In this document: in pieces, positions 1-64,000 of the stretch | Position numbering within the stretch: the stretch's first letter is position 1 | How the letters are laid out: each line of letters begins with the position of its first letter | Assembly (NCBI GenBank): GCA_021648685.1 | Contig: JAKISI010000008.1 | Span: 1-64,000 of the forward strand | Length of the DNA: 64,000 nt | Reading direction: 5' to 3' | DNA from: Candidatus Polarisedimenticolaceae bacterium | GTDB taxonomy: Bacteria; Pseudomonadota; Gammaproteobacteria; Chromatiales; Chromatiaceae | Translations under genes and position numbers: made by a program | The notes under the pieces: model-generated | What the model saw: only the letters and a program-made list of their open reading frames with translations | The model's database searches: none | What the model was told of the DNA's origin: nothing

Positions 1-14
1 TGGCTAAGATGCAT

Positions 15-82
15 TAAGGCTGGTTCTCCGGTTGATTGTTGTTGGTTAGGCGACTTGCATCATATCACCAGAACCAGCCTTA
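15..82. repeat. 13-bp inverted repeat (15-27 / 70-82)
   Basis: TAAGGCTGGTTCT at 15-27 is repeated exactly as its reverse complement at 70-82, separated by 42 bases. It lies downstream (in the minus-strand sense) of the IS110-type transposase debris, so it may be a subterminal or flanking structure of that element. That link is inference; the repeat itself is directly visible. Confidence 0.5.
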
Positions 83-119
83 TTTTCTTTTTATATCAAC
101 TGTTTATGCCTTATCCAAG

Positions 120-284
120 TGCCATTCGGTACTGACCCCTTATCGGACCCCTTATCGCCTTATCCGCATGGGTATTGGCTCTCTCTCCGTAATACCGCGC
201 TTTTCCCCCCATGGCATCGGTTACAGCAATTGCTATCGTTTTTGTGTGTGTATCCGATCCAACGTACTTGCTAAACTCTTTCAT
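120..284 (-). pseudogene. IS110-family transposase, N-terminal remnant
   Basis: Reading the minus strand from the ATG at 284 gives MKEFSKYVGSDTHTKTIAIA followed by VTDAMGGKARYYGERANT. This matches the start of IS110-family transposases, which open with a YVGLDxHKxTIAVAV-type segment carrying the first acidic residue of the DEDD catalytic set. After about 50 codons the similarity fades into a short duplicated GGTCCGATAAGGGGT-like stretch, and no body of the gene follows. The normal Leu-Asp-Val-His-Lys segment reads Ser-Asp-Thr-His-Thr-Lys, so substitutions have accumulated. A plus-strand open frame over the same DNA (36-320) looks like a shadow. This is a dead transposase start left by deletion or rearrangement. 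Confidence 0.7.
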
Positions 285-330
285 GACCTCTCCTCAATTG
301 TGGCTCAGAGCCACAATTGAGGAGAGGTCA
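284..330. repeat. 47-bp perfect palindrome (23-bp arms, 1-nt centre)
   Basis: Arms at 284-306 and 308-330 are exact reverse complements around a single A at 307; the right arm begins GAGCCACAATTGAGGAGAGG. The left arm is the leader immediately upstream of the minus-strand IS110 transposase start, including its GAGGAGAGG ribosome binding site. The palindrome therefore presents the same leader in both directions, as expected if two inverted copies of the element end had been joined with loss of the bodies. It could also act as a hairpin before the midA-like gene at 388. Confidence 0.85.
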
Positions 331-387
331 ATACATGATGTCCAGTGGAAATGATCCACCCGAAAGAGCCAACCAAACAAGAGCGCC

Positions 388-1599
388 ATGCCTAATAATC
401 CCCAACAGAACCACAGCGTTGGACTGCCGACCGAACTGCCCGAGCCGACACCAGAGGCGCGTGAACACAGCAACTGCCTGATTGAATCGATCAGGGCCGA
501 GTTGACGCAGAGCGGTGGCCGGATGCCGTTTGACCGATTTATGGAGCTGGCACTCTATGCCCCCGGCCTGGGCTACTACAGCGCTGGTGCGAGGAAGTTT
601 GGCGAGGCCGGGGATTTTGTAACCGCCCCCGAGATTTCGTCGCTCTTCGCTCGCTGTCTGGCGCGCCAGTGCAGAGAGCTGCTGGCGGAGCTGGCGGGAG
701 GCGATCTGCTGGAGGTTGGTGCTGGCACCGGGGTGCTGGCTGCCGATCTGCTGCTGGAGCTGGAGGCGTTGCAGATGCTTCCCGAGCGCTACTTTATACT
801 GGAGCTAAGCCCGGATCTGCAACAGCGCCAGCATGAGACCCTGGCGCTTCGAGCTGCGCATCTGATGGATCGGGTGCAGTGGCTGGATGCCATGCCCGAG
901 CCGGGCTTCAGTGGTGTCGTGGTCGCCAATGAGCTGCTGGATGCGATGCCAGTCAGTTGCTTTACGGTAGCCGAATCAGGCGTGCAGGAGGGGTTTGTCC
1001 GCTGGTCGGGAGAGGGTTTTGAACGCTATTGGGATGAGCCGGTCACTCCCGGCTTGATGCAAGCGGTTGCTGCACTGCAGGCAGCGCTGGGGCCTTTTGC
1101 CGTTGGCTATGAGTCTGAGCTTAATCTGCGGGCTGACTCCTGGCTGCGGTCGCTGGCGCAACGGGTCGAGCGTGGCGCGCTGCTGCTGATCGATTATGGC
1201 TACCCGGCGGCGGAGTATTATCATCCGCAACGCAGCATGGGCACCCTGATGTGTCACTACCGGCATCGCGCCCACGATGCGCCACTGATCCTGCCGGGGC
1301 TACAGGATATTACAGCGCATGTCGATTTTTCATCCATTGCCAGAGCCGGGCGAGATGCCGGTCTGGAGCTGAAAGGCTATACGACACAGGCGCATTTTCT
1401 GCTGGGGTGCGGGCTGGATTCGCTGCTGATGGAGTCCGACCCGAATGAGATCGAAAGCCATATAACGCTGATGCAGGCGGTAAAACGGCTCACCATGCCG
1501 ACCGAGATGGGAGAGCGTTTTAAGGTCATTGCCCTGGGCAAGGGTATCGAGTCACCGCTCATGGGGTTTAGCCTGAGGGATCTAAGTGGCCGTCTGTAA
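388..1599 (+). CDS. MidA/NDUFAF7-family SAM-dependent methyltransferase
   Basis: A 403-residue protein of the DUF185 (MidA, NDUFAF7) family, close to the usual length. The family signature YAPGLGYYSAG followed by KFGEAGDFVTAPEIS lies at residues 57-84, and the SAM-binding motif I LLEVGAGTG at 107-115. The eukaryotic homologue methylates an arginine of a complex I subunit; the bacterial substrate is not established. The gene starts at an ATG with a short purine-rich AAGAG upstream, and its 3' end overlaps the next gene by 14 bases, so the two are probably co-transcribed. The family call is firm and the substrate unknown. Confidence 0.9.
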   Translation: MPNNPQQNHSVGLPTELPEPTPEAREHSNCLIESIRAELTQSGGRMPFDRFMELALYAPGLGYYSAGARKFGEAGDFVTAPEISSLFARCLARQCRELLAELAGGDLLEVGAGTGVLAADLLLELEALQMLPERYFILELSPDLQQRQHETLALRAAHLMDRVQWLDAMPEPGFSGVVVANELLDAMPVSCFTVAESGVQEGFVRWSGEGFERYWDEPVTPGLMQAVAALQAALGPFAVGYESELNLRADSWLRSLAQRVERGALLLIDYGYPAAEYYHPQRSMGTLMCHYRHRAHDAPLILPGLQDITAHVDFSSIARAGRDAGLELKGYTTQAHFLLGCGLDSLLMESDPNEIESHITLMQAVKRLTMPTEMGERFKVIALGKGIESPLMGFSLRDLSGRL

Positions 1600-2302
1600 T
1601 CCAAAAAACTATGGGGTTGCCCTGCTGCTGATGCTGTTGATGGGGTGCAATGGCAATAGCGTCAAAGACCCGCTGTTTGAGTCCCGTCCGTTCCAGCTCA
1701 AGGATCTGGCCAAGAGTGATGTCGATCTGGTGGCAGAGACGCATCTGAAGCAGACCCTGGTGCTGCTGGAAACCCTGATGGAAAAGCTCTACCGGCGTAA
1801 TCCGCAAGAGCTGCGCAAGCGTGGCATTGCCGATATTGAAAGAGCGGTGCAACAGGTGTTTGGCCCGACCCGGCAGGCCAGCTTCCCCGAGCTGCGAGGC
1901 CAGCGTGCGATTGAGAGCATGCGTCTGGCCTTCCGGGAGAGCTATGGCGGTGACCGTGTTCTGGCGCTGGTAGAGGGGCTGCGCGGGATGGTGCTCGACT
2001 CCTACAATGGGCAGCAGGAGTTCTATCTGCCAGATAAGCTGGATCCGCAAAAGATCTATAACGTAGCGCGCAATATCGAGATTGCAGTGTGGAAGCTGAG
2101 CAATGACCGGGATGCCGAAGGGCGGCTCTATCTGCTGACCAATGAGCTGACCGGCGTAGTACCCAACCTCAGTTTTGAGCGGCTGTTCGGCAAGGTGATT
2201 GCCTTGCAGGATGGGATGGCGGTGGTGGTCTCTGATGCCACCAACAGACGGATCAAAAATGTGATTCAGTCGGCGGCATCGGCTGTATTCATGGGGATTT
2301 AG
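1586..2302 (+). CDS. Putative lipoprotein of unknown function
   Basis: The 238-residue product begins at a GTG inside the end of the MidA gene. It shows a short hydrophobic signal (VALLLMLLMGC) ending in a lipobox whose cysteine would be the acylated first residue of the mature protein, so it is probably membrane-anchored outside the cytoplasm. The rest is largely helical and charged, with no family recognised. The overlap with midA argues for translational coupling. No in-frame ATG precedes the signal, which supports the GTG start. Its last 4 bases overlap the convergent cca gene. Localisation is an inference from the lipobox. Confidence 0.75.
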   Translation: MAVCNPKNYGVALLLMLLMGCNGNSVKDPLFESRPFQLKDLAKSDVDLVAETHLKQTLVLLETLMEKLYRRNPQELRKRGIADIERAVQQVFGPTRQASFPELRGQRAIESMRLAFRESYGGDRVLALVEGLRGMVLDSYNGQQEFYLPDKLDPQKIYNVARNIEIAVWKLSNDRDAEGRLYLLTNELTGVVPNLSFERLFGKVIALQDGMAVVVSDATNRRIKNVIQSAASAVFMGI

Positions 2303-3495
2303 CCCCAGGCCTGTTTCACATGCTGAATGGCCTGTAGCCGTTCGCGGTGGAGATGAACGGCAATCTGCTGCGGCTTCGGTGCAGACTGGCTGATTGCTGC
2401 GCCATCCACGCCAGTGACGGCCTGATAGACGGCGCGTAAAAAATCGGCTTGCGGGTAGCGGCTCTCCTCCATGCCGGTGCGTCCACGTACATCGGCCTTG
2501 CAGACCAGCAGGAGCTGCTCAAAACGGTCTGGATTTCGCACCGCATCCAGCCCCAATACTATCTTCAGCAGTGTCTTTGGGCGCAGTTCAAAGGCGCGGT
2601 GACAGAGCAGATGGTAACGGGCGACCGGGATGGCCAGATCACGCCAGGCGTTGGGGATGCGCAACCGCTTGCAGAGCGGTTTGATCAGCTTTGCGCCGCG
2701 TTCCTCATGACCATGATGGCCGGGAAGTATTGCCGTGGGCGTGTTGCCCTTGCCCAGATCGTGCACCAGTGCGGCAAAGCGCACCTGCGGGTCGCGGCTC
2801 AGATGGCAGGCCTGCTGTAGCGTCAGCAGGGTATGCAGGCCGCTGTCGACCTCTGGGTGGTACTCCTTTTTCTGCGGTATACCAAACAGGCGGTCAACCT
2901 CTGGCAGAATAATGGCCAGCAGCTTCAGCTCGCGCAGGGTCTGAATAAAAAGGTGGGCGCTATCCTCCTTCAGTGCCTTGACGATCTCTGCCCAGACCCG
3001 CTCGGGTACCAGATTGTCCAGTTCACCCGCTGTGGCCATCCGTTGAACCAGTTGTTGCGTCTCTGTGGCGATGCGGAACCCCAATGCATGATAGCGGGCC
3101 GCAAAGCGGGCGAGCCGGAGTGTACGAATCGGGTCTTCCGCGAAGCAGGGGGTGTGGCGCAGGATACGGTTTTTCAGGTCATCCTGACCGTTACAGGGGT
3201 CGATGATCCTGCCGTCCGCCCCTTGAGCCAGGGCGTTGATGGTGAGATCGCGTCGCGCCAGATCCTCTTCGATGCTGACCGCCCCGCTGTTGATATCGTT
3301 GCGCTGGCTGCGTGGCAGTGCGTACTCTTCCTGAGTTTCGGGATGCAGGAATATGGGGAAATCCTTGCCGACCTGTCGGTAACCAAGGGCGATCAGTTGA
3401 GCAGGGGTGGCACCGCTGACCAGCCAGTCGCGCTCGGTAACAGGGAGACCCAGCAGGGTGTCACGAACCGCGCCGCCCACCAGGTAGGTCTCCAT
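2299..3495 (-). CDS. cca: CCA-adding tRNA nucleotidyltransferase with HD domain
   Basis: Adds or repairs the 3'-CCA of tRNAs in the cytoplasm. The protein opens METYLVGGAVRDTLLG, the nucleotidyltransferase G-G-x-V-R-D motif, followed by RDLTINALA and the RxxR-type segment DPIRTLRLARFAARY typical of class II enzymes. A C-terminal HD phosphohydrolase region (ALVHDLGKG) marks the long multifunctional form seen in enteric and related bacteria. I placed the start at 3495 because the GGAG six bases upstream and the family N-terminus agree there; the frame stays open 18 codons further upstream. A 38-base gap separates it from the upstream NDUFA9-like gene, suggesting one operon. Confidence 0.95.
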   Translation of the reverse strand: METYLVGGAVRDTLLGLPVTERDWLVSGATPAQLIALGYRQVGKDFPIFLHPETQEEYALPRSQRNDINSGAVSIEEDLARRDLTINALAQGADGRIIDPCNGQDDLKNRILRHTPCFAEDPIRTLRLARFAARYHALGFRIATETQQLVQRMATAGELDNLVPERVWAEIVKALKEDSAHLFIQTLRELKLLAIILPEVDRLFGIPQKKEYHPEVDSGLHTLLTLQQACHLSRDPQVRFAALVHDLGKGNTPTAILPGHHGHEERGAKLIKPLCKRLRIPNAWRDLAIPVARYHLLCHRAFELRPKTLLKIVLGLDAVRNPDRFEQLLLVCKADVRGRTGMEESRYPQADFLRAVYQAVTGVDGAAISQSAPKPQQIAVHLHRERLQAIQHVKQAWG

Positions 3496-3533
3496 TGTAT
3501 GCTCCGTGGTCAACTGGCTTGAGCCGTGCAGGG

Positions 3534-4484
3534 CTACCCCTGCCGCCATCGGGAGAATCGCCGCTGCCGCCGGGTGATGCCCAGATAGAGCGGCACGATC
3601 TCGTTGACATCCGTTGGTCTGATGCCCAGTTTCAGCAGGTCATTGTGCTGACATACACTATCGACCTGTAGCGAAAGGTAGTTGTCGAGAGAGAAGGGCT
3701 GCCCCGGCATCTGCCCAAGGATGCGCGCCTGCAGGCGGGATGCGTTGTTGCTCAGGCGGATGATCTGGCGCTTCAGCCCCAGCTGTTGGGCGGTGTAGCG
3801 TACCAGCTCCTCCAGGGTGAAGCTGCGTGGCCCACAGAGGTCGTAGCGCTGGTCAACCGTGCGGGACTCCGTGAGTGCGCAGATAAAGGCGTCAACCACG
3901 TCACCCACATAGACGGGGGCAAAACGGGCATCCGGGCAGGCCAGCGGGAAAGGTGCGGGAGAGAGGCTCAGGAGATCGCCAAAGCGGTTGAAGAAGCTGT
4001 CACCCGGGCCAAAGATCACCGAGGGGCGGAAGCTGGTGACCTGAATGTCGGGCGGGCCGAGCTTGTGTGCACGGTTCTCCCCTTCGCCTTTGGTAAAGAG
4101 ATAGCGGCTTGGCCCTTGATCCTGATTGGCATTCAGTGCACTCATCTGTAGCAGCCGGGGTATGCCGGCTGCACGGCAGGCCTGGACAACGGCATCGACC
4201 AGATCCACATGTGCCCGCTTGAAACCCTGCTGGTTGCGGCCCTCATTGAGTATGCCAACCAGGTTGATAAAGGCGCTGCATCCGGCAAGGTGCGGCTGTA
4301 TTGCCTCGGTGTCAAAGATATTGGCGCGTTGCAGCTGCACGCCGGGCAGTACCCGCAGATCTTTGTGTCGCTCTGGATTGCGCGTCAGAATGAGGCACGG
4401 AGTGCCTCTGGCAGCCAACCGGCTTGCAAGGTGGTTGCCAACAAATCCACTACCGCCAAGGATACAGACCCTGTTACTCTTCAT
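3534..4484 (-). CDS. NAD(P)-binding epimerase, complex I NDUFA9-like
   Basis: A 316-residue atypical short-chain dehydrogenase/epimerase with the Rossmann signature VCILGGSGFVGNHLASRL at residues 6-23 and the INLVGIL segment shared with the NDUFA9-like branch. Members bind NAD(P)H; the mitochondrial homologue is a complex I accessory subunit, whereas bacterial versions are predicted sugar- or quinone-related oxidoreductases of unknown substrate. The classical Tyr-x3-Lys catalytic pair is not apparent at its usual place (SRYLFTKGEGE may be the degenerate equivalent), as is common in this branch. It sits directly upstream of cca on the same strand and divergent from the TSUP gene at 4524. Confidence 0.85.
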   Translation of the reverse strand: MKSNRVCILGGSGFVGNHLASRLAARGTPCLILTRNPERHKDLRVLPGVQLQRANIFDTEAIQPHLAGCSAFINLVGILNEGRNQQGFKRAHVDLVDAVVQACRAAGIPRLLQMSALNANQDQGPSRYLFTKGEGENRAHKLGPPDIQVTSFRPSVIFGPGDSFFNRFGDLLSLSPAPFPLACPDARFAPVYVGDVVDAFICALTESRTVDQRYDLCGPRSFTLEELVRYTAQQLGLKRQIIRLSNNASRLQARILGQMPGQPFSLDNYLSLQVDSVCQHNDLLKLGIRPTDVNEIVPLYLGITRRQRRFSRWRQG

Positions 4485-4523
4485 TTTTTACCTCACTGCT
4501 GAAAAATAGATTCTAAAAAACAT

Positions 4524-5324
4524 ATGGAGTATCTGCTGGACGGGCTTGCGATGCAATATCTGCTGCTGGGGGCAGTGGCAGGTATCCTGGCAGGGCTGCT
4601 GGGCGTAGGGGGTGGATTGATTATCGTGCCGGCGCTGATCTGGGCTTTTAGCAGCCGGGGATTCGACCCCGCCATCGTGGCTCATCTGGCAGTGGGAACC
4701 TCGCTGGTCACTATCGTGGCGACCTCGGTCACCGCTATCTATGCCCATCACTGCCGGGATGCGGTGCGATGGGATCTGGTCATGCAGCTGCTGCCCGGTA
4801 TCCTGATCGGTGCCTGGCTGGGGGCGATCATTGCGGATGCTCTGTCAACATTGTGGCTGAAACGCATCTTCGCCCTGTTTGTGATTGTGGTGGGGGTACG
4901 CATGCTGCTGAGCGTAAATACCGAAGGGCATCGTGAGCTGCCAGCGAGGCGGGGGCTGGCCATGGTGGGTGTGGTGGTGGGCACCCTCTCGGCCATCGTG
5001 GGAATTGGCGGTGGCTCTATGACGGTCCCCTTTCTTAACGGCTGTCGGGTAACCATGCGGCAGGCGGTGGCCACCTCAAGCGCCTGCGGACTGCCGATTG
5101 CGCTTGCGGCTGGCATGGCGTTTGCTGTGGTTGGCTGGGATGCGCCGACGCTGCCTGTGGGCAGCAGCGGCTATATCTATTGGCCTGCGGTGTTTGGCGT
5201 GGCGTTGACCAGCGTGCTGTTTGCCCCTGTTGGCGTCCATTTGTCACATAACCTCCCCTCTTCCAGCCTAAAGCGCATTTTTGCGCTGTTGTTATTTCTT
5301 ATTGGCGGTAGAATGGTCATTTAG
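4524..5324 (+). CDS. TSUP-family (TauE/SafE) anion exporter
   Basis: An integral membrane protein of 266 residues with two homologous halves. Each begins with the glycine-rich signature of the TSUP/DUF81 family: AGLLGVGGGLIIVPALI near residue 25 and SAIVGIGGGSMTVPF near residue 157. About eight hydrophobic segments are visible, the normal number. Family members move sulfite, sulfoacetate or other organosulfur anions across the inner membrane, but the substrate cannot be read from sequence. The ATG at 4524 has little ribosome-binding signal; an ATG at 4551 (MQYLLLG) is an alternative start. It is divergent from the NDUFA9-like gene, and rsd follows after 94 bases. Confidence 0.9.
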   Translation: MEYLLDGLAMQYLLLGAVAGILAGLLGVGGGLIIVPALIWAFSSRGFDPAIVAHLAVGTSLVTIVATSVTAIYAHHCRDAVRWDLVMQLLPGILIGAWLGAIIADALSTLWLKRIFALFVIVVGVRMLLSVNTEGHRELPARRGLAMVGVVVGTLSAIVGIGGGSMTVPFLNGCRVTMRQAVATSSACGLPIALAAGMAFAVVGWDAPTLPVGSSGYIYWPAVFGVALTSVLFAPVGVHLSHNLPSSSLKRIFALLLFLIGGRMVI

Positions 5325-5418
5325 TTCCCCATTGGGTTCCCATAGTGCGGTGGGTGCTTGCCAGAGTGGGGCGATCAGTGGTTTTATTAACAAAACAGAT
5401 AAACAAAAGGGTGTAAGC

Positions 5419-5871
5419 ATGACAAACGGTCAGACGGAGCAGGTGGTAGAACGTCGCACTGGCACACGGGATATGATTGACAAACTGCTGGCAGAGCGTA
5501 AGGAGATGCTGGCGCTCTACTGGCATGTTGCCGGGTTAGAGCCGCTGACAAAAGAGACCCCTGTCGGCGACCATCTGCAGGAGTTCTGCCAAGTGCTGGT
5601 TGACTATATCGCCTTTGGCCATTTCGAGGTCTATGATCGCATCGGCAGTGGCAAGGAGCGACGTGGAGCGGTCGTCTCCGTTGCGCAGGAGATCTATCCC
5701 CGCATTCTGGATACAACCGATGTAACGGTCTCCTTTAATGATAAATATGATGAGTCAGACCATGAACTGCACCTGGAAAACCTATCCAAGGATCTCTCTC
5801 AGATGGGCGAAGTGCTGGCAACCCGAATCGAACTGGAAGACCAGTTGATTGAGGTTATGCTGCAGCGTTGA
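5419..5871 (+). CDS. Rsd/AlgQ-family anti-sigma-70 regulator
   Basis: A 150-residue helical protein with the Rsd/AlgQ pattern: an N-terminal segment RDMIDKLLAERKEMLALYWHV and then LQEFCQVLVDYIAFGHFEVYD. In E. coli Rsd binds region 4 of sigma-70 and shifts RNA polymerase toward alternative sigma factors in stationary phase; AlgQ of Pseudomonas does the same and affects alginate. The start was placed at the ATG at 5419, preceded by AAAGGGTG, because the 46 codons upstream have no family similarity. The stop lies 20 bases before the cyclase-like gene, so the two are likely one transcript. The symbol is left blank because rsd and algQ cannot be separated here. Confidence 0.85.
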   Translation: MTNGQTEQVVERRTGTRDMIDKLLAERKEMLALYWHVAGLEPLTKETPVGDHLQEFCQVLVDYIAFGHFEVYDRIGSGKERRGAVVSVAQEIYPRILDTTDVTVSFNDKYDESDHELHLENLSKDLSQMGEVLATRIELEDQLIEVMLQR

Positions 5872-5891
5872 GCTCTTTCAACAGTCGCTGA

Positions 5892-8309
5892 TTGGATACC
5901 CAGGTGTTTTCCAGGCTTAACAGATTCCGTCAGAGAGCACCCCAAAAAGATGAGTTTTTGGCGCTGCTATACCCCTGTGAGCCGTTGAAGATCCAGCTCC
6001 AGAGTTTGCACAGGGGCATCGATAATGCGCGTATTGATATAACCCTCTGTCCTATCTTCAGCATCAAAGCCACCCGGCTTGTGTGTGGCATTCTGCAACA
6101 TTGTGCGGTGCTCAATGATTTGAGCCGACAGGTGGCCAGGCCTAAAAAGGCGGATATGGATGCATTTCTCAAGGCCTATGCCGATATGATGGATGCAACG
6201 GTGGCCAGAGCACACAAAGCATCCTCTCCGGATCTGGTTCAACTGCTTCAGCTGTCGGTTATGCGGTTTTTACTGCGCTTGATCAATGAAGAGCTGGATC
6301 GCTTGCGGGATGGGATGCAGCGTAGCCGGGGCGGTGTTGTAGGGCGGTCAGACCGGCGTACGCTGGAGCTCCATGAGAGCATGGTTACGCTGGCAAAACA
6401 AAGAAACTGCCTGCGAAATACTGTGCTTCAGCAGCTTTTTGGGCGGATCATCAAGCTGGAGGCAAGGTCGCTGCGGGTGACCCGGAAATCTGTGCTGGGG
6501 ATATCCTGGCCGTTGCCAAGGCCGGTGCTGTGCAATCCTATGTTGCAACAGCCACTGCCTTGGGAGGATGGCCAGCGGATTGACCCCTATCTCCCCCTCT
6601 GCGTGGACTATTTTGACCAAACCAACCGACTGCTGAGCGAAATCTTTAGTGCCTATCTGCCCCAGTGGGCCTTGGCCTGTGATGGGAAAGAACGCCTCCC
6701 GTGCAGTAAGGATGAGCTAAAAAACAGAATACAGCGGCGCAAGCCCCAAAGCGGGGTGGATGGCGCCCTTGAGGCCGAGGCGCTGTTGCGCAGCTCACTG
6801 CAACCGGAGGAGTATCTCCAGGGGCAGTTTTGCTGGCTCGATATGCCGGATAATTTTGAACTGCTAACCTCCCAGGCGGTGTTGCAGAAGGCGCTGGGCG
6901 ACCAAAATAGAAAGCGACTGCCGACAGGCTGGCAGAATTTTCAGCGTGATGTGAAAAGGCGCATCTGCCGACAGCTCAAGCAGTTGGGGCTGGTGCCGCA
7001 GATCCTGGCGGCCTATGGTGCTTGCAGCGTGGTTCGGGGGCTGGAGCAGCATCTGCCGACCTCACTTGTACGGCAGTATCTCTCTGGAGAGCTGTTGCGA
7101 AAAGAGCTGCCGCGGCAGCTTGCCGGGCTTCAGATGGACCCACTGTCTGCCGCAGCCGTTACCAAAAAACTGGAGCTGGCGCGCAATAGAATCAAGCAGC
7201 TTTCATCTGAAGAACAAGAGCAGCTGCTGCTGAGCTATATAAAGGATTTCCTTGTTTTTCGGCGGGATCTTAAAAATACCTTCTTGGCATACCAGGCGAT
7301 GGATCAGATATCCATCTTGAGCAAGGCTGAAGATGTTGAGCTGTCCAGCGCCAACAACACGCTCTACCGCTTTATCTCGGCGTACGAAAATGAGCCGCTA
7401 AAACAGCAGATCTGCAAACATGTCATCATCAAGGCGGATGTACGCGGTTCGACCGCTATAATCTCTGGTTTGGTAGCGAAAGGGCTTAACCCTGCATCCT
7501 ACTTTAGTCTTAATCTCTTCAAACCCATCAGTGAGTTGCTGGAGAGCTATGGTGCAACCAAGGTGTTTGTGGAAGGGGATGCGATCATACTGAGCATCCT
7601 GGAAAATGAGGGTGCAACAAGGCCGAGTGTGGCCTGGGCCTGTGGGTTGGCGCAGAAGATACTGGAGGTGGTCGATGTCCAGAACACCAGGAACAAACAG
7701 TATGGCCTGCCAGTGCTGGAGCTGGGGTTGGGCATCGCTTTCAGTGCAGAGCCACCGACCTTTCTCTATGATGATGAGAAACAGATCATGATCTCATCGG
7801 CGATCAATCGTGCCGATCAACTATCCTCCTGCTCGGCGGTGCTGCGGCGGGGTTTTTCGCGGCAGCGGGGTGTTGAGGTGATGACTTCAGCCGATCCCGG
7901 CCTGTTTGAAAAGGAGCATCCTGATCGGCTGCTGCGCTTCAACGTCAATGGTATCGAACTGGATCAAGCGGCATTTGACAGGTTAAAGGCTGAATTGGCC
8001 CTGAAGTGCCTGACGCCGGATCCGGATGCCTCATTGGGATGTGATGCACTCACCCTGTATGTTGGCCGCTACTCGGATAATAGCGGGGTCAAGCACTGGC
8101 TGATTATCCGGAAGGCTTCAGTTCATTTTTGGGCCGATAGCCGCATAGGCCCGGAAGAGCGAAAAGGGCGCTGTTTTTATGAGGTGATCACCAGCCATGG
8201 GGTGCTGGCCTGGGTCAAGAGCAAGATGGATCGGAGGAGCCGCAGGCGGATTATGGATCCTGATGTTGTGCTGTCTGGATCGACGCTCCCCCTTTCAAAT
8301 TTTCACTGA
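5892..8309 (+). CDS. Large protein with C-terminal class III nucleotidyl-cyclase-like domain
   Basis: An 805-residue cytoplasmic protein without visible membrane segments. Residues 1-500 are mainly helical, rich in Gln, Leu and Arg, and match no family I recognise. Residues 510-660 look like a class III cyclase fold: KADVRGST with Asp516, FVEGDAIILS with Asp563 (47 residues later, close to the canonical spacing of the two metal aspartates), LELGLGIAF, and SSAINRADQL with the transition-state-type Asn639. The arginine usually found four residues after that Asn is Gln, so activity is uncertain. Residues 700-800 may be a further small domain. The start is a TTG at 5892, with a GTG at 5904 as alternative; no ATG is suitable. 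It follows rsd by 20 bases and overlaps the convergent slt gene by 59 bases. Confidence 0.75.
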   Translation: MDTQVFSRLNRFRQRAPQKDEFLALLYPCEPLKIQLQSLHRGIDNARIDITLCPIFSIKATRLVCGILQHCAVLNDLSRQVARPKKADMDAFLKAYADMMDATVARAHKASSPDLVQLLQLSVMRFLLRLINEELDRLRDGMQRSRGGVVGRSDRRTLELHESMVTLAKQRNCLRNTVLQQLFGRIIKLEARSLRVTRKSVLGISWPLPRPVLCNPMLQQPLPWEDGQRIDPYLPLCVDYFDQTNRLLSEIFSAYLPQWALACDGKERLPCSKDELKNRIQRRKPQSGVDGALEAEALLRSSLQPEEYLQGQFCWLDMPDNFELLTSQAVLQKALGDQNRKRLPTGWQNFQRDVKRRICRQLKQLGLVPQILAAYGACSVVRGLEQHLPTSLVRQYLSGELLRKELPRQLAGLQMDPLSAAAVTKKLELARNRIKQLSSEEQEQLLLSYIKDFLVFRRDLKNTFLAYQAMDQISILSKAEDVELSSANNTLYRFISAYENEPLKQQICKHVIIKADVRGSTAIISGLVAKGLNPASYFSLNLFKPISELLESYGATKVFVEGDAIILSILENEGATRPSVAWACGLAQKILEVVDVQNTRNKQYGLPVLELGLGIAFSAEPPTFLYDDEKQIMISSAINRADQLSSCSAVLRRGFSRQRGVEVMTSADPGLFEKEHPDRLLRFNVNGIELDQAAFDRLKAELALKCLTPDPDASLGCDALTLYVGRYSDNSGVKHWLIIRKASVHFWADSRIGPEERKGRCFYEVITSHGVLAWVKSKMDRRSRRRIMDPDVVLSGSTLPLSNFH

Positions 8310-10236
8310 CCCCCTTCACTACCGGCATTCGATAGGCCAGCCTTGTGAGGCTCTCCCCAAGCTGCTGTTCATAGATGATGGTATAGCTCAGCACCCGTCG
8401 CAGATAACTGCGCGTCTCTTTGAATGGCACAGTCTCAACCCACAGGTCGGCAGCCATATTGCGCTCCGGCAGCCACCCCTTTACGCGGTGTGGTCCGGCA
8501 TTATAGGCCGCAGTGGCGAGCACCGGATGCTGGTCGAGCCGATCAAATACCTGGCGCAGATAGGCGCTTCCCAGCTGGATGTTGAGCCCGGGGTTGAGCA
8601 GCAGTGCGCTGAGAGAGCGCAGTGAGCGCCCATGTAGCCGTTTGGCAACCTGGCGGGCGGTGCGCGGCATCAGCTGCATCAGCCCCAGCGCACCAGCACT
8701 GGAGCGGGCATCCTGGATAAAGGCGCTCTCCTGGCGTACCACGGCAAAGAGCCAGGCGGTATCGAGCCGGTTGGAGTCGGCCTCTTTTTCGATGTGAGTC
8801 TTGTATTTCAGCGGGAAGCGCAGGTCGAGATCATCCCAGTAGCCGGTGCGTGCCAGCGAGAAGATGGCCCGGTCGTGCCATCCCCAGCGCTCGGCCAGCT
8901 TTGCGGCGGCCTGTAGCTCATCATGCGGCATATTCTTTGTGGCCCACTCCCACTCCCGACGAGCCTCAGTCAGCCGCCCCAGGGTGTGCAGCTCCCTGGC
9001 TCTTGCAACGGCTGCTTGCGCCATGACCTGCTGTTGCAGTGATGCATCAACCTGAAGCGGGATGTTGGCAAGGTGGTAGTCGAGATCCAGCCGGTCGGCA
9101 GCCAGAAAGCCATAATAACTACGCTCACGGGCAACTGTGCGGAAGAGTGGTTTGGCTTCGGCGGATCTGCCCAACTCATCTAATGTGCGCGCCCGCCAGT
9201 AGAGCCACCCCTCAGAGCTGCGTTGTGGCTCAGGCAGGGCATTCAGCCATACCAGCGCCATAGACCAGTCGCGTGCATCCAGAGCGGCTCGTATGCGCCG
9301 TTCTCTAAGTGCGTCATCATCTGCAGCCGGTTCTATCTGTGCCAGAAAGGAGAGCCTCTCCGGGTGTCTGTCGCGAATCAGTGCAAAGGCCAGCCTGCGT
9401 TCAATATCCGGCCTCTGTTCAGCCGTGAAACTGTAGCGGTTCTGGAGCAATCTCCAGGCGTGGAGTGCGGCGGTGGCATCCTTGCGTGCAAGACGCTTGA
9501 CCCCATGCAGCAGAATGGCATTGCGGTAGGGGTGATCGCTGGCGAAGGCTTTGCTGCTAAGGATCACCTGAGGTTTGCGGTGAACCTTCAGCCAGCGATC
9601 GACCCACTTCTGCTCATCCACAGGCAAAAATTTTCGAAGATATTTGGCCAAGCTGGTTTGGTGCGCCTCTATCGCCAGCTGAATGCGCTGCCAGGTCAGG
9701 CTTTCGCTCTGCATGCCGGCATCCTGCCAGGCTTTGAATATGGGGTTGCAGGCCTTTGGCTGTGATTTTTTATAGCGCCACAGTGTGGCCACCTGATCCA
9801 GTGCCTCTTGCTTTTTACCGCTCTTGTAGAGCGCATGCAGGTAGTGGCACTGGCGCGTCACATTTCTGGAAGGGGTATAGAATGCCAGGTAGCTCTGCCA
9901 GCGGCCACGTTTGGCCAGATGATTCAGCCAGGCATTGCGCAGTCGCGTGGCTAATGGGGTATCGGCGTAGTGGGTTAAAAATTGCTGAATACGCTCTTTT
10001 TTCTGCTGATGCAGTTTGCGGCGCAGCTCCCGATACTCCAGATAGGGGTAGAGTGGATAGTGCTTGAGTGATGCCTTGAGCTTTCGGTAGTGGCTCAGCT
10101 TGCCCTGTTTCAATGCCTTTTCGGCGGCTATGAAATCAGCACGCTGGGTGGTGAGCGATGCTGTGCCATGCACAGGTGAGAGCGTCAATAGCAGCAATGC
10201 GATGATCCAGATGGGTTGCCGATAGTAGTGGATCAT
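8251..10236 (-). CDS. slt: Soluble lytic murein transglycosylase (Slt-type)
   Basis: A 661-residue periplasmic enzyme that cleaves peptidoglycan between MurNAc and GlcNAc, forming 1,6-anhydro ends. A signal peptide (PIWIIALLLLTLSPVHG) is followed by a long superhelical region of repeated helices, then a linker and the lysozyme-like catalytic domain. The catalytic Glu503 lies in VVRQESAF, followed by SSAGALGLMQLMPRTA and AAYNAGPHRV, the classical GLMQ and AYNAG motifs. The start at 10236 (MIHYYRQ) was chosen because it begins the signal peptide; 16 upstream in-frame codons are not signal-like. The 3' end overlaps the cyclase-like gene on the other strand. It is divergent from the thioesterase at 10304. 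Confidence 0.93.
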   Translation of the reverse strand: MIHYYRQPIWIIALLLLTLSPVHGTASLTTQRADFIAAEKALKQGKLSHYRKLKASLKHYPLYPYLEYRELRRKLHQQKKERIQQFLTHYADTPLATRLRNAWLNHLAKRGRWQSYLAFYTPSRNVTRQCHYLHALYKSGKKQEALDQVATLWRYKKSQPKACNPIFKAWQDAGMQSESLTWQRIQLAIEAHQTSLAKYLRKFLPVDEQKWVDRWLKVHRKPQVILSSKAFASDHPYRNAILLHGVKRLARKDATAALHAWRLLQNRYSFTAEQRPDIERRLAFALIRDRHPERLSFLAQIEPAADDDALRERRIRAALDARDWSMALVWLNALPEPQRSSEGWLYWRARTLDELGRSAEAKPLFRTVARERSYYGFLAADRLDLDYHLANIPLQVDASLQQQVMAQAAVARARELHTLGRLTEARREWEWATKNMPHDELQAAAKLAERWGWHDRAIFSLARTGYWDDLDLRFPLKYKTHIEKEADSNRLDTAWLFAVVRQESAFIQDARSSAGALGLMQLMPRTARQVAKRLHGRSLRSLSALLLNPGLNIQLGSAYLRQVFDRLDQHPVLATAAYNAGPHRVKGWLPERNMAADLWVETVPFKETRSYLRRVLSYTIIYEQQLGESLTRLAYRMPVVKGVSENLKGGASIQTAQHQDP

Positions 10237-10303
10237 TGCTGAGGCTTTTTTAAGGTTACACTTGGATCCTGCAAGCAAGAGCACTTGCAGGATCTGGGTT
10301 ATA

Positions 10304-10813
10304 ATGAAGAATATGGATAAACAGCCTGATTCTAAACCAGCTGGGTTGAATCAGCCATCCCCGGTTAGCGGGCTGGAGGATTTCCCCCCGTTCCGAAGCA
10401 TGCAGATCAAGGTGCTGGAGCTGGATGATGAGTGGAGCCAGATTCGCATTCTGCTGCCGCTCAATAAACAGACCTGCAACCCAGGCGGCAGTATGTTTGG
10501 TGGCTGCATGGCCTCACTGGCTGATCCTGTTGCGGCCTTGGCCTGCGGCTGGCGTTTTCAGCAATACTCGGTGTGGACACGCAGCCTGAAGCTGGATTTT
10601 CAGCGTGAAGGGCGCACTGATCTTGAGTTAAGATTTGGGTTTGATCCCCTGCAACACGCGGTGATAGTGGAAGAGTTGGCGCAGCGTGGCCGCGCTGATC
10701 CACTGTTTGAATATGCCTACTACCTGGCAGATGGCACGCTCTGTGCCCGGGTGCAGAACCGTGTCGCCATTCGCGTAAAAGGCTATGTTGCTGGGAGTAG
10801 CGGAGCCCTGTAA
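10304..10813 (+). CDS. Hotdog-fold thioesterase, DUF4442/PaaI-like
   Basis: A 169-residue protein whose core resembles DUF4442/PaaI-type hotdog acyl-CoA thioesterases: NPGGSMFGGCMASLADPVAA forms the hot-dog helix entrance, followed by VWTRSLKLDFQREG and a paired strand segment ending VQNRVAIRV. The usual substrate-side Asp or Asn of PaaI enzymes is not clearly present, so catalytic activity and substrate are uncertain. Two start codons are possible, ATG 10304 (MKNMDKQ) and ATG 10313; the first is used here. The 67 bases between it and the divergent slt gene must hold both promoters. Confidence 0.75.
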   Translation: MKNMDKQPDSKPAGLNQPSPVSGLEDFPPFRSMQIKVLELDDEWSQIRILLPLNKQTCNPGGSMFGGCMASLADPVAALACGWRFQQYSVWTRSLKLDFQREGRTDLELRFGFDPLQHAVIVEELAQRGRADPLFEYAYYLADGTLCARVQNRVAIRVKGYVAGSSGAL

Positions 10814-10837
10814 TGAGGTAGCATCGCAGTGGGTTTT

Positions 10838-10851
10838 TTGATATAAGTCAA
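10838..10851 (+). promoter_or_regulatory. FNR/ANR/DNR-like operator box
   Basis: TTGATATAAGTCAA is TTGAT-N4-GTCAA, one base from the symmetric FNR consensus TTGAT-N4-ATCAA and the form often seen for ANR/DNR proteins. It lies 62 bases before the PCP_red mini-gene at 10914. Its centre fits an activator position for a start site near 10886-10905. Two more boxes of the same form occur near nirS and nirC in this window. Confidence 0.6.
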
Positions 10852-10913
10852 ATGACCGCGCGGTTTTACCAAGACCGTAACAAGAGAACTGATGAGATAT
10901 GTAAGGGTGCAAG

Positions 10914-11090
10914 ATGAGTCAAAGTGAACTGGTATGGGATGATGAGGCACTAAAGCTGCTGGAAAAAGTGCCCTTTTTTGTGCGCAAGTCGGCAAAGAAA
11001 AAGATTGAACAGACAGCGGTTGAAGGCGGTAAAAAGCGCGTTACCGTTGAGCTGATGGAGCAGATAAGGCGCGAAAGGTCTGCCGGCTGA
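10914..11090 (+). CDS. PCP_red-domain mini-protein (58 aa)
   Basis: A 58-residue protein, MSQSELVWDDEALKLLEKVP onward, with the pattern W-x-x-x-A-x-x-x-L-x-x-V-P-F-F-V-R, then two lysine-rich helices and KRVTVELMEQIRR. This matches the small PCP_red domain (PF08369) otherwise found at the C-terminus of the ChlB/BchB subunit of dark protochlorophyllide reductase and as stand-alone proteins in non-photosynthetic bacteria, where its job is unknown. No cysteines are present, so it carries no iron-sulfur cluster alone. It is preceded by GTAAGGGTGCAAG as ribosome binding region and by an FNR/DNR-type box, suggesting induction at low oxygen or by NO. The gene is isolated, with DAHP synthase convergent. 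Confidence 0.75.
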   Translation: MSQSELVWDDEALKLLEKVPFFVRKSAKKKIEQTAVEGGKKRVTVELMEQIRRERSAG

Positions 11091-11095
11091 CAGTG

Positions 11096-11122
11096 CCCCC
11101 ATCCGGGCTGGCGGGATGGGGG
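11096..11122. terminator. Hairpin between convergent genes
   Basis: CCCCCATCC at 11096-11104 pairs with GGATGGGGG at 11114-11122 around a GC-rich loop. It sits between the convergent PCP_red and aroG-type genes. There is no T-run on either side, so it is a terminator-like hairpin of uncertain efficiency. Confidence 0.45.
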
Positions 11123-11132
11123 GGGGATAAGG

Positions 11133-12200
11133 TTATTTGCTGTTGCGGCGCTCTTGAGCTGCTGCGGCCAACTGGCGCAACAGCGGCTCGGTATCCTCCC
11201 AGCTGATACAGGCATCGGTCAGGCTCTGGCCATAGGTCAGCTCCTTGTTCTGCTTCCAGCTTTGCTGGCCCTCCACTAGAAAGCTCTCGATCATTACGCC
11301 CAGGATGCGCTTGTCACCGCGTGCCACCTGCCCGGCCACATCGCGACCCACATCAAGCTGCTTGGCGTGTTTTTTGCGGCTGTTGGCGTGGCTGAGGTCG
11401 ATCATGATGTGCGGTGCCAACCCGGCAGCCTCCAGACCTTCAGCGGCAATGTTGACGCTCTCGGTGTCGTAGTTGGGGCGCTTGCCACCGCGCAGGATCA
11501 GGTGTCCATCTTCATTGCCGGTGGTGGCGAATATAGCGGAGTGTCCCGCCTTGGTCAGTGACATAAAGTGGTGTGGCTGGGCGGCGGCGCGGATGGCATC
11601 GATGGCCACCTGTAGCCCCCCATCGGTGCCATTCTTGAAACCAACGGCGCAAGAGAGGCCAGAGGCCAGCTCACGATGAACCTGGCTCTCGGTAGTGCGC
11701 GCGCCGATAGCGCCCCAGCTGATCAGGTCAGAGATGTACTGCGGGCTGATGGGGTCAAGATACTCCGTACCGGCGGGCACACCCAGATCGTTCACATAGC
11801 TCAGCAGCTCACGCGCCTGCAGCAGCCCCTTGTTGATATGAAAACTGCCATCCAGATCAGGGTCGTTGATCAAACCCTTCCAGCCCACTGTGGTGCGGGG
11901 CTTCTCAAAATAGACGCGCATCACAATCAGCAGGTCATCCTTCAGCTCTTTGCACAGCCCCTGTAACCGATCGGCGTACTCCTTGGCGGCCTTCAGATCA
12001 TGCACTGAGCAGGGGCCGGTTACGACCAATAGCCGGTCATCCTTGCTGTTGAGCATGTTGTGGATGCTCTGGCGGGCGTGATAGACCGTCTCAGCGGCCT
12101 TCTCCGAGATCGGGAAGGCTGCATGAACCTCTGCCGGGGAGGAGACCTCAGTGGTGTTATCAATGCGCAGATCGTCTGTTTGGTAGCTCATGCTTGTCAT
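11133..12200 (-). CDS. DAHP synthase, AroG/AroF/AroH class
   Basis: 3-Deoxy-7-phosphoheptulonate synthase condenses phosphoenolpyruvate with erythrose 4-phosphate, the first step of the shikimate pathway. The 355-residue length is typical of the type I-alpha E. coli-like enzymes. Visible signatures are LLVVTGPCSVHD, VMRVYFEKPRTTVGWKGL, GARTTESQVHRELASGLS, GFKNGTDG and IMIDLSHANS, which contain the metal and PEP ligands. Which aromatic amino acid inhibits it cannot be told with certainty, so no symbol is given. The ATG at 12200 has a -10-like TATAAT 26 bases upstream and no obvious leader peptide. Confidence 0.93.
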   Translation of the reverse strand: MTSMSYQTDDLRIDNTTEVSSPAEVHAAFPISEKAAETVYHARQSIHNMLNSKDDRLLVVTGPCSVHDLKAAKEYADRLQGLCKELKDDLLIVMRVYFEKPRTTVGWKGLINDPDLDGSFHINKGLLQARELLSYVNDLGVPAGTEYLDPISPQYISDLISWGAIGARTTESQVHRELASGLSCAVGFKNGTDGGLQVAIDAIRAAAQPHHFMSLTKAGHSAIFATTGNEDGHLILRGGKRPNYDTESVNIAAEGLEAAGLAPHIMIDLSHANSRKKHAKQLDVGRDVAGQVARGDKRILGVMIESFLVEGQQSWKQNKELTYGQSLTDACISWEDTEPLLRQLAAAAQERRNSK

Positions 12201-12225
12201 CGCTCTTAAAATTTATGATGGCCAC

Positions 12226-12231
12226 ATTATA
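12226..12231 (-). promoter_or_regulatory. -10 element before DAHP synthase gene
   Basis: On the minus strand the sequence reads TATAAT exactly, 26 bases before the ATG of the DAHP synthase gene. A weak -35 candidate (GTGACT) lies 16 bases upstream. The perfect -10 and short leader make it a reasonable sigma-70 promoter. Confidence 0.5.
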
Positions 12232-12299
12232 CCGAAGCCAGGGTTTCAGTCACGATATTGGTGCCAGCCCGTTTTCCACATTTGCGGGGGTGAGTGCTG

Positions 12300-12980
12300 T
12301 TATTCCATGCTGCTGATGTAGGCGGCCAATGCGTTGATCTCTGCTTCTGACAAGATGCTGGCAATCTCTCTCATGATGCTTGTTCGCCGTCGGCTGTTGA
12401 GTTTGGCAAACTCGTGTAGGGTCATGCGGATATATTCAGGCAGTTGGCCTGCAAGCCGTGGGTAGGTATATAGCCCCTGACCCCGTTCCCCATGGCACTG
12501 GGCGCAACGGATGCGAAAGAGCGCCTCTCCCTGGGTTGTTTGGTCATTTTTTTTCGTGCTGGCGGGGCGTGGCGGCATACTGGAAAAATAGATGCTAACC
12601 GCTATCTTGTCCGCATCGCTGATAGGCCTGGCTATGCTCTGCATCTGAAAGTCCTGGCGTCGGCCGTCATGGAAATGCTGGAGCTGCTGCAGTAGATAGC
12701 CGGGGTTTTGACCCGCCAGATTGGGGCAGCGGCCATTGCGGGAGTGTCCATCGACCCCATGGCAGCGCTGGCAAAGGCGGGTGCGGAATTTCATGGCCTG
12801 ATTCAGTTGCTGGCGCAAGGTTTTATCCGAGGCGATAAGTGCCAGCTGCTCGGTAAGTTTTTTCTGTAGCGCCAGGTCTGGTGAGGTTTTTGGTCGCTGT
12901 TCAGTGGGGGGGGTGACACATGCCATAATCCCAAATAAGCAACAGACCCATGCTGCGAGTGCTTTTCCAGATCTAACCAT
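12300..12980 (-). CDS. Diheme c-type cytochrome, c4-like, predicted lipoprotein
   Basis: A 226-residue exported cytochrome with two c-type heme sites, CQRCH at residues 70-74 and CAQCH at 159-163, each followed by a class I cytochrome c fold including PNLAGQNPGYLLQQL, the hallmark of the c4/c553 family. Such proteins carry electrons between the bc1 complex and terminal oxidases or denitrification enzymes. The N-terminus ends in FGIMAC, so it may be lipid-anchored rather than soluble. No oxidase or reductase gene lies next to it, so its partner is unknown. The start at 12980 gives a normal signal. No FNR-type box was seen upstream. Confidence 0.88.
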   Translation of the reverse strand: MVRSGKALAAWVCCLFGIMACVTPPTEQRPKTSPDLALQKKLTEQLALIASDKTLRQQLNQAMKFRTRLCQRCHGVDGHSRNGRCPNLAGQNPGYLLQQLQHFHDGRRQDFQMQSIARPISDADKIAVSIYFSSMPPRPASTKKNDQTTQGEALFRIRCAQCHGERGQGLYTYPRLAGQLPEYIRMTLHEFAKLNSRRRTSIMREIASILSEAEINALAAYISSME

Positions 12981-13200
12981 GCCCGGTTTCTGTTTTTGTA
13001 GCGGTGCTGAAGATGCGCCTATCCTTACCTATTTCCAGTGCCTGTGCAAATGAGGTGTGCAATCGACATCCTGAATGACATCGCCTATATTGCGAGCAGT
13101 CGTAGAGCTACCCAAAGGGAGGCTGGAGGGGGCAAGACCAGGCAAATGTGCATGCTGCTCCAGCCGGTTCCATTTTCATGAATCTTTATAGGTGTTTTGA

Positions 13201-13659
13201 ATGATCGATATAGCAAACAGTAAATATCTTGATGACTGCTATACAGCACTGGAACAGAAGCAGGCCGCGCTGGTGGAGGAGTATCAGATCGATTCATACG
13301 GCGGCTTTGATTTTGATATGAACAAAGGCACTATTGAATTTAAGCAGGGTGCCGTTACCCGAGTGAAGGCCAATTTTGTCCCGGTGGGTTCATTCAACGA
13401 AGATCAACAGACTTGGATGTGGGCATGGGCCAATGGAGGGGTAACGGGTGAAATGAATGAAAAAGCAGAAACCATAAAGGTGTTGGAAGATAAAACCGGT
13501 AATGAGGTATTTGGCTCTGAAACCTTTCCAGCGGATGAAGGCTCGGCGTGGGAAATTGCTGCAATGGCCTGTGATCACTACAGAGGGCAGGGTGTGTTTG
13601 CAGCGCCAATTGAGGGGCTGCTGATTTTTATGGTGCTTAGTGATGTTACTGCCGTCTGA
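13201..13659 (+). CDS. DUF6882-type protein of unknown function
   Basis: A 152-residue soluble protein resembling the DUF6882 family, recognised by the WMWAWANGG segment near residue 78 and the surrounding VGSFNEDQQT and DEGSAWEIAAMACDHYRGQG blocks. No catalytic motif or cofactor site is visible, and the function of the family is unknown to me. The ATG at 13201 follows an AGG eight bases upstream. The 220 bases upstream, back to the cytochrome gene, contain no gene I can support. A coiled-coil protein gene follows in the same direction after 159 bases, but the gap is too long to assume an operon. Confidence 0.6.
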   Translation: MIDIANSKYLDDCYTALEQKQAALVEEYQIDSYGGFDFDMNKGTIEFKQGAVTRVKANFVPVGSFNEDQQTWMWAWANGGVTGEMNEKAETIKVLEDKTGNEVFGSETFPADEGSAWEIAAMACDHYRGQGVFAAPIEGLLIFMVLSDVTAV

Positions 13660-13665
13660 AACGAT

Positions 13666-13687
13666 CAGCTCGCGTTAGCTGTTTTTT
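13666..13687 (+). terminator. Possible rho-independent terminator after DUF6882 gene
   Basis: CAGCT at 13666-13670 pairs with AGCTG at 13677-13681, followed by TTTTTT. The stem is only five base pairs, so this is weak. Confidence 0.35.
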
Positions 13688-13818
13688 GTTGGTTTTTATA
13701 TTGCGTAATCTCTTTTTAGGCTTTGAGCAATAAAATATAAGCTGACAAACAGATAGTTTAGTGCTAGTTAAATTGTTGTGGGAGCAACATTTTTTTAAAC
13801 AAGCCGGGAGATAGTGCC

Positions 13819-14037
13819 ATGTCCATTGTAAAAAAAGATATTGACAACCTTAAGAGCGACATCCAAAACCTTCATGAAGATCTTAAAGAGGCAATGGATC
13901 ACCTGGAGTACCATTTAGGTGTAAAAAGGATGGATGAGAATGATCTTAAGAAAATGTCCAAGCATCTGGCCGATGTTGACCAGCACATGGCAAAACTGCT
14001 GGCTGACGCGGATGCCCTGGGAGAGAAACAGGGTTGA
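13819..14037 (+). CDS. Small coiled-coil protein, unknown function
   Basis: A 72-residue highly charged protein. Residues 1-32 (MSIVKKDIDNLKSDIQNLHE onward) and residues 40-70 show heptad-like spacing of Ile/Leu/Met, giving two predicted helices around a central YHLGVKRMDENDLKK. No signal peptide, membrane segment, cysteine or known motif is present. A good ribosome binding site (CCGGGAG) lies upstream of the ATG, and the codons resemble those of its neighbours, so I think it is a real gene. The function is unknown. Confidence 0.6.
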   Translation: MSIVKKDIDNLKSDIQNLHEDLKEAMDHLEYHLGVKRMDENDLKKMSKHLADVDQHMAKLLADADALGEKQG

Positions 14038-14112
14038 TGCAGAGATAAACCGCGTGCATGCCGGGCAGTGTATCTATCGGGCATAGATTCACTGCACAGC
14101 ATTGGTGTCCTA

Positions 14113-14145
14113 CTTCCCTCTTGCTCGTAAGAAGCAAGAGGGAAG
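14113..14145. terminator. 13-bp stem hairpin between convergent genes
   Basis: CTTCCCTCTTGCT at 14113-14125 is the exact complement of AGCAAGAGGGAAG at 14133-14145, with a 7-base loop. It lies between the coiled-coil gene and the convergent amtB stop at 14159, so it can serve both. No T-run follows, so termination is inferred from position and stem strength. Confidence 0.6.
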
Positions 14146-14158
14146 CAGTGTCTCCTTG

Positions 14159-15463
14159 CTACGCCGTATAACCACGCTCCCCATGCTGATTGAGATCCAG
14201 CCCCTCGATCTCATCCTCTTCCGAGACACGCAGCCCCAATAGGTGATCTACGAGCTTCAGAATCACGAAGGTAATGACTGCGGTATAGGCAACCCCGGCA
14301 ATCACCCCGACCACCTGAACGCCAAACTGCTCTGCCATGCTCTCAATGCCATCGGCAAAACCATAGCCGCTAAATACGCCCAGTGCAGTAGCGGAGAATA
14401 CGCCGACCATTAGTGTACCCAATATGCCGCCCACACCGTGCACCGGAAACACATCCAGCGAGTCATCAATTTTGAGTACCTGCTTGATATAGTTGGTTGC
14501 AAAATAACAGACAGAGCCGGCCATTATGCCAATAATCAGCGCCCCGCCCGGCCCGACAAAACCGGATGCGGGTGTGATGGTGCCCAGGCCTGCAATAACG
14601 CCGGTTAGGGTACCTAGGGCGCTGGGTTTGCCATAGCGTTTCCACTCAATGGCTCCCCAGGTTATGGCGCCAGCGGCTGCGGAGATGTGCGTCACCAGCA
14701 TGGCCATTGCGGCATCCCCATTGGCGGCCAGTGCGCTGCCACCATTAAAGCCATACCAGCCGACCCAGAGCATGCCTGCACCCGTAGCGGTCATCGCCAG
14801 GCTATGGGGCGGCATGGCTGTTGTTGGAAAGCCCCTGCGAGGCCCGATCACAACAGCGGCCACCAAGGCACCTACGCCTGCGGTAATGTGCACCACGATG
14901 CCGCCGGCAAAATCATAAAGCCCCATGGAACCCAGCCAGCCGCCACCCCATACCCAGTGGGTCACGGGGGCATAAACCAGTATTAGCCAGATGGCGCTGA
15001 ACAGGAGCATGGCGGAGAACTTCATGCGTTCCGCAAAGCCACCCACCATCAGAACCGGGGTGATGATGGCAAAGGTCATCTGAAACAGCATGAAAAGTGA
15101 TTCAGGGATATCACCAGCGAGGGTCTCCCTGCCAACACCTGCCAGCATGACCTTGCTGAAATCTCCAATCAGGGCGTTGCCCTCGCCAAAGGCCAGGCTG
15201 TAGCCCAATACGAACCAGATAATAGAGGCCATACCTGCAATAGCAAAGCACTGCATGATCACCGAGAGCACATTCTTGGAGCGCACCAGGCCGCCATAGA
15301 AAAGAGCCAGCCCCGGCAAGGTCATAAAGAGCACCAGTGCTGTTGAGGTCAGAATCCAGGCGGTATTGGCCCCATTTAGGGTGGCCTCTTCCGCTAATGC
15401 CATGCCGGGTAAAAAGAGCAGCAGTAGAGCCAATAATGCAGGCTTACTTATCATCAGCGGCAT
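14159..15463 (-). CDS. amtB: Ammonium transporter AmtB
   Basis: A 434-residue inner-membrane ammonium channel of the Amt/Mep/Rh family. A cleavable signal (LLALLLLFLPGMALAEE) precedes eleven expected membrane helices. Conserved blocks include PGLALFYGGLVRSKNVLS, the FAERMKFS region and DFAGGIVVHITAGVGALVAA, which holds a pore histidine; a second pore His lies in DVFPVHGVGGILG. The start at 15463 is preceded by AAGGAG nine bases upstream. Amt genes are usually paired with glnK, which encodes the PII protein that blocks the channel; no glnK lies on either side here. No convincing sigma-54 promoter was found upstream. Confidence 0.95.
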   Translation of the reverse strand: MPLMISKPALLALLLLFLPGMALAEEATLNGANTAWILTSTALVLFMTLPGLALFYGGLVRSKNVLSVIMQCFAIAGMASIIWFVLGYSLAFGEGNALIGDFSKVMLAGVGRETLAGDIPESLFMLFQMTFAIITPVLMVGGFAERMKFSAMLLFSAIWLILVYAPVTHWVWGGGWLGSMGLYDFAGGIVVHITAGVGALVAAVVIGPRRGFPTTAMPPHSLAMTATGAGMLWVGWYGFNGGSALAANGDAAMAMLVTHISAAAGAITWGAIEWKRYGKPSALGTLTGVIAGLGTITPASGFVGPGGALIIGIMAGSVCYFATNYIKQVLKIDDSLDVFPVHGVGGILGTLMVGVFSATALGVFSGYGFADGIESMAEQFGVQVVGVIAGVAYTAVITFVILKLVDHLLGLRVSEEDEIEGLDLNQHGERGYTA

Positions 15464-15723
15464 AAAAATATACTCCTTATGTTACAAGCCCAGTATCTGT
15501 ATTTGAGCTATTTTCAGAGAGAAGAACCGAAGCGAATATTGTGGCATACCCTATTAATTGTGCCTATTTTAAATTTGGATATGTGTCAGCAGTTTAGGGA
15601 TATTGATTCCTGGTTGTATTGCCGCAGCTAAAGGTTGGCACTATGATGGGTGCTGTGACACACTGGGGTTTGGTGTAAAAAAGCACCATATAACAAACTG
15701 AAACACTTTTATATCAAGAGGTT

Positions 15724-15903
15724 ATGATGCGAGTTGAGATGAATGGCTGGGCTATTGTTACTGTCGCAATGATGCTGATTGGGTTGCTGGCTATTGGCCT
15801 GATTATGTACTACATTCGTAAAGGTAGGGAAGAGCGAGCCAAAGCCAGCGCTGAGGCGAATGCCTCGGATGAGAAGCGTGCAGCAGCAGATGCTGAGGAG
15901 TGA
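15724..15903 (+). CDS. Small single-pass membrane protein (59 aa)
   Basis: An uninterrupted frame from ATG 15724 to TGA 15901-15903 encodes a 59-residue peptide. It has a short N-terminus (MMRVEMNGW), one hydrophobic helix of about 22 residues (AIVTVAMMLIGLLAIGLIMY) and a positively charged boundary (YIRKGREERAK), followed by an Ala/Glu-rich tail with periodic AEA and DAEE segments. The positive-inside pattern suggests a cytoplasmic C-terminus. GAGGTT lies immediately upstream as a possible ribosome binding site. Its size suggests a small accessory subunit or regulator of a membrane complex; no family was recognised. Confidence 0.6.
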   Translation: MMRVEMNGWAIVTVAMMLIGLLAIGLIMYYIRKGREERAKASAEANASDEKRAAADAEE

Positions 15904-15998
15904 ATTGGGAAGCATATTCCTTCATTCTGGTCGATGGTTCTCTCTAGATTGAAGCGTTTGGGGCACGGCCTGTTGCTTTAGAGATTTGAGGTATTGAT

Positions 15999-16313
15999 AT
16001 GGGACTGTTTATTGGAAACCTTCAGCCTGGTATAACTACCAGCGACCTTCTTGATTTCATGGAGGATCACGAGGGCATAACGGATATTGAGATTGTAAAA
16101 AGGCGCTCTGAGCAAGGCGAAGTGCGTTTTGGGCACATCCTGTTTCGGTCGGGAGAGTGTGTCGCAAAGGCGATCAAGCTTCAGCAGAAGAGAGACCTGC
16201 ATGGCTCCATGGTGTCGCTGCGCGAATTTGTCAGCCGAGCCGATAATGAGAGGCGCTCAGATGGCCAGCCTGTCGAGTCTGATCGCAGGCAGGTTGATCG
16301 CCGTCATCAATAA
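15999..16313 (+). CDS. RRM-type RNA-binding protein
   Basis: A 104-residue protein with an RNA recognition motif. RNP2 is LFIGNL at residues 3-8, RNP1 is the degenerate RFGHILFR at 43-50 (one of its two stacking aromatics is His46 instead of Phe or Tyr), and DLHGSMVSLREF forms the last strand pair. The C-terminus is a charged tail with RRSD and RRQVDRRHQ, likely helping RNA contact. Short single-RRM proteins occur in many gammaproteobacteria and are often linked to stress or cold response, but no target is known. GATTTGAGGT before the ATG at 15999 provides a ribosome binding site. The stop lies 7 bases from the convergent ypjD-like gene. Confidence 0.75.
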   Translation: MGLFIGNLQPGITTSDLLDFMEDHEGITDIEIVKRRSEQGEVRFGHILFRSGECVAKAIKLQQKRDLHGSMVSLREFVSRADNERRSDGQPVESDRRQVDRRHQ

Positions 16314-16320
16314 GGGGCGG

Positions 16321-17133
16321 TCAGCCTCCAGCAAGCACTAATTCAACAACGGCCTTGCTGCCAAAATAGGCCAGCATCAAAGCGATAAAACCTGCCAGTG
16401 TCCATCTGATAGCGGTGCGCCCGCGCCAGCCAAATTGAAATCGCCCCCATAGCAGCGTGCTGAAAACCAGCCAGGAGGCGATGGAGAGCACGGTCTTGTG
16501 TGCCAAGTGCTGGGTGAACATGTTTTCAAGAAAGATGAAACCACTCAGCAGCCCTATGCTGAGCAGTACAAAGCCGATAATAATCATCTCAAACAGCAGG
16601 GCTTCCATGGTTTGCAGGGGGGGGAGTGCGCGAATGAACCCTCCAGGGTGCCGGTTGTGAAGGTGTTGATCCTGAATCGCAAGCAGCCCGGCCTGTACGG
16701 CCGCCATGGTAAATAGGCTGTATGCCATGAGTGAGACGATGGCGTGGATGCGCAGCCCCCAGGGTGAGGCGGGGTCAAAGATGTAGGTGGTGGGGAATGT
16801 CAGCTCCAGAATCAGGGCGATAGCCGCCAGTGGCAGCAGTACAATGCCGAGGTTTTCTACCGGTTTGGAGATGGCGGAGAGCATCAGTGTCAGCACAATG
16901 ATCCAGGCAGAGAGTGAGGCCGCATTGAATATGCCAAGATTCAGGCCGCCATCAGTAAACAGTGTTTGATAGAGCAGCACGGTGTGCAGTGCGACGCCTG
17001 CCAGCCCCAGAGCAATTCCACCCTGGCGAGGGGGTTTTAGCTTGGTGTGGCTGCGGAAAAGCCTTAAACCAATGATGAGGGCGCTTCCCAGGTAGCTGAG
17101 CGTGGCCAGAATTGCAATGAGTGCGTTGTCCAT
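16321..17133 (-). CDS. CcsA/HemX-like membrane protein (YpjD/CorE type)
   Basis: A 270-residue integral membrane protein with about eight hydrophobic helices, related to the CcsA/CcmC cytochrome c assembly family. Visible family features are the helix block around SPWGLRIHAIVSLMAYSLFTMA and the later TQHLAHKTVLSIASWLVF, with conserved His residues in place for heme or metal contact. In E. coli and relatives the homologue (ypjD) lies divergent from ffh, exactly as here. Its role is not settled: heme handling or inner-membrane divalent cation transport has been proposed for the family. It shares a 137-base intergenic region with ffh. Confidence 0.85.
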   Translation of the reverse strand: MDNALIAILATLSYLGSALIIGLRLFRSHTKLKPPRQGGIALGLAGVALHTVLLYQTLFTDGGLNLGIFNAASLSAWIIVLTLMLSAISKPVENLGIVLLPLAAIALILELTFPTTYIFDPASPWGLRIHAIVSLMAYSLFTMAAVQAGLLAIQDQHLHNRHPGGFIRALPPLQTMEALLFEMIIIGFVLLSIGLLSGFIFLENMFTQHLAHKTVLSIASWLVFSTLLWGRFQFGWRGRTAIRWTLAGFIALMLAYFGSKAVVELVLAGG

Positions 17134-17270
17134 ATAGGGCGTGATGATGGCATAACTCAGGTGGTTCTGGAAAGGGGTGCCGCGCTCTTTGCAGCCGGCA
17201 TTCCTTTATAGTAAATTCAACAAACCTCCCTCATATCCCAAATATCAGCAGACGAACAGGAAATCCAGGC

Positions 17271-18629
17271 ATGTTTGACAATCTTACCGACCGACTGGGT
17301 CGGACACTCAATAACCTGCGCGGTCGCGGTCGTCTGACCGAAGAGAACATTAAAGAGACCATGCGTGAAGTGCGGATGGCGCTGTTGGAAGCAGACGTTG
17401 CGCTGCCGGTGGTCAAGCTGTTTGTGGATCGTGTCCGTTTTAAGGCATTGGGTGCGGATGTGCTCAGCAGTCTGACCCCAGGGCAGATGCTGGTCAAGAT
17501 TGTAAATGATGAGCTGGTTAGCATTATGGGTGAGGCCAATGAGGCGCTCAATCTGACGGCGCAGCCCCCTGCCGTCATCCTGATGGCAGGCCTGCAAGGC
17601 TCTGGTAAAACCACCAGTGCAGCCAAACTGGCCCGCTGGCTCAAAGAGAGCCAGAAGAAATCAGTCATGGTGGTGAGTTGCGATATCTACCGCCCGGCAG
17701 CCATTGAGCAGCTCAAGACCCTGGCGACAGAGGTGCAGGCAGCGTTTTTCCCCAGTAGTCCCGACCAAAAGCCATTGGCCATTGCAAAAGCCGCTATTAG
17801 CCAGGCGCGCAGACAGCATGTTGATGTTCTGATTGTGGATACCGCTGGCCGCCTGCACATAGATGAGGAGATGATGGCCGAGATCAAGGCGCTGCATGCG
17901 GCGCTTGATCCCGTTGAGACGCTGTTTACTGTTGACAGCATGACCGGTCAGGATGCGGCCAATACCGCCAAGGCCTTTGATGAGGCGCTACCATTGACGG
18001 GGGTCGTGCTGACCAAGACCGATGGTGATGCGCGGGGTGGTGCAGCGCTCTCCATCCGTGAGATTACCGGCAAGCCAATCAAATTCCTCGGCGTGGGTGA
18101 AAAGACCACTGCGCTGGAGCCATTTCACCCCGAGCGGGTGGCATCCCGCATTCTGGGCATGGGGGATGTGCTCTCCCTGGTGGAAGAGGTTGAAGCGAAG
18201 GTTGATCGTGTCCAAGCAGATAAACTGGCCAGCAAGATCAAAAAAGGCAAAGGATTTGATCTTGCCGATTTTAAAGAGCAGCTGGAGCAGATGAATAAAA
18301 TGGGTGGAATGGCCTCGGTGATGGAGAAGATGCCGGGCATGGGCGGGGTGTCCGATCATGTCAAAAACCAGGTCAATGATAAAGAGATGGGCAAGCTGGT
18401 CGCCATCATCAACTCCATGACACTCAAGGAGCGAACCTTTCCTGCGGTGATCAAAGGGGCGCGCAAACGCCGGATTGCAGCAGGTTCAGGTACTCAGGTG
18501 CAGGATGTGAACAAACTGCTGAAGCAGTTCGCCCAGATGCAAAAAATGATGAAGAAGATGAAAGGCGGCGGCATGGCCAAGATGATGCGTGGCATGAAAG
18601 GGCGTATGCCTCCCGGCATGCCATTCTGA
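17271..18629 (+). CDS. ffh: Signal recognition particle protein Ffh
   Basis: The GTPase subunit of the signal recognition particle, which binds 4.5S RNA and signal sequences of nascent membrane proteins and delivers them to FtsY. The 452-residue length is normal. Visible are the N domain, the G domain with AGLQGSGKTTSAAKLA (G1), DTAGRLHIDEEM (G3) and TKTDGDARGGAAL (G4/insertion box region), and the M domain rich in Met-Lys-Gly at the end, with the SRP-RNA-binding SGT motif in AAGSGTQVQDVN. A TATAGT-like -10 lies about 60 bases upstream. It is divergent from ypjD and precedes rpsP by 257 bases. Confidence 0.97.
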   Translation: MFDNLTDRLGRTLNNLRGRGRLTEENIKETMREVRMALLEADVALPVVKLFVDRVRFKALGADVLSSLTPGQMLVKIVNDELVSIMGEANEALNLTAQPPAVILMAGLQGSGKTTSAAKLARWLKESQKKSVMVVSCDIYRPAAIEQLKTLATEVQAAFFPSSPDQKPLAIAKAAISQARRQHVDVLIVDTAGRLHIDEEMMAEIKALHAALDPVETLFTVDSMTGQDAANTAKAFDEALPLTGVVLTKTDGDARGGAALSIREITGKPIKFLGVGEKTTALEPFHPERVASRILGMGDVLSLVEEVEAKVDRVQADKLASKIKKGKGFDLADFKEQLEQMNKMGGMASVMEKMPGMGGVSDHVKNQVNDKEMGKLVAIINSMTLKERTFPAVIKGARKRRIAAGSGTQVQDVNKLLKQFAQMQKMMKKMKGGGMAKMMRGMKGRMPPGMPF

Positions 18630-18791
18630 TTTTGCAACTATTCAGCTTGTCCCTGAACCCCGCCATTTCTGCGTTAAAAAACATTTGTAAACCCACATCG
18701 CCTAAAGCGTCTGCTTTTGGTTTTCGCCTTGAACTGACGGATTTCAGGAGCAATCGGAATAGTTGCCTGGGGTTTTTTCTTAAAAGGGCGC

Positions 18792-18819
18792 TTCACTTTT
18801 CTCTGAAATTGCGTACAAT
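18792..18819 (+). promoter_or_regulatory. Sigma-70-like promoter before rpsP
   Basis: TTCACT (18792-18797) and TACAAT (18814-18819) are spaced by 16 bases, about 67 bases before the rpsP ATG. They suit the start of the rpsP-rimM-trmD-rplS operon. The -35 matches four of six consensus bases. Confidence 0.5.
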
Positions 18820-18886
18820 GCGCGGTTTACTTGCTGCCGGGCAGTAAAGCCTGTGGCGCGCGACAAGATAACTTTAAGGGTAGGTC

Positions 18887-19159
18887 ATGGTAACAATTCG
18901 TCTCTCAAGGGGTGGTGCTAAGAAGCGTCCGTTCTATCATATTGTGGTAACGGATAGCCGCAATCCGCGCGATGGCCGTTACATCGAACGGCTGGGCTTT
19001 TTTAATCCTGTTGCCAAAGGTGGAGAAGAGCGCCTGCGCATCAATCTGGAGCGCATTGAGCATTGGGTCTCCAAAGGTGCCCAGACCTCAGGTCGTGTTG
19101 CCTCTCTACTGAAAGAGCAGGCCAAAGCATTGAAGGAACAGCCTAAAGCGGCTGCCTGA
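18887..19159 (+). CDS. rpsP: 30S ribosomal protein S16
   Basis: A 90-residue small-subunit protein with the S16 N-terminus [20 protein letters not shown] and [19 protein letters not shown]. It supports 30S assembly near helix 21 of 16S rRNA. It is the first gene of the operon with rimM (21-base gap), trmD and rplS, the standard gammaproteobacterial order. The ATG at 18887 is preceded by TAAGGGTAGGTC. Confidence 0.97.
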
Positions 19160-19180
19160 CCCTGGCGGCAGTAACCTGCG

Positions 19181-19708
19181 ATGGCTGAAAAGGCCGCAGT
19201 TGGTGCTACGCCAGAGATGGCTGTTCTGGGGCGGGTGTCAGGCATATATGGAGTAAAAGGCTGGCTACGCATTTTTTCTCACACCTCACCCCGATCCAAT
19301 ATACTGAACTATCCAGATTGGTACCTGCGACAAGCCGGCCGCTGGGTAAAGCATGAGGTTCAATCCGGGCGTGCTCACGGCAAAGGCGTGGTGGCCCAGT
19401 TACAGGGGTGTGATGATCGGGATCAGGCAGCAAAGCTGTTACAGGCAGAGATTGCCATCCCGCGTGAGCAACTGCCGGATCTGCAACCTGATGAGTTTTA
19501 CTGGGCAGATCTGGAAGGGCTGAAGGTTCAAACTACAGATGGGCTGGATCTGGGCGTTATAGATCATCTGTTTGAGACAGGTGCTAATGATGTCATCGTC
19601 GTTAAGGGAGAACGGGAGCGGTTGATCCCCTACCTCTGGCAAGACGTCATTCAAAGCGTGGATCTGAAGGCCGGAGTCATGATTGTCGACTGGGATGCTG
19701 ATTTTTAA
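19181..19708 (+). CDS. rimM: Ribosome maturation factor RimM
   Basis: A 175-residue factor needed for late maturation of the 30S head, binding S19 and the 16S 3' domain. The RimM N-terminal domain shows [19 protein letters not shown] and the C-terminal PRC-barrel shows [20 protein letters not shown] and [19 protein letters not shown]. The length is normal. Its stop overlaps the trmD ATG by one base, so the genes are translationally coupled. Confidence 0.96.
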
Positions 19709-20466
19709 TGCGCTTTGATCTGGTCACCCTCTTCCCCGAGATGTTTCGGGCGCTGGATGAACAGGGGGTAACCGGCCGGGCAGTAGATCGCGGGCTGGTA
19801 GAGCTGGCGTTCTGGAATCCACGGGACTACACCCCGGATCTTCACCGCACGGTTGATGATCGCCCCTATGGTGGCGGCCCCGGCATGGTGATGAAGATCG
19901 AGCCGCTAAAGGCGGCCATTGAGCAGGCCAGGGCGACTGCAAAACCGGAAACCCCGGTGATCTACCTCAGCCCACAAGGCCGCAGGCTGGATCAATCGGC
20001 GGTTAAAATGCTGGCGAAAAGAGAGGGGATGATCCTGATCGCCGGGCGTTACGAAGGGATTGATGAACGAGTCATTGAACGTCATGTGGATGAAGAGTGG
20101 TCCATTGGCGATTATGTTTTAAGTGGTGGCGAGTTGGCTGCCATGGTGTTGATGGATGCAGTAATCCGCCTTATACCGGGCGTACTGGGGGATGCAGACT
20201 CAGCGGAGCAGGATTCGCATACAGATGGCCTGCTGGATTGTCCCCACTACACAAGACCTGAGGTGGTCGATGAACAAACGGTTCCACCGGTACTGCTGAG
20301 TGGTAACCATGAGGCGATACGTCGCTGGCGCCTTCAGCAATCTTTGGGGCGCACATGGCTGCGCCGGCCAGATCTGATACAGGATCGAGTGCTGAGCGCA
20401 GATGAACAGATTTTATTAGATGAATTTATACAGGCGTATACCAGCGCCCGTTCAAAACAGGAGTAG
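19708..20466 (+). CDS. trmD: tRNA (guanine-N1)-methyltransferase TrmD
   Basis: Methylates G37 of tRNAs that read CNN codons, preventing +1 frameshifting. The SPOUT-fold signatures are all present in 252 residues: [42 protein letters not shown] and [17 protein letters not shown], the last forming part of the deep trefoil knot that binds SAM. The start overlaps the rimM stop by one base, and rplS follows after 6 bases, so all are in one operon. Confidence 0.97.
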
Positions 20467-20472
20467 ACGACC

Positions 20473-20826
20473 ATGAGCAACATTATTGCGGAGCTCGAAG
20501 CTGAACAGACTACGCGCGAGATTCCAGAATTTTCCCCTGGTGATACCGTGGTCGTACAGGTGAAGGTAAAAGAGGGTAACCGTGAGCGTATGCAGGCCTT
20601 CGAAGGTGTGGTGATTGCCAAACGCAACCGCGGCCTGAACTCAGCCTTTACCGTGCGCAAGATCTCGCACGGCGAAGGAGTAGAGCGCGTATTCCAGACC
20701 TACAGCCAGGGCATTGGTGAGATTACGGTTAAACGCCGTGGTGATGTACGTCGGGCAAAACTCTACTATCTGCGTGGCCTGACCGGCAGAGCCGCTCGAA
20801 TCAAAGAGAAGATCGTTAAAAAATAA
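20473..20826 (+). CDS. rplS: 50S ribosomal protein L19
   Basis: A 117-residue protein located at the 30S-50S interface. It contains the L19 signatures [39 protein letters not shown] and the C-terminal [18 protein letters not shown]. It is the last gene of the rpsP operon, closed by the hairpin and T-run at 20844-20880. Confidence 0.97.
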
Positions 20827-20843
20827 GCGTTGCTTATGCGATC

Positions 20844-20880
20844 AAAAAAACCGCCCTGTTTTGCAGAGCGGTTTTTTTTT
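20844..20880 (+). terminator. Rho-independent terminator of the rpsP operon
   Basis: AAACCGC..CTG and CAG..GCGGTTT form an interrupted stem with one internal C-A mismatch and a short TTTTG loop, followed by nine T residues. It starts 18 bases after the rplS stop. From here to sbcB (about 230 bases) I see nothing else that I can support. Confidence 0.85.
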
Positions 20881-21114
20881 GTAAAAAACAGCATAACTGT
20901 TCAGCATAATTCTAATCAGGTGTTGTGAAACATGCTTTTTTGCCAAGCGTATTCAAAAGCCCTGCTTTGAACTGCAGGCAGACACAAATAAGTCATGCTT
21001 CAAGCCGAAATCCGTGTGAATCTGTGGTTCCGTTCCCTTAAAAATCAGATTTAGCATGGCATGACCAAGTGAGCTGAATAGCTGCAAAAAATGCAGGATA
21101 AAGGAGTTGGTGTG

Positions 21115-22557
21115 ATGCAGAATACCCTCTACTGGCATGATTATGAGACTTGGGGAGTGGATCCGCGCCGGGATCGCCCCTCACAGTTTGCAGGCGTGCG
21201 CACGGATGAGGCGCTGAATATCATCGGTGACCCCTTGATGATCTACTGCCGCCCGGCAGATGATATCCTGCCGCAACCAGAGGCCTGCCTGGTTACAGGC
21301 CTGACGCCACAAAGAGTTGCGGCGGAAGGGGTGTGTGAGGCGGAGTTTGTCCAGCAGATTCATGCCGAGCTGGTGCGGCCAGGCACCTGCGGTGTGGGGT
21401 ATAATAGCATCCGCTTTGATGATGAGTTTACCCGTTATGCCCTCTATCGCAACTTCTATGACCCCTATGCCCGTGAGTGGCAAAATGGCAATTCACGTTG
21501 GGATATTATCGATATGGTGCGGCTTACCTTTGCACTGCGTCCAGAGGGTATTGAGTGGCCCACCTATGAGGATGGCGCCCCCTGTTTCAAGCTGGAGGAG
21601 CTGACGGCAGCCAATGGATTGTCCCATGAGGCTGCGCATGATGCGCTGTCAGATGTCTATGCCACCATTGCACTGGCTCGATTGATAAAGGAACGCCAGC
21701 CACGGCTGTTTGATTACATCTTCCGGCTGCGTAACAAGCGGCTGGTTGACCAGCAGTTTGATCTGCGCGAGAAGAGCCCGCTGCTGCATGTCTCCTCCAT
21801 GTTTCCTGCCTGCTATGGCCGTCTGGCCATGGTGGCTCCCGTCACCCGTCACCCGGTCAACAAGAATGGTGTGATTGTATTTGATCTCCGCTATGACCCG
21901 GAGCCATTTTTTGAACTCAGTGTTGAGGTGCTGCAGCAGCGGCTCTTTACCCCGGTGAAAGAGCTGCCGGAGGGGGTAGAGCGTCTGCCGCTCAAAATGG
22001 TGCATCTAAATAAGAGCCCAGTCATTGTCCCTATGAGTACGCTAACGCTTGAAGCGGAAGAGCGTTGGCAGATTGATGTGGCTGCGGGTAGAGCGCATGC
22101 TAAAAAATTGCAGCAGGCATCAGAATTTGAGGAGAAGGTGCGCCAGGCCCACAGCTTGCAGCAGTTTGAGCCTGTGAGTGACCCCGATCATGATCTCTAC
22201 GGTGGCTTTTTTAGCGGCCATGATCGCAAACAGATTGATATTGTTCGGCGTGCAAAGCCACAGGAGTTGAGCAGTCTACAGCTCCGTTTCGAGGATAAGC
22301 GTCTGCCAGAGATGCTTTTTCGCTATCAGGCGCGCAACTGGCCAGAGACCCTTTCACCGGATGGCCGGGTGCGTTGGAATGAATTTTGCCGGAAACGGAT
22401 CTGCGAATCCGACGGAGGCGGAAGCATCACCCTGGTTGAGTACTTTGAGCAGATTGCTGCACTGAAAGAGGATAAGCGCGTCCCGCTTGAAAAGAGGCCG
22501 CTGCTTGATGAGCTGGCGGAGTGGGGCGCGTTAGTATCTTCGGAAGCGGGGCTTTAG
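21115..22557 (+). CDS. sbcB: Exodeoxyribonuclease I
   Basis: The 3'-5' single-strand DNA exonuclease of the DnaQ-like superfamily, used in recombination and mismatch repair. The N-terminus YWHDYETWGVDPRRDRPSQF holds the first catalytic Asp-x-Glu; GYNSIRFDDEFTRY is ExoII, and SHEAAHDALSDVYATIALA holds the ExoIII His and Asp. The SH3-like and C-terminal helical regions complete 480 residues, the normal length. The start at 21115 was chosen because AAGGAG lies eight bases upstream; an ATG at 21091 is the alternative. The 3' end lies inside a REP-like palindrome. Confidence 0.95.
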   Translation: MQNTLYWHDYETWGVDPRRDRPSQFAGVRTDEALNIIGDPLMIYCRPADDILPQPEACLVTGLTPQRVAAEGVCEAEFVQQIHAELVRPGTCGVGYNSIRFDDEFTRYALYRNFYDPYAREWQNGNSRWDIIDMVRLTFALRPEGIEWPTYEDGAPCFKLEELTAANGLSHEAAHDALSDVYATIALARLIKERQPRLFDYIFRLRNKRLVDQQFDLREKSPLLHVSSMFPACYGRLAMVAPVTRHPVNKNGVIVFDLRYDPEPFFELSVEVLQQRLFTPVKELPEGVERLPLKMVHLNKSPVIVPMSTLTLEAEERWQIDVAAGRAHAKKLQQASEFEEKVRQAHSLQQFEPVSDPDHDLYGGFFSGHDRKQIDIVRRAKPQELSSLQLRFEDKRLPEMLFRYQARNWPETLSPDGRVRWNEFCRKRICESDGGGSITLVEYFEQIAALKEDKRVPLEKRPLLDELAEWGALVSSEAGL

Positions 22558-22604
22558 CCCTGCAGGAAGCAGGCAGGTCTGGCAGGGCTAAAGCCCCGCT
22601 TCCG
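22541..22604. repeat. REP-like palindrome overlapping the sbcB stop
   Basis: Arms at 22541-22563 and 22582-22604 are exact 23-base reverse complements with an 18-base loop; the core is GGGGCTTTAGCCC / GGGCTAAAGCCCC. The left arm includes the last codons and TAG of sbcB, and the right arm ends two bases before the stop of the convergent gene at 22606. Similar GC-rich CTTTAG-centred palindromes are dispersed intergenic repeats in some gammaproteobacteria, and it could equally act as a bidirectional terminator. Only one copy was noticed in this window. Confidence 0.75.
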
Positions 22605-22605
22605 G

Positions 22606-22890
22606 TTAATCTGCGATCCACTTCTCCAGTGCAGCAACCACATTCTTAGCCTGATCCTTGCTGGAGATGTTGAACTTTGATTTCTGCATATATTCGCCAT
22701 TTCGCTTCTGATAGCGACGAATACTGTACTTTTCAGGGCCATATTCGCTTTTTGTGCGGTTCCACTCCTGATAACGGAAGATCACCGTGGACCAGGCTCC
22801 CTTAGAGAGAATCTGCTTGTCCAGCTCCTTAACAATGTCGGTGCCATCTTCGGTGTAGGCAATGGTGAGTTCATCTACAGTGGATGCCAT
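22606..22890 (-). CDS. Small basic protein of unknown function
   Basis: A 94-residue soluble protein with an N-terminus MASTVDELTIAYTEDGTDIV and a strand-rich basic core (VIFRYQEWNR, YSIRRYQKRNGEY, KFNISSKDQAKNVVAALEKW). The pattern suggests a small beta-sheet with a closing helix, perhaps nucleic-acid binding given the Arg/Lys/Tyr content, but no family was recognised. The ATG at 22890 has no strong ribosome binding site. Codon use matches the core genes, and it is convergent with sbcB. A real gene by coding pattern; function unknown. Confidence 0.65.
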   Translation of the reverse strand: MASTVDELTIAYTEDGTDIVKELDKQILSKGAWSTVIFRYQEWNRTKSEYGPEKYSIRRYQKRNGEYMQKSKFNISSKDQAKNVVAALEKWIAD

Positions 22891-22973
22891 ATTTGTAATA
22901 CCTGATATGTTTTAGTGGGTTAGCCGGGTGAGCATAGTACAGGCTAATAGAAGCAGTGAAAATAGGTTTATGG

Positions 22974-23615
22974 CTATTCGGCCACAGCGCCATTGCGCTT
23001 GAGCAGGGCGATGATGTCGCTGTTTTTATGCTGGATGGCGTACCACAGAGGGGTCTGTCCGGCGGTATCCCTGGCATTGATATCAGCGCCGTTACGAATC
23101 AATATTCTGCTGACCACCCGATAACCTTTTTTTACAGCGGTATGGAGCAGGGTCTCCCCCTCTTCAGTGATGAGGTTGATGTCGGCTCCCTGCTGTATCA
23201 AAAATCTGAAGATATCGCGGTCAACGATCTGGTTGGATACGGCCTCTTGCAGCAACTGGTTGCTATCCAGTTTGGCACCATGCTTGATCAGCATCTCGGC
23301 TACCTGGGTGCGGCCTGCCATCACCGCATTGTAGAGCGGGGTATGCCCCTCCCCGTCCAGAATATTAATGTCGGCCCCATGCTTTAGCAGCAGCTTCACC
23401 ACCACCCAGCGACCTGCCTTGGCTGCGACATGCAGGGGCGTGCTGCCATCCGGGTTGGTTTGGTTGAGGTCTGCGCCCCATTTGATATGGCGTTCGATCT
23501 GCGCAATATCACCACGCTCAATGGCGGGATAGAGCGCAAGGCTGGGGCGATCTGGCTCGCCACAGGCGCTTAAGAACAGCAACAGAATAAGTGCGGGGAT
23601 CTTTATGGGGTTCAT
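22974..23615 (-). CDS. Ankyrin-repeat lipoprotein
   Basis: A 213-residue protein with a lipoprotein signal (IPALILLLFLSAC) followed by five to six ankyrin repeats. Clear repeats are GSTPLHVAAKAGRWVVVKLL, GHTPLYNAVMAGRTQVAEML, GETLLHTAVKKGYRVVSRIL and GQTPLWYAIQHKNSDIIALL, each ending in a GADIN-type turn. Such proteins form curved binding surfaces, here probably on the periplasmic side of a membrane; the partner is unknown. The start at 23615 (MNPIKIP) was chosen because it begins the signal; the frame extends 16 codons upstream. It is divergent from the small membrane protein at 23679. Confidence 0.8.
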   Translation of the reverse strand: MNPIKIPALILLLFLSACGEPDRPSLALYPAIERGDIAQIERHIKWGADLNQTNPDGSTPLHVAAKAGRWVVVKLLLKHGADINILDGEGHTPLYNAVMAGRTQVAEMLIKHGAKLDSNQLLQEAVSNQIVDRDIFRFLIQQGADINLITEEGETLLHTAVKKGYRVVSRILIRNGADINARDTAGQTPLWYAIQHKNSDIIALLKRNGAVAE

Positions 23616-23678
23616 ACTGGCGCTCTGAAAATAGCCCATCATACTGCATTTATAGGGCAGCATGATAAAGTAGTCCCC

Positions 23679-24050
23679 ATGTTACTGAAAATTTTACTGA
23701 CGGTAGTGGTGATTTTGGGGGCGGCGCTGGTACTGCGCCGACGAGTGCATCGTCTGCCGCAAGCTACAGCGCCGGCACCATCCCCGACAAAAACCACCCT
23801 GCTGCGACTGCCGCACTATGCTGCTTATGGTCTGGTCTCCATCATGCTGGCTGGAGCCCTCTATTTTGTCTATCTGGAGTGGGAGGATAGCTACCAGATC
23901 GTGACGGTTCGGGTGATTGATACCCGTAGCGGCAATGCGGTTAACTATGAGGCCTATAAGGGTGATGTGGCAGCACGCAGTCTGCTCACCCTGGATGGCA
24001 AAATGGTCAGCCTTGCAGAGGTGGAGCGCATGGAGTTTGTAAGGGAGTAA
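23679..24050 (+). CDS. Two-pass membrane protein, unknown function
   Basis: A 123-residue protein. Residues 1-18 (LLKILLTVVVILGAALVL) form a first membrane helix followed by RRRVHR, so the N-terminus is outside and the linker inside. A second helix (YAAYGLVSIMLAGALYFVYL) lies at about 48-68. The remaining 55 residues form a soluble domain with strands VTVRVIDTRSG and VAARSLLTLDGKMVSLAEVE, probably periplasmic. No family was recognised. It shares a 63-base promoter region with the ankyrin lipoprotein and may function with it, which is inference. Confidence 0.65.
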   Translation: MLLKILLTVVVILGAALVLRRRVHRLPQATAPAPSPTKTTLLRLPHYAAYGLVSIMLAGALYFVYLEWEDSYQIVTVRVIDTRSGNAVNYEAYKGDVAARSLLTLDGKMVSLAEVERMEFVRE

Positions 24051-24056
24051 CGCCCG

Positions 24057-24413
24057 CTAAGGCGCAGCACTTAGCAAGGTGCCAACCTGGCTGCCCCGGC
24101 CTCCCGCCTGGGCGCGCATGGCCTGTGCGCTATCCGCCCCCAGCAGTTTGCTGATATGGGCTGCAAGCTGAGCAGCCTCTTCTGCGGTGTTGATATTGCC
24201 GGTTGAGCGGGCGGGTTCACTGGCGGCACTGCGATAGAGTTCACCGGCGCGGTCGATATTTACCGTATTATCAGCCGGTTTGGCGGCTTTAGGCGTGGCT
24301 GAGCTGGCCTCTGCGCTACTTGTATTGGTGCTGCCTGTACTTTTTGAGCTTGAGCCGCCTGCTTTTGCGCTGTCCAAAGATGGCAGTTTGTCATTTGAAA
24401 TGGGTGTAACCAC
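24057..24413 (-). CDS. Ser/Ala-rich protein of unknown function
   Basis: Read from GTG 24413, a 118-residue protein starts VVTPISNDKLPSLDSAKAGG and continues through a Ser/Thr/Ala-rich low-complexity stretch (about residues 18-50) to a helical C-terminal half (NIDRAGELYRSAASE, AEEAAQLAAHISKLLGADS). This layout, with a flexible start and two amphipathic helices, recalls FlgM-like anti-sigma factors, but no diagnostic motif is present and no flagellar gene is nearby. GAGG nine bases upstream supports the GTG start; the upstream frame runs into island DNA. It marks the left edge of the decayed island. Confidence 0.5.
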   Translation of the reverse strand: MVTPISNDKLPSLDSAKAGGSSSKSTGSTNTSSAEASSATPKAAKPADNTVNIDRAGELYRSAASEPARSTGNINTAEEAAQLAAHISKLLGADSAQAMRAQAGGRGSQVGTLLSAAP

Positions 24414-24623
24414 AATGGTGTCCTCTTCTTTAAAGCCAAAAAAATGGCGTGTTGATAGGAAAAAAATGCGCTGACATTGTCTAAGCAAGTTTTAGGCCAT
24501 GAGGCGCCTGTTTTGCCTCGGCAGCAACCGATAACGGTAGTTAGCCCCTCAACCCAAGTACAGAGGATATAAACGAAACTCATGAAGGGTACCCATGTTT
24601 GAACAAGCCTTTTAAAAGAGTAA

Positions 24624-24758
24624 CAACAAATAGTCAAAAAACTAAACGGTCTTTCAGCCGAAACCAAAAAGTTAGAAGCCATTTATCAGCAAAAAATATC
24701 CGATTTAGAAGAACTTAAAAAATCCATCCTGCAAAAAGCCTTTAGTGGTGAGTTATAA
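24624..24758 (+). pseudogene. hsdS: Type I restriction specificity subunit (HsdS), 3' remnant
   Basis: A frame with no start codon reads LSAETKKLEAIYQQKI, then SDLEELKKSILQKAFSGEL and a TAA at 24756-24758. This is the very recognisable C-terminal conserved helix of HsdS proteins, where two such helices form the coiled coil that spaces the two target-recognition domains. Everything upstream of this helix is missing, and no hsdM or hsdR exists in the window. It shows that a type I restriction-modification locus once stood here. The ImmA-type gene starts 8 bases after the stop, so the pair may have been the downstream part of that operon. Confidence 0.75.
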
Positions 24759-24765
24759 TAAAGTC

Positions 24766-25926
24766 ATGGAAAAAATAGCCCTTAACCCCAGTCGTTTGCA
24801 ATGGTGTATGGAGTCATCAGAAATAGAGCTTGCTGATTTATCTGCCAGTGTCTCTATTGCGATGGCGACCCTTGAGCAAGCCATGGCAAGCCAAGCGGTG
24901 TTAAGCGTTAACCAACTTGAAAAACTGGCAAATTTTTTCAAGCGAAGCTTGCTGTTTTTTCTTGAACCAAGCGAGGTGCAGGAGCAAAAAATATACTCTC
25001 CTCAATTTCGTACCATCAATAACCAAAAGCCTATTCATTCTCCTAAATTGCGGGCATTGATTGAGCGTATCGAGAAACAAAGGCAGATTTATTTAGGCTT
25101 GTTGGATGATTTAGACGAACCTGCCAAGCGTGATTGGCTACCTGATTTTGTTCTCAACACCGATAATATAAAACAAGCCAGCGAGCAAGTGCGTCAATGG
25201 CTGGGGTTGCCTGATACTGTTGATTTTGATGACTTGCGCCAGGCAGTTGAAGGTAAAGGCATTATGGTTTTTGTCTCTAATGGCTATAACGGACAATGGC
25301 AGATTGATAAAAACGAACCTGTGCGGGGTTTTTCTCTTTTTTATGATGTTTTGCCGATTATTGCCATTAAAAAGCAGATAAGCAAAGGGGCGCAAGCCTT
25401 TACCTTAATGCACGAATTAGCACATTTGTTGTTACACAAAGAAAGTGCAATAGATGATGATGAGGATTTTTACAATTACCAAGGTAAGGAAAAAGATGCC
25501 AATGAATTTGCTGGCAATCTGTTAATGCCTGATGCGTTTCTAAGTCAAATTGATGTTGATAAGCTATTAAATTTAAATGTCATCGAATACGATCAGAATT
25601 TAGCAGATTTTAAGAGTAGCTGGTGTGTGAGTGTTGAGGCGATTTTGGTACGATTATTAAAAAGTGGGCAAATCACGGAGCAACATTATCAGGGCTATAA
25701 ACAGTTAAAAAACAGACAGAGGGAAATAGAGCGTACAAAAAAATCTGATGCTAAACCCATACCTCGAAGCTATCGACACCGAGAGCCTGTGAATATGTTT
25801 GGCAGACCTTTTGTATATGCAGTGTTTGATTCACTGCATGATCAGAAAATTACCTTGGCTAAAGCCAGTACCTATCTGGATAATATAAAAATCAGTGATG
25901 TACGTCAGTTGGAGCAATATGTATAG
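24766..25926 (+). CDS. ImmA/IrrE-family metallopeptidase with N-terminal HTH-like region
   Basis: A 386-residue protein. The N-terminal 65 residues (LADLSASVSIAMATLEQAMA and following) resemble a degenerate XRE-type helix-turn-helix. A zinc peptidase domain follows, with HELAHLLLH at about residues 220-228 and a downstream KEKDANEFAGNLLMP glutamate that completes the HExxH...E site. Such proteins cleave repressors (ImmA), DdrO-type regulators, or act as antitoxin-like partners of PIN toxins. Start ATG 24766 is used; seven codons upstream are the HsdS tail region. The gene is visibly AT-richer than its surroundings and overlaps the DUF4411 gene by 8 bases, so they form one unit. Confidence 0.88.
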   Translation: MEKIALNPSRLQWCMESSEIELADLSASVSIAMATLEQAMASQAVLSVNQLEKLANFFKRSLLFFLEPSEVQEQKIYSPQFRTINNQKPIHSPKLRALIERIEKQRQIYLGLLDDLDEPAKRDWLPDFVLNTDNIKQASEQVRQWLGLPDTVDFDDLRQAVEGKGIMVFVSNGYNGQWQIDKNEPVRGFSLFYDVLPIIAIKKQISKGAQAFTLMHELAHLLLHKESAIDDDEDFYNYQGKEKDANEFAGNLLMPDAFLSQIDVDKLLNLNVIEYDQNLADFKSSWCVSVEAILVRLLKSGQITEQHYQGYKQLKNRQREIERTKKSDAKPIPRSYRHREPVNMFGRPFVYAVFDSLHDQKITLAKASTYLDNIKISDVRQLEQYV

Positions 25927-26383
25927 CTTCGATGCCTCGTCTATGATTCACGCTTGGGATAATTACCCTCCCAGCAACCTCCATTTTAATTCGTTATGGG
26001 ATTGGGTTGCTGAACAAATTAAGAATAAAAACTTTTCAATTTCAAAAAAAGCGTTGGAGGAAGTAGCGCATAAAATTCCTGAGTGTGGACAATGGCTAAA
26101 TGAACATCATATTCAAGTGTTTGCACTCACGCCGTCCGTTTTGCTAACCGCACAACGCATTAAAACATCATTAGGCATAGAAGAAGAAAACTATACCAAT
26201 GGGGTTGGCGAGAATGATTTATTTATTATTGCTATTGCCAAAGAAACCAATACCATATTGATAAGTGAAGAAGGCAAACAAAACAGATTACCCAAACTAA
26301 AATCCAATTATAAAATTCCAGCCGTATGTGCTATGCCTGAAGTTAATGTGCAATGTATTTCATTTATTGAGTTACTGAAATAA
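25919..26383 (+). CDS. DUF4411 PIN-like protein, probable toxin partner
   Basis: A 154-residue protein of the DUF4411 family, which has a PIN-like nuclease fold. Acidic residues fit the PIN pattern: Asp in YSFDASSMIHAWDNYP, Glu in SKKALEEVAHKIP, and Asp in GENDLFIIAIA, followed by TILISEEG. PIN nucleases cleave RNA, often tRNA or mRNA, when freed from their antitoxin. The ATG at 25919 lies inside the end of the ImmA/IrrE gene (8-base overlap), typical of a coupled pair; DUF4411 genes are repeatedly found next to ImmA/IrrE genes. Its stop overlaps the start of the RhuM pseudogene. Toxicity is inferred, not shown. Confidence 0.85.
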   Translation: MYSFDASSMIHAWDNYPPSNLHFNSLWDWVAEQIKNKNFSISKKALEEVAHKIPECGQWLNEHHIQVFALTPSVLLTAQRIKTSLGIEEENYTNGVGENDLFIIAIAKETNTILISEEGKQNRLPKLKSNYKIPAVCAMPEVNVQCISFIELLK

Positions 26384-26900
26384 TGATGAGTGAATCCCAA
26401 ATTGTCCTCTACACAACCCCTGACGGCACAGTCAAAATCGACACGGTTTTTCAAGATGAAACCATCTGGCTGACCCAGAAAAAGATGGCAGAACATCTTT
26501 GATGTAAAACGCCCAGCCATCACTAAACACCTGAAAAACATCTTTGAAAGCGGCGAATTAGATGAAAAAGTGGTTAGTTCCATTTTGGAACATACCATGC
26601 AACACGGTGCGATTGCGGGTAAAATCCAAACTAAAGCCGTTAAATATTACAATCTTGATGCCATTATTGCCGTTGGCTACCGAGTCAACTCCAAAAGAGC
26701 CACCCAGTTTAGAGTATGGGCAACCAATATCCTCAAGGAATACATTATCAAAGGCTTTGCCATGGATGACGACCGCTTGAAACAGGTCGATAAGTGGGAT
26801 TACTTTGATGAGTGGTTGGAACGAATCCGGGATATTCGAGCTTCGGAAAAACGCTTTTACCAGAAAATTAAGGATATTTACACCACCGCTATTGATTACG
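26383..26900 (+). pseudogene. RhuM-family protein, frameshifted and truncated
   Basis: The first frame starts at ATG 26383/26386 and reads VLYTTPDGTVKIDTVFQDET and IWLTQKKMAEHL, then hits TGA at 26500-26502. Shifting frame at that point continues FDVKRPAITKHLKNIF, YYNLDAIIAVGYRVNS, QFRVWATNILKEYIIKGF and DYFDEWLERIRDIRASEKRF, the conserved N-terminal half of RhuM proteins. A single-base deletion near 26497 explains the break. The sequence then stops at KDIYTTAIDY, where the IS481-like end begins at 26901. RhuM proteins are usually about 330 residues and often sit beside type I restriction genes, which fits the HsdS remnant. It is not functional as written. Confidence 0.85.
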
Positions 26901-26970
26901 TGATAAGTGCCGGGACATCGTTTACAGTTTAACTGGAATCAGGAATAACATCCTGATTCCAGATGTTTGT

Positions 26971-28219
26971 TCAACGTAATTTATAATCAAATTCATCCAC
27001 CTGAAACCTATCGTGGAAGAGTTTGAGTTTTTGCTCTTTAACATCGATGGCGGCCACCACGTACTCGTACTGGAGATCTGGTGAAACCCGGAAACGCTCG
27101 CCGAATATATCAAGCTTGCAGTCGCTCCGAATAAAGCGAATCAAATGATAAGCTCCGGTCTCGGGTTTCTTTAGCGGTGTCTCAGGTGCCGGTTGGCTTA
27201 GAGGGAAGCGAAGAGATTTCTTTCTTGAGTGATCCAGGGCTTCCAGTGGCGTCTTGCCGTTCAACTTGCTATAGCGATAGCGGCTGTTGTGCTTTTGCTC
27301 GAAGGCCAAAGTGCCTTCTCTCAGCTCATCTGCTGTCCGCATAGGAACCCGGTCAAGGAACTTCTGTTGGTAGTGGTTATTGAACTGTTCGACCACACCA
27401 TTGCGCCATGGCTCCGATTGCGGGATAAGCGGCCCCATACCCCGTGGATGCGTTGGGCTCCCGTAGAAAACCATCTCATTGTCTACCTGAAGATGGCAAG
27501 GTAACCCGAGGCGACCCCAGATCGCCCAAAATGCGGTATATACGGCGTTTCCGCTACGATTGAACAACGGCTCGATCCCACACCGACCTGTGTTCAGATC
27601 AACTACATTCATGCCGTAGAAGCGTATAGTGCCTGCCTTACCTCTAAGATGGCGAGGGCCCACGAAATCGGCCTGGTGTCGAAAGTTTGGAACCCTTGCC
27701 GGTAGATTCGGGTACCGTACACCCTTCGGTTTGTAGCGTCCCGTACGCCGGTGAGTAAGGTCATTGCGGCTCAGGATGCGATTGATGGTTCGAAGGGACG
27801 GCAAGGGCTTGATATTCTGCTCCTCAAGCTCCCATAGAATAGCTTGAGCGCCACAAAACAAGTCCTGGTTGTAGAGACTGAGGCGAGTCACTTTGACGAT
27901 TTCCTCAATCTCCCGGGACGTTTGCTGAGGGCTGACTAGTACATCAACCACATTATATTGGCGGATAAAGAGTACGGCCAAGAGTGATGGAATAGCTCAA
28001 TCTAAAGCGCTGCTATCCGTCAATATAACCTGGACGGTGTACTAGTGGGGGCCTGGATCTTTCCTGACACCAGGCAGGATTGTCAGGATCATAGCGATCC
28101 ACCCACTTGTATAACCACGGTCTGGTTCGAGCAAGAGAGATACAAATGCTTTCAGAGCTTTCCCCATTGAGATGCCGCTGAACAGCCCATTGCCGCTCCT
28201 GTGCAAGCGTTTTTTTCAT
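26971..28219 (-). pseudogene. IS481-type transposase, split and internally deleted
   Basis: The N-terminal part (28219 to 28013) reads MKKTLAQERQWAVQRHLNGE and continues through a helix-turn-helix (ARTRPWLYKWVDRYDPDNPA) to a stop. The catalytic part resumes in another frame and ends at 26971: VSPQQTSREIEEIVKVTRLS, LYNQDLFCGAQAILWEL, FRHQADFVGP (first Asp), HLQVDNEMVFYGSPTHPRGM (second Asp) and EPWRNGVVEQFNNHYQQ (Glu). Between THPRGMGPLI and SEPWRNG about 15 residues usual in the family are missing. The frame break plus deletion make it probably inactive, though a transposase supplied elsewhere could still act on the ends. GGAG precedes the ATG at 28219. Confidence 0.8.
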
Positions 28220-28289
28220 GCATGTCTCCAATAAGCTAGGATGCATTCATAGTAACTGCTTGAGTGGCTACCAAATTGTTAAAGAGCAA

Positions 28290-28342
28290 TGTAAACGATG
28301 TCCTGGCACAAAAACCTGTAAACGATGTCCTGGCACTTATCA
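28290..28342. repeat. Duplicated right end of the IS481-like element
   Basis: TGTAAACGATGTCCTGGCAC occurs at 28290-28309 and again at 28317-28336, a 20-base direct repeat with a 27-base period. The outer copy continues to the TTATCA terminus. This is either a double transposase-binding site or the scar of an earlier, nested insertion of the same element. Confidence 0.8.
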
Positions 28343-28355
28343 TTAGGTAATAGCC

Positions 28356-28745
28356 TTCCTGTATTTGCGTCGCTGGGATGAGGAAAAATGCTTTGATACC
28401 TGGAAGAACGATTTTGGCCAAGCCAAAGCTTGAGGTATCAGCCATACTGTGATTGAAAATCAAGCCCGACTGGCTATTATCAGCAGTCTTTTAGTGGCCA
28501 TATTCATGAATGAAAAAATGCTGGAATTTGGCATTGAGGATGAAAAGGCGATCGAAAAAAGAGAGAAGCGAATGGATAATGACCAAGCTGAATTTGTTCC
28601 AATGATGTGGCTTCACAAGCTGTATGGCCATATCGCCAAGGTGAGCCGACAGGTTCTGCGCTTTCTAAAATTCAATTTTATTCGGAAGTCCTCCCATACG
28701 CTTTATGATGCGCATTTCAGGCTCATGCTGTTGAGGTACATATAA
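28356..28745 (+). pseudogene. DDE transposase C-terminal remnant with in-frame stop
   Basis: The frame reads FLYLRRWDEEKCFDTWKNDF, GQAKA, a TGA stop near 28431, then GISHTVIENQARLAIISSLL and KVSRQVLRFLKFNF to the TAA at 28743-28745. The pattern R-W-x-x-E-K-x-F-D-T-W-K-N-D-F is the region around the final catalytic Glu of IS4-like DDE transposases, in which an A-W-G at the stop position would be usual, so TGG became TGA. No N-terminal two-thirds exist; its left boundary is the IS481-like right end. It is dead transposon DNA at the right edge of the island. Confidence 0.7.
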
Positions 28746-28827
28746 AGTGGCCGGACACCGTTGCGCCGCTCGTACCTCGCTCTGCAACTTTATTTTGCCG
28801 GTGATGCGAGGCGATGAACCGCATTGC

Positions 28828-29751
28828 ATGGGCCGGTTCTGCCACAGGTGGCGTTGCTGGCTTGTGAGTTGGGCTCTGCTTTTGCCTCTTTTATCTCCGG
28901 CCTGCCTGTCGGCTGCCCCGCAGGTCGGCGATCGTCTGGAGTATACGATCTCTTATCAGGGGGGATTAACGGCTATGGCCTGGCTGGATATCTGCGACGC
29001 AGTGCTGGAGAGTTCATGGCAACCTGTTACCGTGAACGGCGAGGCAGCCTATAAAGCAGAGATCAAGATAAGCAGTGAGCCGCATAAAAAGATGGAGGCT
29101 CTCTACCCCTTCCGGTATCAGCTGACCAGCTATTTCAGTACCGATCTACAGCGCTCCATTCTATTCGAGAGACGCAAAAAAACACGAAAAGAGCGCCATG
29201 AAATCATCCGTTTTGATTGGGATGAGAAGACCACAGAGCGTTACAAGCGGCGCAAACCACAGCAGGCCGAGGCAGGTTTTAGTGGTGAGGTAACGGAGAT
29301 GTTCCATTTTCTGGGGTATGCTGCGGCAGATTTCCGCCGTTCTGGGAAAGCGGGCCAGAAGCTCCTCAGCAACATGCTGGATCGGCTCTCACTGCTGCAG
29401 GCGGTTCGGGGCCAGAATTTTGCCGTTGGAGATGAGATGCGCTTTACCATCGCTGATGGCAAAAAGGTGCTGAATTATCTGGTCAGGGTTCAAACAAGAG
29501 GGTCTTTGGAGCAGGATAACCAGCAGCGAGATCTATTCAAGGTGCGATTCGATGCCTTTACATCGGGAGAGTGGAGCGGTCAGCCAGTGCATCCCGCAGT
29601 ATTTGTCTGGATGACAGCGGATGAACGCAAGATTCCGGTTCGCTTTGTTATTGATTATGCCATGGGTAACTTTGTTATCCAGCTGAAGCAGGGTGCACAG
29701 GGGCAGATGGCTAAAACGTCACCTTTGGTTCAACGATCTCCAGCGCACTGA
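28828..29751 (+). CDS. DUF3108 periplasmic protein
   Basis: A 307-residue exported protein. The signal peptide (RCWLVSWALLLPLLSPACLSA) is followed by VGDRLEYTISYQGGLTAMA and the block RSILFERRKKTRKERHEII, characteristic of the DUF3108 family, whose beta-rich fold resembles lipid-binding LolA-type clam shapes; the function is unknown. I chose ATG 28828 because it leads straight into the signal peptide; ATG 28804 is possible. The 3' end overlaps the convergent gene at 29711 by 41 bases. It is the first intact core-like gene after the island, and its left neighbour is transposase debris. Confidence 0.8.
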   Translation: MGRFCHRWRCWLVSWALLLPLLSPACLSAAPQVGDRLEYTISYQGGLTAMAWLDICDAVLESSWQPVTVNGEAAYKAEIKISSEPHKKMEALYPFRYQLTSYFSTDLQRSILFERRKKTRKERHEIIRFDWDEKTTERYKRRKPQQAEAGFSGEVTEMFHFLGYAAADFRRSGKAGQKLLSNMLDRLSLLQAVRGQNFAVGDEMRFTIADGKKVLNYLVRVQTRGSLEQDNQQRDLFKVRFDAFTSGEWSGQPVHPAVFVWMTADERKIPVRFVIDYAMGNFVIQLKQGAQGQMAKTSPLVQRSPAH

Positions 29752-30343
29752 TGTCGGGTATTTTGGCGGCCTCTACCGGCTGTTGGCAATCCTCAAGGCT
29801 TCCCGTATTGGCGGTATTAAGCGTTAGGCCAGTGGTGTCGATCTCTGCTGCTGGTGACGGCTTGCGCTCATCCAGCGTGGTTTCAGAGTGGGGTGGATTC
29901 AGCGTTAGACCCTCTGTATCTATATTTGCCGGGGGTGCTGGTTCCCTGCTGTCCAGCGGGGCGGTGCTGCTCCCCAGGGTGATGCCATCAATATTGGGTA
30001 TCTTTGCAGGCACCACTTGCGGTGCACAATCAATCAGGCTGCCGGTTTTGGCGGGCAGCAGCTCAATCTTATCCTTTGCGGGAGGGGTTGAGGCTGGGGG
30101 CTGAGCGGTGGTTGTTACAGGTTTGATATCAATCAGCGCCCCTGCATTGCGGAAGCTGACCCGGTACTTGGCCGCTTTTTCAATATCAACCCCTGATTTT
30201 ATTTTTACTGGTTGACCTGAAAAGAGCTGTTCCAACTGCTTTGGGTTGGCATTGAAGGCGCGTTCCAGCTTGGCGCGCACGGCAGCCTCATCCTGCCCGG
30301 CTATGATCTGGCCAGAGAAAAAGATGTCGAATTTTTCTGACAT
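29711..30343 (-). CDS. Unknown protein with a four-fold repeated tail
   Basis: A 210-residue protein in two parts. Residues 1-75 form a compact domain (KFDIFFSGQIIAGQDEAAVR, AFNANPKQLEQLFSGQPVKI, AAKYRVSFRNAGALIDIKP) seen in several gammaproteobacterial unknowns; its layout suggests a small alpha/beta module. Residues 105-205 consist of four imperfect units of about 25 residues, each with an acidic D/E-x-x-x-P-x-x-A-x-I-x-x-x-x-L/I-x-L core, for example PANIDTEGLTLNPP and AAEIDTTGLTLNTA. No signal peptide is present. The tail looks like a flexible repeated peptide for multivalent binding. It overlaps DUF3108 tail-to-tail by 41 bases; a real gene, function unknown. Confidence 0.65.
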   Translation of the reverse strand: MSEKFDIFFSGQIIAGQDEAAVRAKLERAFNANPKQLEQLFSGQPVKIKSGVDIEKAAKYRVSFRNAGALIDIKPVTTTAQPPASTPPAKDKIELLPAKTGSLIDCAPQVVPAKIPNIDGITLGSSTAPLDSREPAPPANIDTEGLTLNPPHSETTLDERKPSPAAEIDTTGLTLNTANTGSLEDCQQPVEAAKIPDISALEIVEPKVTF

Positions 30344-30397
30344 GTGACAGTGCCCATAATGTGACGATGGTTTGAGTATGGCAGTAATGGGCGATTT

Positions 30398-31360
30398 TTA
30401 CGATTCCCCCTGCGGGAGCATCGCCTTGATCACATTGCACCAGGCATGCGCCAGATTATCCCGGTTATAGCCCCCGCCGCCGACAGCCAGCATCCGCCCT
30501 TTGCAGTGAATATCTGCAATCCGGGCCAGTGATTTTGCCGCCTGGGCATGTGCCTTAGCGCTGTAGCCAAGATGGGTAAGCGGGTCACCCGCAACGCTGT
30601 CGGCGCCGCACTGAAGGATGATGAATTCAGGCTTGGCCTGTGCAATAAATGCCTCTGTCTTAGACCAGGCTGATAAAAAAGCCTGATCGCCGGCATTGGG
30701 TGCCATGGGGATATTGAGTTTGCTCCCTTTGGCTGCCCCTTTGCCGGTCTCGCTTCGGCTGCCTGTGCCGGGGTAGAGGTAGCGGCCATCTTCATGCAGG
30801 TCGGCAAAGATCAGGTCAGGGTCCTCCTCAAAGGCATAGAAGACGCCATCGCCGTGATGGGCATCAATGTCGATGTAGGCCACTCGTTGAATGCCATGCC
30901 GGGTGCGCAGGGCTTCAATCGCAATGCCACAGTCATTGAAGATACAGAACCCGGCGGCAGCGTCGCGGCGGGCATGGTGCAGCCCCGCAATCGGGACAAA
31001 GGCACGTTTGTTGCTGCCCTGGATGATGTGGTCGATGGCATCCAGCACGCTGCCCACCACATAGGCGGTGGTCTGATAGGCATTTGGAAAACAGGGGGTA
31101 TCACCACCGTCCAGATAGCCTGTACCGGTTTGCGACATGGTTTTGACTTTGGCCATATAATTGGCGGTGTGGAACAGCTCAATGGCCGCCTGATCCGCCA
31201 GCTTTGGCGTGCCCACCTGAACCTGATGATGCAGGCCTCGTTTGGTGAATTCCCGCCAAAAGGCGCTGAATCGATCAGTGCCAAAAGGGTGGTTGTCGCC
31301 GAAGCCGTAGCGGGCAATCTCTTCGCCTGCGTAAACACGAACGGATGGTTGAGTGCTCAT
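30398..31360 (-). CDS. Histone-deacetylase-family amidohydrolase
   Basis: A 320-residue zinc-dependent deacetylase of the AcuC/HDAC fold. Signatures are the HDAC motif GLHHARRDAAAGFCIFND with the paired catalytic histidines region, YIDIDAHHGDGVFYAF with zinc-binding Asp and His, and the late LAVGGGGYNRDNLAHAW with the second Asp region. Bacterial members act on acetylated polyamines, acetoin metabolites or acetyl-lysines; the substrate here is not known. The start at 31360 (MSTQPSVRVYAGEE) was chosen by family length; 19 more codons are open upstream. It is divergent from the Kelch gene across 97 bases and 54 bases before the repeat-tail gene's start on the same strand. Confidence 0.88.
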   Translation of the reverse strand: MSTQPSVRVYAGEEIARYGFGDNHPFGTDRFSAFWREFTKRGLHHQVQVGTPKLADQAAIELFHTANYMAKVKTMSQTGTGYLDGGDTPCFPNAYQTTAYVVGSVLDAIDHIIQGSNKRAFVPIAGLHHARRDAAAGFCIFNDCGIAIEALRTRHGIQRVAYIDIDAHHGDGVFYAFEEDPDLIFADLHEDGRYLYPGTGSRSETGKGAAKGSKLNIPMAPNAGDQAFLSAWSKTEAFIAQAKPEFIILQCGADSVAGDPLTHLGYSAKAHAQAAKSLARIADIHCKGRMLAVGGGGYNRDNLAHAWCNVIKAMLPQGES

Positions 31361-31457
31361 AGTGGGGTGCTCCAGCCAGATATCTCTGCTTACTCTACTA
31401 TTTAAAGGCGGCAGCACTCAACAAATGCAAGATGGATGAGTTATTATTCTTGGCGAT

Positions 31458-32855
31458 ATGCAAGGTATAAATTGTAAATTAAAACACTCAGCCCCATGCA
31501 GACTGGCGATAGTGCTGTGGGGTTTTATTCTACTGATGGTCGCTGCCCATGCATTTGCTGGTGACATGGTGCCGCAACAGGATCGAGTCTGGGTTCCCGG
31601 CTGGCGTGATGGGCCGCTTATGCAGACGCCACGCTCAGGTGCTGCTGTAGTGGAGGTGGATGGCGTCATTCACCTCATTGGCGGGGTGGATGGTAAAAAC
31701 TTTCTGCGCAGTAGTGAATTTATCAGAGTGAGTGCCGAGGGCGGCCTGTCGGAGTGGTTGCAAGGGCCGGCACTGAATACACCGCGAGGCTTTTTCTCTG
31801 CGGTACGGCACAAGAATTTTGTCTATGCGGTTGGTGGAGGCCAGGGTCGCTACGGAAAAACCCTGCTGGACAGTATCGAGCGTGCCGAGATTCAGCCAGA
31901 TGGCACGCTGGGAGCATGGACAATAGAGCGATTCAAACTCAATACCAAACGACGCTGTACCAAGGTGGCGGTGATCGGCAACCACCTCTATGCCTTTGGC
32001 GGGTTTGGCGGGAAGCTACTCGACAGCGTCGAGCGTGCCGAGATTCAGCCGGATGGTGCGCTGGGTGAGTGGGCCGTGCTGACCGACACCATGAACATGG
32101 CACGCTACATCCATGGTGTGAGCAAGGTGCACAACCGTATCTACATGATAGGCGGTCATGACAAGGTGCGGGGCGTGGGTATTGCCGATGTGGAGTGGAG
32201 CCAGAAGGACGAAGAGGGATGGTTGGTGCCCTGGCAACCTTCCGAACCTTTGCAGACGGGTCGCTATGGGCTGGCAACCCTACAGCATGGTGATTATCTT
32301 TATGCACTTGGCGGGCTGGATGGGGCTGCCTATCTGGATAGTGTAGAGAAGGCTCAAATTCATGCAGATGGCAGCCTTGGCAGCTGGACTTTCACCGCGC
32401 CACTGCCATCACGACGGGAAGGCATGAGTGCGGCAGTAGTAAATGACACCCTCTATATTATGGGTGGCACCAACCTGACTGGATATAAACGCAGTATTGA
32501 ATATGCCTCTTTTAATAAGCAAGGAGAGATTGGCTACTGGGCAACAGCAGCAGAGGCGGCAGTAAAAAAACGTGAATTGGATAAAAAAGCAGCGCAAAGA
32601 AAGATATTGCCAAATGAGGCCGTTGTCATAGCGCATCTAAAGGCGGCGCTCTATAGTTATCTAGAAGTGCAGCGCAGTGATGGAATGTCAGCTTGGTTGG
32701 CTGGGCCAACAGCAGATATACCCATTGGCACACGCATTCAATTCCCCAATGGTGTTGTGATGCGCAACTTCTACAGTAAAGAGCTAAAGCGCAACTTTCC
32801 GGTGCTTATGTTTGTCGGTGAGTTACGAATACTGAAACAGCCAGAATCAAAATAG
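31458..32855 (+). CDS. Exported Kelch-repeat beta-propeller protein
   Basis: A 465-residue protein with a signal peptide ([21 protein letters not shown]) followed by six Kelch-like blades. Each has the pattern hydrophobic-GG near its start and a closing GxLGxW, for example [14 protein letters not shown] and [12 protein letters not shown], then [40 protein letters not shown] and [14 protein letters not shown]. Two blades are nearly identical in DNA (31872-31912 and 32025-32065), indicating recent internal duplication or conversion. A Lys-rich linker and a 75-residue C-terminal domain follow. Likely a periplasmic or surface binding protein. It is followed by gmd after 20 bases and probably heads that operon. 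Confidence 0.82.
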
Positions 32856-32875
32856 ATAATCTACCGGAAACAGGA

Positions 32876-33991
32876 ATGAAAAAAATAGCATTGATAACAG
32901 GTGTTACCGGGCAGGATGGTGCCTATTTGGCCGAGTTTTTACTGAATAAAGGGTATGAGGTTCACGGCATCAAGCGTCGCTCATCCCTGTTTAATACGGA
33001 TCGAATAGATCACCTCTACCAAGACCCTTCTCAACCTGATCGTGATTTTGTCCTCCACTATGGCGACATGACCGATTCATCCAGCCTGGTGCGTATTATC
33101 CAACAGGTGCAGCCGGATGAACTCTATAACCTTGCCGCCCAAAGTCATGTGGCCGTTTCGTTTGAAGAGCCGGAATATACTGCCAATGCTGATGCACTGG
33201 GCACACTGCGAGTGCTGGAGGCAATCCGCATTCTTGGGCTGGAGAAAAAGACCCGATTTTACCAGGCATCAACCTCAGAGCTGTATGGCCTAGTGCAAGA
33301 GACGCCGCAGAGTGAAACCACCCCTTTCTATCCGCGCTCACCCTATGCGGTTGCAAAACTGTATGCCTACTGGATAACCGTGAACTACAGAGAGGCCTAC
33401 GGTATCTATGCCTGCAACGGCATCCTCTTCAATCATGAATCCCCCGTGCGTGGCGAGACCTTTGTGACACGCAAAATAACCCGTGCTCTGGCGCGAATAA
33501 AGCTGGGGCTTCAAGCCTGCCTCTATCTGGGCAATATGGACGCCAAACGTGATTGGGGGCATGCAAAGGATTATGTAGAGATGCAGTGGCTCATGTTGCA
33601 ACAAGAGGAGCCAGAAGATTTCGTTATTGCAACCGGGATACAGTACACCGTGCGTGATTTTGTAACTGCCGCAGCCACAGAGTTGGGGATCGGTTTGCGA
33701 TGGGAAGGGAGTGCAGAGGAGGAGACCGCAACGGTAGCTGCAGTGCAAGAAACCAACTGTGGTGTTAAACCAGGGGATGTGATTGTAAAGGTTGATCCAC
33801 GCTACTACAGGCCAACAGAGGTAGAGACGCTGCTGGGTGATCCGTCCAAGGCAAAAAAGAAATTGGGCTGGGCACCAAAAATAGCCTTCAAAGAGCTGGT
33901 AGCCGAGATGGCACGGGAAGATCTTGAGCTGGCCAAAAAAGATGACCTTTGCCGACGTGAAGGATTTCAAACCTATGAGCGCAATGAGTGA
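32876..33991 (+). CDS. gmd: GDP-mannose 4,6-dehydratase
   Basis: Converts GDP-D-mannose to GDP-4-keto-6-deoxymannose, the first step toward GDP-L-fucose or GDP-rhamnose. The 371-residue protein has the NADP-binding [19 protein letters not shown], the substrate segment [18 protein letters not shown] with the catalytic Thr/Ser and Glu, and [12 protein letters not shown] with the Tyr-x3-Lys pair. [20 protein letters not shown] is the usual GDP-mannose binding loop. The gene ends in TGATG overlapping the fcl start. It is part of the Kelch-gmd-fcl-AAA group; no glycosyltransferases are present in the window to use the product. Confidence 0.96.
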
Positions 33992-34965
33992 TGGCGCCTG
34001 ACTATAATTCAAAAATCTACCTGGCTGGCCATGCAGGTATGGTGGGGTCAGCCATCATGCGGCGTCTGCTGTTGGATGGATATAAAAACATCATTACCCG
34101 AAGCCGCACCGAGTTAGACCTGACAAACCAACAGGCCGTGCGTGATTTTTTTATGCAGGAAAAGCCAGAGTATGTTTTTCTGGCAGCAGCGCGGGTGGGA
34201 GGGATTCAGGCGAACAACAGCCAGCCTGCCGAGTTTATCTATCAAAACATGATGATAGAGGCCAATGTCATTGATGCGGCCTGGCGAGCCAATACAGAGC
34301 GACTGCTGTTTTTGGGTAGCTCCTGTATATACCCGCGCATGGCTGAGCAACCCATGTCTGAATCGGCACTTCTGACTGGCCCGCTAGAGCCAACCAATGA
34401 ACCCTACGCCATTGCCAAGATTGCCGGTATAAAACTGTGTGAATCCTATAATCGGCAATATGGCACAGACTACCGCTCCGTGATGCCGACCAATCTTTAT
34501 GGGCCGCAAGATAACTACAATTTAACAGGCAGCCATGTTATCCCTGCGCTATTAAGAAAATTCCATGAGGCAAAAACAGGCAGCCAACCGACTGTTACTG
34601 TATGGGGCAGCGGAAGCCCAAAGCGCGAGTTTTTATATGTAGATGATATGGCCGATGCCTGCCTGTTTGTAATGGCGCTGGATAAGCAGTGCTATTTAGC
34701 ACAGACTAAACCCATGCTGTCACACCTGAATATTGGTACAGGTAGCGATGTCACCATTGCGGCGTTGGCTGAAGAGATTGGCAAGGTTGTTGGATTCAAA
34801 GGCAAGATTGTCTTTGATAAAACAAAACCGGATGGTGCACCGCGTAAACTATTGAATGTAAGCGCGCTGCAACAGCTTGGATGGTATGCAAAAACGGCGT
34901 TGCCGGATGGGCTTACTGAAGCCTACAGCTGGTTTCTTCAAAACAAAAGCAGCCTGCGCTGCTGA
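33991..34965 (+). CDS. fcl: GDP-L-fucose synthase
   Basis: The epimerase-reductase that turns GDP-4-keto-6-deoxymannose into GDP-L-fucose. The 324-residue protein shows [18 protein letters not shown] (NADP site), [34 protein letters not shown] (catalytic Ser/Cys), [20 protein letters not shown] (Tyr-x3-Lys) and YGPQDNYN. Length and motifs match functional enzymes. The ATG at 33991 shares one base with the gmd stop; a GTG at 33988 is the other option. The AAA ATPase starts 34 bases downstream in the same direction. Confidence 0.95.
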
Positions 34966-34999
34966 TTTTATTAACGTCAAAACAGATAGGAAACAGGCA

Positions 35000-36499
35000 A
35001 TGGCTGAAGTTACTGAAGAGATAGAAAAAGCCATTGCTGGACAATACCCCATAATATATCTCAATAGCGTAGAAGAGAGTCGTGTAATCAACCTGCTGCG
35101 CAAACTTGCAGAAAAACAAGTAAATGATCTGCCGGTTATCACCTGGTCCTGCTCTGCTGGATTGGATGCTAAAGTTGAAGATACGGATGATCCGATAAAG
35201 GCGCTGCAATGGATCATTAAAGAGGGCAGGCCCGGTTTTTATATCATGAAAGACCTGCTGGACTTTGCCGGGCAGCCACAGGTCGATCGATTATTGCGAG
35301 ATGCCTATGAAAAATTCTGCAAACACAGTGATCTGTATATATTTATAGTTTCAGCAGATAGAAAGATCCCGCATTCAATACGCAGTGATATATTCCAGAT
35401 CAATGTAAGTCTGCCAAGTCAGGCAGAGATATTATCTCACTTGCAAGAGTTACAAAATGGTAATGCAGATAGAAAGCTGCGCAATGAGGCACTAAAAGAG
35501 ATTTCACTTGCACTCTGCGGCCTTACTCTAAAGGATGCAACACATCTGATGCATCAAATTAACCACTGTGAAAAAATCACCACGGCGATTGTTTCTGATC
35601 TGATTAATGAGAGTAAAAAACGACTTGTGGCAAGCGGGGGGGCAACCTGTCTGGAGTATGTCCCTGTCAATTTCAGTATTGATCAGGTGGGTGGTCTTGG
35701 CCGGCTGAAAGAGTGGATCAACATAAGAAAAAACCTCTTCACCCAAAAGGCACAGCTCAGTGGTATGCCGATACCCAGAGGCATCCTCATCATGGGTATC
35801 AGTGGCTGCGGTAAAAGCATGTGTGCCAAGGTTGTAGCCAACAGCTGGAAGGTGCCTCTTTTCAGGTTGGATATGAATCTTATCTTCTCGCAAATGCACG
35901 GCAGCCCAGAGGCCGCCTTCCACAAGGTGACACAAATAGTAGAGCGTGCCGCACCTGCTGTACTCTGGATTGATGAGATAGAGAATGGCCTGGGTCTGCT
36001 TGAGAGTGGCAATGCTAATCAATCGCATGTCTTCTCAGCCTTCTTGACCTGGATGCAGGAGAAATCACCGCTTGTCTTTGTGGCGGCAACAGCCAACCGG
36101 ATTGAGTCATTGCCTGCGGAACTTATTCGCAAAGGACGTTTTGATCAGGTCTTTTTTTGTGATCTGCCAGATGATGAAGAGCGTGCAGAGATTTTAAAGA
36201 TCCACCTTAAAGCCAATCGGCAAAATCCTGATGACTTTGATATTGCACGCCTTACAAAAATCACCAAAGAGTGGAATGCAGCAGAGATAGAACAGGCAGT
36301 CAATGGTGGACGCATTGATGCAAGCAGTCAAAACCATCCATTCACCACCAAAGATATTGCCAAACATATTGATACCATAGTGCCGTTATCAGAGACCATG
36401 AAAGAGCAGACAAAAAGAATCAGAGATTGGGCCTGGGACAGAGCTACCCCGGCATCAAAAGGCAAAGGCAGAGAGCTTTCATTTAATGAAGATGGCTGA
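35000..36499 (+). CDS. Ycf46-like AAA ATPase
   Basis: A 499-residue AAA+ ATPase of the Ycf46-like group. The N-terminal region (residues 5-170) includes [20 protein letters not shown] and [16 protein letters not shown], the group's own domain. The AAA core has Walker A GISGCGKS (Lys272), Walker B VLWIDEIE (Asp325, Glu326), and an Arg-rich second region ([14 protein letters not shown]), with the sensor and lid helices after it. The chloroplast and cyanobacterial Ycf46 is linked to CO2 and photosynthesis regulation; the role in heterotrophs is unknown. The start at 35000 was chosen because the upstream frame overlaps fcl. A small gene follows after 10 bases. The region is AT-richer than neighbours. 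Confidence 0.85.
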
Positions 36500-36509
36500 T
36501 TGAGATGAA

Positions 36510-36902
36510 ATGAATTTATTAAAGCAACTGCTGGCGGCGCTGTTTGAGTGGATCAGGCAGCAACTAGGCTGCTCCAAAAAGATGGATGTGGCATGGGAGC
36601 CATATCTGAAAGAAGATTCAAACTCACTATCACGGTTTCAAAACCACTGTAGTGAAGAGTTGCAAAAGGCACTCTTCTATCTTGACGGTATAAAAAACAG
36701 CAAGGTTGCAGAAGAGAGGGGTGAGAAATATATCACTGGCGTTATACCAAAAACAAAAATCGAATACCGAATCTACCGTGATGCCGTGCAAATTGGCACC
36801 TATTACTATCTGGACAGGCAGGCATTTAAAACCCCGGAGCTGTTGATATCCTCATTTGTTAAAATGGTTAAAGAGTCAACAAAAACCGGGGAGGAGTATT
36901 GA
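36510..36902 (+). CDS. Small unknown protein following the AAA ATPase
   Basis: A 130-residue soluble protein. Residues 1-21 (MNLLKQLLAALFEWIRQQLG) form an amphipathic helix that could bind a membrane or partner. The rest alternates helices and strands (CSEELQKALFYLDGIK, YITGVIPKTKIEYRIYRDAV, FKTPELLISSFVKMVKES) with no known motif. The gene begins 10 bases after the ATPase stop, so it is probably translated from the same message and may be the ATPase's partner or substrate adaptor; that is inference. No homologue family was recognised. Confidence 0.65.
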   Translation: MNLLKQLLAALFEWIRQQLGCSKKMDVAWEPYLKEDSNSLSRFQNHCSEELQKALFYLDGIKNSKVAEERGEKYITGVIPKTKIEYRIYRDAVQIGTYYYLDRQAFKTPELLISSFVKMVKESTKTGEEY

Positions 36903-36940
36903 ATTCATCTAAATTATTATGTCAATAATCCCCTGGATGA

Positions 36941-39610
36941 TTAAGAGAACTTTTGGTAATACTCCTCAAACTCATCAGCGGGCAGTGGCCTGGAGAAGAG
37001 GAACCCCTGTACCCTGTCGCAGCCAATGTTCTTTAGAAAATTGAGCTGCTCATCTGTTTCAACACCTTCGGCTATTGTCTTCTTGTTCAAGCTTTTGGAC
37101 ATGGAGACAATGGCACTGGAGATGGCAATATCCTCTTCATTGTGCGGCAGGTTCCTGATAAAGGCACGATCGATCTTCAATGCGTAGACAGGCAGCTTCT
37201 TCAGGTAAAAGAGCGAGGAGTAGCCGGTGCCAAAGTCATCGATGGATGAGAGTATTCCGTGTTCACCAAGCACCTTAAGACCGCTCTCTACTACGCTGAG
37301 ATTCTCCATAATCAGTGATTCTGTCACTTCCACATGCAACAGATTTGGGTCGATCCCAGAAGAGATGACCGTATCAACCAGAGAGGTGAAAAAATTGCTG
37401 TTTCTAGTAATCTGTTTGGTGGAGATGTTGATGGCGACGGCCAGCTCGATCTGCCGCTCTCCCCAGGCTTTGATCTGTCGACAGCTCTCTTCGATAACCC
37501 ACTGACCTATCTCCTCGATCAAGTAGGACTCCTCCAGTATCGGGATGAAATCGTTTGGACTGATCAGCCCTTTTTCAGGATGCATCCATCGTATCAACGC
37601 CTCTGCGCCGCATATCTCCATGCTGCGCAAATCGATCTGCGGTTGATAAAAAAGTCTAAACTCTTCGTTATGAATGGCCTTTTTCAGCTCGTTCTGAAAC
37701 CGTATTTTGGATTGATCTGTAGAGTCCATCTCTTCAGCATAAAAGAGATAGGTGTTCCCACCATGGGCCTTGGCTGTTTTGAGTGCTGTTTCCGCCGCCA
37801 TTTTAAGCTCACTTGCACTGTGTGTATCTTTTGGAAAGATGGCGATGCCAGCGCTTAAAGTAAGATAGATCTCCTCCTTGCCAAGGGTGACCGGATGGGT
37901 GGAGAGCTCATTGATCTTCTCAACAAAGTGGCTGATCTCCTCTTTGCATTTGAGGTTGAAGAAGACCAGGGCAAACTCATCGCTGCCATACCGTGCAAGA
38001 ATATCTTCGGGGCGGATGATCCGCTTCAAATGCTCGGCCACCTTGAGGAGAACCGTGTCGCCAAAACCATAACCGAAGGTGTCGTTGATCAGCTTAAACT
38101 GATCGATATCGACCAGTACGGTGGCGAATACCTCTTTTTGGTAATTGGCACTGTAGACCGCCATTTCAAGACGCTCCTTGAAAAGGTGCCGGTTTGGCAG
38201 GCGCGTCAGTAGGTCAAAATTGGTCAGGAACTCAAGATGCTCCTTGTTCTCCATGGTTGTGATGGCATAGGAGATGTCATTGGCGATCTCTTTGAACAGA
38301 TGGATCTCATCACCACTAAATGAGTCAACCTCATTGGAGTAAACTTTGAGAATGGCGCGGATCTCTCTGCCATAGTAAAGCGGGATGCTGATGAACTCCT
38401 TTTCTCGCCAGATCGGGATGGTCAGCTTCTCATGTATGAACATGCCATCTTTAATGTGTGCTTCAGCCTCGTGACCATCCTTCTTTAACTTCTCAATAAG
38501 CGACTCGATGTTGTTGTTCATTGAGGCTTCCAGATCAGCTTCGATATTCTCGTAAAAATAGGCGGCCTTGCAGTAGGCTACAGGATTGACATGCTCTTCA
38601 TCCTCTATTTCAGCAATCCATGCAAACTTGAAACCGCCCTCTTCGACAATGATTCGGCAAATCGACTGATAGAGTTCGTCACTATTGAGCGCACGTATGA
38701 TCTCCCCATTCACTTCGCTCAAGACACGGTAGAGTCGATTGATGCGTGAGAGCTTCTTTTGTGTGGAGAGCCGATCCTTTATGTCTCGAACGATTTTGAC
38801 AATATAGATGTCGTCATCCAGCTCAAACTGTGCATAGGTTGCCTCTACAGGCTGATACTCACCGCTTTTATGATTGAGAATATACAGTTCTGGAATCAAC
38901 CCGTGCTGCCCTGTCGCTCCCCTCTTCAGGGTCTTTTTAATAATCTTTCTAAATTCGGGAGGGTGGAGTGTAAAGACCTCTCTGCCGATGAGATCAGCGC
39001 GGTTCAATGCCGTAAACTCTTCGATTCGACGGTTAACCTCAATGATATTCAGGGTCTTTGCATCGAGTATCACAACCCCGTCGCGCATAGCATCAATCAC
39101 AGTGCCATATTTGCGATAGAGTTTTTTAAAACGGTTCTTGTCCTCATAGAAATAGGTCTCCATGATGAGACTGGTGTCAAATAGCAGCATCTTATTTAAC
39201 ACCGATGTTACAGCTACCATTTCATCTTTGAATTTGGGTTCTATTGTTGAGACAAGAGCACTGTAATACTCGGAAAATGCGGCCACATAGTGCTCAGGCT
39301 TTACCCCTGAGTGGTAAAAGGCATAACCAAGTAAAAACCGGTTTGCAGCATATTCAGAGTTGTATGGGCCATTAAGCATTTGGAAGAAATACTCCTCCTG
39401 TATGCTGCCCACTTTTTTTCTTATCTGCTGATAGATGTCCGGTGCTATCAATCGCTGGAGGGTTTTCAAAAAGGTGAATGCCACCTCATCTTTTACTTGC
39501 ATAAATGCGAGGGCTACTCGTTTCAACAGCTCTTTTTCCCTGCTCTTTATATTCAGGGCATTAAGCCGCTTGGCTACCTCAGTGCTGTCCATATTTATCC
39601 CTTTCATCAT
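36941..39610 (-). CDS. Protoglobin-PAS-GAF-GGDEF-EAL signalling protein
   Basis: An 889-residue cytoplasmic c-di-GMP enzyme. Residues 10-170 form a globin-coupled-sensor-type domain with proximal-heme His100 in LLGYAFYHSGVKPEHYVAAF, expected to bind O2 or NO. PAS (about 175-290), GAF (about 310-460), GGDEF (470-620) and EAL (640-885) follow. The diguanylate motif is degenerate at one position (YGSDEF) but keeps the RxxD inhibitory site (RPED) just upstream. The phosphodiesterase core has GAEALIRWMHPEKG, ISTKQI, IDDFGTGYSS and LKIDR, all intact, so c-di-GMP breakdown is the likelier output. The start has GGAGG upstream. Confidence 0.9.
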   Translation of the reverse strand: MMKGINMDSTEVAKRLNALNIKSREKELLKRVALAFMQVKDEVAFTFLKTLQRLIAPDIYQQIRKKVGSIQEEYFFQMLNGPYNSEYAANRFLLGYAFYHSGVKPEHYVAAFSEYYSALVSTIEPKFKDEMVAVTSVLNKMLLFDTSLIMETYFYEDKNRFKKLYRKYGTVIDAMRDGVVILDAKTLNIIEVNRRIEEFTALNRADLIGREVFTLHPPEFRKIIKKTLKRGATGQHGLIPELYILNHKSGEYQPVEATYAQFELDDDIYIVKIVRDIKDRLSTQKKLSRINRLYRVLSEVNGEIIRALNSDELYQSICRIIVEEGGFKFAWIAEIEDEEHVNPVAYCKAAYFYENIEADLEASMNNNIESLIEKLKKDGHEAEAHIKDGMFIHEKLTIPIWREKEFISIPLYYGREIRAILKVYSNEVDSFSGDEIHLFKEIANDISYAITTMENKEHLEFLTNFDLLTRLPNRHLFKERLEMAVYSANYQKEVFATVLVDIDQFKLINDTFGYGFGDTVLLKVAEHLKRIIRPEDILARYGSDEFALVFFNLKCKEEISHFVEKINELSTHPVTLGKEEIYLTLSAGIAIFPKDTHSASELKMAAETALKTAKAHGGNTYLFYAEEMDSTDQSKIRFQNELKKAIHNEEFRLFYQPQIDLRSMEICGAEALIRWMHPEKGLISPNDFIPILEESYLIEEIGQWVIEESCRQIKAWGERQIELAVAINISTKQITRNSNFFTSLVDTVISSGIDPNLLHVEVTESLIMENLSVVESGLKVLGEHGILSSIDDFGTGYSSLFYLKKLPVYALKIDRAFIRNLPHNEEDIAISSAIVSMSKSLNKKTIAEGVETDEQLNFLKNIGCDRVQGFLFSRPLPADEFEEYYQKFS

Positions 39611-39678
39611 AACCCTCCGTTAGTTTAGCTGAGGTTCACGAGACCCACGGCTTTTTTTTGGTTGATCATGGTTGTGTG

Positions 39679-40188
39679 TTATGTCTTGAGTGGCTTTTCC
39701 AAGGTTACTGGGTGGTTTTTGCCATCTTCTTGCCACTGAGCCGCTGCCCGGTGTTTGGCTGCAATAAAAGCGCTGTGGGGCACATATATCAGCTCTGAAA
39801 TCTTGCGTACCAGATGATCTTCATATTTGTTGATCTGCCCATCGGCATAGGCAACCTGCCACAGGTGTTCGACAATATCGATTTTCTCTTCTGCCGAGAA
39901 GTGGCTGTTGATCAGTGAGGTAAAGCAGTGATAGTCAATCGCCTGTTCGGCCTCTTGTTCAGCGAGCTGGATGAGCTTTTTGGTTTCATTGCCAGTGAGT
40001 GTGAATCGTTGGCTGATAAGCTTTCTGACCAGTTGCTTCTCATTCTCGTCGATCTCATCATCCATCCGCATCATCTCAAACAGTAGCGCTGCTGTGGCCA
40101 GTTGCAGGCTGTGTTCCCTTTCTGCATCGCTGTTTGATTGGGCTGTGGCTATATTCTGTTCAAAGAATTGCTGAATGGCTCGTAGCAT
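39679..40188 (-). CDS. TerB-family protein
   Basis: A 169-residue helical protein of the TerB/tellurite-resistance fold. The core pattern LATAALLFEMMRMDDEIDEN with the acidic D-x-E-I-D-E-N-E metal-binding loop and the later LWQVAYADGQINKYEDHLVR are the two characteristic helix-loop repeats. Such proteins occur in stress and phage-defence associated modules as well as alone. No other ter genes are nearby, so a general role is more likely than tellurite resistance. It is divergent from the ABC-F gene at 40261. Confidence 0.85.
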   Translation of the reverse strand: MLRAIQQFFEQNIATAQSNSDAEREHSLQLATAALLFEMMRMDDEIDENEKQLVRKLISQRFTLTGNETKKLIQLAEQEAEQAIDYHCFTSLINSHFSAEEKIDIVEHLWQVAYADGQINKYEDHLVRKISELIYVPHSAFIAAKHRAAAQWQEDGKNHPVTLEKPLKT

Positions 40189-40260
40189 GGCTTTTGGCGT
40201 CGCCTATTGAAATAGATATCTGTATTCTACATATAATGCGGTTAGGGTAAACTCTGCGCC

Positions 40261-42171
40261 ATGTTGAAATGTACCCATCTGTCACTGCGTCGTGGAACCA
40301 AGCTTCTCTTTGAAAACGCCTCTTTTACCGTCCATCCGGGGCAAAAAGTGGGTGTCACGGGGGCAAATGGTACCGGTAAATCGAGCCTTTTCTCTTTGAT
40401 ACAGCATGAGCTGCATGCGGATGCGGGTGATCTTTACCTGCCGCAGAAATGGGTGGTTGCCCATGTGGCGCAGGAGACCCCGGCAGTTGATCGGCATGCG
40501 ATTGAATATGTGATGGATGGGGATGTTGAGCTGCGCATGGTTCAAACCCGGCTGGCCGCCGCAGAGCAGTCCGATGATGGTCACAGGGTGGCGGAGCTGC
40601 ATGCCCAGCTTGAGGTGATTGGTGGCTACAATGTACGCGCCCGGGCTGCCCGGCTGATGCGCGGGCTGGGTTTTAGGTCAGACCAGGAGGAGCTGCCGGT
40701 GCAGGAGTTCTCTGGTGGCTGGCGCATGCGGTTGAATCTGGCTCAGGCACTGATCTGCCGCTCGGATCTGCTGCTGCTGGATGAGCCGACCAACCATCTG
40801 GATCTGGATGCGGTGATCTGGCTGGAGGAGTGGCTCTGTCGCTACCCAGGCACGCTGCTGCTGATCTCGCATGACCGGGATTTTCTGGATGCAGTGGTTA
40901 CGCAGATTGCGCATGTTGAGCAGCAGAGTGTCCAGCTCTACAGCGGCAACTACTCCGATTTTGAGGTGATTCGCGCCCAGCGCCTGGCCAATCAGCAGGC
41001 CAGTTATGAGAAGCAGCAGCGGGAGGTTGCGCATCTGCACAGCTATATCGACCGTTTTCGGGCCAAGGCCACCAAGGCGCGGCAGGCGCAGAGCCGCATC
41101 AAGGCGCTGGAGCGGATGGAGCAGATTGCCCCGGCGCATCTGGACTCCCCGTTTCATTTTGGCTTTAAACCATCGGACAAGATCCCCAATCCGCTGTTGC
41201 GACTGGAAGATGCCGATGTCGGCTATGGCCAGAGCAAAATCCTCGAAGGGGTCAATCTGGGGCTGCGACCGGGTGATCGAATCGGCCTTCTGGGGCCAAA
41301 TGGGGCGGGCAAATCGACCCTGATCAAGCTGCTGTCGGGTGAGCTATCCCCACTGGCGGGCAAGTGCTTTCCGGCGGCTGAACTAAAAACAGGCTACTTT
41401 GCACAGCATCAGCTGGAACAGCTACGGCTGGATGACAGCCCGCTGGATCATCTGCAACGACTGGCCCCCAAAGATAGTGAGCAATCACTTAGAAGCTTTA
41501 TTGGTGGCTTTGGGTTCGTGGGTGACCGGGCATTGGAACCTGTCGCACCCCTTTCGGGTGGAGAGAAGGCGCGACTGGTGCTGGCGCTGCTGGTCTTTCA
41601 GCGCCCCAATCTGCTGCTGCTGGATGAGCCGACCAACCACCTTGATCTGGAGATGCGCCATGCGCTTAGTCTGGCATTGCAGGGGTTTGAAGGCGCCATG
41701 GTGATTGTCTCGCACGACCGCCATCTGCTGCGCACCACGACAGATCAGCTGCTGCTGGTATCCGGGGGGAAGGTGGATGAATTTTCAGGGGCGCTGGATG
41801 ATTATCCAGCCTGGTTGATGGAAAACCGAACTGCGGTGGAAGAGAAGGTGGAGGTCGGGTTGGGGGAGAACAGTGCCATAGCACGCAGAGAGCGCAAGCA
41901 GCAGGAGGCTGAAAATCGCCGTCTGCTACAACCCTTGCGAAAAAAGCTGAAGGTGCTGGAAAAAGAGCTGGATCGCCTGAACCAGCAGCAGCAGCAGCTG
42001 GAGCAGCAGCTTGCAGAGCCCGGGATCTATGCCAGTGAGCAAAAAGGGAGACTCAAACAAATGCTTACAGAAAAAGCGGAAATTGATCAACAGCTTATGC
42101 GTGTAGAAGAGCAGTGGCTGGAGGTGGGCGAGGCGATAGATGTGGCAGAGCAGCAGCTGGAACCGACTTGA
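40261..42171 (+). CDS. ABC-F family ATPase, YheS-like
   Basis: A 636-residue soluble protein with two ABC ATPase domains and no membrane segment. The first domain has Walker A GANGTGKSSL, signature FSGGWRMRLNLAQAL and Walker B LLLLDEPTNHLDLD; the second has GPNGAGKSTL, LSGGEKARLVLALL and LLLLDEPTNHLDLE. An inter-domain linker (the ribosome P-site tRNA interaction motif) and a C-terminal coiled coil (about 560-630) complete the ABC-F pattern, with YheS as the closest match by layout and length. These proteins bind the ribosomal E site to modulate translation. Confidence 0.92.
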   Translation: MLKCTHLSLRRGTKLLFENASFTVHPGQKVGVTGANGTGKSSLFSLIQHELHADAGDLYLPQKWVVAHVAQETPAVDRHAIEYVMDGDVELRMVQTRLAAAEQSDDGHRVAELHAQLEVIGGYNVRARAARLMRGLGFRSDQEELPVQEFSGGWRMRLNLAQALICRSDLLLLDEPTNHLDLDAVIWLEEWLCRYPGTLLLISHDRDFLDAVVTQIAHVEQQSVQLYSGNYSDFEVIRAQRLANQQASYEKQQREVAHLHSYIDRFRAKATKARQAQSRIKALERMEQIAPAHLDSPFHFGFKPSDKIPNPLLRLEDADVGYGQSKILEGVNLGLRPGDRIGLLGPNGAGKSTLIKLLSGELSPLAGKCFPAAELKTGYFAQHQLEQLRLDDSPLDHLQRLAPKDSEQSLRSFIGGFGFVGDRALEPVAPLSGGEKARLVLALLVFQRPNLLLLDEPTNHLDLEMRHALSLALQGFEGAMVIVSHDRHLLRTTTDQLLLVSGGKVDEFSGALDDYPAWLMENRTAVEEKVEVGLGENSAIARRERKQQEAENRRLLQPLRKKLKVLEKELDRLNQQQQQLEQQLAEPGIYASEQKGRLKQMLTEKAEIDQQLMRVEEQWLEVGEAIDVAEQQLEPT

Positions 42172-42247
42172 TGATTTGCTTTAAATTTACTGTGACCTCT
42201 GCCGCTAAAAGAGATTATGTGAATAAAGCAAAAGAGGGTTGGTAACT

Positions 42248-43360
42248 ATGGATATCGTTCCATATCTAAGATTGATGGTGCAGAAGAACGCCTCAGACCT
42301 GTTTTTTAGTACAGGCGCTCCGCCTAATCTGAAGACTGAAGGACTCACCATGCCGATTGGTGATGCCAAAATGGGGCCAGGGCAGGTTAAAAAACTGGCC
42401 TACTCCATTATGAAGGATGATCAGATAAAGGAGTTTGAAGCGACCATGGAGGGCAACCTGGCCATCTCCATGAGTGGCCTTGGCCGGTTTCGGGTCAATG
42501 TCTTTCGGCAGCGGGGTGATGCGGCGATGGTCATACGCTACATTAAAGGCAATATCCCCTCGCTTGAAGAGCTTAATCTGCCGCCTGCACTCAAAAAGCT
42601 GATTATGGAGCCGCGTGGACTGATTCTGGTGGTGGGTTCAACCGGCTCTGGTAAATCAACCACGCTGGCCTCGATGATTGATCACAGAAACCGCAATGCG
42701 ACGGGGCATATCCTGACCATTGAAGATCCGGTTGAGTTTTTACACAGCCATAAAAAATCAGTGGTTGATCAACGTGAAGTGGGGCTGGACACTGCCTCCT
42801 ACGAGGTTGCGCTGAAGAATGCCATGCGTGAGGCACCCGATGTGATCCTGATTGGCGAGATCCGGGATCGTGCCACCATGCAGCATGCCATTGCCTATGC
42901 GGAGACTGGCCACCTCTGTATATCCACCCTGCATGCCAATAATGCCAACCAGGCGCTGGATCGTATCGTTAACTTCTTCCCCGATTCCGCCCATCACCAG
43001 CTGTTTATGGATCTCTCCCTGAATCTGAAAGCAGTGATCTCCCAGCGCCTGGTAAAAAGCCTGGATGGCAAACGGGTGCCGGCGGTAGAGATTATGCTGC
43101 TGACCAGCCTGATTGCAGAGATGATCCAAAAGGGTGATGTGCACTCCATCAAAGAGGCGATGGAGCAGGGCAGCCAGCGCGGCATGCAGACCTTTGATCA
43201 GGCACTCTATACGCTCTACAAAGCGGGCAAGATTGAGTTGGATGAGGCTCTGAGCCATGCGGATTCGCGCAACAACCTGTCACTCAAGATCCGGCTTGAT
43301 GAGAGTGCCGATGTCGATTCACCCGACGGGCTCTCTATTTCAGATGACTCATTTGGTTAG
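42248..43360 (+). CDS. pilU: Type IV pilus retraction ATPase PilU
   Basis: A 370-residue hexameric ATPase that works with PilT to retract type IV pili in the cytoplasm. Signatures are KNASDLFFSTGAPPNLKTEG, Walker A GSTGSGKSTTLASMID, the Asp box ILTIEDPVEFLH, Walker B VILIGEIRDRATM and the His box AETGHLCISTLHANNA. Several residues around the N-terminus favour PilU over PilT, and the C-terminal tail after the AAA core is longer than PilT's. The start at 42248 follows the usual N-terminus; three further upstream codons are open. No pilT is nearby in the window. Confidence 0.85.
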   Translation: MDIVPYLRLMVQKNASDLFFSTGAPPNLKTEGLTMPIGDAKMGPGQVKKLAYSIMKDDQIKEFEATMEGNLAISMSGLGRFRVNVFRQRGDAAMVIRYIKGNIPSLEELNLPPALKKLIMEPRGLILVVGSTGSGKSTTLASMIDHRNRNATGHILTIEDPVEFLHSHKKSVVDQREVGLDTASYEVALKNAMREAPDVILIGEIRDRATMQHAIAYAETGHLCISTLHANNANQALDRIVNFFPDSAHHQLFMDLSLNLKAVISQRLVKSLDGKRVPAVEIMLLTSLIAEMIQKGDVHSIKEAMEQGSQRGMQTFDQALYTLYKAGKIELDEALSHADSRNNLSLKIRLDESADVDSPDGLSISDDSFG

Positions 43361-43431
43361 CCCACTCCGCATTTCTTGCTGTATTGCTGTAAAATAGCGT
43401 CCCTTTCCCCTAAAACCAATGGGCTGTGCTC

Positions 43432-45957
43432 ATGCGCAACGAAATCCCCCCCCCAAAAAACCAGGAACGCATATCAGAGGGCGAGAGCCGGCTTGCCCGG
43501 CTCTCGCCACTGGGCATGGATAGCGAAAGTCTGGCGCATGACTTTAACCGCTACTTTTACTACACCCTGGGGCGGGACAGGTATGACGGTGACATGGGTG
43601 CAACCTACAAGGCGCTGGCACTGACCCTGCGCGCCCGTCTGATGGAGCGCTGGAAAAATACGCGGGCGGCGTATGAAGAGTCTGACTGCAAGCGAACCTA
43701 CTACCTCTCACTTGAGTTTCTGATGGGGCGTGCATTGGGCAACACCATGCTCAGCCTGGGTGCTGCTGAGGCGACGAAAAAGGCGCTCTACGGCCTGGGT
43801 CTGGATCTGGAGGAGATTGCCGAGAGAGAGGCCGATGCCGGATTGGGCAATGGTGGCCTGGGGCGTCTGGCGGCCTGTTTTCTCGACAGCTGTGCAACCT
43901 TGCAGCTGCCGGTAAAGGGCTATGGGCTGCGTTATGAGTACGGCATGTTTCGCCAGAAGATTGATGAGCATGGTCAGCACGAAGAGCCGGATCACTGGCT
44001 GCGCAGCGGCAACCCCTGGGAGATGGAGCGTCCGGAGTACACCCGCCAGGTGCAGTTTGGTGGCCGTACCGAAACCTACACCGATGCCGAAGGACGGGAG
44101 CGTGTGCGCTGGGTCGATACCCATGATGTGCTGGCGATCCCCTATGACATCCCGATACCGGGCTACCAGAACGGCACGGTAAACACCCTGCGCCTGTGGA
44201 AAGCGACCGCTACGGATGTCTTCGATCTGGGTGAGTTCAATGCCGGCAGTTATCCCGAGTCAGTGGCTGCAAAGAATGAGGCAGAACACATCACCATGGT
44301 GCTCTACCCCAATGACAGCAGCGAAAATGGCAAGATTCTGCGACTGCGCCAGCAATATTTTCTGGTCTCTGCCAGCCTCAAGGATGCCATTGCCGAGTGG
44401 AAGCGGCTCAATGGCTATGACCTGAGTGGCTTTGCAGATAAAAACTGCTTTCAGCTCAATGACACCCACCCCAGCTGCACCGTGCCCGAACTGATGCGGA
44501 TACTGATGGATGATGAGGGGATGAGTTGGGATCAGGCCTGGCAGATCACCAGCAAGACCCTGGCCTACACCAACCACACCCTGCTGCCAGAGGCGCTGGA
44601 GCGATGGCCGGTGCGCATGTACCGCGAGCTGCTGCCACGGCTGCTGGAGATTATCTACGATATCAATGTGCGTTTTCTGACCGATGTCTCTACCCGCTGG
44701 CCGGCGGATATGGATCGGCTGCAGCGCATGTCGATTATAGAGGAGGGGCCAGACCCGCAGATCCGCATGGCCTATCTGGCGATAGTCGGCAGCTTTTCGG
44801 TCAATGGTGTGGCGGCACTGCACTCTCATCTGTTGAAAGAGGGGCTGTTCCGGGATTTCTATGAGCTATGGCCGGAAAAATTTAACAACAAAACCAATGG
44901 GGTCACGCAGCGCCGCTGGCTTGCCGCCTGCAACCCAGGGCTTCGGCAGCTGATTGATGAGACCATCCAAAATGGCTGGATTGCAGATCTGATGCAGCTG
45001 CACAAGCTGGCTCCACATGCGCAAAATCCTGCCTTCAGAGAGCGCTGGCATGCGGTAAAACAGGAGAACAAGGTGCGTCTGGCCGCACTGGTCGAGCGTG
45101 AGACCGGGGTCGTTTTTACTACAGATGCACTGTTTGATGTGCAGGTCAAGCGTATCCATGAATACAAGCGCCAGCTACTCAACGTGCTGCACATTATCCA
45201 TCTCTACAGCCGCATCAAGGCGGGGCAGACGGAGAACTGGACTAATCGCTGTGTGTTGATTGGCGGCAAGGCGGCACCTGGTTATGCGCAGGCCAAGCTG
45301 ATTATCCGGCTGGTCTGTAATGTGGCCAAGCGGATCAATGCCGACCCGGCAACCGATGGGCTGCTTCGGGTTGCATTCCTGCCCAACTACCGGGTTTCGG
45401 CGATGGAGGTGATCTGCCCCGGCACCGATCTCTCCGAACAGATCTCCACTGCGGGCAAAGAGGCATCGGGCACCGGTAACATGAAGTTTATGATGAACGG
45501 GGCATTGACCATCGGCACCCTGGATGGTGCCAATATTGAGATTCGTGAAGAGGTGGGTGATGAGCATTTCTTCCTGTTCGGCCTCACGGAGGAGCAGGTG
45601 CATGAGCTGCGCCCCCATTATGATCCCAACAGTATTATTGAGCAGGATGATGATTTTTCACGGGTCATGCACTTGCTGGAGAGCGGCCACTTTAACCAGT
45701 TTGAGGCGGGGCTGTTCAATCCCATTGTGCACTCTATTCGCAGCCCGCACGACCCCTGGATGGTGGCAGCCGATTTTGCCAGCTATATCGAGGCCCAGGA
45801 TCGTGCGGCAGCCTGCTATCTGGATCGGGATCGCTGGGTGACCAGCAGCATCATTAATGTGGCGAACAGTGGCCGTTTTTCTTCAGACCGTACCATTGGT
45901 GAATATAACAGCGAGATATGGAAGATGGAGCCGGTTCCGGCCATACCCCTGAAATAG
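43432..45957 (+). CDS. glgP: Glycogen/maltodextrin phosphorylase
   Basis: An 841-residue PLP-dependent enzyme that releases glucose-1-phosphate from glycogen or maltodextrin. Clear blocks are YYLSLEFLMGRALGNTM, the N-terminal nucleotide/glucan region with DAGLGNGGLGRLAACFLDSC, NDTHPSCTVPELMRILMD and the cofactor site EASGTGNMKFMMNGALTIGT with the Schiff-base Lys. Length and motifs are complete. The start at ATG 43432 is used; the GTG at 43426 gives two more residues. The gene suggests carbon storage; no other glycogen genes are in the window. Whether it prefers glycogen or maltodextrin cannot be told. Confidence 0.94.
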   Translation: MRNEIPPPKNQERISEGESRLARLSPLGMDSESLAHDFNRYFYYTLGRDRYDGDMGATYKALALTLRARLMERWKNTRAAYEESDCKRTYYLSLEFLMGRALGNTMLSLGAAEATKKALYGLGLDLEEIAEREADAGLGNGGLGRLAACFLDSCATLQLPVKGYGLRYEYGMFRQKIDEHGQHEEPDHWLRSGNPWEMERPEYTRQVQFGGRTETYTDAEGRERVRWVDTHDVLAIPYDIPIPGYQNGTVNTLRLWKATATDVFDLGEFNAGSYPESVAAKNEAEHITMVLYPNDSSENGKILRLRQQYFLVSASLKDAIAEWKRLNGYDLSGFADKNCFQLNDTHPSCTVPELMRILMDDEGMSWDQAWQITSKTLAYTNHTLLPEALERWPVRMYRELLPRLLEIIYDINVRFLTDVSTRWPADMDRLQRMSIIEEGPDPQIRMAYLAIVGSFSVNGVAALHSHLLKEGLFRDFYELWPEKFNNKTNGVTQRRWLAACNPGLRQLIDETIQNGWIADLMQLHKLAPHAQNPAFRERWHAVKQENKVRLAALVERETGVVFTTDALFDVQVKRIHEYKRQLLNVLHIIHLYSRIKAGQTENWTNRCVLIGGKAAPGYAQAKLIIRLVCNVAKRINADPATDGLLRVAFLPNYRVSAMEVICPGTDLSEQISTAGKEASGTGNMKFMMNGALTIGTLDGANIEIREEVGDEHFFLFGLTEEQVHELRPHYDPNSIIEQDDDFSRVMHLLESGHFNQFEAGLFNPIVHSIRSPHDPWMVAADFASYIEAQDRAAACYLDRDRWVTSSIINVANSGRFSSDRTIGEYNSEIWKMEPVPAIPLK

Positions 45958-45963
45958 GAGGGG

Positions 45964-46548
45964 TCAGTGCCGGGGGTAGTGTCTTGGACGTGAGAAGTAG
46001 GGCTCCCAGTAGTAAGGGGGATAGGAGCCATAAAATGGGTCATATCCATACGGATAGGGATACCAGGGGTCGTTCCATAGCTCGTCGGTTTCTGGCTGCT
46101 TTGGCCAGAGATAGTGGGCTTGAACCTGCACCAGTGGAAAGCGATAGGGGTGTCCGCCGATCTGCCGTACAAGGGTATTCTCCAGTCGGCCGCGTACTGT
46201 GATCTTCCGTTCCGGCGTGTAGACTGCCGGGTCAAGAAAACTGCTGACCCGCGCCAGGAAACGCCCATTGCTGTTGGCACTTGAATTAGGCTCACCCGCG
46301 TAGCCTAACGGGCGTGCCAGCACCTCGATCCAGGTCTCGTTGGGCCTGTTTTCAATGGCAATGATATCACCGCCCCAGCGCACCTGATTGTCGATATACC
46401 TGTCGGGTGAGTGCTGCACTGCGCGGATGGAAATCTCGCTGGTGGGAGCCATGCGAATCGCCTCTGGCACATGGCTGGCACAAGCGCTCAGCAGTACGGT
46501 AGCCAGTGTCAGGACAGGCAGGCGGCAGCAGCATTTTGAAAGTCTCAT
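45964..46548 (-). CDS. slp: Slp-family outer-membrane lipoprotein
   Basis: A 194-residue outer-membrane lipoprotein of the starvation-induced Slp family. The signal LPVLTLATVLLSAC ends at the acylated Cys, and the mature protein shows VPEAIRMAPTSEISIRAVQ and RYIDNQVRWGGDIIAIENRP, the conserved DUF330/Slp core. The C-terminal 45 residues are a Tyr/Pro-rich tail (YPYPYGYDPFYGSYPPYYW) that is longer than usual and likely surface-exposed or sticky. It is convergent with glgP, only 6 bases away, so the two ends nearly touch. Confidence 0.85.
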   Translation of the reverse strand: MRLSKCCCRLPVLTLATVLLSACASHVPEAIRMAPTSEISIRAVQHSPDRYIDNQVRWGGDIIAIENRPNETWIEVLARPLGYAGEPNSSANSNGRFLARVSSFLDPAVYTPERKITVRGRLENTLVRQIGGHPYRFPLVQVQAHYLWPKQPETDELWNDPWYPYPYGYDPFYGSYPPYYWEPYFSRPRHYPRH

Positions 46549-46640
46549 ACCTTAGAGTGTAGAGCGACTCATCTCATGAAGCTACCCTTAGCTGTTTCGG
46601 CTACAATGTCCGCCCTTTAATCTGGATACTGAATGTGGTT

Positions 46641-46922
46641 ATGAGCACGCCCAAAGATGATGTGATCCCCTGCTGGATCTACCGAAGCAGTCGCAAGGAT
46701 GCGATGTATCTCTACCTGGCGCAGGAGGATGATTTTGAGAAGATCCCCAAGCCACTGCTGGAGCGTTTTGGGCAGGCAACGCTGGTGATGGAGATTGAGC
46801 TGCACCCAGGGCGTACCCTGGCGCGGGAGGAGGTTACACAGGTGATGGCCAATCTGCGCGAGCAAGGGTTTCATCTACAGATCCCTCCGGACATTCAACC
46901 GCACCTCTACCAAGGCGAATAA
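46641..46922 (+). CDS. YcgL-domain protein
   Basis: A 93-residue protein of the YcgL family. It contains the family core CWIYRSSRKDAMYLYLAQED, FEKIPKPLLERFGQ and VTQVMANLREQGFHLQIPP. The structure of the E. coli protein is an alpha/beta sandwich of unknown function, and it is gammaproteobacterial. The start at 46641 follows the annotated family N-terminus; an upstream ATG at 46635 exists. A TACAAT-like -10 lies at 46602-46607. It is upstream of serB by 36 bases, in the same direction. Confidence 0.9.
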   Translation: MSTPKDDVIPCWIYRSSRKDAMYLYLAQEDDFEKIPKPLLERFGQATLVMEIELHPGRTLAREEVTQVMANLREQGFHLQIPPDIQPHLYQGE

Positions 46923-46958
46923 CCCACCATCCAACCTTCTGATAAACAGGTTTACTTT

Positions 46959-48170
46959 ATGCGCGAAATTATCCTGCTGAATGCTACGGGTCAAGACCAT
47001 TCCGGTCTCACAGCGGCGCTAACCGATGTCATGGAGCACCACGATGTCAATGTATTGGATATTGGACAGGCGGTGATTCATGCGCATGTCTCGCTGGGGA
47101 TGCTGCTGGAGATCCCGGCTCAGGCCGATGCTTCAGCCGTGATGAAGGATCTGCTGTTTGAGGGGCACCGGCTTGGGCTGAATATCAACTTTACCCCCGT
47201 TGAGGCGGCGGAGTACGAGCAGTGGGTAGGACGGCAAGGCAAACCCCGTTATATCGTCACCATGCTGGGGCGCAAATTGACCGCAGGCAATATCTCACGG
47301 GTTGCGCGGGTTGTGGCAGATCACCATCTCAACATTGATGCTATGACCCGTCTCTCCGGCCGTTTTTCACTGCAAGATGAACAGCCCCATCGCCGAGCCT
47401 GTGTGGAGTTCTCACTGCGGGGTGTGCCGGGTGACATCACTGAGCTGAGAGAATCCTTCCTGGAGATTACGCGCGATGAGGAGGTGGATATCGCCTTTCA
47501 GGAAGACAATCTCTATCGCCGCAACCGTCGCCTGATTGTATTTGATATGGACTCCACATTGATCCAGGTGGAGGTGATCGACGAGCTGGCGCGTGCGGCC
47601 GGAATTGGTGAGAAGGTGTCGGCAATTACAGAGTCGGCCATGCGTGGAGAGATCGACTTTAAAGAGAGTTTTCATCGCAGGCTTGGGTTGCTGAAGGGGC
47701 TGGATGAATCTGTGCTGGAGGAGATTGCTGAGTCACTACCCATCACAGAGGGGGCAGGCCGTCTTATCTCAAACCTGAAGCGGCTGGGCTATCAGGTAGG
47801 CATCCTGTCGGGTGGTTTCACCTATTTTGCCAACCACCTGCAAAAGAAGCTGGGGATCGATTTTGTCGGGGCAAATATATTGGACATTGTTGATGGAAAG
47901 CTGACGGGCATCGTCAAAGGCGATATTGTGGATGGCGCAAAAAAAGCTGAACTGTTGCAGGAGATGGCCGCTAAGATGGGTATAGGTCTGGAACAGACCA
48001 TTGCAGTAGGCGATGGTGCCAATGATCTGCCCATGTTGCGCCTGGCCGGATTGGGGGTTGCCTTTCATGCCAAACCGGTTGTGCGGGAGAATGCGCAGCA
48101 TGCGATCTCGACACTGGGGCTGGATGGAATCCTCTATCTGCTGGGTGTGCGTGACCGAGAGGTTATGTAG
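46959..48170 (+). CDS. serB: Phosphoserine phosphatase with ACT domains
   Basis: Dephosphorylates phosphoserine in the last step of serine synthesis. The 403-residue enzyme has an N-terminal regulatory region of two ACT-like domains (NATGQDHSGLTAALTDVM and TMLGRKLTAGNISRVARVVA) followed by the HAD hydrolase core: FDMDSTLIQVEVIDELA with the nucleophilic Asp, then LSGGFTYFANHLQKKLGIDF and AVGDGANDLPMLRLAGLGVA. The N-terminal extension is usual for this serB class. The gene follows ycgL by 36 bases and is followed by the HD-GYP gene after 74. Confidence 0.95.
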   Translation: MREIILLNATGQDHSGLTAALTDVMEHHDVNVLDIGQAVIHAHVSLGMLLEIPAQADASAVMKDLLFEGHRLGLNINFTPVEAAEYEQWVGRQGKPRYIVTMLGRKLTAGNISRVARVVADHHLNIDAMTRLSGRFSLQDEQPHRRACVEFSLRGVPGDITELRESFLEITRDEEVDIAFQEDNLYRRNRRLIVFDMDSTLIQVEVIDELARAAGIGEKVSAITESAMRGEIDFKESFHRRLGLLKGLDESVLEEIAESLPITEGAGRLISNLKRLGYQVGILSGGFTYFANHLQKKLGIDFVGANILDIVDGKLTGIVKGDIVDGAKKAELLQEMAAKMGIGLEQTIAVGDGANDLPMLRLAGLGVAFHAKPVVRENAQHAISTLGLDGILYLLGVRDREVM

Positions 48171-48244
48171 GTGTATTCATACGGTTGAAAAGATAACACT
48201 GTATCAAAAGATATGGAAATCAATAGGTTTAAGGGCACCCTATT

Positions 48245-49459
48245 GTGATTAAAAAAATCCCCACCACAAACTTGCGGCTCAAGATGTATGTCTACGATCT
48301 TAACTGCGACTGGACACAGCACCCCTTTGCGCTTAGAGAATTCAAAATTACCTCACAAGAACAGATTGATGTAATCATCAAGGCAGGCATAACTGAGCTC
48401 TATATCGATACTGACAAAGGGGTTGATATCGAGGCTGTTGATGTAGAGAAAAGCCACCACAAAAAAGCAGACGCAGAGCAAGAAAGGGTAACAGAATATA
48501 TAACCAGACCGCTGCTTGAAGAGCTGCCCAATGCCATCAATGTGCGCAATGAAATGATCAGCGTATTGCTCTGCGTAATGGATGAGGTTCGCCAGGGTCA
48601 CCCGCTTCCAATGGATGATATAGATTGTGCAATGGAAAATATGGCAAGCTCGTTTGCCAATAACTCAGATGCCAGCATTGGGTTGATGCGCATTAAAAAA
48701 ACAGAGCTCTATACGGTTGAGCATGCCGTTAATGCAGCCATCTTGATGATGGCTTTTGAAAAAAGCCTTACTTATGATCTGAGCCAACTGATACAGGTTG
48801 GTTTAGGTGGATTGCTGATGGATATTGGCAAGGCAAAACTGCCACGTTACATTATGGAAAAGTCCGGCAGATTAACAAAAAAAGAGCGCGAAATTGCCTG
48901 CCGGCATGTTCAGATAAGCTGCGATATACTCTCTCATACACCGGGTATTTCAGATATTGTTTTGCAGATAGCCGCAGAGCACCATGAGCGCCTGGATGGC
49001 TCGGGCTATCCGGCTAAAAAGAGAGGGGATGATATTACACTCTATGGACAGATGGCAGCGATAGTGGATGTTTATGACTCATTGACAGCGGATCGGATAT
49101 ATAAAAAAGGCATCACGCCACATGCCGCATTAAGTCGGCTTGTAAATCATCGCAAACAGTTTAACCATGAGTTGGTGCAGCGATTCATTCACTGTATAGG
49201 CGTATACCCTGTGGGTTCATTGGTTGCACTGCCTGATGGCCGTTTTGCGGTGGTTGTCGAGTCAGATCTACAACGGCTTTTGTCTCCAAAAATCAGGGTT
49301 ATCTATGATTCACTGAAACGAAAGTATGTGGATTTTGAAGATATTGATATGGCTGCCCAAGATGGCCCGGATCAGATTAATATCGTGGGCGCGGTAGATC
49401 CGCATAAATGGAATATAAAGCCCGAAAATTTTTTAGATGGCACCCAGCATGTAACCTGA
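48245..49459 (+). CDS. HD-GYP domain protein with altered HD motif
   Basis: A 404-residue cytoplasmic protein with a DUF3391-type N-terminal domain (residues 1-70, IPTTNLRLKMYVYDLNCDW and EQIDVIIKAGITELYIDTDK) and a C-terminal HD-GYP region. The HD block reads GGLLMDIGKAKLP: Met192 replaces the metal-ligand His of the canonical HDxGK motif, while Asp193 remains. The later signatures AAEHHERLDGSGYPAKKRGD and IVDVYDSLTADRIYKK are intact. The usual activity is c-di-GMP hydrolysis by a di- or trinuclear site; the missing His makes that uncertain. The start is GTG 48245. Confidence 0.82.
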   Translation: MIKKIPTTNLRLKMYVYDLNCDWTQHPFALREFKITSQEQIDVIIKAGITELYIDTDKGVDIEAVDVEKSHHKKADAEQERVTEYITRPLLEELPNAINVRNEMISVLLCVMDEVRQGHPLPMDDIDCAMENMASSFANNSDASIGLMRIKKTELYTVEHAVNAAILMMAFEKSLTYDLSQLIQVGLGGLLMDIGKAKLPRYIMEKSGRLTKKEREIACRHVQISCDILSHTPGISDIVLQIAAEHHERLDGSGYPAKKRGDDITLYGQMAAIVDVYDSLTADRIYKKGITPHAALSRLVNHRKQFNHELVQRFIHCIGVYPVGSLVALPDGRFAVVVESDLQRLLSPKIRVIYDSLKRKYVDFEDIDMAAQDGPDQINIVGAVDPHKWNIKPENFLDGTQHVT

Positions 49460-49465
49460 AGGTTT

Positions 49466-49669
49466 TTAATAATGAGGCGGCGGGGTCTCTTCTGCGGCAC
49501 TGGCAATGTGAGATTCTGAAAGCGCATGAACCCGTTGAGTGATTTTTTTGAAGGCCTGTTGCAGTTCACTGATCTCTTGAGCTTGTCGCGCCACTGTGTG
49601 GTTTAATGCATCAATGCTCTCTTCCTGAAAAGTCAGGCGTGCTTGCAGGTCGGTCAGTTGATCATTCAT
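49466..49669 (-). CDS. slyX: SlyX-family protein
   Basis: A 67-residue coiled-coil protein, MNDQLTDLQARLTFQEESID, then ALNHTVARQAQEISELQQAFKK in blocks, matching the SlyX family, and ending in the common PPPHY tail. Function is unknown; in several species it lies near the FKBP gene slyD, which is not here. The ATG at 49669 was chosen because the 77 codons of open frame upstream overlap the zapE region and show no similarity. It is followed, 6 bases away, by the convergent HD-GYP gene's stop. Confidence 0.85.
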   Translation of the reverse strand: MNDQLTDLQARLTFQEESIDALNHTVARQAQEISELQQAFKKITQRVHALSESHIASAAEETPPPHY

Positions 49670-49772
49670 AGTGGTGTCTACAGGTGCTTGTGATTGCGTT
49701 GGTAGCTCTTTTGCTGCCAAGATGCGGATTGCGTTACGTTGACTTAAAACAGGTCTGAAATCAAGCCGCTCT

Positions 49773-50918
49773 CTATTTCTGTTTGTGGCTTTTTGCCAGG
49801 TAGACCCTTGACTGCATCTCTTGCAGGCGGCTGGCGGTTCGCCGGTATTCAAATGCCATTCGTTTGCCCTGGTATAGTTTGTCAGGTGTCTCTGCGGCAC
49901 TGATAATGAGCTTCACATTGCGATCATAAAACTCATCAACAAGATTTACAAAACGCCGCATGCAATCAATATGTTCATCGTTCATAAGCGGGATGTTAGA
50001 GAGGATGACGGTGTGAAAGCGGGCGGCAATTTCCATGTAATCTGCTGATGCACGGGGGCCGCCACAGAGGGTGTCAAAATCAAACCAGATAGTGTCAGCC
50101 GCCTGTGAGATGAAGGGGATCTCCCTCCTTTCTATTGTGATGGATCCATGGGCTTGAACCGTTGGCATGGCAAGATGCTCAAACTCCTCCTGTAGCAACT
50201 TGTTTGAGTCCTTGTGTAACGGAGTGTGATATATCTTGGCAGACTCCAAATATCGTAAGCGGTAATCTGTGCTGCCGCCAAGTTCGATGCTCTGCATGTG
50301 CTCTTTGATCAATGTAATGGTTGGCAGAAAGGCCAGGCGTTGCAATCCATCCTGGTAGAGATGGTCGGGTGGTGTGTTTGAAGTGGTCACTAAGGTGATG
50401 CCATGATGGAACAGCCCCTTGAGTAGCTGCCCCAGCAGCATGGCGTCGCCGATATCTGATACATACAGCTCATCCAGGCAGAGCACCTGTGTGTGACGTG
50501 AGAAATCAGCGGCAACAATATCCAGTGGATCACGCTCTCCTTTTAACTGCGCCAGCTCGCTGTGTATGCTGTGCATAAAGTGATGGAAGTGAAGGCGTTG
50601 CTTTTTTTTAATGGGCAGACTGTCGAAAAAAATATCCATCAACCAGGTTTTGCCCCGGCCTACGCCGCCCCATATATAGAGTCCATGCGGGGCGCTCTTT
50701 GTTTGAGGTCTGTTCCAGGAGAGGATGCGTTCAGAGAGTGATGGTGGTTTGACCTGTGTGGCGGTCAGTAGCTGGTCGTGCAGCTCTTGCAGGGCGTTTA
50801 CTACGGCACGTTGTGCGCAATCTTCATCCAGTGCCCCATGTTGCAGCTGCTCTGAATAGATTGTTTGCGGTGAGCTGTGGGCGTTTGTGGTTGCAGAGAT
50901 GTGCATGGATTGTCGCAT
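49773..50918 (-). CDS. zapE: Cell-division ATPase ZapE (AFG1-like)
   Basis: A 381-residue P-loop ATPase of the AFG1/ZapE family, which is recruited to the Z-ring in stressed or anaerobic E. coli and destabilises FtsZ polymers. Walker A is GGVGRGKTWLMDIFFD, the Walker B region is QVLCLDELYVSDIGDAMLL, and the second conserved set VTTSNTPPDHLYQDGLQR and ISAAETPDKLYQGKRMAFEY are typical. The start is uncertain between ATG 50918 and ATG 50906 (MHISATT). It overlaps no other gene; slyX is 103 bases downstream. Confidence 0.9.
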   Translation of the reverse strand: MRQSMHISATTNAHSSPQTIYSEQLQHGALDEDCAQRAVVNALQELHDQLLTATQVKPPSLSERILSWNRPQTKSAPHGLYIWGGVGRGKTWLMDIFFDSLPIKKKQRLHFHHFMHSIHSELAQLKGERDPLDIVAADFSRHTQVLCLDELYVSDIGDAMLLGQLLKGLFHHGITLVTTSNTPPDHLYQDGLQRLAFLPTITLIKEHMQSIELGGSTDYRLRYLESAKIYHTPLHKDSNKLLQEEFEHLAMPTVQAHGSITIERREIPFISQAADTIWFDFDTLCGGPRASADYMEIAARFHTVILSNIPLMNDEHIDCMRRFVNLVDEFYDRNVKLIISAAETPDKLYQGKRMAFEYRRTASRLQEMQSRVYLAKSHKQK

Positions 50919-50929
50919 GGTGATGTCAA

Positions 50930-51421
50930 TCAGGCCGCCTCAGAAGGCTCACGCATTGAGCGAATTAGATTAAGGGCGTGTGCCGCATGGCCTACTGGGT
51001 TTGGTTCATGCAGGATATGTTTGATGATCCCTTTTTTATCAATAATAAAGGTAGAGTCACGAATACATTTTTTCCATTTACGATTGATGTTGCCAGAGGC
51101 TTTTTTCCAAACTTTATAGGCGTTGCATGTTTTGCCCGCTGTATCTGACAGCAGCATAATGCTTAAACCATATTTATCTCTGAATTTTGCATGGCAGTTG
51201 CAACAGTCACTGTTAATGCCGATTATAACCGTATTTTCTATTCTGAAGTCATGGATCATCTCTGAGAATTCAATGGCCTTGATGGTGCAGTCCAGAGAGT
51301 CTTCCAGTGAATAAAAAAACAGGATGATATTTTTTGAGTTCCTGAACTCAGCAGATGATACCAACATCTTATCGGCATCGGGCAAAGTAAATCGTGGTGC
51401 ATGTTGTCCTTCTCTGAGCAT
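50930..51421 (-). CDS. Peroxiredoxin-like protein with altered catalytic loop
   Basis: A 163-residue thioredoxin-fold protein of the AhpC/Bcp peroxiredoxin type. It starts MLREGQHAPRFTLPDADKML, the usual N-terminal block, and keeps a peroxidatic-type Cys45 in FFYSLEDSLDCTIKAIEF. In typical Bcp enzymes this loop reads P-K-D-x-T-P-G-C-T, so the Pro and Thr that orient the peroxide are replaced here. A Cys-rich SDCCNCHAKFRDKYG follows, offering a resolving Cys. The start at 51421 was chosen for its GGAG nine bases upstream; 18 further codons are open. Activity as a peroxidase is plausible but altered. Confidence 0.75.
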   Translation of the reverse strand: MLREGQHAPRFTLPDADKMLVSSAEFRNSKNIILFFYSLEDSLDCTIKAIEFSEMIHDFRIENTVIIGINSDCCNCHAKFRDKYGLSIMLLSDTAGKTCNAYKVWKKASGNINRKWKKCIRDSTFIIDKKGIIKHILHEPNPVGHAAHALNLIRSMREPSEAA

Positions 51422-51543
51422 CTCTATTCTCCACATATCAAGATGATATGCTGTAGCAGTTAAACGTCTCCTCAAAAGCAGTAGCGTCAGAGAGGCGGCA
51501 TGACTTTAGCGGACAGAGAATATTGGGAATTAACTTCTGGGGG

Positions 51544-52149
51544 TTATTGATAGAGTTTTTGCGTTTGTATGAACGCCAACACTTCATCGGGCAGCAGGTA
51601 GCGGGGGCTTAGGTTGTTGCGGATCAGTGCCCGAATGGATGTGGATGAGATATCAAGCTGTGTGACGGGCTGAAACAGGATGTAACCACCGGCTGTGGTG
51701 GTGAGTGGTTCTGCTGATTCGACTATATTGTCTGTGGCCGGGGATATTGAATCACCGGGGCGCTGCATTACAATCAGGTGCGCCAGTTGCAGAATTTCAC
51801 CGGGTTTATGCCATGTGTGAAACTGCCCAAAGGCATCGCTGCCCATCAGCAGACAGATCGGTTTTCCCCCCACCTCTTTGCGTAGAGCGCGCAGGGTTTC
51901 AACGGTATAGGATTTCCCCTTTCGCTCCAGCTCTTGCCGGTCGATGCGAAACCCCGGCAGCCCTTTGATGGCGGCCTGCAGCATGCTCAGCCGTTGGGTA
52001 TCGGTGGTCTGCGGCCGGTTGCGGTGGGGTGGGTCGCGTAGCGGGATGAGACGAACCTCCTCTAGCCCCAGGGCCTGCTGCACCTCCAGTGCCGGGCGCA
52101 GGTGGCCAAAGTGAATGGGATCAAAGGTGCCGCCTAAAATACCGAGCAT
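51544..52149 (-). CDS. nadD: Nicotinate-nucleotide adenylyltransferase
   Basis: Converts nicotinate mononucleotide to deamido-NAD with ATP. The 201-residue protein opens LGILGGTFDPIHFGHLRPAL, the nucleotidyltransferase GGTFDPxHxGH motif, and later shows LLMGSDAFGQFHTWHKPGEI and ISSTSIRALIRNNLSPRYLL, the second ATP-binding ISSTxIR motif. ATG 52149 is preceded by AAGG five bases upstream; a TTG at 52170 is a possible earlier start. It follows proA on the same strand across a 50-base gap that contains a hairpin. Confidence 0.94.
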   Translation of the reverse strand: MLGILGGTFDPIHFGHLRPALEVQQALGLEEVRLIPLRDPPHRNRPQTTDTQRLSMLQAAIKGLPGFRIDRQELERKGKSYTVETLRALRKEVGGKPICLLMGSDAFGQFHTWHKPGEILQLAHLIVMQRPGDSISPATDNIVESAEPLTTTAGGYILFQPVTQLDISSTSIRALIRNNLSPRYLLPDEVLAFIQTQKLYQ

Positions 52150-52168
52150 AGCCTTAGTGGCAAGGCTC

Positions 52169-52201
52169 AAGGCTCAAGGTACAAGACCAGCCTTGAGCCT
52201 T
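52169..52201. terminator. Hairpin with duplicated arm between proA and nadD
   Basis: AAGGCTCAAGG at 52169-52179 pairs with CCTTGAGCCTT at 52191-52201, which overlaps the proA stop. The left arm is the second unit of a 7-base tandem duplication (GGCTCAA twice, from 52164). No T-run follows, so it may attenuate or only stabilise the message. Confidence 0.45.
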
Positions 52202-53471
52202 ATTTCCTGATCTGCCCATCACCCAGCACAATGTATTTAACCGATGTCAGCCCCTCTAGCCCCACAGGGCCGCGCGCATGAAACTTATCGGTGCTGATGC
52301 CAATCTCCGCCCCCAGCCCGTATTCAAAGCCATCGGCAAATCGAGTCGATGCGTTGACCATGACTGAGCTGGAGTCCACCTCACGCAGGAAGCGCCGCGC
52401 CCTGCTGTAATTCTCGGTAATGATCGATTCGGTATGTTGAGAGCTGTGGCGGTTGATGTGATCAATCGCCTCGTCCAGATCTTTAACGACCCTAATGGAG
52501 AGTATGGGTGCCAGGTATTCGGTGTCCCAATCCTCATCGGTCGCTGCCACGGCGTTGGGGAGGGTGCAGCAGGTGGTGGCGCAACCCCGTATCTCCACCC
52601 CTTTTTCCTGAAGCATTCCGCCCAGCTCGGGCAGGATGGTTTCGGCAATCCCCTCGGCGACCAGCAGTGTCTCAAGCGTATTGCAGGTGCCGTAGCGCTG
52701 GGTTTTGGCGTTAAAGGTGACCTGTAACGCCTTCTCCAGATCGGCTTCGTCATCAATGTAGATGTGGCAGATGCCGTCCAGATGTTTGATGACGGGAACC
52801 TTCGCCTCGTTGCTGATGCGCTCGATCAGCCCTTTGCCGCCCCGCGGGATGATGACATCGACATAGTCCGGCATGGTGATCAGTGCCCCGACAGCGGCGC
52901 GGTCTGTGGTTGCAATGACCTGCACCGCAGTGGCAGGCAGCCCGGCCTGTTCCAGCCCCCGCTGCACGCTGGCGGCGATGGCCTGATTGGAGTGGAAGGC
53001 CTCGGAGCCGCCGCGCAGCACGCAGGCATTGCCGGACTTCAGGCAGAGTGCAGCGGCATCCGCTGTGACGTTGGGGCGGGATTCATAGATGATCCCCACC
53101 ACGCCCAAAGGTACGCGCATGCGGCCAACCTGGATGCCGGTGGGGCGGTATTTAAGATCGGTGATCTCGCCGACAGGATCAGGCAGGGTGGCGATCTGCT
53201 GTAGCCCTTCAATCATGCTGTCGATGCGTGCAGGCGTCAGCTCCAGTCGATCCAGCAGGGCGGCCTCCAGCCCTTTTGCGCTACCCGCTGCGAGATCCTT
53301 GCTGTTTTCATTGATCAGTTGCCCCCGGTGGCGATCGAGATCCGCTGCGATAGCCGTCAGGGCGCTGTTCTTTGCTGTGGTGCTGGCGCGAGCCAGCGCA
53401 CGCGAGGCTGTGCGAGCCTGCTGACCCACACGGTTTATGTATTCGGAGAGATCCAAGATGGTTTCTGACAT
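52200..53471 (-). CDS. proA: Gamma-glutamyl phosphate reductase
   Basis: The second enzyme of proline biosynthesis, reducing gamma-glutamyl phosphate to glutamate semialdehyde. The 423-residue protein shows [20 protein letters not shown] and [20 protein letters not shown], the NADPH site, then the catalytic cysteine region [16 protein letters not shown] and the C-terminal [20 protein letters not shown]. Length and blocks are complete. It is followed by nadD on the same strand. The first enzyme gene, proB, is not in the window. Confidence 0.95.
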
Positions 53472-53527
53472 GCAAATCCTGGCGGGATGATGGCCCGACA
53501 GGTTAGCAGGCCAGACCCCGGCTTAGG

Positions 53528-54196
53528 TTAGAATTGGAAGGCGTTGGCGGTCGAGGCGTTGGTCAGTGGCGGCAGTTCGGTTTCGAACAGCGTCTCACGA
53601 ATCCACTGGTTCTCACCTGTGCGGGTGATCAGGCAGGCCTCCATCACAACCCCTTCACCAATGATCGCAAACAGGCGGCCGCCCACATTGAGCTGGCTCT
53701 TCAGGGTGTCGGCGGCCTCGGCTTGTGGCAGTGAGCCGGTCACGGCAATGGCATCGAAATGGCCGTATGTGGAGGCAGTTGCCAGGGCGTCTCCTGTCTT
53801 GACTGCGGCATTGTTTATGCCCTGTGCGGCAAGTTTGGCGCTGGCCTGTTTTGCCAGCTCAGGCTGGATCTCTACACTGATGACCTGGTCACCCAGTTCA
53901 GCCAGACAGGCTGTTATGAAGCCGCTGCCGGTACCGATCTCAAATACCTTGTCGTCGGGTTTTATTGCAAGCGCCTGTAGCAGGCGGCCTTCGATGACTG
54001 GCTTCATCATCTGCTCGCCATGCCCTAGGGGAATCTCTGTGTCCGCAAAGGCCAGGTTGCGGTATGCATCAGGCACGAAGGCTTCGCGTGGCACGGTGGA
54101 GAGTGTACTGAGCACGGCTTGATCCAGCACCTCCCAGGGGCGAATTTGTTGCTCAACCATATTGAAACGAGCTTGTTCGGTATTATTTTCGGCCAT
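53528..54196 (-). CDS. Protein-L-isoaspartate O-methyltransferase-like
   Basis: A 222-residue SAM-dependent methyltransferase of the PCMT family. NMVEQQIRPWEVLDQAVLST is the N-terminal block, LGHGEQMMKPVIEGRLLQAL corresponds to the family's substrate-side GxGQTISxP region in divergent form, and VFEIGTGSGFITACLAELGD is SAM motif I. This branch differs from canonical Pcm in the active-site segment, so protein repair is probable but not certain, and related members act near small-molecule pathways. The start at 54196 is supported by GGGGAG upstream; 72 further codons are open but overlap the thiC start region. Confidence 0.85.
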   Translation of the reverse strand: MAENNTEQARFNMVEQQIRPWEVLDQAVLSTLSTVPREAFVPDAYRNLAFADTEIPLGHGEQMMKPVIEGRLLQALAIKPDDKVFEIGTGSGFITACLAELGDQVISVEIQPELAKQASAKLAAQGINNAAVKTGDALATASTYGHFDAIAVTGSLPQAEAADTLKSQLNVGGRLFAIIGEGVVMEACLITRTGENQWIRETLFETELPPLTNASTANAFQF

Positions 54197-54393
54197 GGAA
54201 CTCCCCTGCCTGACTAAATATATTGGTTTGAGTGGGCGCTTAGCGTACGTATTTTGGCACTGGCAGGCAAGTGCATGAGTAAAAGATTCGCTGTTTTTTT
54301 CAGAAATTTCTTGAGCATATTGGTATATTAATACCATTCGTACTGGCTCAGCCCTGTCTGCAGCCGGTGTTTTTTTCGCCATGCAGTCGTTGA

Positions 54394-56295
<1,902 letters not shown>

Positions 56296-56319
56296 ATTCC
56301 AGCTGGTTATCCGAGAATG

Positions 56320-56356
56320 AAAACCGCATAGAGCCGCCTGCTCTATGCGGTTTTTT
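56320..56356 (+). terminator. Rho-independent terminator after thiC
   Basis: AAAACCGCATAGAGC (56320-56334) and GCTCTATGCGGTTTT (56340-56354) form a perfect 15-base-pair stem with a 5-base loop, running into T residues to 56356. It lies 25 bases after the thiC stop. Confidence 0.92.
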
Positions 56357-56467
56357 GCATATTTTGGTTTAGTTTTTATCTCTTCTGTGTACTGATGAAA
56401 GGGCTGTACTACACTATGGGAACAACAAGCATATTCAGGTTGTACAGACGGGTATTTCATACAGGGG

Positions 56468-57271
56468 ATGGTGGTGAGTAAAAAAAAATCTGGCAAAATA
56501 GCAAAGCGTGTCTATGAAAAAGAGCTGTTCAGGCTTCAACTGGAGTTGGTAAAGCTTCAGGAGTGGATCAAACATAAAGGGTTAAAGGTGGTGGTTATTT
56601 TTGAAGGGCGTGATGCGGCGGGCAAAGGGGGGGTTATCAAGCGCATTGCCCAGCACTTAAATCCTCGCATCTGCCGTATTGCGGCACTGCCTGCACCCAC
56701 TGAACGAGAGCAGAGCCAGTGGTATTTTCAACGTTATGCGGCGCAACTGCCAGCCGCAGGTGAGATGGTGCTGTTTGATCGCAGCTGGTACAACAGAGCG
56801 GGTGTTGAGCAGGTCATGGGTTTTTGCACAGATGATGAGTATGAAGAGTTTATGCGCTCCTGCCCTGAATTTGAGCGCATGCTGGTTCGCTCGGGCATCA
56901 TCCTGGTCAAGTACTGGTTCTCAGTCTCTGATGATGAGCAGGAGCGCCGCTTTCAAAGCCGCCTCGTAGAGCCGCACAAACGCTGGAAGCTGAGCCCGAT
57001 GGATCTGGAATCGCGTTGCCGGTGGGTCGAGTATTCTAAGGCCAAGGACATCATGTTTGCTCATACAGATATCAAGCAGGCACCCTGGTATGTGGTGAAA
57101 TCCGATATAAAAAAGCATGCCCGTTTGAACTGTATCGCGCACCTGCTCAGTATGATTCCCTATGAAGATCTGACGCCGGAGCCGATTGAGTTGCCGGAGC
57201 GTAATGAGAGCCAAGGCTATGTCCGGCCACCCATCTCTGATCAGACCTTTGTTCCAGATCTCTATCCATAG
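56468..57271 (+). CDS. Polyphosphate kinase 2 family protein (first copy)
   Basis: A 267-residue PPK2 that transfers phosphate between polyphosphate and nucleotides. Walker A is FEGRDAAGKGGVIKRI, followed by the family's QWYFQRYAAQLPAAGEM, DRSWYNRAGVEQVMGFC lid segment and RWKLSPMDLESRCRWVEYSK. The single PPK2 domain and length fit class I enzymes, which phosphorylate nucleoside diphosphates, but class is inferred from layout. The start is ATG 56468 with an AGGGG just upstream; GTG 56474 is an alternative. It is convergent with the second PPK2 gene, 15 bases away. Confidence 0.9.
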   Translation: MVVSKKKSGKIAKRVYEKELFRLQLELVKLQEWIKHKGLKVVVIFEGRDAAGKGGVIKRIAQHLNPRICRIAALPAPTEREQSQWYFQRYAAQLPAAGEMVLFDRSWYNRAGVEQVMGFCTDDEYEEFMRSCPEFERMLVRSGIILVKYWFSVSDDEQERRFQSRLVEPHKRWKLSPMDLESRCRWVEYSKAKDIMFAHTDIKQAPWYVVKSDIKKHARLNCIAHLLSMIPYEDLTPEPIELPERNESQGYVRPPISDQTFVPDLYP

Positions 57272-57286
57272 AGCATGGGTGGCGCT

Positions 57287-58198
57287 TTAGCCGACAAATT
57301 TCCCGCTATGGAGACGCTGTGCCTCCATTAGCTCCAGCTCCCTGGCCCCGGAGATAACGACTTCAGGGTCAGGAACAAAATCCAGTTCAGGGTCTAAACG
57401 CTCGTAGGGGACGGCATTCAAGATCACCTTCATCGCATTCATGCGTGCCAGATGCTTGTTATCGGAACGGATCACCACCCAGGGCGCATGGGTGGTATTG
57501 GTGTGTTTGAGCATCTCATATTTCTGGTGGGTAAAATCATCCCAGCGATCCTGAGCCTGGAGATCGACCTCGCTCAATTTCCACTGACGTAGCGGGTCAT
57601 TCTTGCGGCGGTCAAAGCGGCGGGCCTGCTCCTCCTTGGTGACGCTGAAATAGAGCTTGATCAGGATGGTGCCCTGGCGAATAAGATCGCGTTCAAAGCC
57701 GCTTACGCCGCGTATAAAATCGTCGTACTCCTTATCGGAACAGAAGCCAAAGACGCGTTCGACACCAGCCCTGTTGTACCAGCTGCGGTCAAACAGCACG
57801 GTTTCACCACCACGAGGGAATTTGGTGATATATTTTTGAAAATACCACTGTGACATCTGGGTCTGGGTGGGTTTGCTGAGGGCGACGATGCGGTAATGCT
57901 TTTCATTCATGTAGCGGGTTACGCGTCGAATGGTGCCTCCCTTTCCGGCTGCATCCCTCCCCTCAAACAGGATGATCATGCGCGTTTGCGACTCCTCAAG
58001 GTACTGCTGCATGTGAATCAGTTCGGCTTGAAGAGGGGCGAGTGCACTCTCTCTGCGAAAGCGTTGTATTGCTTTGCGCTCACTCTTTTTCAGGGCCTCA
58101 TTCTCATTTTCCAGCTGCTGAAGGCGCGTCAACAGCTCGTCTGTTTTGACATCCGTGCCATTAAAGTGAATGAACTCAGGGTTTGGCTGGCTGGTCAT
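57287..58198 (-). CDS. Polyphosphate kinase 2 family protein (second copy)
   Basis: A 303-residue PPK2 with an N-terminal coiled region (LLTRLQQLENENEALKKSER) that the first copy lacks, then the same core: FEGRDAAGKGGTIRRVTRYM, QWYFQKYITKFPRGGETVLF, DRSWYNRAGVERVFGF and RQWKLSEVDLQAQDRWDDFT. The start at 58198 (MTSQPNPEFI) was set by the GGTGG upstream and because the preceding 40 codons are unlike the family. The two paralogues are clearly different in sequence, so they probably differ in substrate or direction of reaction. It lies beside the DNR-like gene. Confidence 0.9.
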   Translation of the reverse strand: MTSQPNPEFIHFNGTDVKTDELLTRLQQLENENEALKKSERKAIQRFRRESALAPLQAELIHMQQYLEESQTRMIILFEGRDAAGKGGTIRRVTRYMNEKHYRIVALSKPTQTQMSQWYFQKYITKFPRGGETVLFDRSWYNRAGVERVFGFCSDKEYDDFIRGVSGFERDLIRQGTILIKLYFSVTKEEQARRFDRRKNDPLRQWKLSEVDLQAQDRWDDFTHQKYEMLKHTNTTHAPWVVIRSDNKHLARMNAMKVILNAVPYERLDPELDFVPDPEVVISGARELELMEAQRLHSGKFVG

Positions 58199-58333
58199 TG
58201 TTCCACCCTCTTTAATTGTGATTGGGGGATTGAATCCCTTGCTGTAAGCATACTCCTGATGGCACAGGTTTACAGCGATGAATGAGCGGTTGGCCGGTGA
58301 AAAGCCGGTCTTGGGCAAAGAGACTTGCTTGTA

Positions 58334-59074
58334 TTATATGCAGCGTTTTTTGCCAGTGAGCGGACAGACCCCACCGGGGATGTTGATCTGTTTGTTTCCG
58401 GTATAGGGGTCTTCATGAGAGAGCTCCTGCAATGCTTCCGGATCAAGGACGGTTATCTTGTTCCCTTTTACGTTGATAATCTTTTTGTCGCTGAGGTTGT
58501 GGAGTATGCGTGAGAAGGTTTCCGGTTTTACCGAGAGGCGCGACGCCAGTATGCCTTTGGGCGCATCCAGGGAGAAGGTGTTCGCCTCCCGCATACTGCG
58601 GTAATCATAGAGTAATCCGGCAACGCGGTTGGTGGCATTCTGTAGTGTCAGGTCGTCAATCTCTTTGATCAGTGACCGAAGGCGTTGGCTCATATCGCCC
58701 ATCATTCGAAAGCAGCTCTCCACAGATTCTCGTAGCATCTGCGAAAACTGCTGGTTGTCAAACCCAAGCAGCTCTGTACGCTTGATGGCGGTGGCAGTAA
58801 CCGGGTAGCTGGGCTGTTCCTGAAACATCAGCGCCTCGGCAAAGGTGTTTCCCGGATGAACTATGCCGATGACCTTCTCATTGCCATCCATCGAGAGGCG
58901 GGAGAGCTTGATCTGACCGCTGAGCATCAGAAAGAAACGGTTGGCAGGTACTCCACACTCAAAGAGCACTTCGTCTTCATCAAGGGTGATCCTTCGGGAT
59001 AGGCTCTTCACCTGCACCAACTGCTTGTCCGTCAGTGTTGTAAAGAGGTAGGTATCTCGTAGTTCGACTGGCAT
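58334..59074 (-). CDS. Crp/Fnr-family regulator, DNR-like
   Basis: A 246-residue transcription factor with an N-terminal cyclic-nucleotide-like sensor domain and a C-terminal winged helix. The pattern PGNTFAEALMFQEQPSYPVT, the dimer helix and the recognition helix LSVKPETFSRILHNL with the ExxSR signature match DNR, the NO-responsive regulator of denitrification. The cysteines that hold the FNR iron-sulfur cluster are absent, which supports a heme-based NO sensor. Unusually, the C-terminus carries a tail ending GGVCPLTGKKRCI. Targets expected are TTGAT-N4-GTCAA boxes, found near nirS and nirC. Confidence 0.85.
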   Translation of the reverse strand: MPVELRDTYLFTTLTDKQLVQVKSLSRRITLDEDEVLFECGVPANRFFLMLSGQIKLSRLSMDGNEKVIGIVHPGNTFAEALMFQEQPSYPVTATAIKRTELLGFDNQQFSQMLRESVESCFRMMGDMSQRLRSLIKEIDDLTLQNATNRVAGLLYDYRSMREANTFSLDAPKGILASRLSVKPETFSRILHNLSDKKIINVKGNKITVLDPEALQELSHEDPYTGNKQINIPGGVCPLTGKKRCI

Positions 59075-59246
59075 TGCCGCTTCCTGTTATCTAATACTTA
59101 AACTGCACTACGCACTCTAACACTATTGAATAGGTATTGTTTAAGACCAATAATCATGTCGTGCGGTTGCTCTTTGCTGCTGTTCGTTCAGTGTCTTATA
59201 ACAGGATGCAGTGCTCAGCAGAAGTAATTCCCACAATAATTACATT

Positions 59247-60584
59247 CTATCTTGAAGATTCAAAATCTGAAAGCTCTTGATTGACCTGCTGGTAGCGGCG
59301 TGTTGCCTGAAGGATATTGAGCAGCAACAGGGCGCAGGATACCCCTAAACCAAGCCCGGCAAGATAGCTGAACGGATTGGGCCAAAATGGTGCCAGTGTC
59401 AGCAGAAACAGGGTTGCCAGATGGGCATAGAGCTGCCTCTGTGTCAGCCGGTCAGGCATGAGCTCTTTCATGTTGGGAACCTTCACCTTGCCCATGCTCA
59501 TCAGTGCAACCTGGCGGTTTTGCAGGTGAAACCAGGCCAGAAACGGGACAATCTTATAGAGCATGCCGTTGGTTACTGAGGCAGCAATGCCGAATAACAG
59601 CCAGATACCCAGCAGCAGAGGGATGGCGGGTTGGTTTTTTGCAGCGGGGGTCAGGCTGGTAAGCCAGAGTAGCAGGCAGGCCGCAATGAGAATCATGCCG
59701 GTGCGCCAGAAGAGCAGTGTGATGTCAGAGACCCGCCGCCGCCGTTTATGCTGTAGCCACAGGGTGGAGCCAGCAAACAGGGTGTAGCCGATAGTGGGCA
59801 GCAAGATCCAGGTGTCTGGCACCCATTTTGGTAGCTGGCCGCTCCCCCAGGCCAGATAGAGTGGTGCCCAGATGACCAGTGCGGCAAACAGTACCCAGCT
59901 GAGTGAGCCTGTGAGTCTTTGCGGATACTCGGGTGTCAGCTGGAACATGGGAACCACCTGGTAGGCAACACCGATAACAAGGATGCCGATCCAGCCCAGT
60001 ATGCCCCAGCCCAGGTGAATGTCGGTGAGCGGTATGAGTTGGCTCAGGGAGGTCATGCCAGAGAAGCCGGCACCGATAGTGAGCCCCAGAATCACCGTTG
60101 TCGCCAGTGAGGCGATGGCCAGCCGCATGCCGTGTATGGTGGCATTGGGGGTTCTGATGCGTATCAATGCCACGGAGATGGCAATAATAAAGATCAGAAA
60201 GCCCAGCCCCAGTGTGCTGAGTGCAAGGTGAAACAGCCCGGTGATGCCGCTGAGAAAGCCAGCGGCCAGTGCCAGGGTGCCGATGGTCAGCAGGCCGTGC
60301 ACAGCGGTGGCAACGGGCTTTACCCTGGGTACCGGCGAGCCGGCCAGAACAGGCAGCATCTGCATCATGGCGCCGCACATGATCATCCCCAGAAAGCCCA
60401 GCGTGATGAGATGGGTCAACGCCAGTGTGGCAGGTGCCCAGCGACTGATCAGTATCTCGGGGCCGTAGACCAGCAGCAGCAAGGCGGCCAGTAGCCCAAA
60501 AATGGGGGCGGTGATAAAAAACCGGAAGGGTACTGAAATAGGGGGAGCCTGCTCCAGGGAGAGGCTTGATCGACTTACCTGCAT
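59247..60584 (-). CDS. NnrS/heme-copper-oxidase-I-like membrane protein
   Basis: A 445-residue inner-membrane protein with about twelve hydrophobic helices. Conserved-looking segments are THLITLGFLGMIMCGAMMQM, DIHLGWGILGWIGILVIGVA with YQVVPMFQLTPEYP, and SVTNGMLYKIVPFLAWFHLQ; the histidines inside helices recall heme ligands of cytochrome oxidase subunit I and of NnrS. It could be an NO- or heme-related membrane protein of the denitrification locus, but no oxidase active-site set is complete. It lies downstream of DUF2249 and hemerythrin genes on the same strand. The start at 60584 precedes the first helix. Confidence 0.7.
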   Translation of the reverse strand: MQVSRSSLSLEQAPPISVPFRFFITAPIFGLLAALLLLVYGPEILISRWAPATLALTHLITLGFLGMIMCGAMMQMLPVLAGSPVPRVKPVATAVHGLLTIGTLALAAGFLSGITGLFHLALSTLGLGFLIFIIAISVALIRIRTPNATIHGMRLAIASLATTVILGLTIGAGFSGMTSLSQLIPLTDIHLGWGILGWIGILVIGVAYQVVPMFQLTPEYPQRLTGSLSWVLFAALVIWAPLYLAWGSGQLPKWVPDTWILLPTIGYTLFAGSTLWLQHKRRRRVSDITLLFWRTGMILIAACLLLWLTSLTPAAKNQPAIPLLLGIWLLFGIAASVTNGMLYKIVPFLAWFHLQNRQVALMSMGKVKVPNMKELMPDRLTQRQLYAHLATLFLLTLAPFWPNPFSYLAGLGLGVSCALLLLNILQATRRYQQVNQELSDFESSR

Positions 60585-60688
60585 GAGCGTTCTATGTGTG
60601 TAGCTGAGAGCTGGCTCTTATACCATCTATCGACCCCTGAGCCAATAAAAGCGCGCCCCGCTAATGGCTGCGTTGGTTATTGGGGATG

Positions 60689-60937
60689 TCAGGTGGGGAT
60701 CTTGGCATTGGCAATGCGGTCATCCTTGCGCCAGATGAAGATCTCATAGCCCTCCGGGCCGCCCGGCCGTGTGATCCAGGCGATACCCATGTTTTCCAGC
60801 ATAGGGTAGATCATGCGGGGTTCCCGGCGATGTATCACATAGAGGTAGTCGCCACTATTGAGTGACTCAATGGCTTGCAGGATCTGCTCCATGGGTTCTG
60901 GTGGCTCAAGACCACTGACATCCAGTTTGTGCTCCAT
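60689..60937 (-). CDS. DUF2249 (TusA-like) small protein
   Basis: An 82-residue protein with the DUF2249 pattern: LDVSGLEPPEPMEQILQAIE at the N-terminus, SGDYLYVIHRREPRMIYPML in the middle and GYEIFIWRK at the end. The fold resembles TusA, but the sulfur-carrier Cys is absent. DUF2249 proteins are typically encoded beside hemerythrins and denitrification genes. Here the gene follows the hemerythrin gene by 98 bases and precedes the membrane protein by 104, all on the minus strand. Confidence 0.85.
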   Translation of the reverse strand: MEHKLDVSGLEPPEPMEQILQAIESLNSGDYLYVIHRREPRMIYPMLENMGIAWITRPGGPEGYEIFIWRKDDRIANAKIPT

Positions 60938-61035
60938 AGCTATGAATTATGAATATAGTGTGAGGTTTGGCTTGTTGATGATGCGTGCGCCCCAGGCAGA
61001 AGCTCCAGGGCGCACAAAATATTTTTGGATTTCAA

Positions 61036-61473
61036 CTACGGGTTCATTTCCATCTTAGTCAGAACATCCGCCGCTTTTTCACGCAGCGACTGGTCGGCCA
61101 TGATATAGACAATCTGCTCCTCCTTGGTGTTGTGCTGCTGCATGACCATGATCAGGGTTTCGGATAGGCCGAGGTATTTTTCCTGGCTCTTCTCTGTAAC
61201 ACTTTCATCCATATCAGCGAGTAGCTGGCGCATCTGCATGTGCTCCATACGCATCACCTGAGTGGGGCCCGAGGTCATGCCGGTGCTCTGTTCAACGGCT
61301 GGAAACAGTACCGCCTCTTCCATAGAGAAGTGTCGTTCCGTGGCTTCGTGAAAATCACGGAAGGCGGTGGCGCCGTTCTCCCAGTCACCGTTGGAGATAG
61401 CATCTTCAGCTTTTGCAAATAGTTCATCACACCGTTTGTGGTCGGTGGACATGACATCAGTGATTTTTGGCAT
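61036..61473 (-). CDS. Hemerythrin-domain protein
   Basis: A 145-residue four-helix protein with the HHE diiron-binding pattern. Likely ligands are His12 (STDHKRCDEL), His42 and His48 with Glu52 (FHEATERHFSMEEAV), His78 (RMEHMQMR) and His114 with Glu118 (QQHNTKEEQ). Such proteins bind O2 or NO, or serve as iron stores, and those near nir genes are thought to scavenge or repair during nitrosative stress. The 176-base gap to nirS, transcribed divergently, holds an FNR/DNR-type box that could drive both genes. Confidence 0.88.
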   Translation of the reverse strand: MPKITDVMSTDHKRCDELFAKAEDAISNGDWENGATAFRDFHEATERHFSMEEAVLFPAVEQSTGMTSGPTQVMRMEHMQMRQLLADMDESVTEKSQEKYLGLSETLIMVMQQHNTKEEQIVYIMADQSLREKAADVLTKMEMNP

Positions 61474-61541
61474 ACGAGTTTCCGATTTGAATTAAGAAAA
61501 TGAATATTTTTTAGTATGCAAGAGGGGGCAAAATCAAGTCA

Positions 61542-61555
61542 TTGATGTCAGTCAA
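61542..61555 (+). promoter_or_regulatory. FNR/DNR-like operator between hemerythrin and nirS
   Basis: TTGATGTCAGTCAA is TTGAT-N4-GTCAA, identical in half-sites to the box before the PCP_red gene. It lies 69 bases after the hemerythrin start (minus strand) and about 95 bases before nirS (plus strand), placed to control both divergent genes by the DNR-like regulator encoded at 58334-59074. Confidence 0.7.
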
Positions 61556-61649
61556 ATAAAAAACCACCGGGATGAGAGTGTGAAATAGGAACGATATTTT
61601 CTAATGGTGGCCATTACCAGTACAATCAACCCTAGAGTAACTAATTCGG

Positions 61650-63290
61650 GTGAACAGGTGGATGAAAAAACCAGGCATTAAAAGTTTTCTATTAAGTATG
61701 GTTGCAGGTGTGACCATGGCGGGCGCGCCCCCTCTCCTGGCATCGGGAGGCCCCTCTCTCTCAGAGGAGGATTTTGAAAAGGCGAAGGAGCTGTACTTTC
61801 AGCGCTGTGCTGGCTGCCATGGAGCCTTGCGCAAAGGCGCTACAGGCAAGAGTCTTGAGCCAAAGAGCATCAGGAAGAGAGGGCAGCGGCGCCTGGAGAA
61901 GGTCATCGCCTTTGGCACCGAAGGCGGCATGAATAACTTTGATGATCTCCTCACCCGGGATGAGATCACGCTACTGGCCACCTACATACAACTGGAGCCG
62001 CCCATTCCGCCCGAGATGTCGCTGAGGTTGATGCGGGAGCGCACCAGGGTCTTTGTTGAGCCAAAGAACTATCCAACCAAGCCCCAGCACGACCGGAACT
62101 GGAAAAACTTTTTCATCGTCATCGAGCGCGATGCGGGAAAGGTGGCCATTGTCGATGGCGACAGGCATGAGATCATCACCCATATCAATACAGGTTATGC
62201 GGTGCATGTGGCCAAATCTGCGGAGCGCCATGCCACAGAGAGCGTGGCGGATCTGGGCCGTTTCTGGTACACCATTGGCCGTGATGGCCGGGTAAAAAAG
62301 ATTGATCTGTGGCAGACACCGGAGCGGATGCTGGTGGCAGAGACCCAGATCGCCTACGATGCGCGGGATATTGCCGTCTCGGGTGATGGCAAGTACCTGA
62401 TTGCCGGGGGCTACTGGCCGCCACACTTTGTCATCATTGATGCTGAAACGATGAACCCGATCAAGGTCGTCTCCACCCGTGGCGCCAATATTGATGGCTA
62501 TTTTATCAATGAGTCGCGAGTGGCTGCGGTAGACACCACGCCAAATCTCTCCAGTTTTCTGGTATCGGCCAAGGAGCTGGGGCAGGTGTGGCAGGTGGAT
62601 TATACCGATCTGAGCAATCTGCGAATCGACAAAATAGATTCAGCCCGCTATCTGCACGATGGTTTTTTTGACCCTACCGGCCGTTATTTTCAGGTTGCAG
62701 CAAACGCCTCCAACAAGATGGTGATCATTGACACCGAGACCCGGAAGCTGGAGGCGATGATTGATGTGGCCAAAAAGCCCCACCCTGGCCCGGGTGCCAA
62801 CTGGGTTGACCCGAATTGTGGGCCGGTGGCGGGTACCACCCACCTGGGCGAGGCCAAGGTGACGAGCTGGGGCAATGACCCGGTTGGGCATCCAGACAGG
62901 GCCTGGAAGATCTGCCGCGTTATCAAGGTCGATGGTGCAGGCTCCTTTATCCGCACCCATCCCAAGAGTGATTTTGTCTGGGTTGACCAACTGATGCACC
63001 CTGAGCAGGCCGTCAAACAGAGTGTGCAGGTGATCAGCAAGAAGACGGGGCGTGTTATCAAGACCATCCGCGTCACCAAGGATGCCGGTTTTGCGGCTGT
63101 GCATATCGAGTTCAACCAGGATGGCAGCGAGGTTTGGGTCTCGGCCTGGAATCGCAAGGACTATAGCAATGATACGGGTTACATCGTGATCTACGATGCC
63201 AAGACCCTGCGGGAGAAGGGGCGCATCAAAGGGCTGCGGACACCGACCGGCAAGTTCAATGTCTATAACCGTATCAACCATGTCACCTGA
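61650..63290 (+). CDS. nirS: Cytochrome cd1 nitrite reductase NirS
   Basis: The periplasmic enzyme that reduces nitrite to nitric oxide. The 546-residue protein has a signal peptide (SFLLSMVAGVTMAGAPPLLA), a c-type heme domain (CAGCH at 53-57, then GALRKGATGKSL) and an eight-bladed d1-heme propeller. Diagnostic residues are the d1-iron ligand His186 in TGYAVH and the catalytic His336 and His378 (YLHDGFF and KPHPGPGAN), spaced 42 apart as in Pseudomonas NirS; AGGYWPPHFVIIDAETMNP is also typical. The second conserved His a few residues later in other NirS (FVHPKYG) is Asp here. Start: GTG 61650; ATG 61662 is an alternative. Confidence 0.9.
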   Translation: MNRWMKKPGIKSFLLSMVAGVTMAGAPPLLASGGPSLSEEDFEKAKELYFQRCAGCHGALRKGATGKSLEPKSIRKRGQRRLEKVIAFGTEGGMNNFDDLLTRDEITLLATYIQLEPPIPPEMSLRLMRERTRVFVEPKNYPTKPQHDRNWKNFFIVIERDAGKVAIVDGDRHEIITHINTGYAVHVAKSAERHATESVADLGRFWYTIGRDGRVKKIDLWQTPERMLVAETQIAYDARDIAVSGDGKYLIAGGYWPPHFVIIDAETMNPIKVVSTRGANIDGYFINESRVAAVDTTPNLSSFLVSAKELGQVWQVDYTDLSNLRIDKIDSARYLHDGFFDPTGRYFQVAANASNKMVIIDTETRKLEAMIDVAKKPHPGPGANWVDPNCGPVAGTTHLGEAKVTSWGNDPVGHPDRAWKICRVIKVDGAGSFIRTHPKSDFVWVDQLMHPEQAVKQSVQVISKKTGRVIKTIRVTKDAGFAAVHIEFNQDGSEVWVSAWNRKDYSNDTGYIVIYDAKTLREKGRIKGLRTPTGKFNVYNRINHVT

Positions 63291-63331
63291 AACGGATCGA
63301 CAGCAGGGCTAAGGCTTCGCCAGATGCACCT

Positions 63332-63345
63332 TTGACCAATATCAA
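63332..63345 (-). promoter_or_regulatory. FNR/DNR-like operator before nirC
   Basis: TTGACCAATATCAA on the plus strand is the reverse complement of TTGAT-N4-GTCAA. It lies 42 bases after the nirS stop and about 160 bases before the nirC start, the third such box in the window. Confidence 0.6.
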
Positions 63346-63504
63346 GGTCATAACAGGCGCGGTGTTGATAATCCCGATGCAGGTGAAGGGTTCCGCAGTA
63401 CAATATTGATTGGCTGCTGCTTGCCACTAAAGCGAGCGAGATCGGTCAATATCCATGTCATGATCCGCGCGTGCGGTTTTCCAATTTTCAGGAGTGACGT
63501 TCAG

Positions 63505-63828
63505 GTGTTTAACAGCAAGACACTGATGGTGGGTGCCGCTTTGGCGCTGTTTAGCCTGGCGGGTATTGCCGATTCGGCCGTTCAAAGAGAGGCGGAGATC
63601 CTGCACCTGTTGAAGCACGACTGCGGCTCCTGTCACGGAATGACGCTACAGGGCGGGCTGGGGCCATCGCTACGGCCTGAGCGGCTCAAGCTGTTCAGTG
63701 AATCGCAGCTGGCGATAGTGATTCTGCATGGCCGCCCAGGCACCCCCATGCCCCCCTGGAAACCCTTTCTGACTGAACAAGAGGCGCTCTGGCTGGCCGG
63801 GCTGCTGAAAAAAGGTATTGAACCATGA
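63505..63828 (+). CDS. nirC: Cytochrome c55X-like protein NirC
   Basis: A 107-residue exported monoheme cytochrome. A hydrophobic signal (KTLMVGAALALFSLAGIADS) is followed by LLKHDCGSCHGMTLQGGLGP with the heme motif CGSCH and HGRPGTPMPPWKPFLTEQEA, which supplies the axial Met; this is the NirC/c55X family found between nirS and nirF. It probably donates electrons to NirS or serves in d1-heme assembly. GTG 63505 is chosen because AGGAG lies ten bases upstream; 33 open codons before it are not signal-like. Its stop overlaps the nirF ATG by four bases. Confidence 0.85.
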   Translation: MFNSKTLMVGAALALFSLAGIADSAVQREAEILHLLKHDCGSCHGMTLQGGLGPSLRPERLKLFSESQLAIVILHGRPGTPMPPWKPFLTEQEALWLAGLLKKGIEP

Positions 63829-64000
63829 GGCTGATTTTTGTTGCGCTGTTGCTGATCTCATCTGCTGGACAGGCCGCTGACTGCCTGCTCCGTGGAACGG
63901 GTGATCTGGGTATTATCATCGAACGGGCCGCAGGCAGCCTGAAGGTGGTGGATACCACCCATCGAAAAGAGCTGTTCCGGGTCAAGGGGCTGGGTGATCT
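63825..64000 (+). CDS. nirF: NirF, N-terminal part (cut by window end)
   Basis: The first 58 codons of NirF, a d1-heme biosynthesis protein. They encode a signal (LIFVALLLISSAGQAADC, possibly a lipobox-like Cys) and the propeller start LLRGTGDLGIIIERAAGSLK, VVDTTHRKELFRVKGLGDL, which is typical of NirF. The ATG at 63825 overlaps the nirC stop (ATGA), so the genes are translationally coupled. The rest lies beyond the window. Confidence 0.88.
   Translation, partial: MRLIFVALLLISSAGQAADCLLRGTGDLGIIIERAAGSLKVVDTTHRKELFRVKGLGD

Follow-up and report, generated by a model that had tools for sequence, protein, structure and literature searches.

An undescribed 800-residue protein encoded beside rsd in many sulphur-cycle bacteria may make or sense a nucleotide signal

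Class III adenylyl and guanylyl cyclases (PF00211; CyaC, Cya2, Rv1625c, RhoGC) have two metal-binding aspartates, a transition-state Asn and Arg, and a purine-specifying pair of residues in the base pocket (Lys or Glu, with Asp, Thr or Cys). In the Pycsar cyclases (PycC), the residues at pocket positions D1-2, D2-4 and D2-2 are F60/K104 in AnPycC and F100/R142/Q144 in EaPycC (PMC11224242). The DUF2652 proteins are uncharacterised bacterial relatives of class III with a relaxed pocket and relaxed transition-state residues, and Rv1900c, an active cyclase, has His at the transition-state Asn position (PMC4886424). Rsd of E. coli is described as silencing or sequestering sigma-70 in stationary phase, and it also binds HPr (PMC6904343).

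The window, that is, the whole stretch of 64,000 nucleotides that was analysed, contains next to rsd a gene for an 805-residue protein in which an all-helical domain precedes a cyclase-like one. The gene, its domains and its neighbours are:

5419..5871, forward strand: rsd (Rsd/AlgQ), regulator of sigma 70 (PF04353, E 4.9e-44), upstream neighbour and probable operon partner
5892..8309, forward strand: gene for the helical-domain/class III cyclase-like protein, 805 codons, open, TTG start
5892..7325, forward strand: all-helical N-terminal domain in structure models, residues 1-478, with the signature G42-x-D-N-x-x-x-D49
7344..8207, forward strand: class III nucleotidyl-cyclase fold according to fold prediction and profiles, residues 485-772, the most conserved part of the protein
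8251..10284, reverse strand: convergent neighbour, soluble lytic transglycosylase-like, which we take to be slt from a reading of its sequence

With rsd ending at 5871, the gap to the open frame is 20 bp from the TTG, the distance given in a preliminary description of this DNA. It would be 32 bp from an alternative, plausible GTG start at 5904 (801 residues), which lies at the same Val-Phe where the first available start codon falls in two homologues of the same genus. The 3' ends of the gene and of slt share 59 bases (8251-8309). Compared with an 82%-identical homologue from the same genus, dN and dS were 0.073 and 0.593 in the cyclase part and 0.108 and 0.483 in the N-terminal part. So large an excess of dS over dN among close relatives shows purifying selection on the gene; this and the more than 500 full-length homologous loci exclude a chance open reading frame. 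In another genome of the genus (G005), two in-frame stops interrupt the cyclase part of the homologue (L003/L024), whose helical part is open, reflecting either a decaying copy or an assembly error.

Full-length homologues were detected in 18 of the 55 sampled relatives and in at least 521 reference-genome stretches. The carriers include Sedimenticola, Chromatiales, Ca. Thiodiazotropha, tubeworm endosymbionts, Achromatium, Parabeggiatoa and Nitrospirota. Homologues are about 740-830 residues long, and their full-length alignments show 31-81% identity. The gene is chromosomal and single-copy, and no match to the family was retrieved from 72,556 plasmid records, 50,697 phage records and viral contigs. 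On this absence and the constant chromosomal neighbours we reject a mobile or defence origin. Single-sequence and profile searches (Pfam, NCBIfam, PADLOC and PDB sequences) returned nothing usable, the window protein had no match in PADLOC, and none of the 59 members analysed in detail had a significant match to a cyclase model of Pfam or NCBIfam.

Folded alone, residues 1-478 gave a compact, all-helical model (pLDDT 88.3, pTM 0.88). Searches of the PDB and viral structure libraries yielded no match at E <= 0.001. The best VIA comparison reached Z 6.2, which for a helical protein may mark a mere common arrangement. A relative may have been missed by these searches. No transmembrane segment is indicated (maximum 19-residue hydropathy 1.6). 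The region had been described as unknown and of about 500 residues; it is indeed without known relatives, but its length is closer to 480. When a standalone version was sought in 274 genomes of the class, profile matches consisted only of the same full-length proteins, and the fusion of the helical and cyclase-like domains appears to be obligate in these genomes.

The preliminary description had also proposed a C-terminal class III cyclase-like domain at residues 510-660, to be checked by structure prediction and a profile search. The domain is borne out on both counts, with a larger aligned span (485-772). In a full-length AlphaFold2 model built from 59 homologues (pLDDT 84.8, pTM 0.74), the best solved structures retrieved by Foldseek for the C-terminal part were all class III cyclases (CyaC 1wc3, E 1.9e-6). 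VIA alignment of residues 485-773 with the guanylyl cyclase 6aoa covered 176 residues (Z 17.3, rmsd 2.9 A), and the core fold is common to the class III enzymes named above, with Z of about 16-17. An hhalign comparison of the C-terminal alignment with 26 ordinary cyclase domains gave Prob 96.2 and E 2.5e-9, against Prob 0.1 for the N-terminal alignment used as a negative control. In genome searches, the C-terminal profile reached genuine Guanylate_cyc proteins (E 1.5e-9 to 1.8e-5), whose identity Pfam confirms; among PDB sequences it retrieved Cya2 alone, at E 0.35. The profile check therefore holds for profile-profile homology but not for the curated Pfam cyclase model, which matched 0 of the 59 members. 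Conservation is higher in the cyclase part than in the N-terminal part, and dN is lower. Since the profile evidence agrees with the predicted fold, the domain is homologous to class III cyclases beyond mere likeness of shape, and both model and alignments indicate descent from them.

The residues that align with the active site and base pocket of ordinary cyclases are listed here, all on the forward strand, with counts from the 59 members and, for the pocket, from 24 ordinary cyclases of related genomes:

7431..7433: K514, base-pocket position D1-2, Lys in 59/59, Phe in 22/24 ordinary cyclases
7437..7439: D516, first metal aspartate, 59/59, aligned with the metal Asp of ordinary cyclases
7566..7568: F559, purine-specifying position D2-4, Phe in 58/59, Lys in 21/24 ordinary cyclases
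7572..7574: E561, position D2-2, Glu in 59/59, Ile, Met or Val in ordinary cyclases
7578..7580: D563, second metal aspartate, 59/59, aligned with the metal Asp of ordinary cyclases
7785..7787: I632, second purine-specifying position N-7, Ile in 57/59, Thr or Asp in 22/24 ordinary cyclases
7806..7808: N639, transition-state Asn, with Asn in 43/59, Gly in 12, His in 3 and Ser in 1 in the family alignment
7818..7820: Q643, transition-state Arg position, with Arg in 39/59, Gln in 19 and Glu in 1 in the family alignment

The alignment agrees with the earlier assignment of D516, D563 and N639 to the two metal sites and the transition-state site. The other transition-state residue had been reported as Gln in place of the usual Arg; this is true of the window protein but is not a trait of the family, and by the alignment the change is lineage-specific. 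The pairs found at 639 and 643 are NR (23), NQ (19), GR (12), HR (3), NE (1) and SR (1), so that Asn and Arg are jointly lost in none of the 59 members. Loss of Asn alone would be tolerable in an active enzyme, since Rv1900c has His at this position. K557 is invariant (59/59). The phosphate-binding strand, which usually carries the motif VKG, reads NVNG here if strand order is used for the mapping, and the phosphate-binding Lys appears to be lost. The K-x-x-x-x-G-D and LELGLGI strand motifs are shared with class III cyclases, as is the Arg in most homologues.

All four tested positions of the base pocket differ from the 24 ordinary cyclases, where the equivalent of K514 is Phe or Leu, and each new state is near-invariant among the 59 members. 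The canonical purine-specifying pair is absent, being replaced by Phe559 and Ile632. Because the base-recognition positions are replaced family-wide, catalysis on ATP or GTP is not to be assumed, and the preferred base is probably other than the usual choice between the two. The family also differs from canonical cyclases in the added, invariant K514 and E561, in an extra segment before the last strand, in escaping the PF00211 profile and in its fusion to an undescribed helical domain of 480 residues.

The non-purine pocket residues of a class III domain recall PycC. However, the residues here are K514, F559 and E561 instead of those of the pyrimidine cyclases, and therefore no substrate can be named. 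Neither the adjacent effector nor the mobile defence setting of Pycsar was found: no cyclic-nucleotide-binding effector gene was recognised beside the gene, whose neighbours are housekeeping genes (rsd and slt, or recA-alaS-ruvX-mltG-deoB). The DUF2652 proteins differ in being single-domain, of about 250 residues and from other lineages (PMC4886424), and at E <= 1 their Pfam profile matched 0 of the 59 members. As judged from sequence, the family belongs to the class III superfamily by descent and is set apart from canonical cyclases, Pycsar and DUF2652.

We know of no such cyclase partner of E. coli-type rsd. A literature search, with most subscription journals outside its reach, found nothing on a cyclase beside rsd, and nothing on the cyclases of Sedimenticola or Endoriftia. 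The neighbour in the window is a true Rsd, and its partnership with the cyclase-like gene is a feature of Sedimenticola/Chromatiales lineages. Of 195 genomes from the order, 115 carry the family gene, or 114 without one weak partial match. Both genes are present in 94 of these genomes, the cyclase-like gene alone in 20, rsd alone in 6 and neither in 75, with one rsd call (G739) below the Pfam cut-off. Their co-presence is strongly correlated (Fisher p 1.6e-27, from genome counts that ignore shared ancestry). In 91 of the 94 genomes with both, rsd is the adjacent upstream gene and shares the strand, mostly at a distance of no more than a few hundred bases; two of the three exceptions have the genes on different contigs, possibly through assembly breaks, and the third is that weak rsd match. 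The preliminary description had named linkage in this genome alone as a refuting observation, and the 91 genomes rule it out. Two genomes of the taxonomic family carry rsd without the cyclase-like gene and are natural comparisons for its loss: in G010 (L141) rsd abuts slt in convergent orientation, and in G017 (L140) other genes follow rsd.

Among the 54 reference loci with enough flanking sequence, rsd was present in 43, and slt was convergent in 36 of these 43. In Nitrospirota, the order is recA-recX-alaS-ruvX-mltG, the family gene and deoB, without rsd, the neighbours being named from a reading of their protein sequences. Here (L077, L081 and others) the gene sits between mltG, for a murein transglycosylase, and deoB, so that Nitrospirota and the gammaproteobacteria, with slt, alike place it beside a lytic transglycosylase gene. 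In a tree of the 59 members, the rsd-free Nitrospirota, Parabeggiatoa-type and Pseudomonadales-type proteins group together, while two further rsd-free places (L027/L043 and L069) fall inside the rsd-linked part. Replacement of Asn639, almost always by Gly, falls in the rsd-free clade. In this clade (L075, L077, L079-L084, L088, L090, L096, L097 and L100), Asn is changed to Gly (Ser in L062) and Arg is kept; in the rsd-linked clade, Asn is nearly always kept and Arg is often lost.

Taking models and alignments together, we give about an even chance to the protein being a divergent class III cyclase or sensor, fused to the helical domain, dependent on metal and nucleotide, altered in its base pocket, and co-expressed with and functionally tied to Rsd. 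It would be a cytosolic two-domain protein in which the helical domain of about 480 residues serves as a regulatory or sensing input. The cyclase domain would most likely dimerise, bind two metal ions through D516 and D563 together with a nucleoside triphosphate, and perform, or at least retain, metal-dependent nucleotide chemistry. The rebuilt pocket (K514, F559, E561, I632) would probably shift base preference away from the usual ATP or GTP. In the Sedimenticola/Chromatiales lineages the gene would be co-transcribed with rsd, and its nucleotide output or nucleotide-bound state could be matched to, or act on, the sigma-70 activity that Rsd controls. Several observations go against this explanation: the transition-state Arg is missing in 20 of 59 members and Asn in 16 of 59, the Lys of the phosphate-binding strand appears lost if the strand mapping is right, the Nitrospirota proteins have Gly for Asn and no rsd neighbour, slt is likewise a conserved neighbour, and six genomes have rsd without the gene.

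The strongest rival to an enzyme is an inactive nucleotide sensor, a pseudo-cyclase that makes no cyclic nucleotide but, as a sensor, binds both nucleotide and metal and relays that state through the helical domain. The losses of Arg, in this genome as in others, and of Asn argue for it, as do the replaced base-recognition residues and the likely loss of the phosphate-binding Lys, if the strand mapping is correct. Yet the metal aspartates and the residues around them are invariant in all 59 members, beyond the usual need of sensing alone; Asn and Arg never disappear together, and established cyclases tolerate loss of Asn, as in Rv1900c (PMC4886424). On balance we regard a pure sensor as unlikely, though with a considerable chance. 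That the protein is instead an ordinary purine cyclase with cosmetic differences, producing cAMP or cGMP, is very unlikely. Fold and descent are those of class III, and receivers for a cyclic nucleotide exist, because the genome has 16 matches to cNMP_binding; against this, Phe and Ile at the purine positions and two charged pocket positions are near-invariant in the 59 members, unlike in the 24 ordinary cyclases, the cyclase models of Pfam and NCBIfam give no match, and the genome already encodes two recognisable Guanylate_cyc proteins. A CRP-type cNMP-binding domain is also encoded within the window (58727-58987, reverse strand).

The rsd neighbourhood could also be inherited synteny without functional meaning, with the protein serving an unrelated process; this is a minority possibility, but a serious one. 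Synteny may explain part of the linkage, because slt is convergent too in most rsd-linked loci and is nearly as constant a neighbour as rsd. The Nitrospirota members between mltG and deoB are consistent with it, as are the genomes in which either gene occurs alone. It accounts less well for the same-strand, upstream position of rsd in nearly all genomes with both genes and for their correlated presence, even with phylogeny ignored in that test. With the predicted cyclase fold and the recurrent rsd adjacency, the signalling link to sigma-factor control suggested in the preliminary description is a plausible hypothesis. In Nitrospirota and some other members rsd is not adjacent. A bolder extension of our preferred explanation, which we consider unlikely, is an undescribed class of nucleotide-signalling enzymes: cyclases of rebuilt base pocket, under the control of a new helical domain, would produce a non-canonical cyclic nucleotide (e.g. 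pyrimidine or modified) that Rsd ties to sigma-70 switching in growth arrest. If true, such a nucleotide would be in housekeeping rather than anti-phage use.

Rsd is the classic anti-factor of sigma-70, and to our knowledge little is established about its control in bacteria other than E. coli. In most of the sampled rsd-bearing genomes of this order, the gene beside rsd encodes an active site of cyclase type whose base pocket is unusual, and the pocket residues offer a direct and cheap handle on the substrate. Class III cyclases would gain a family, found in chemosynthetic symbionts and Nitrospirota, that current annotation models overlook entirely. Should the protein produce or detect a nucleotide, it would also link nucleotide signals with the silencing of a sigma factor.
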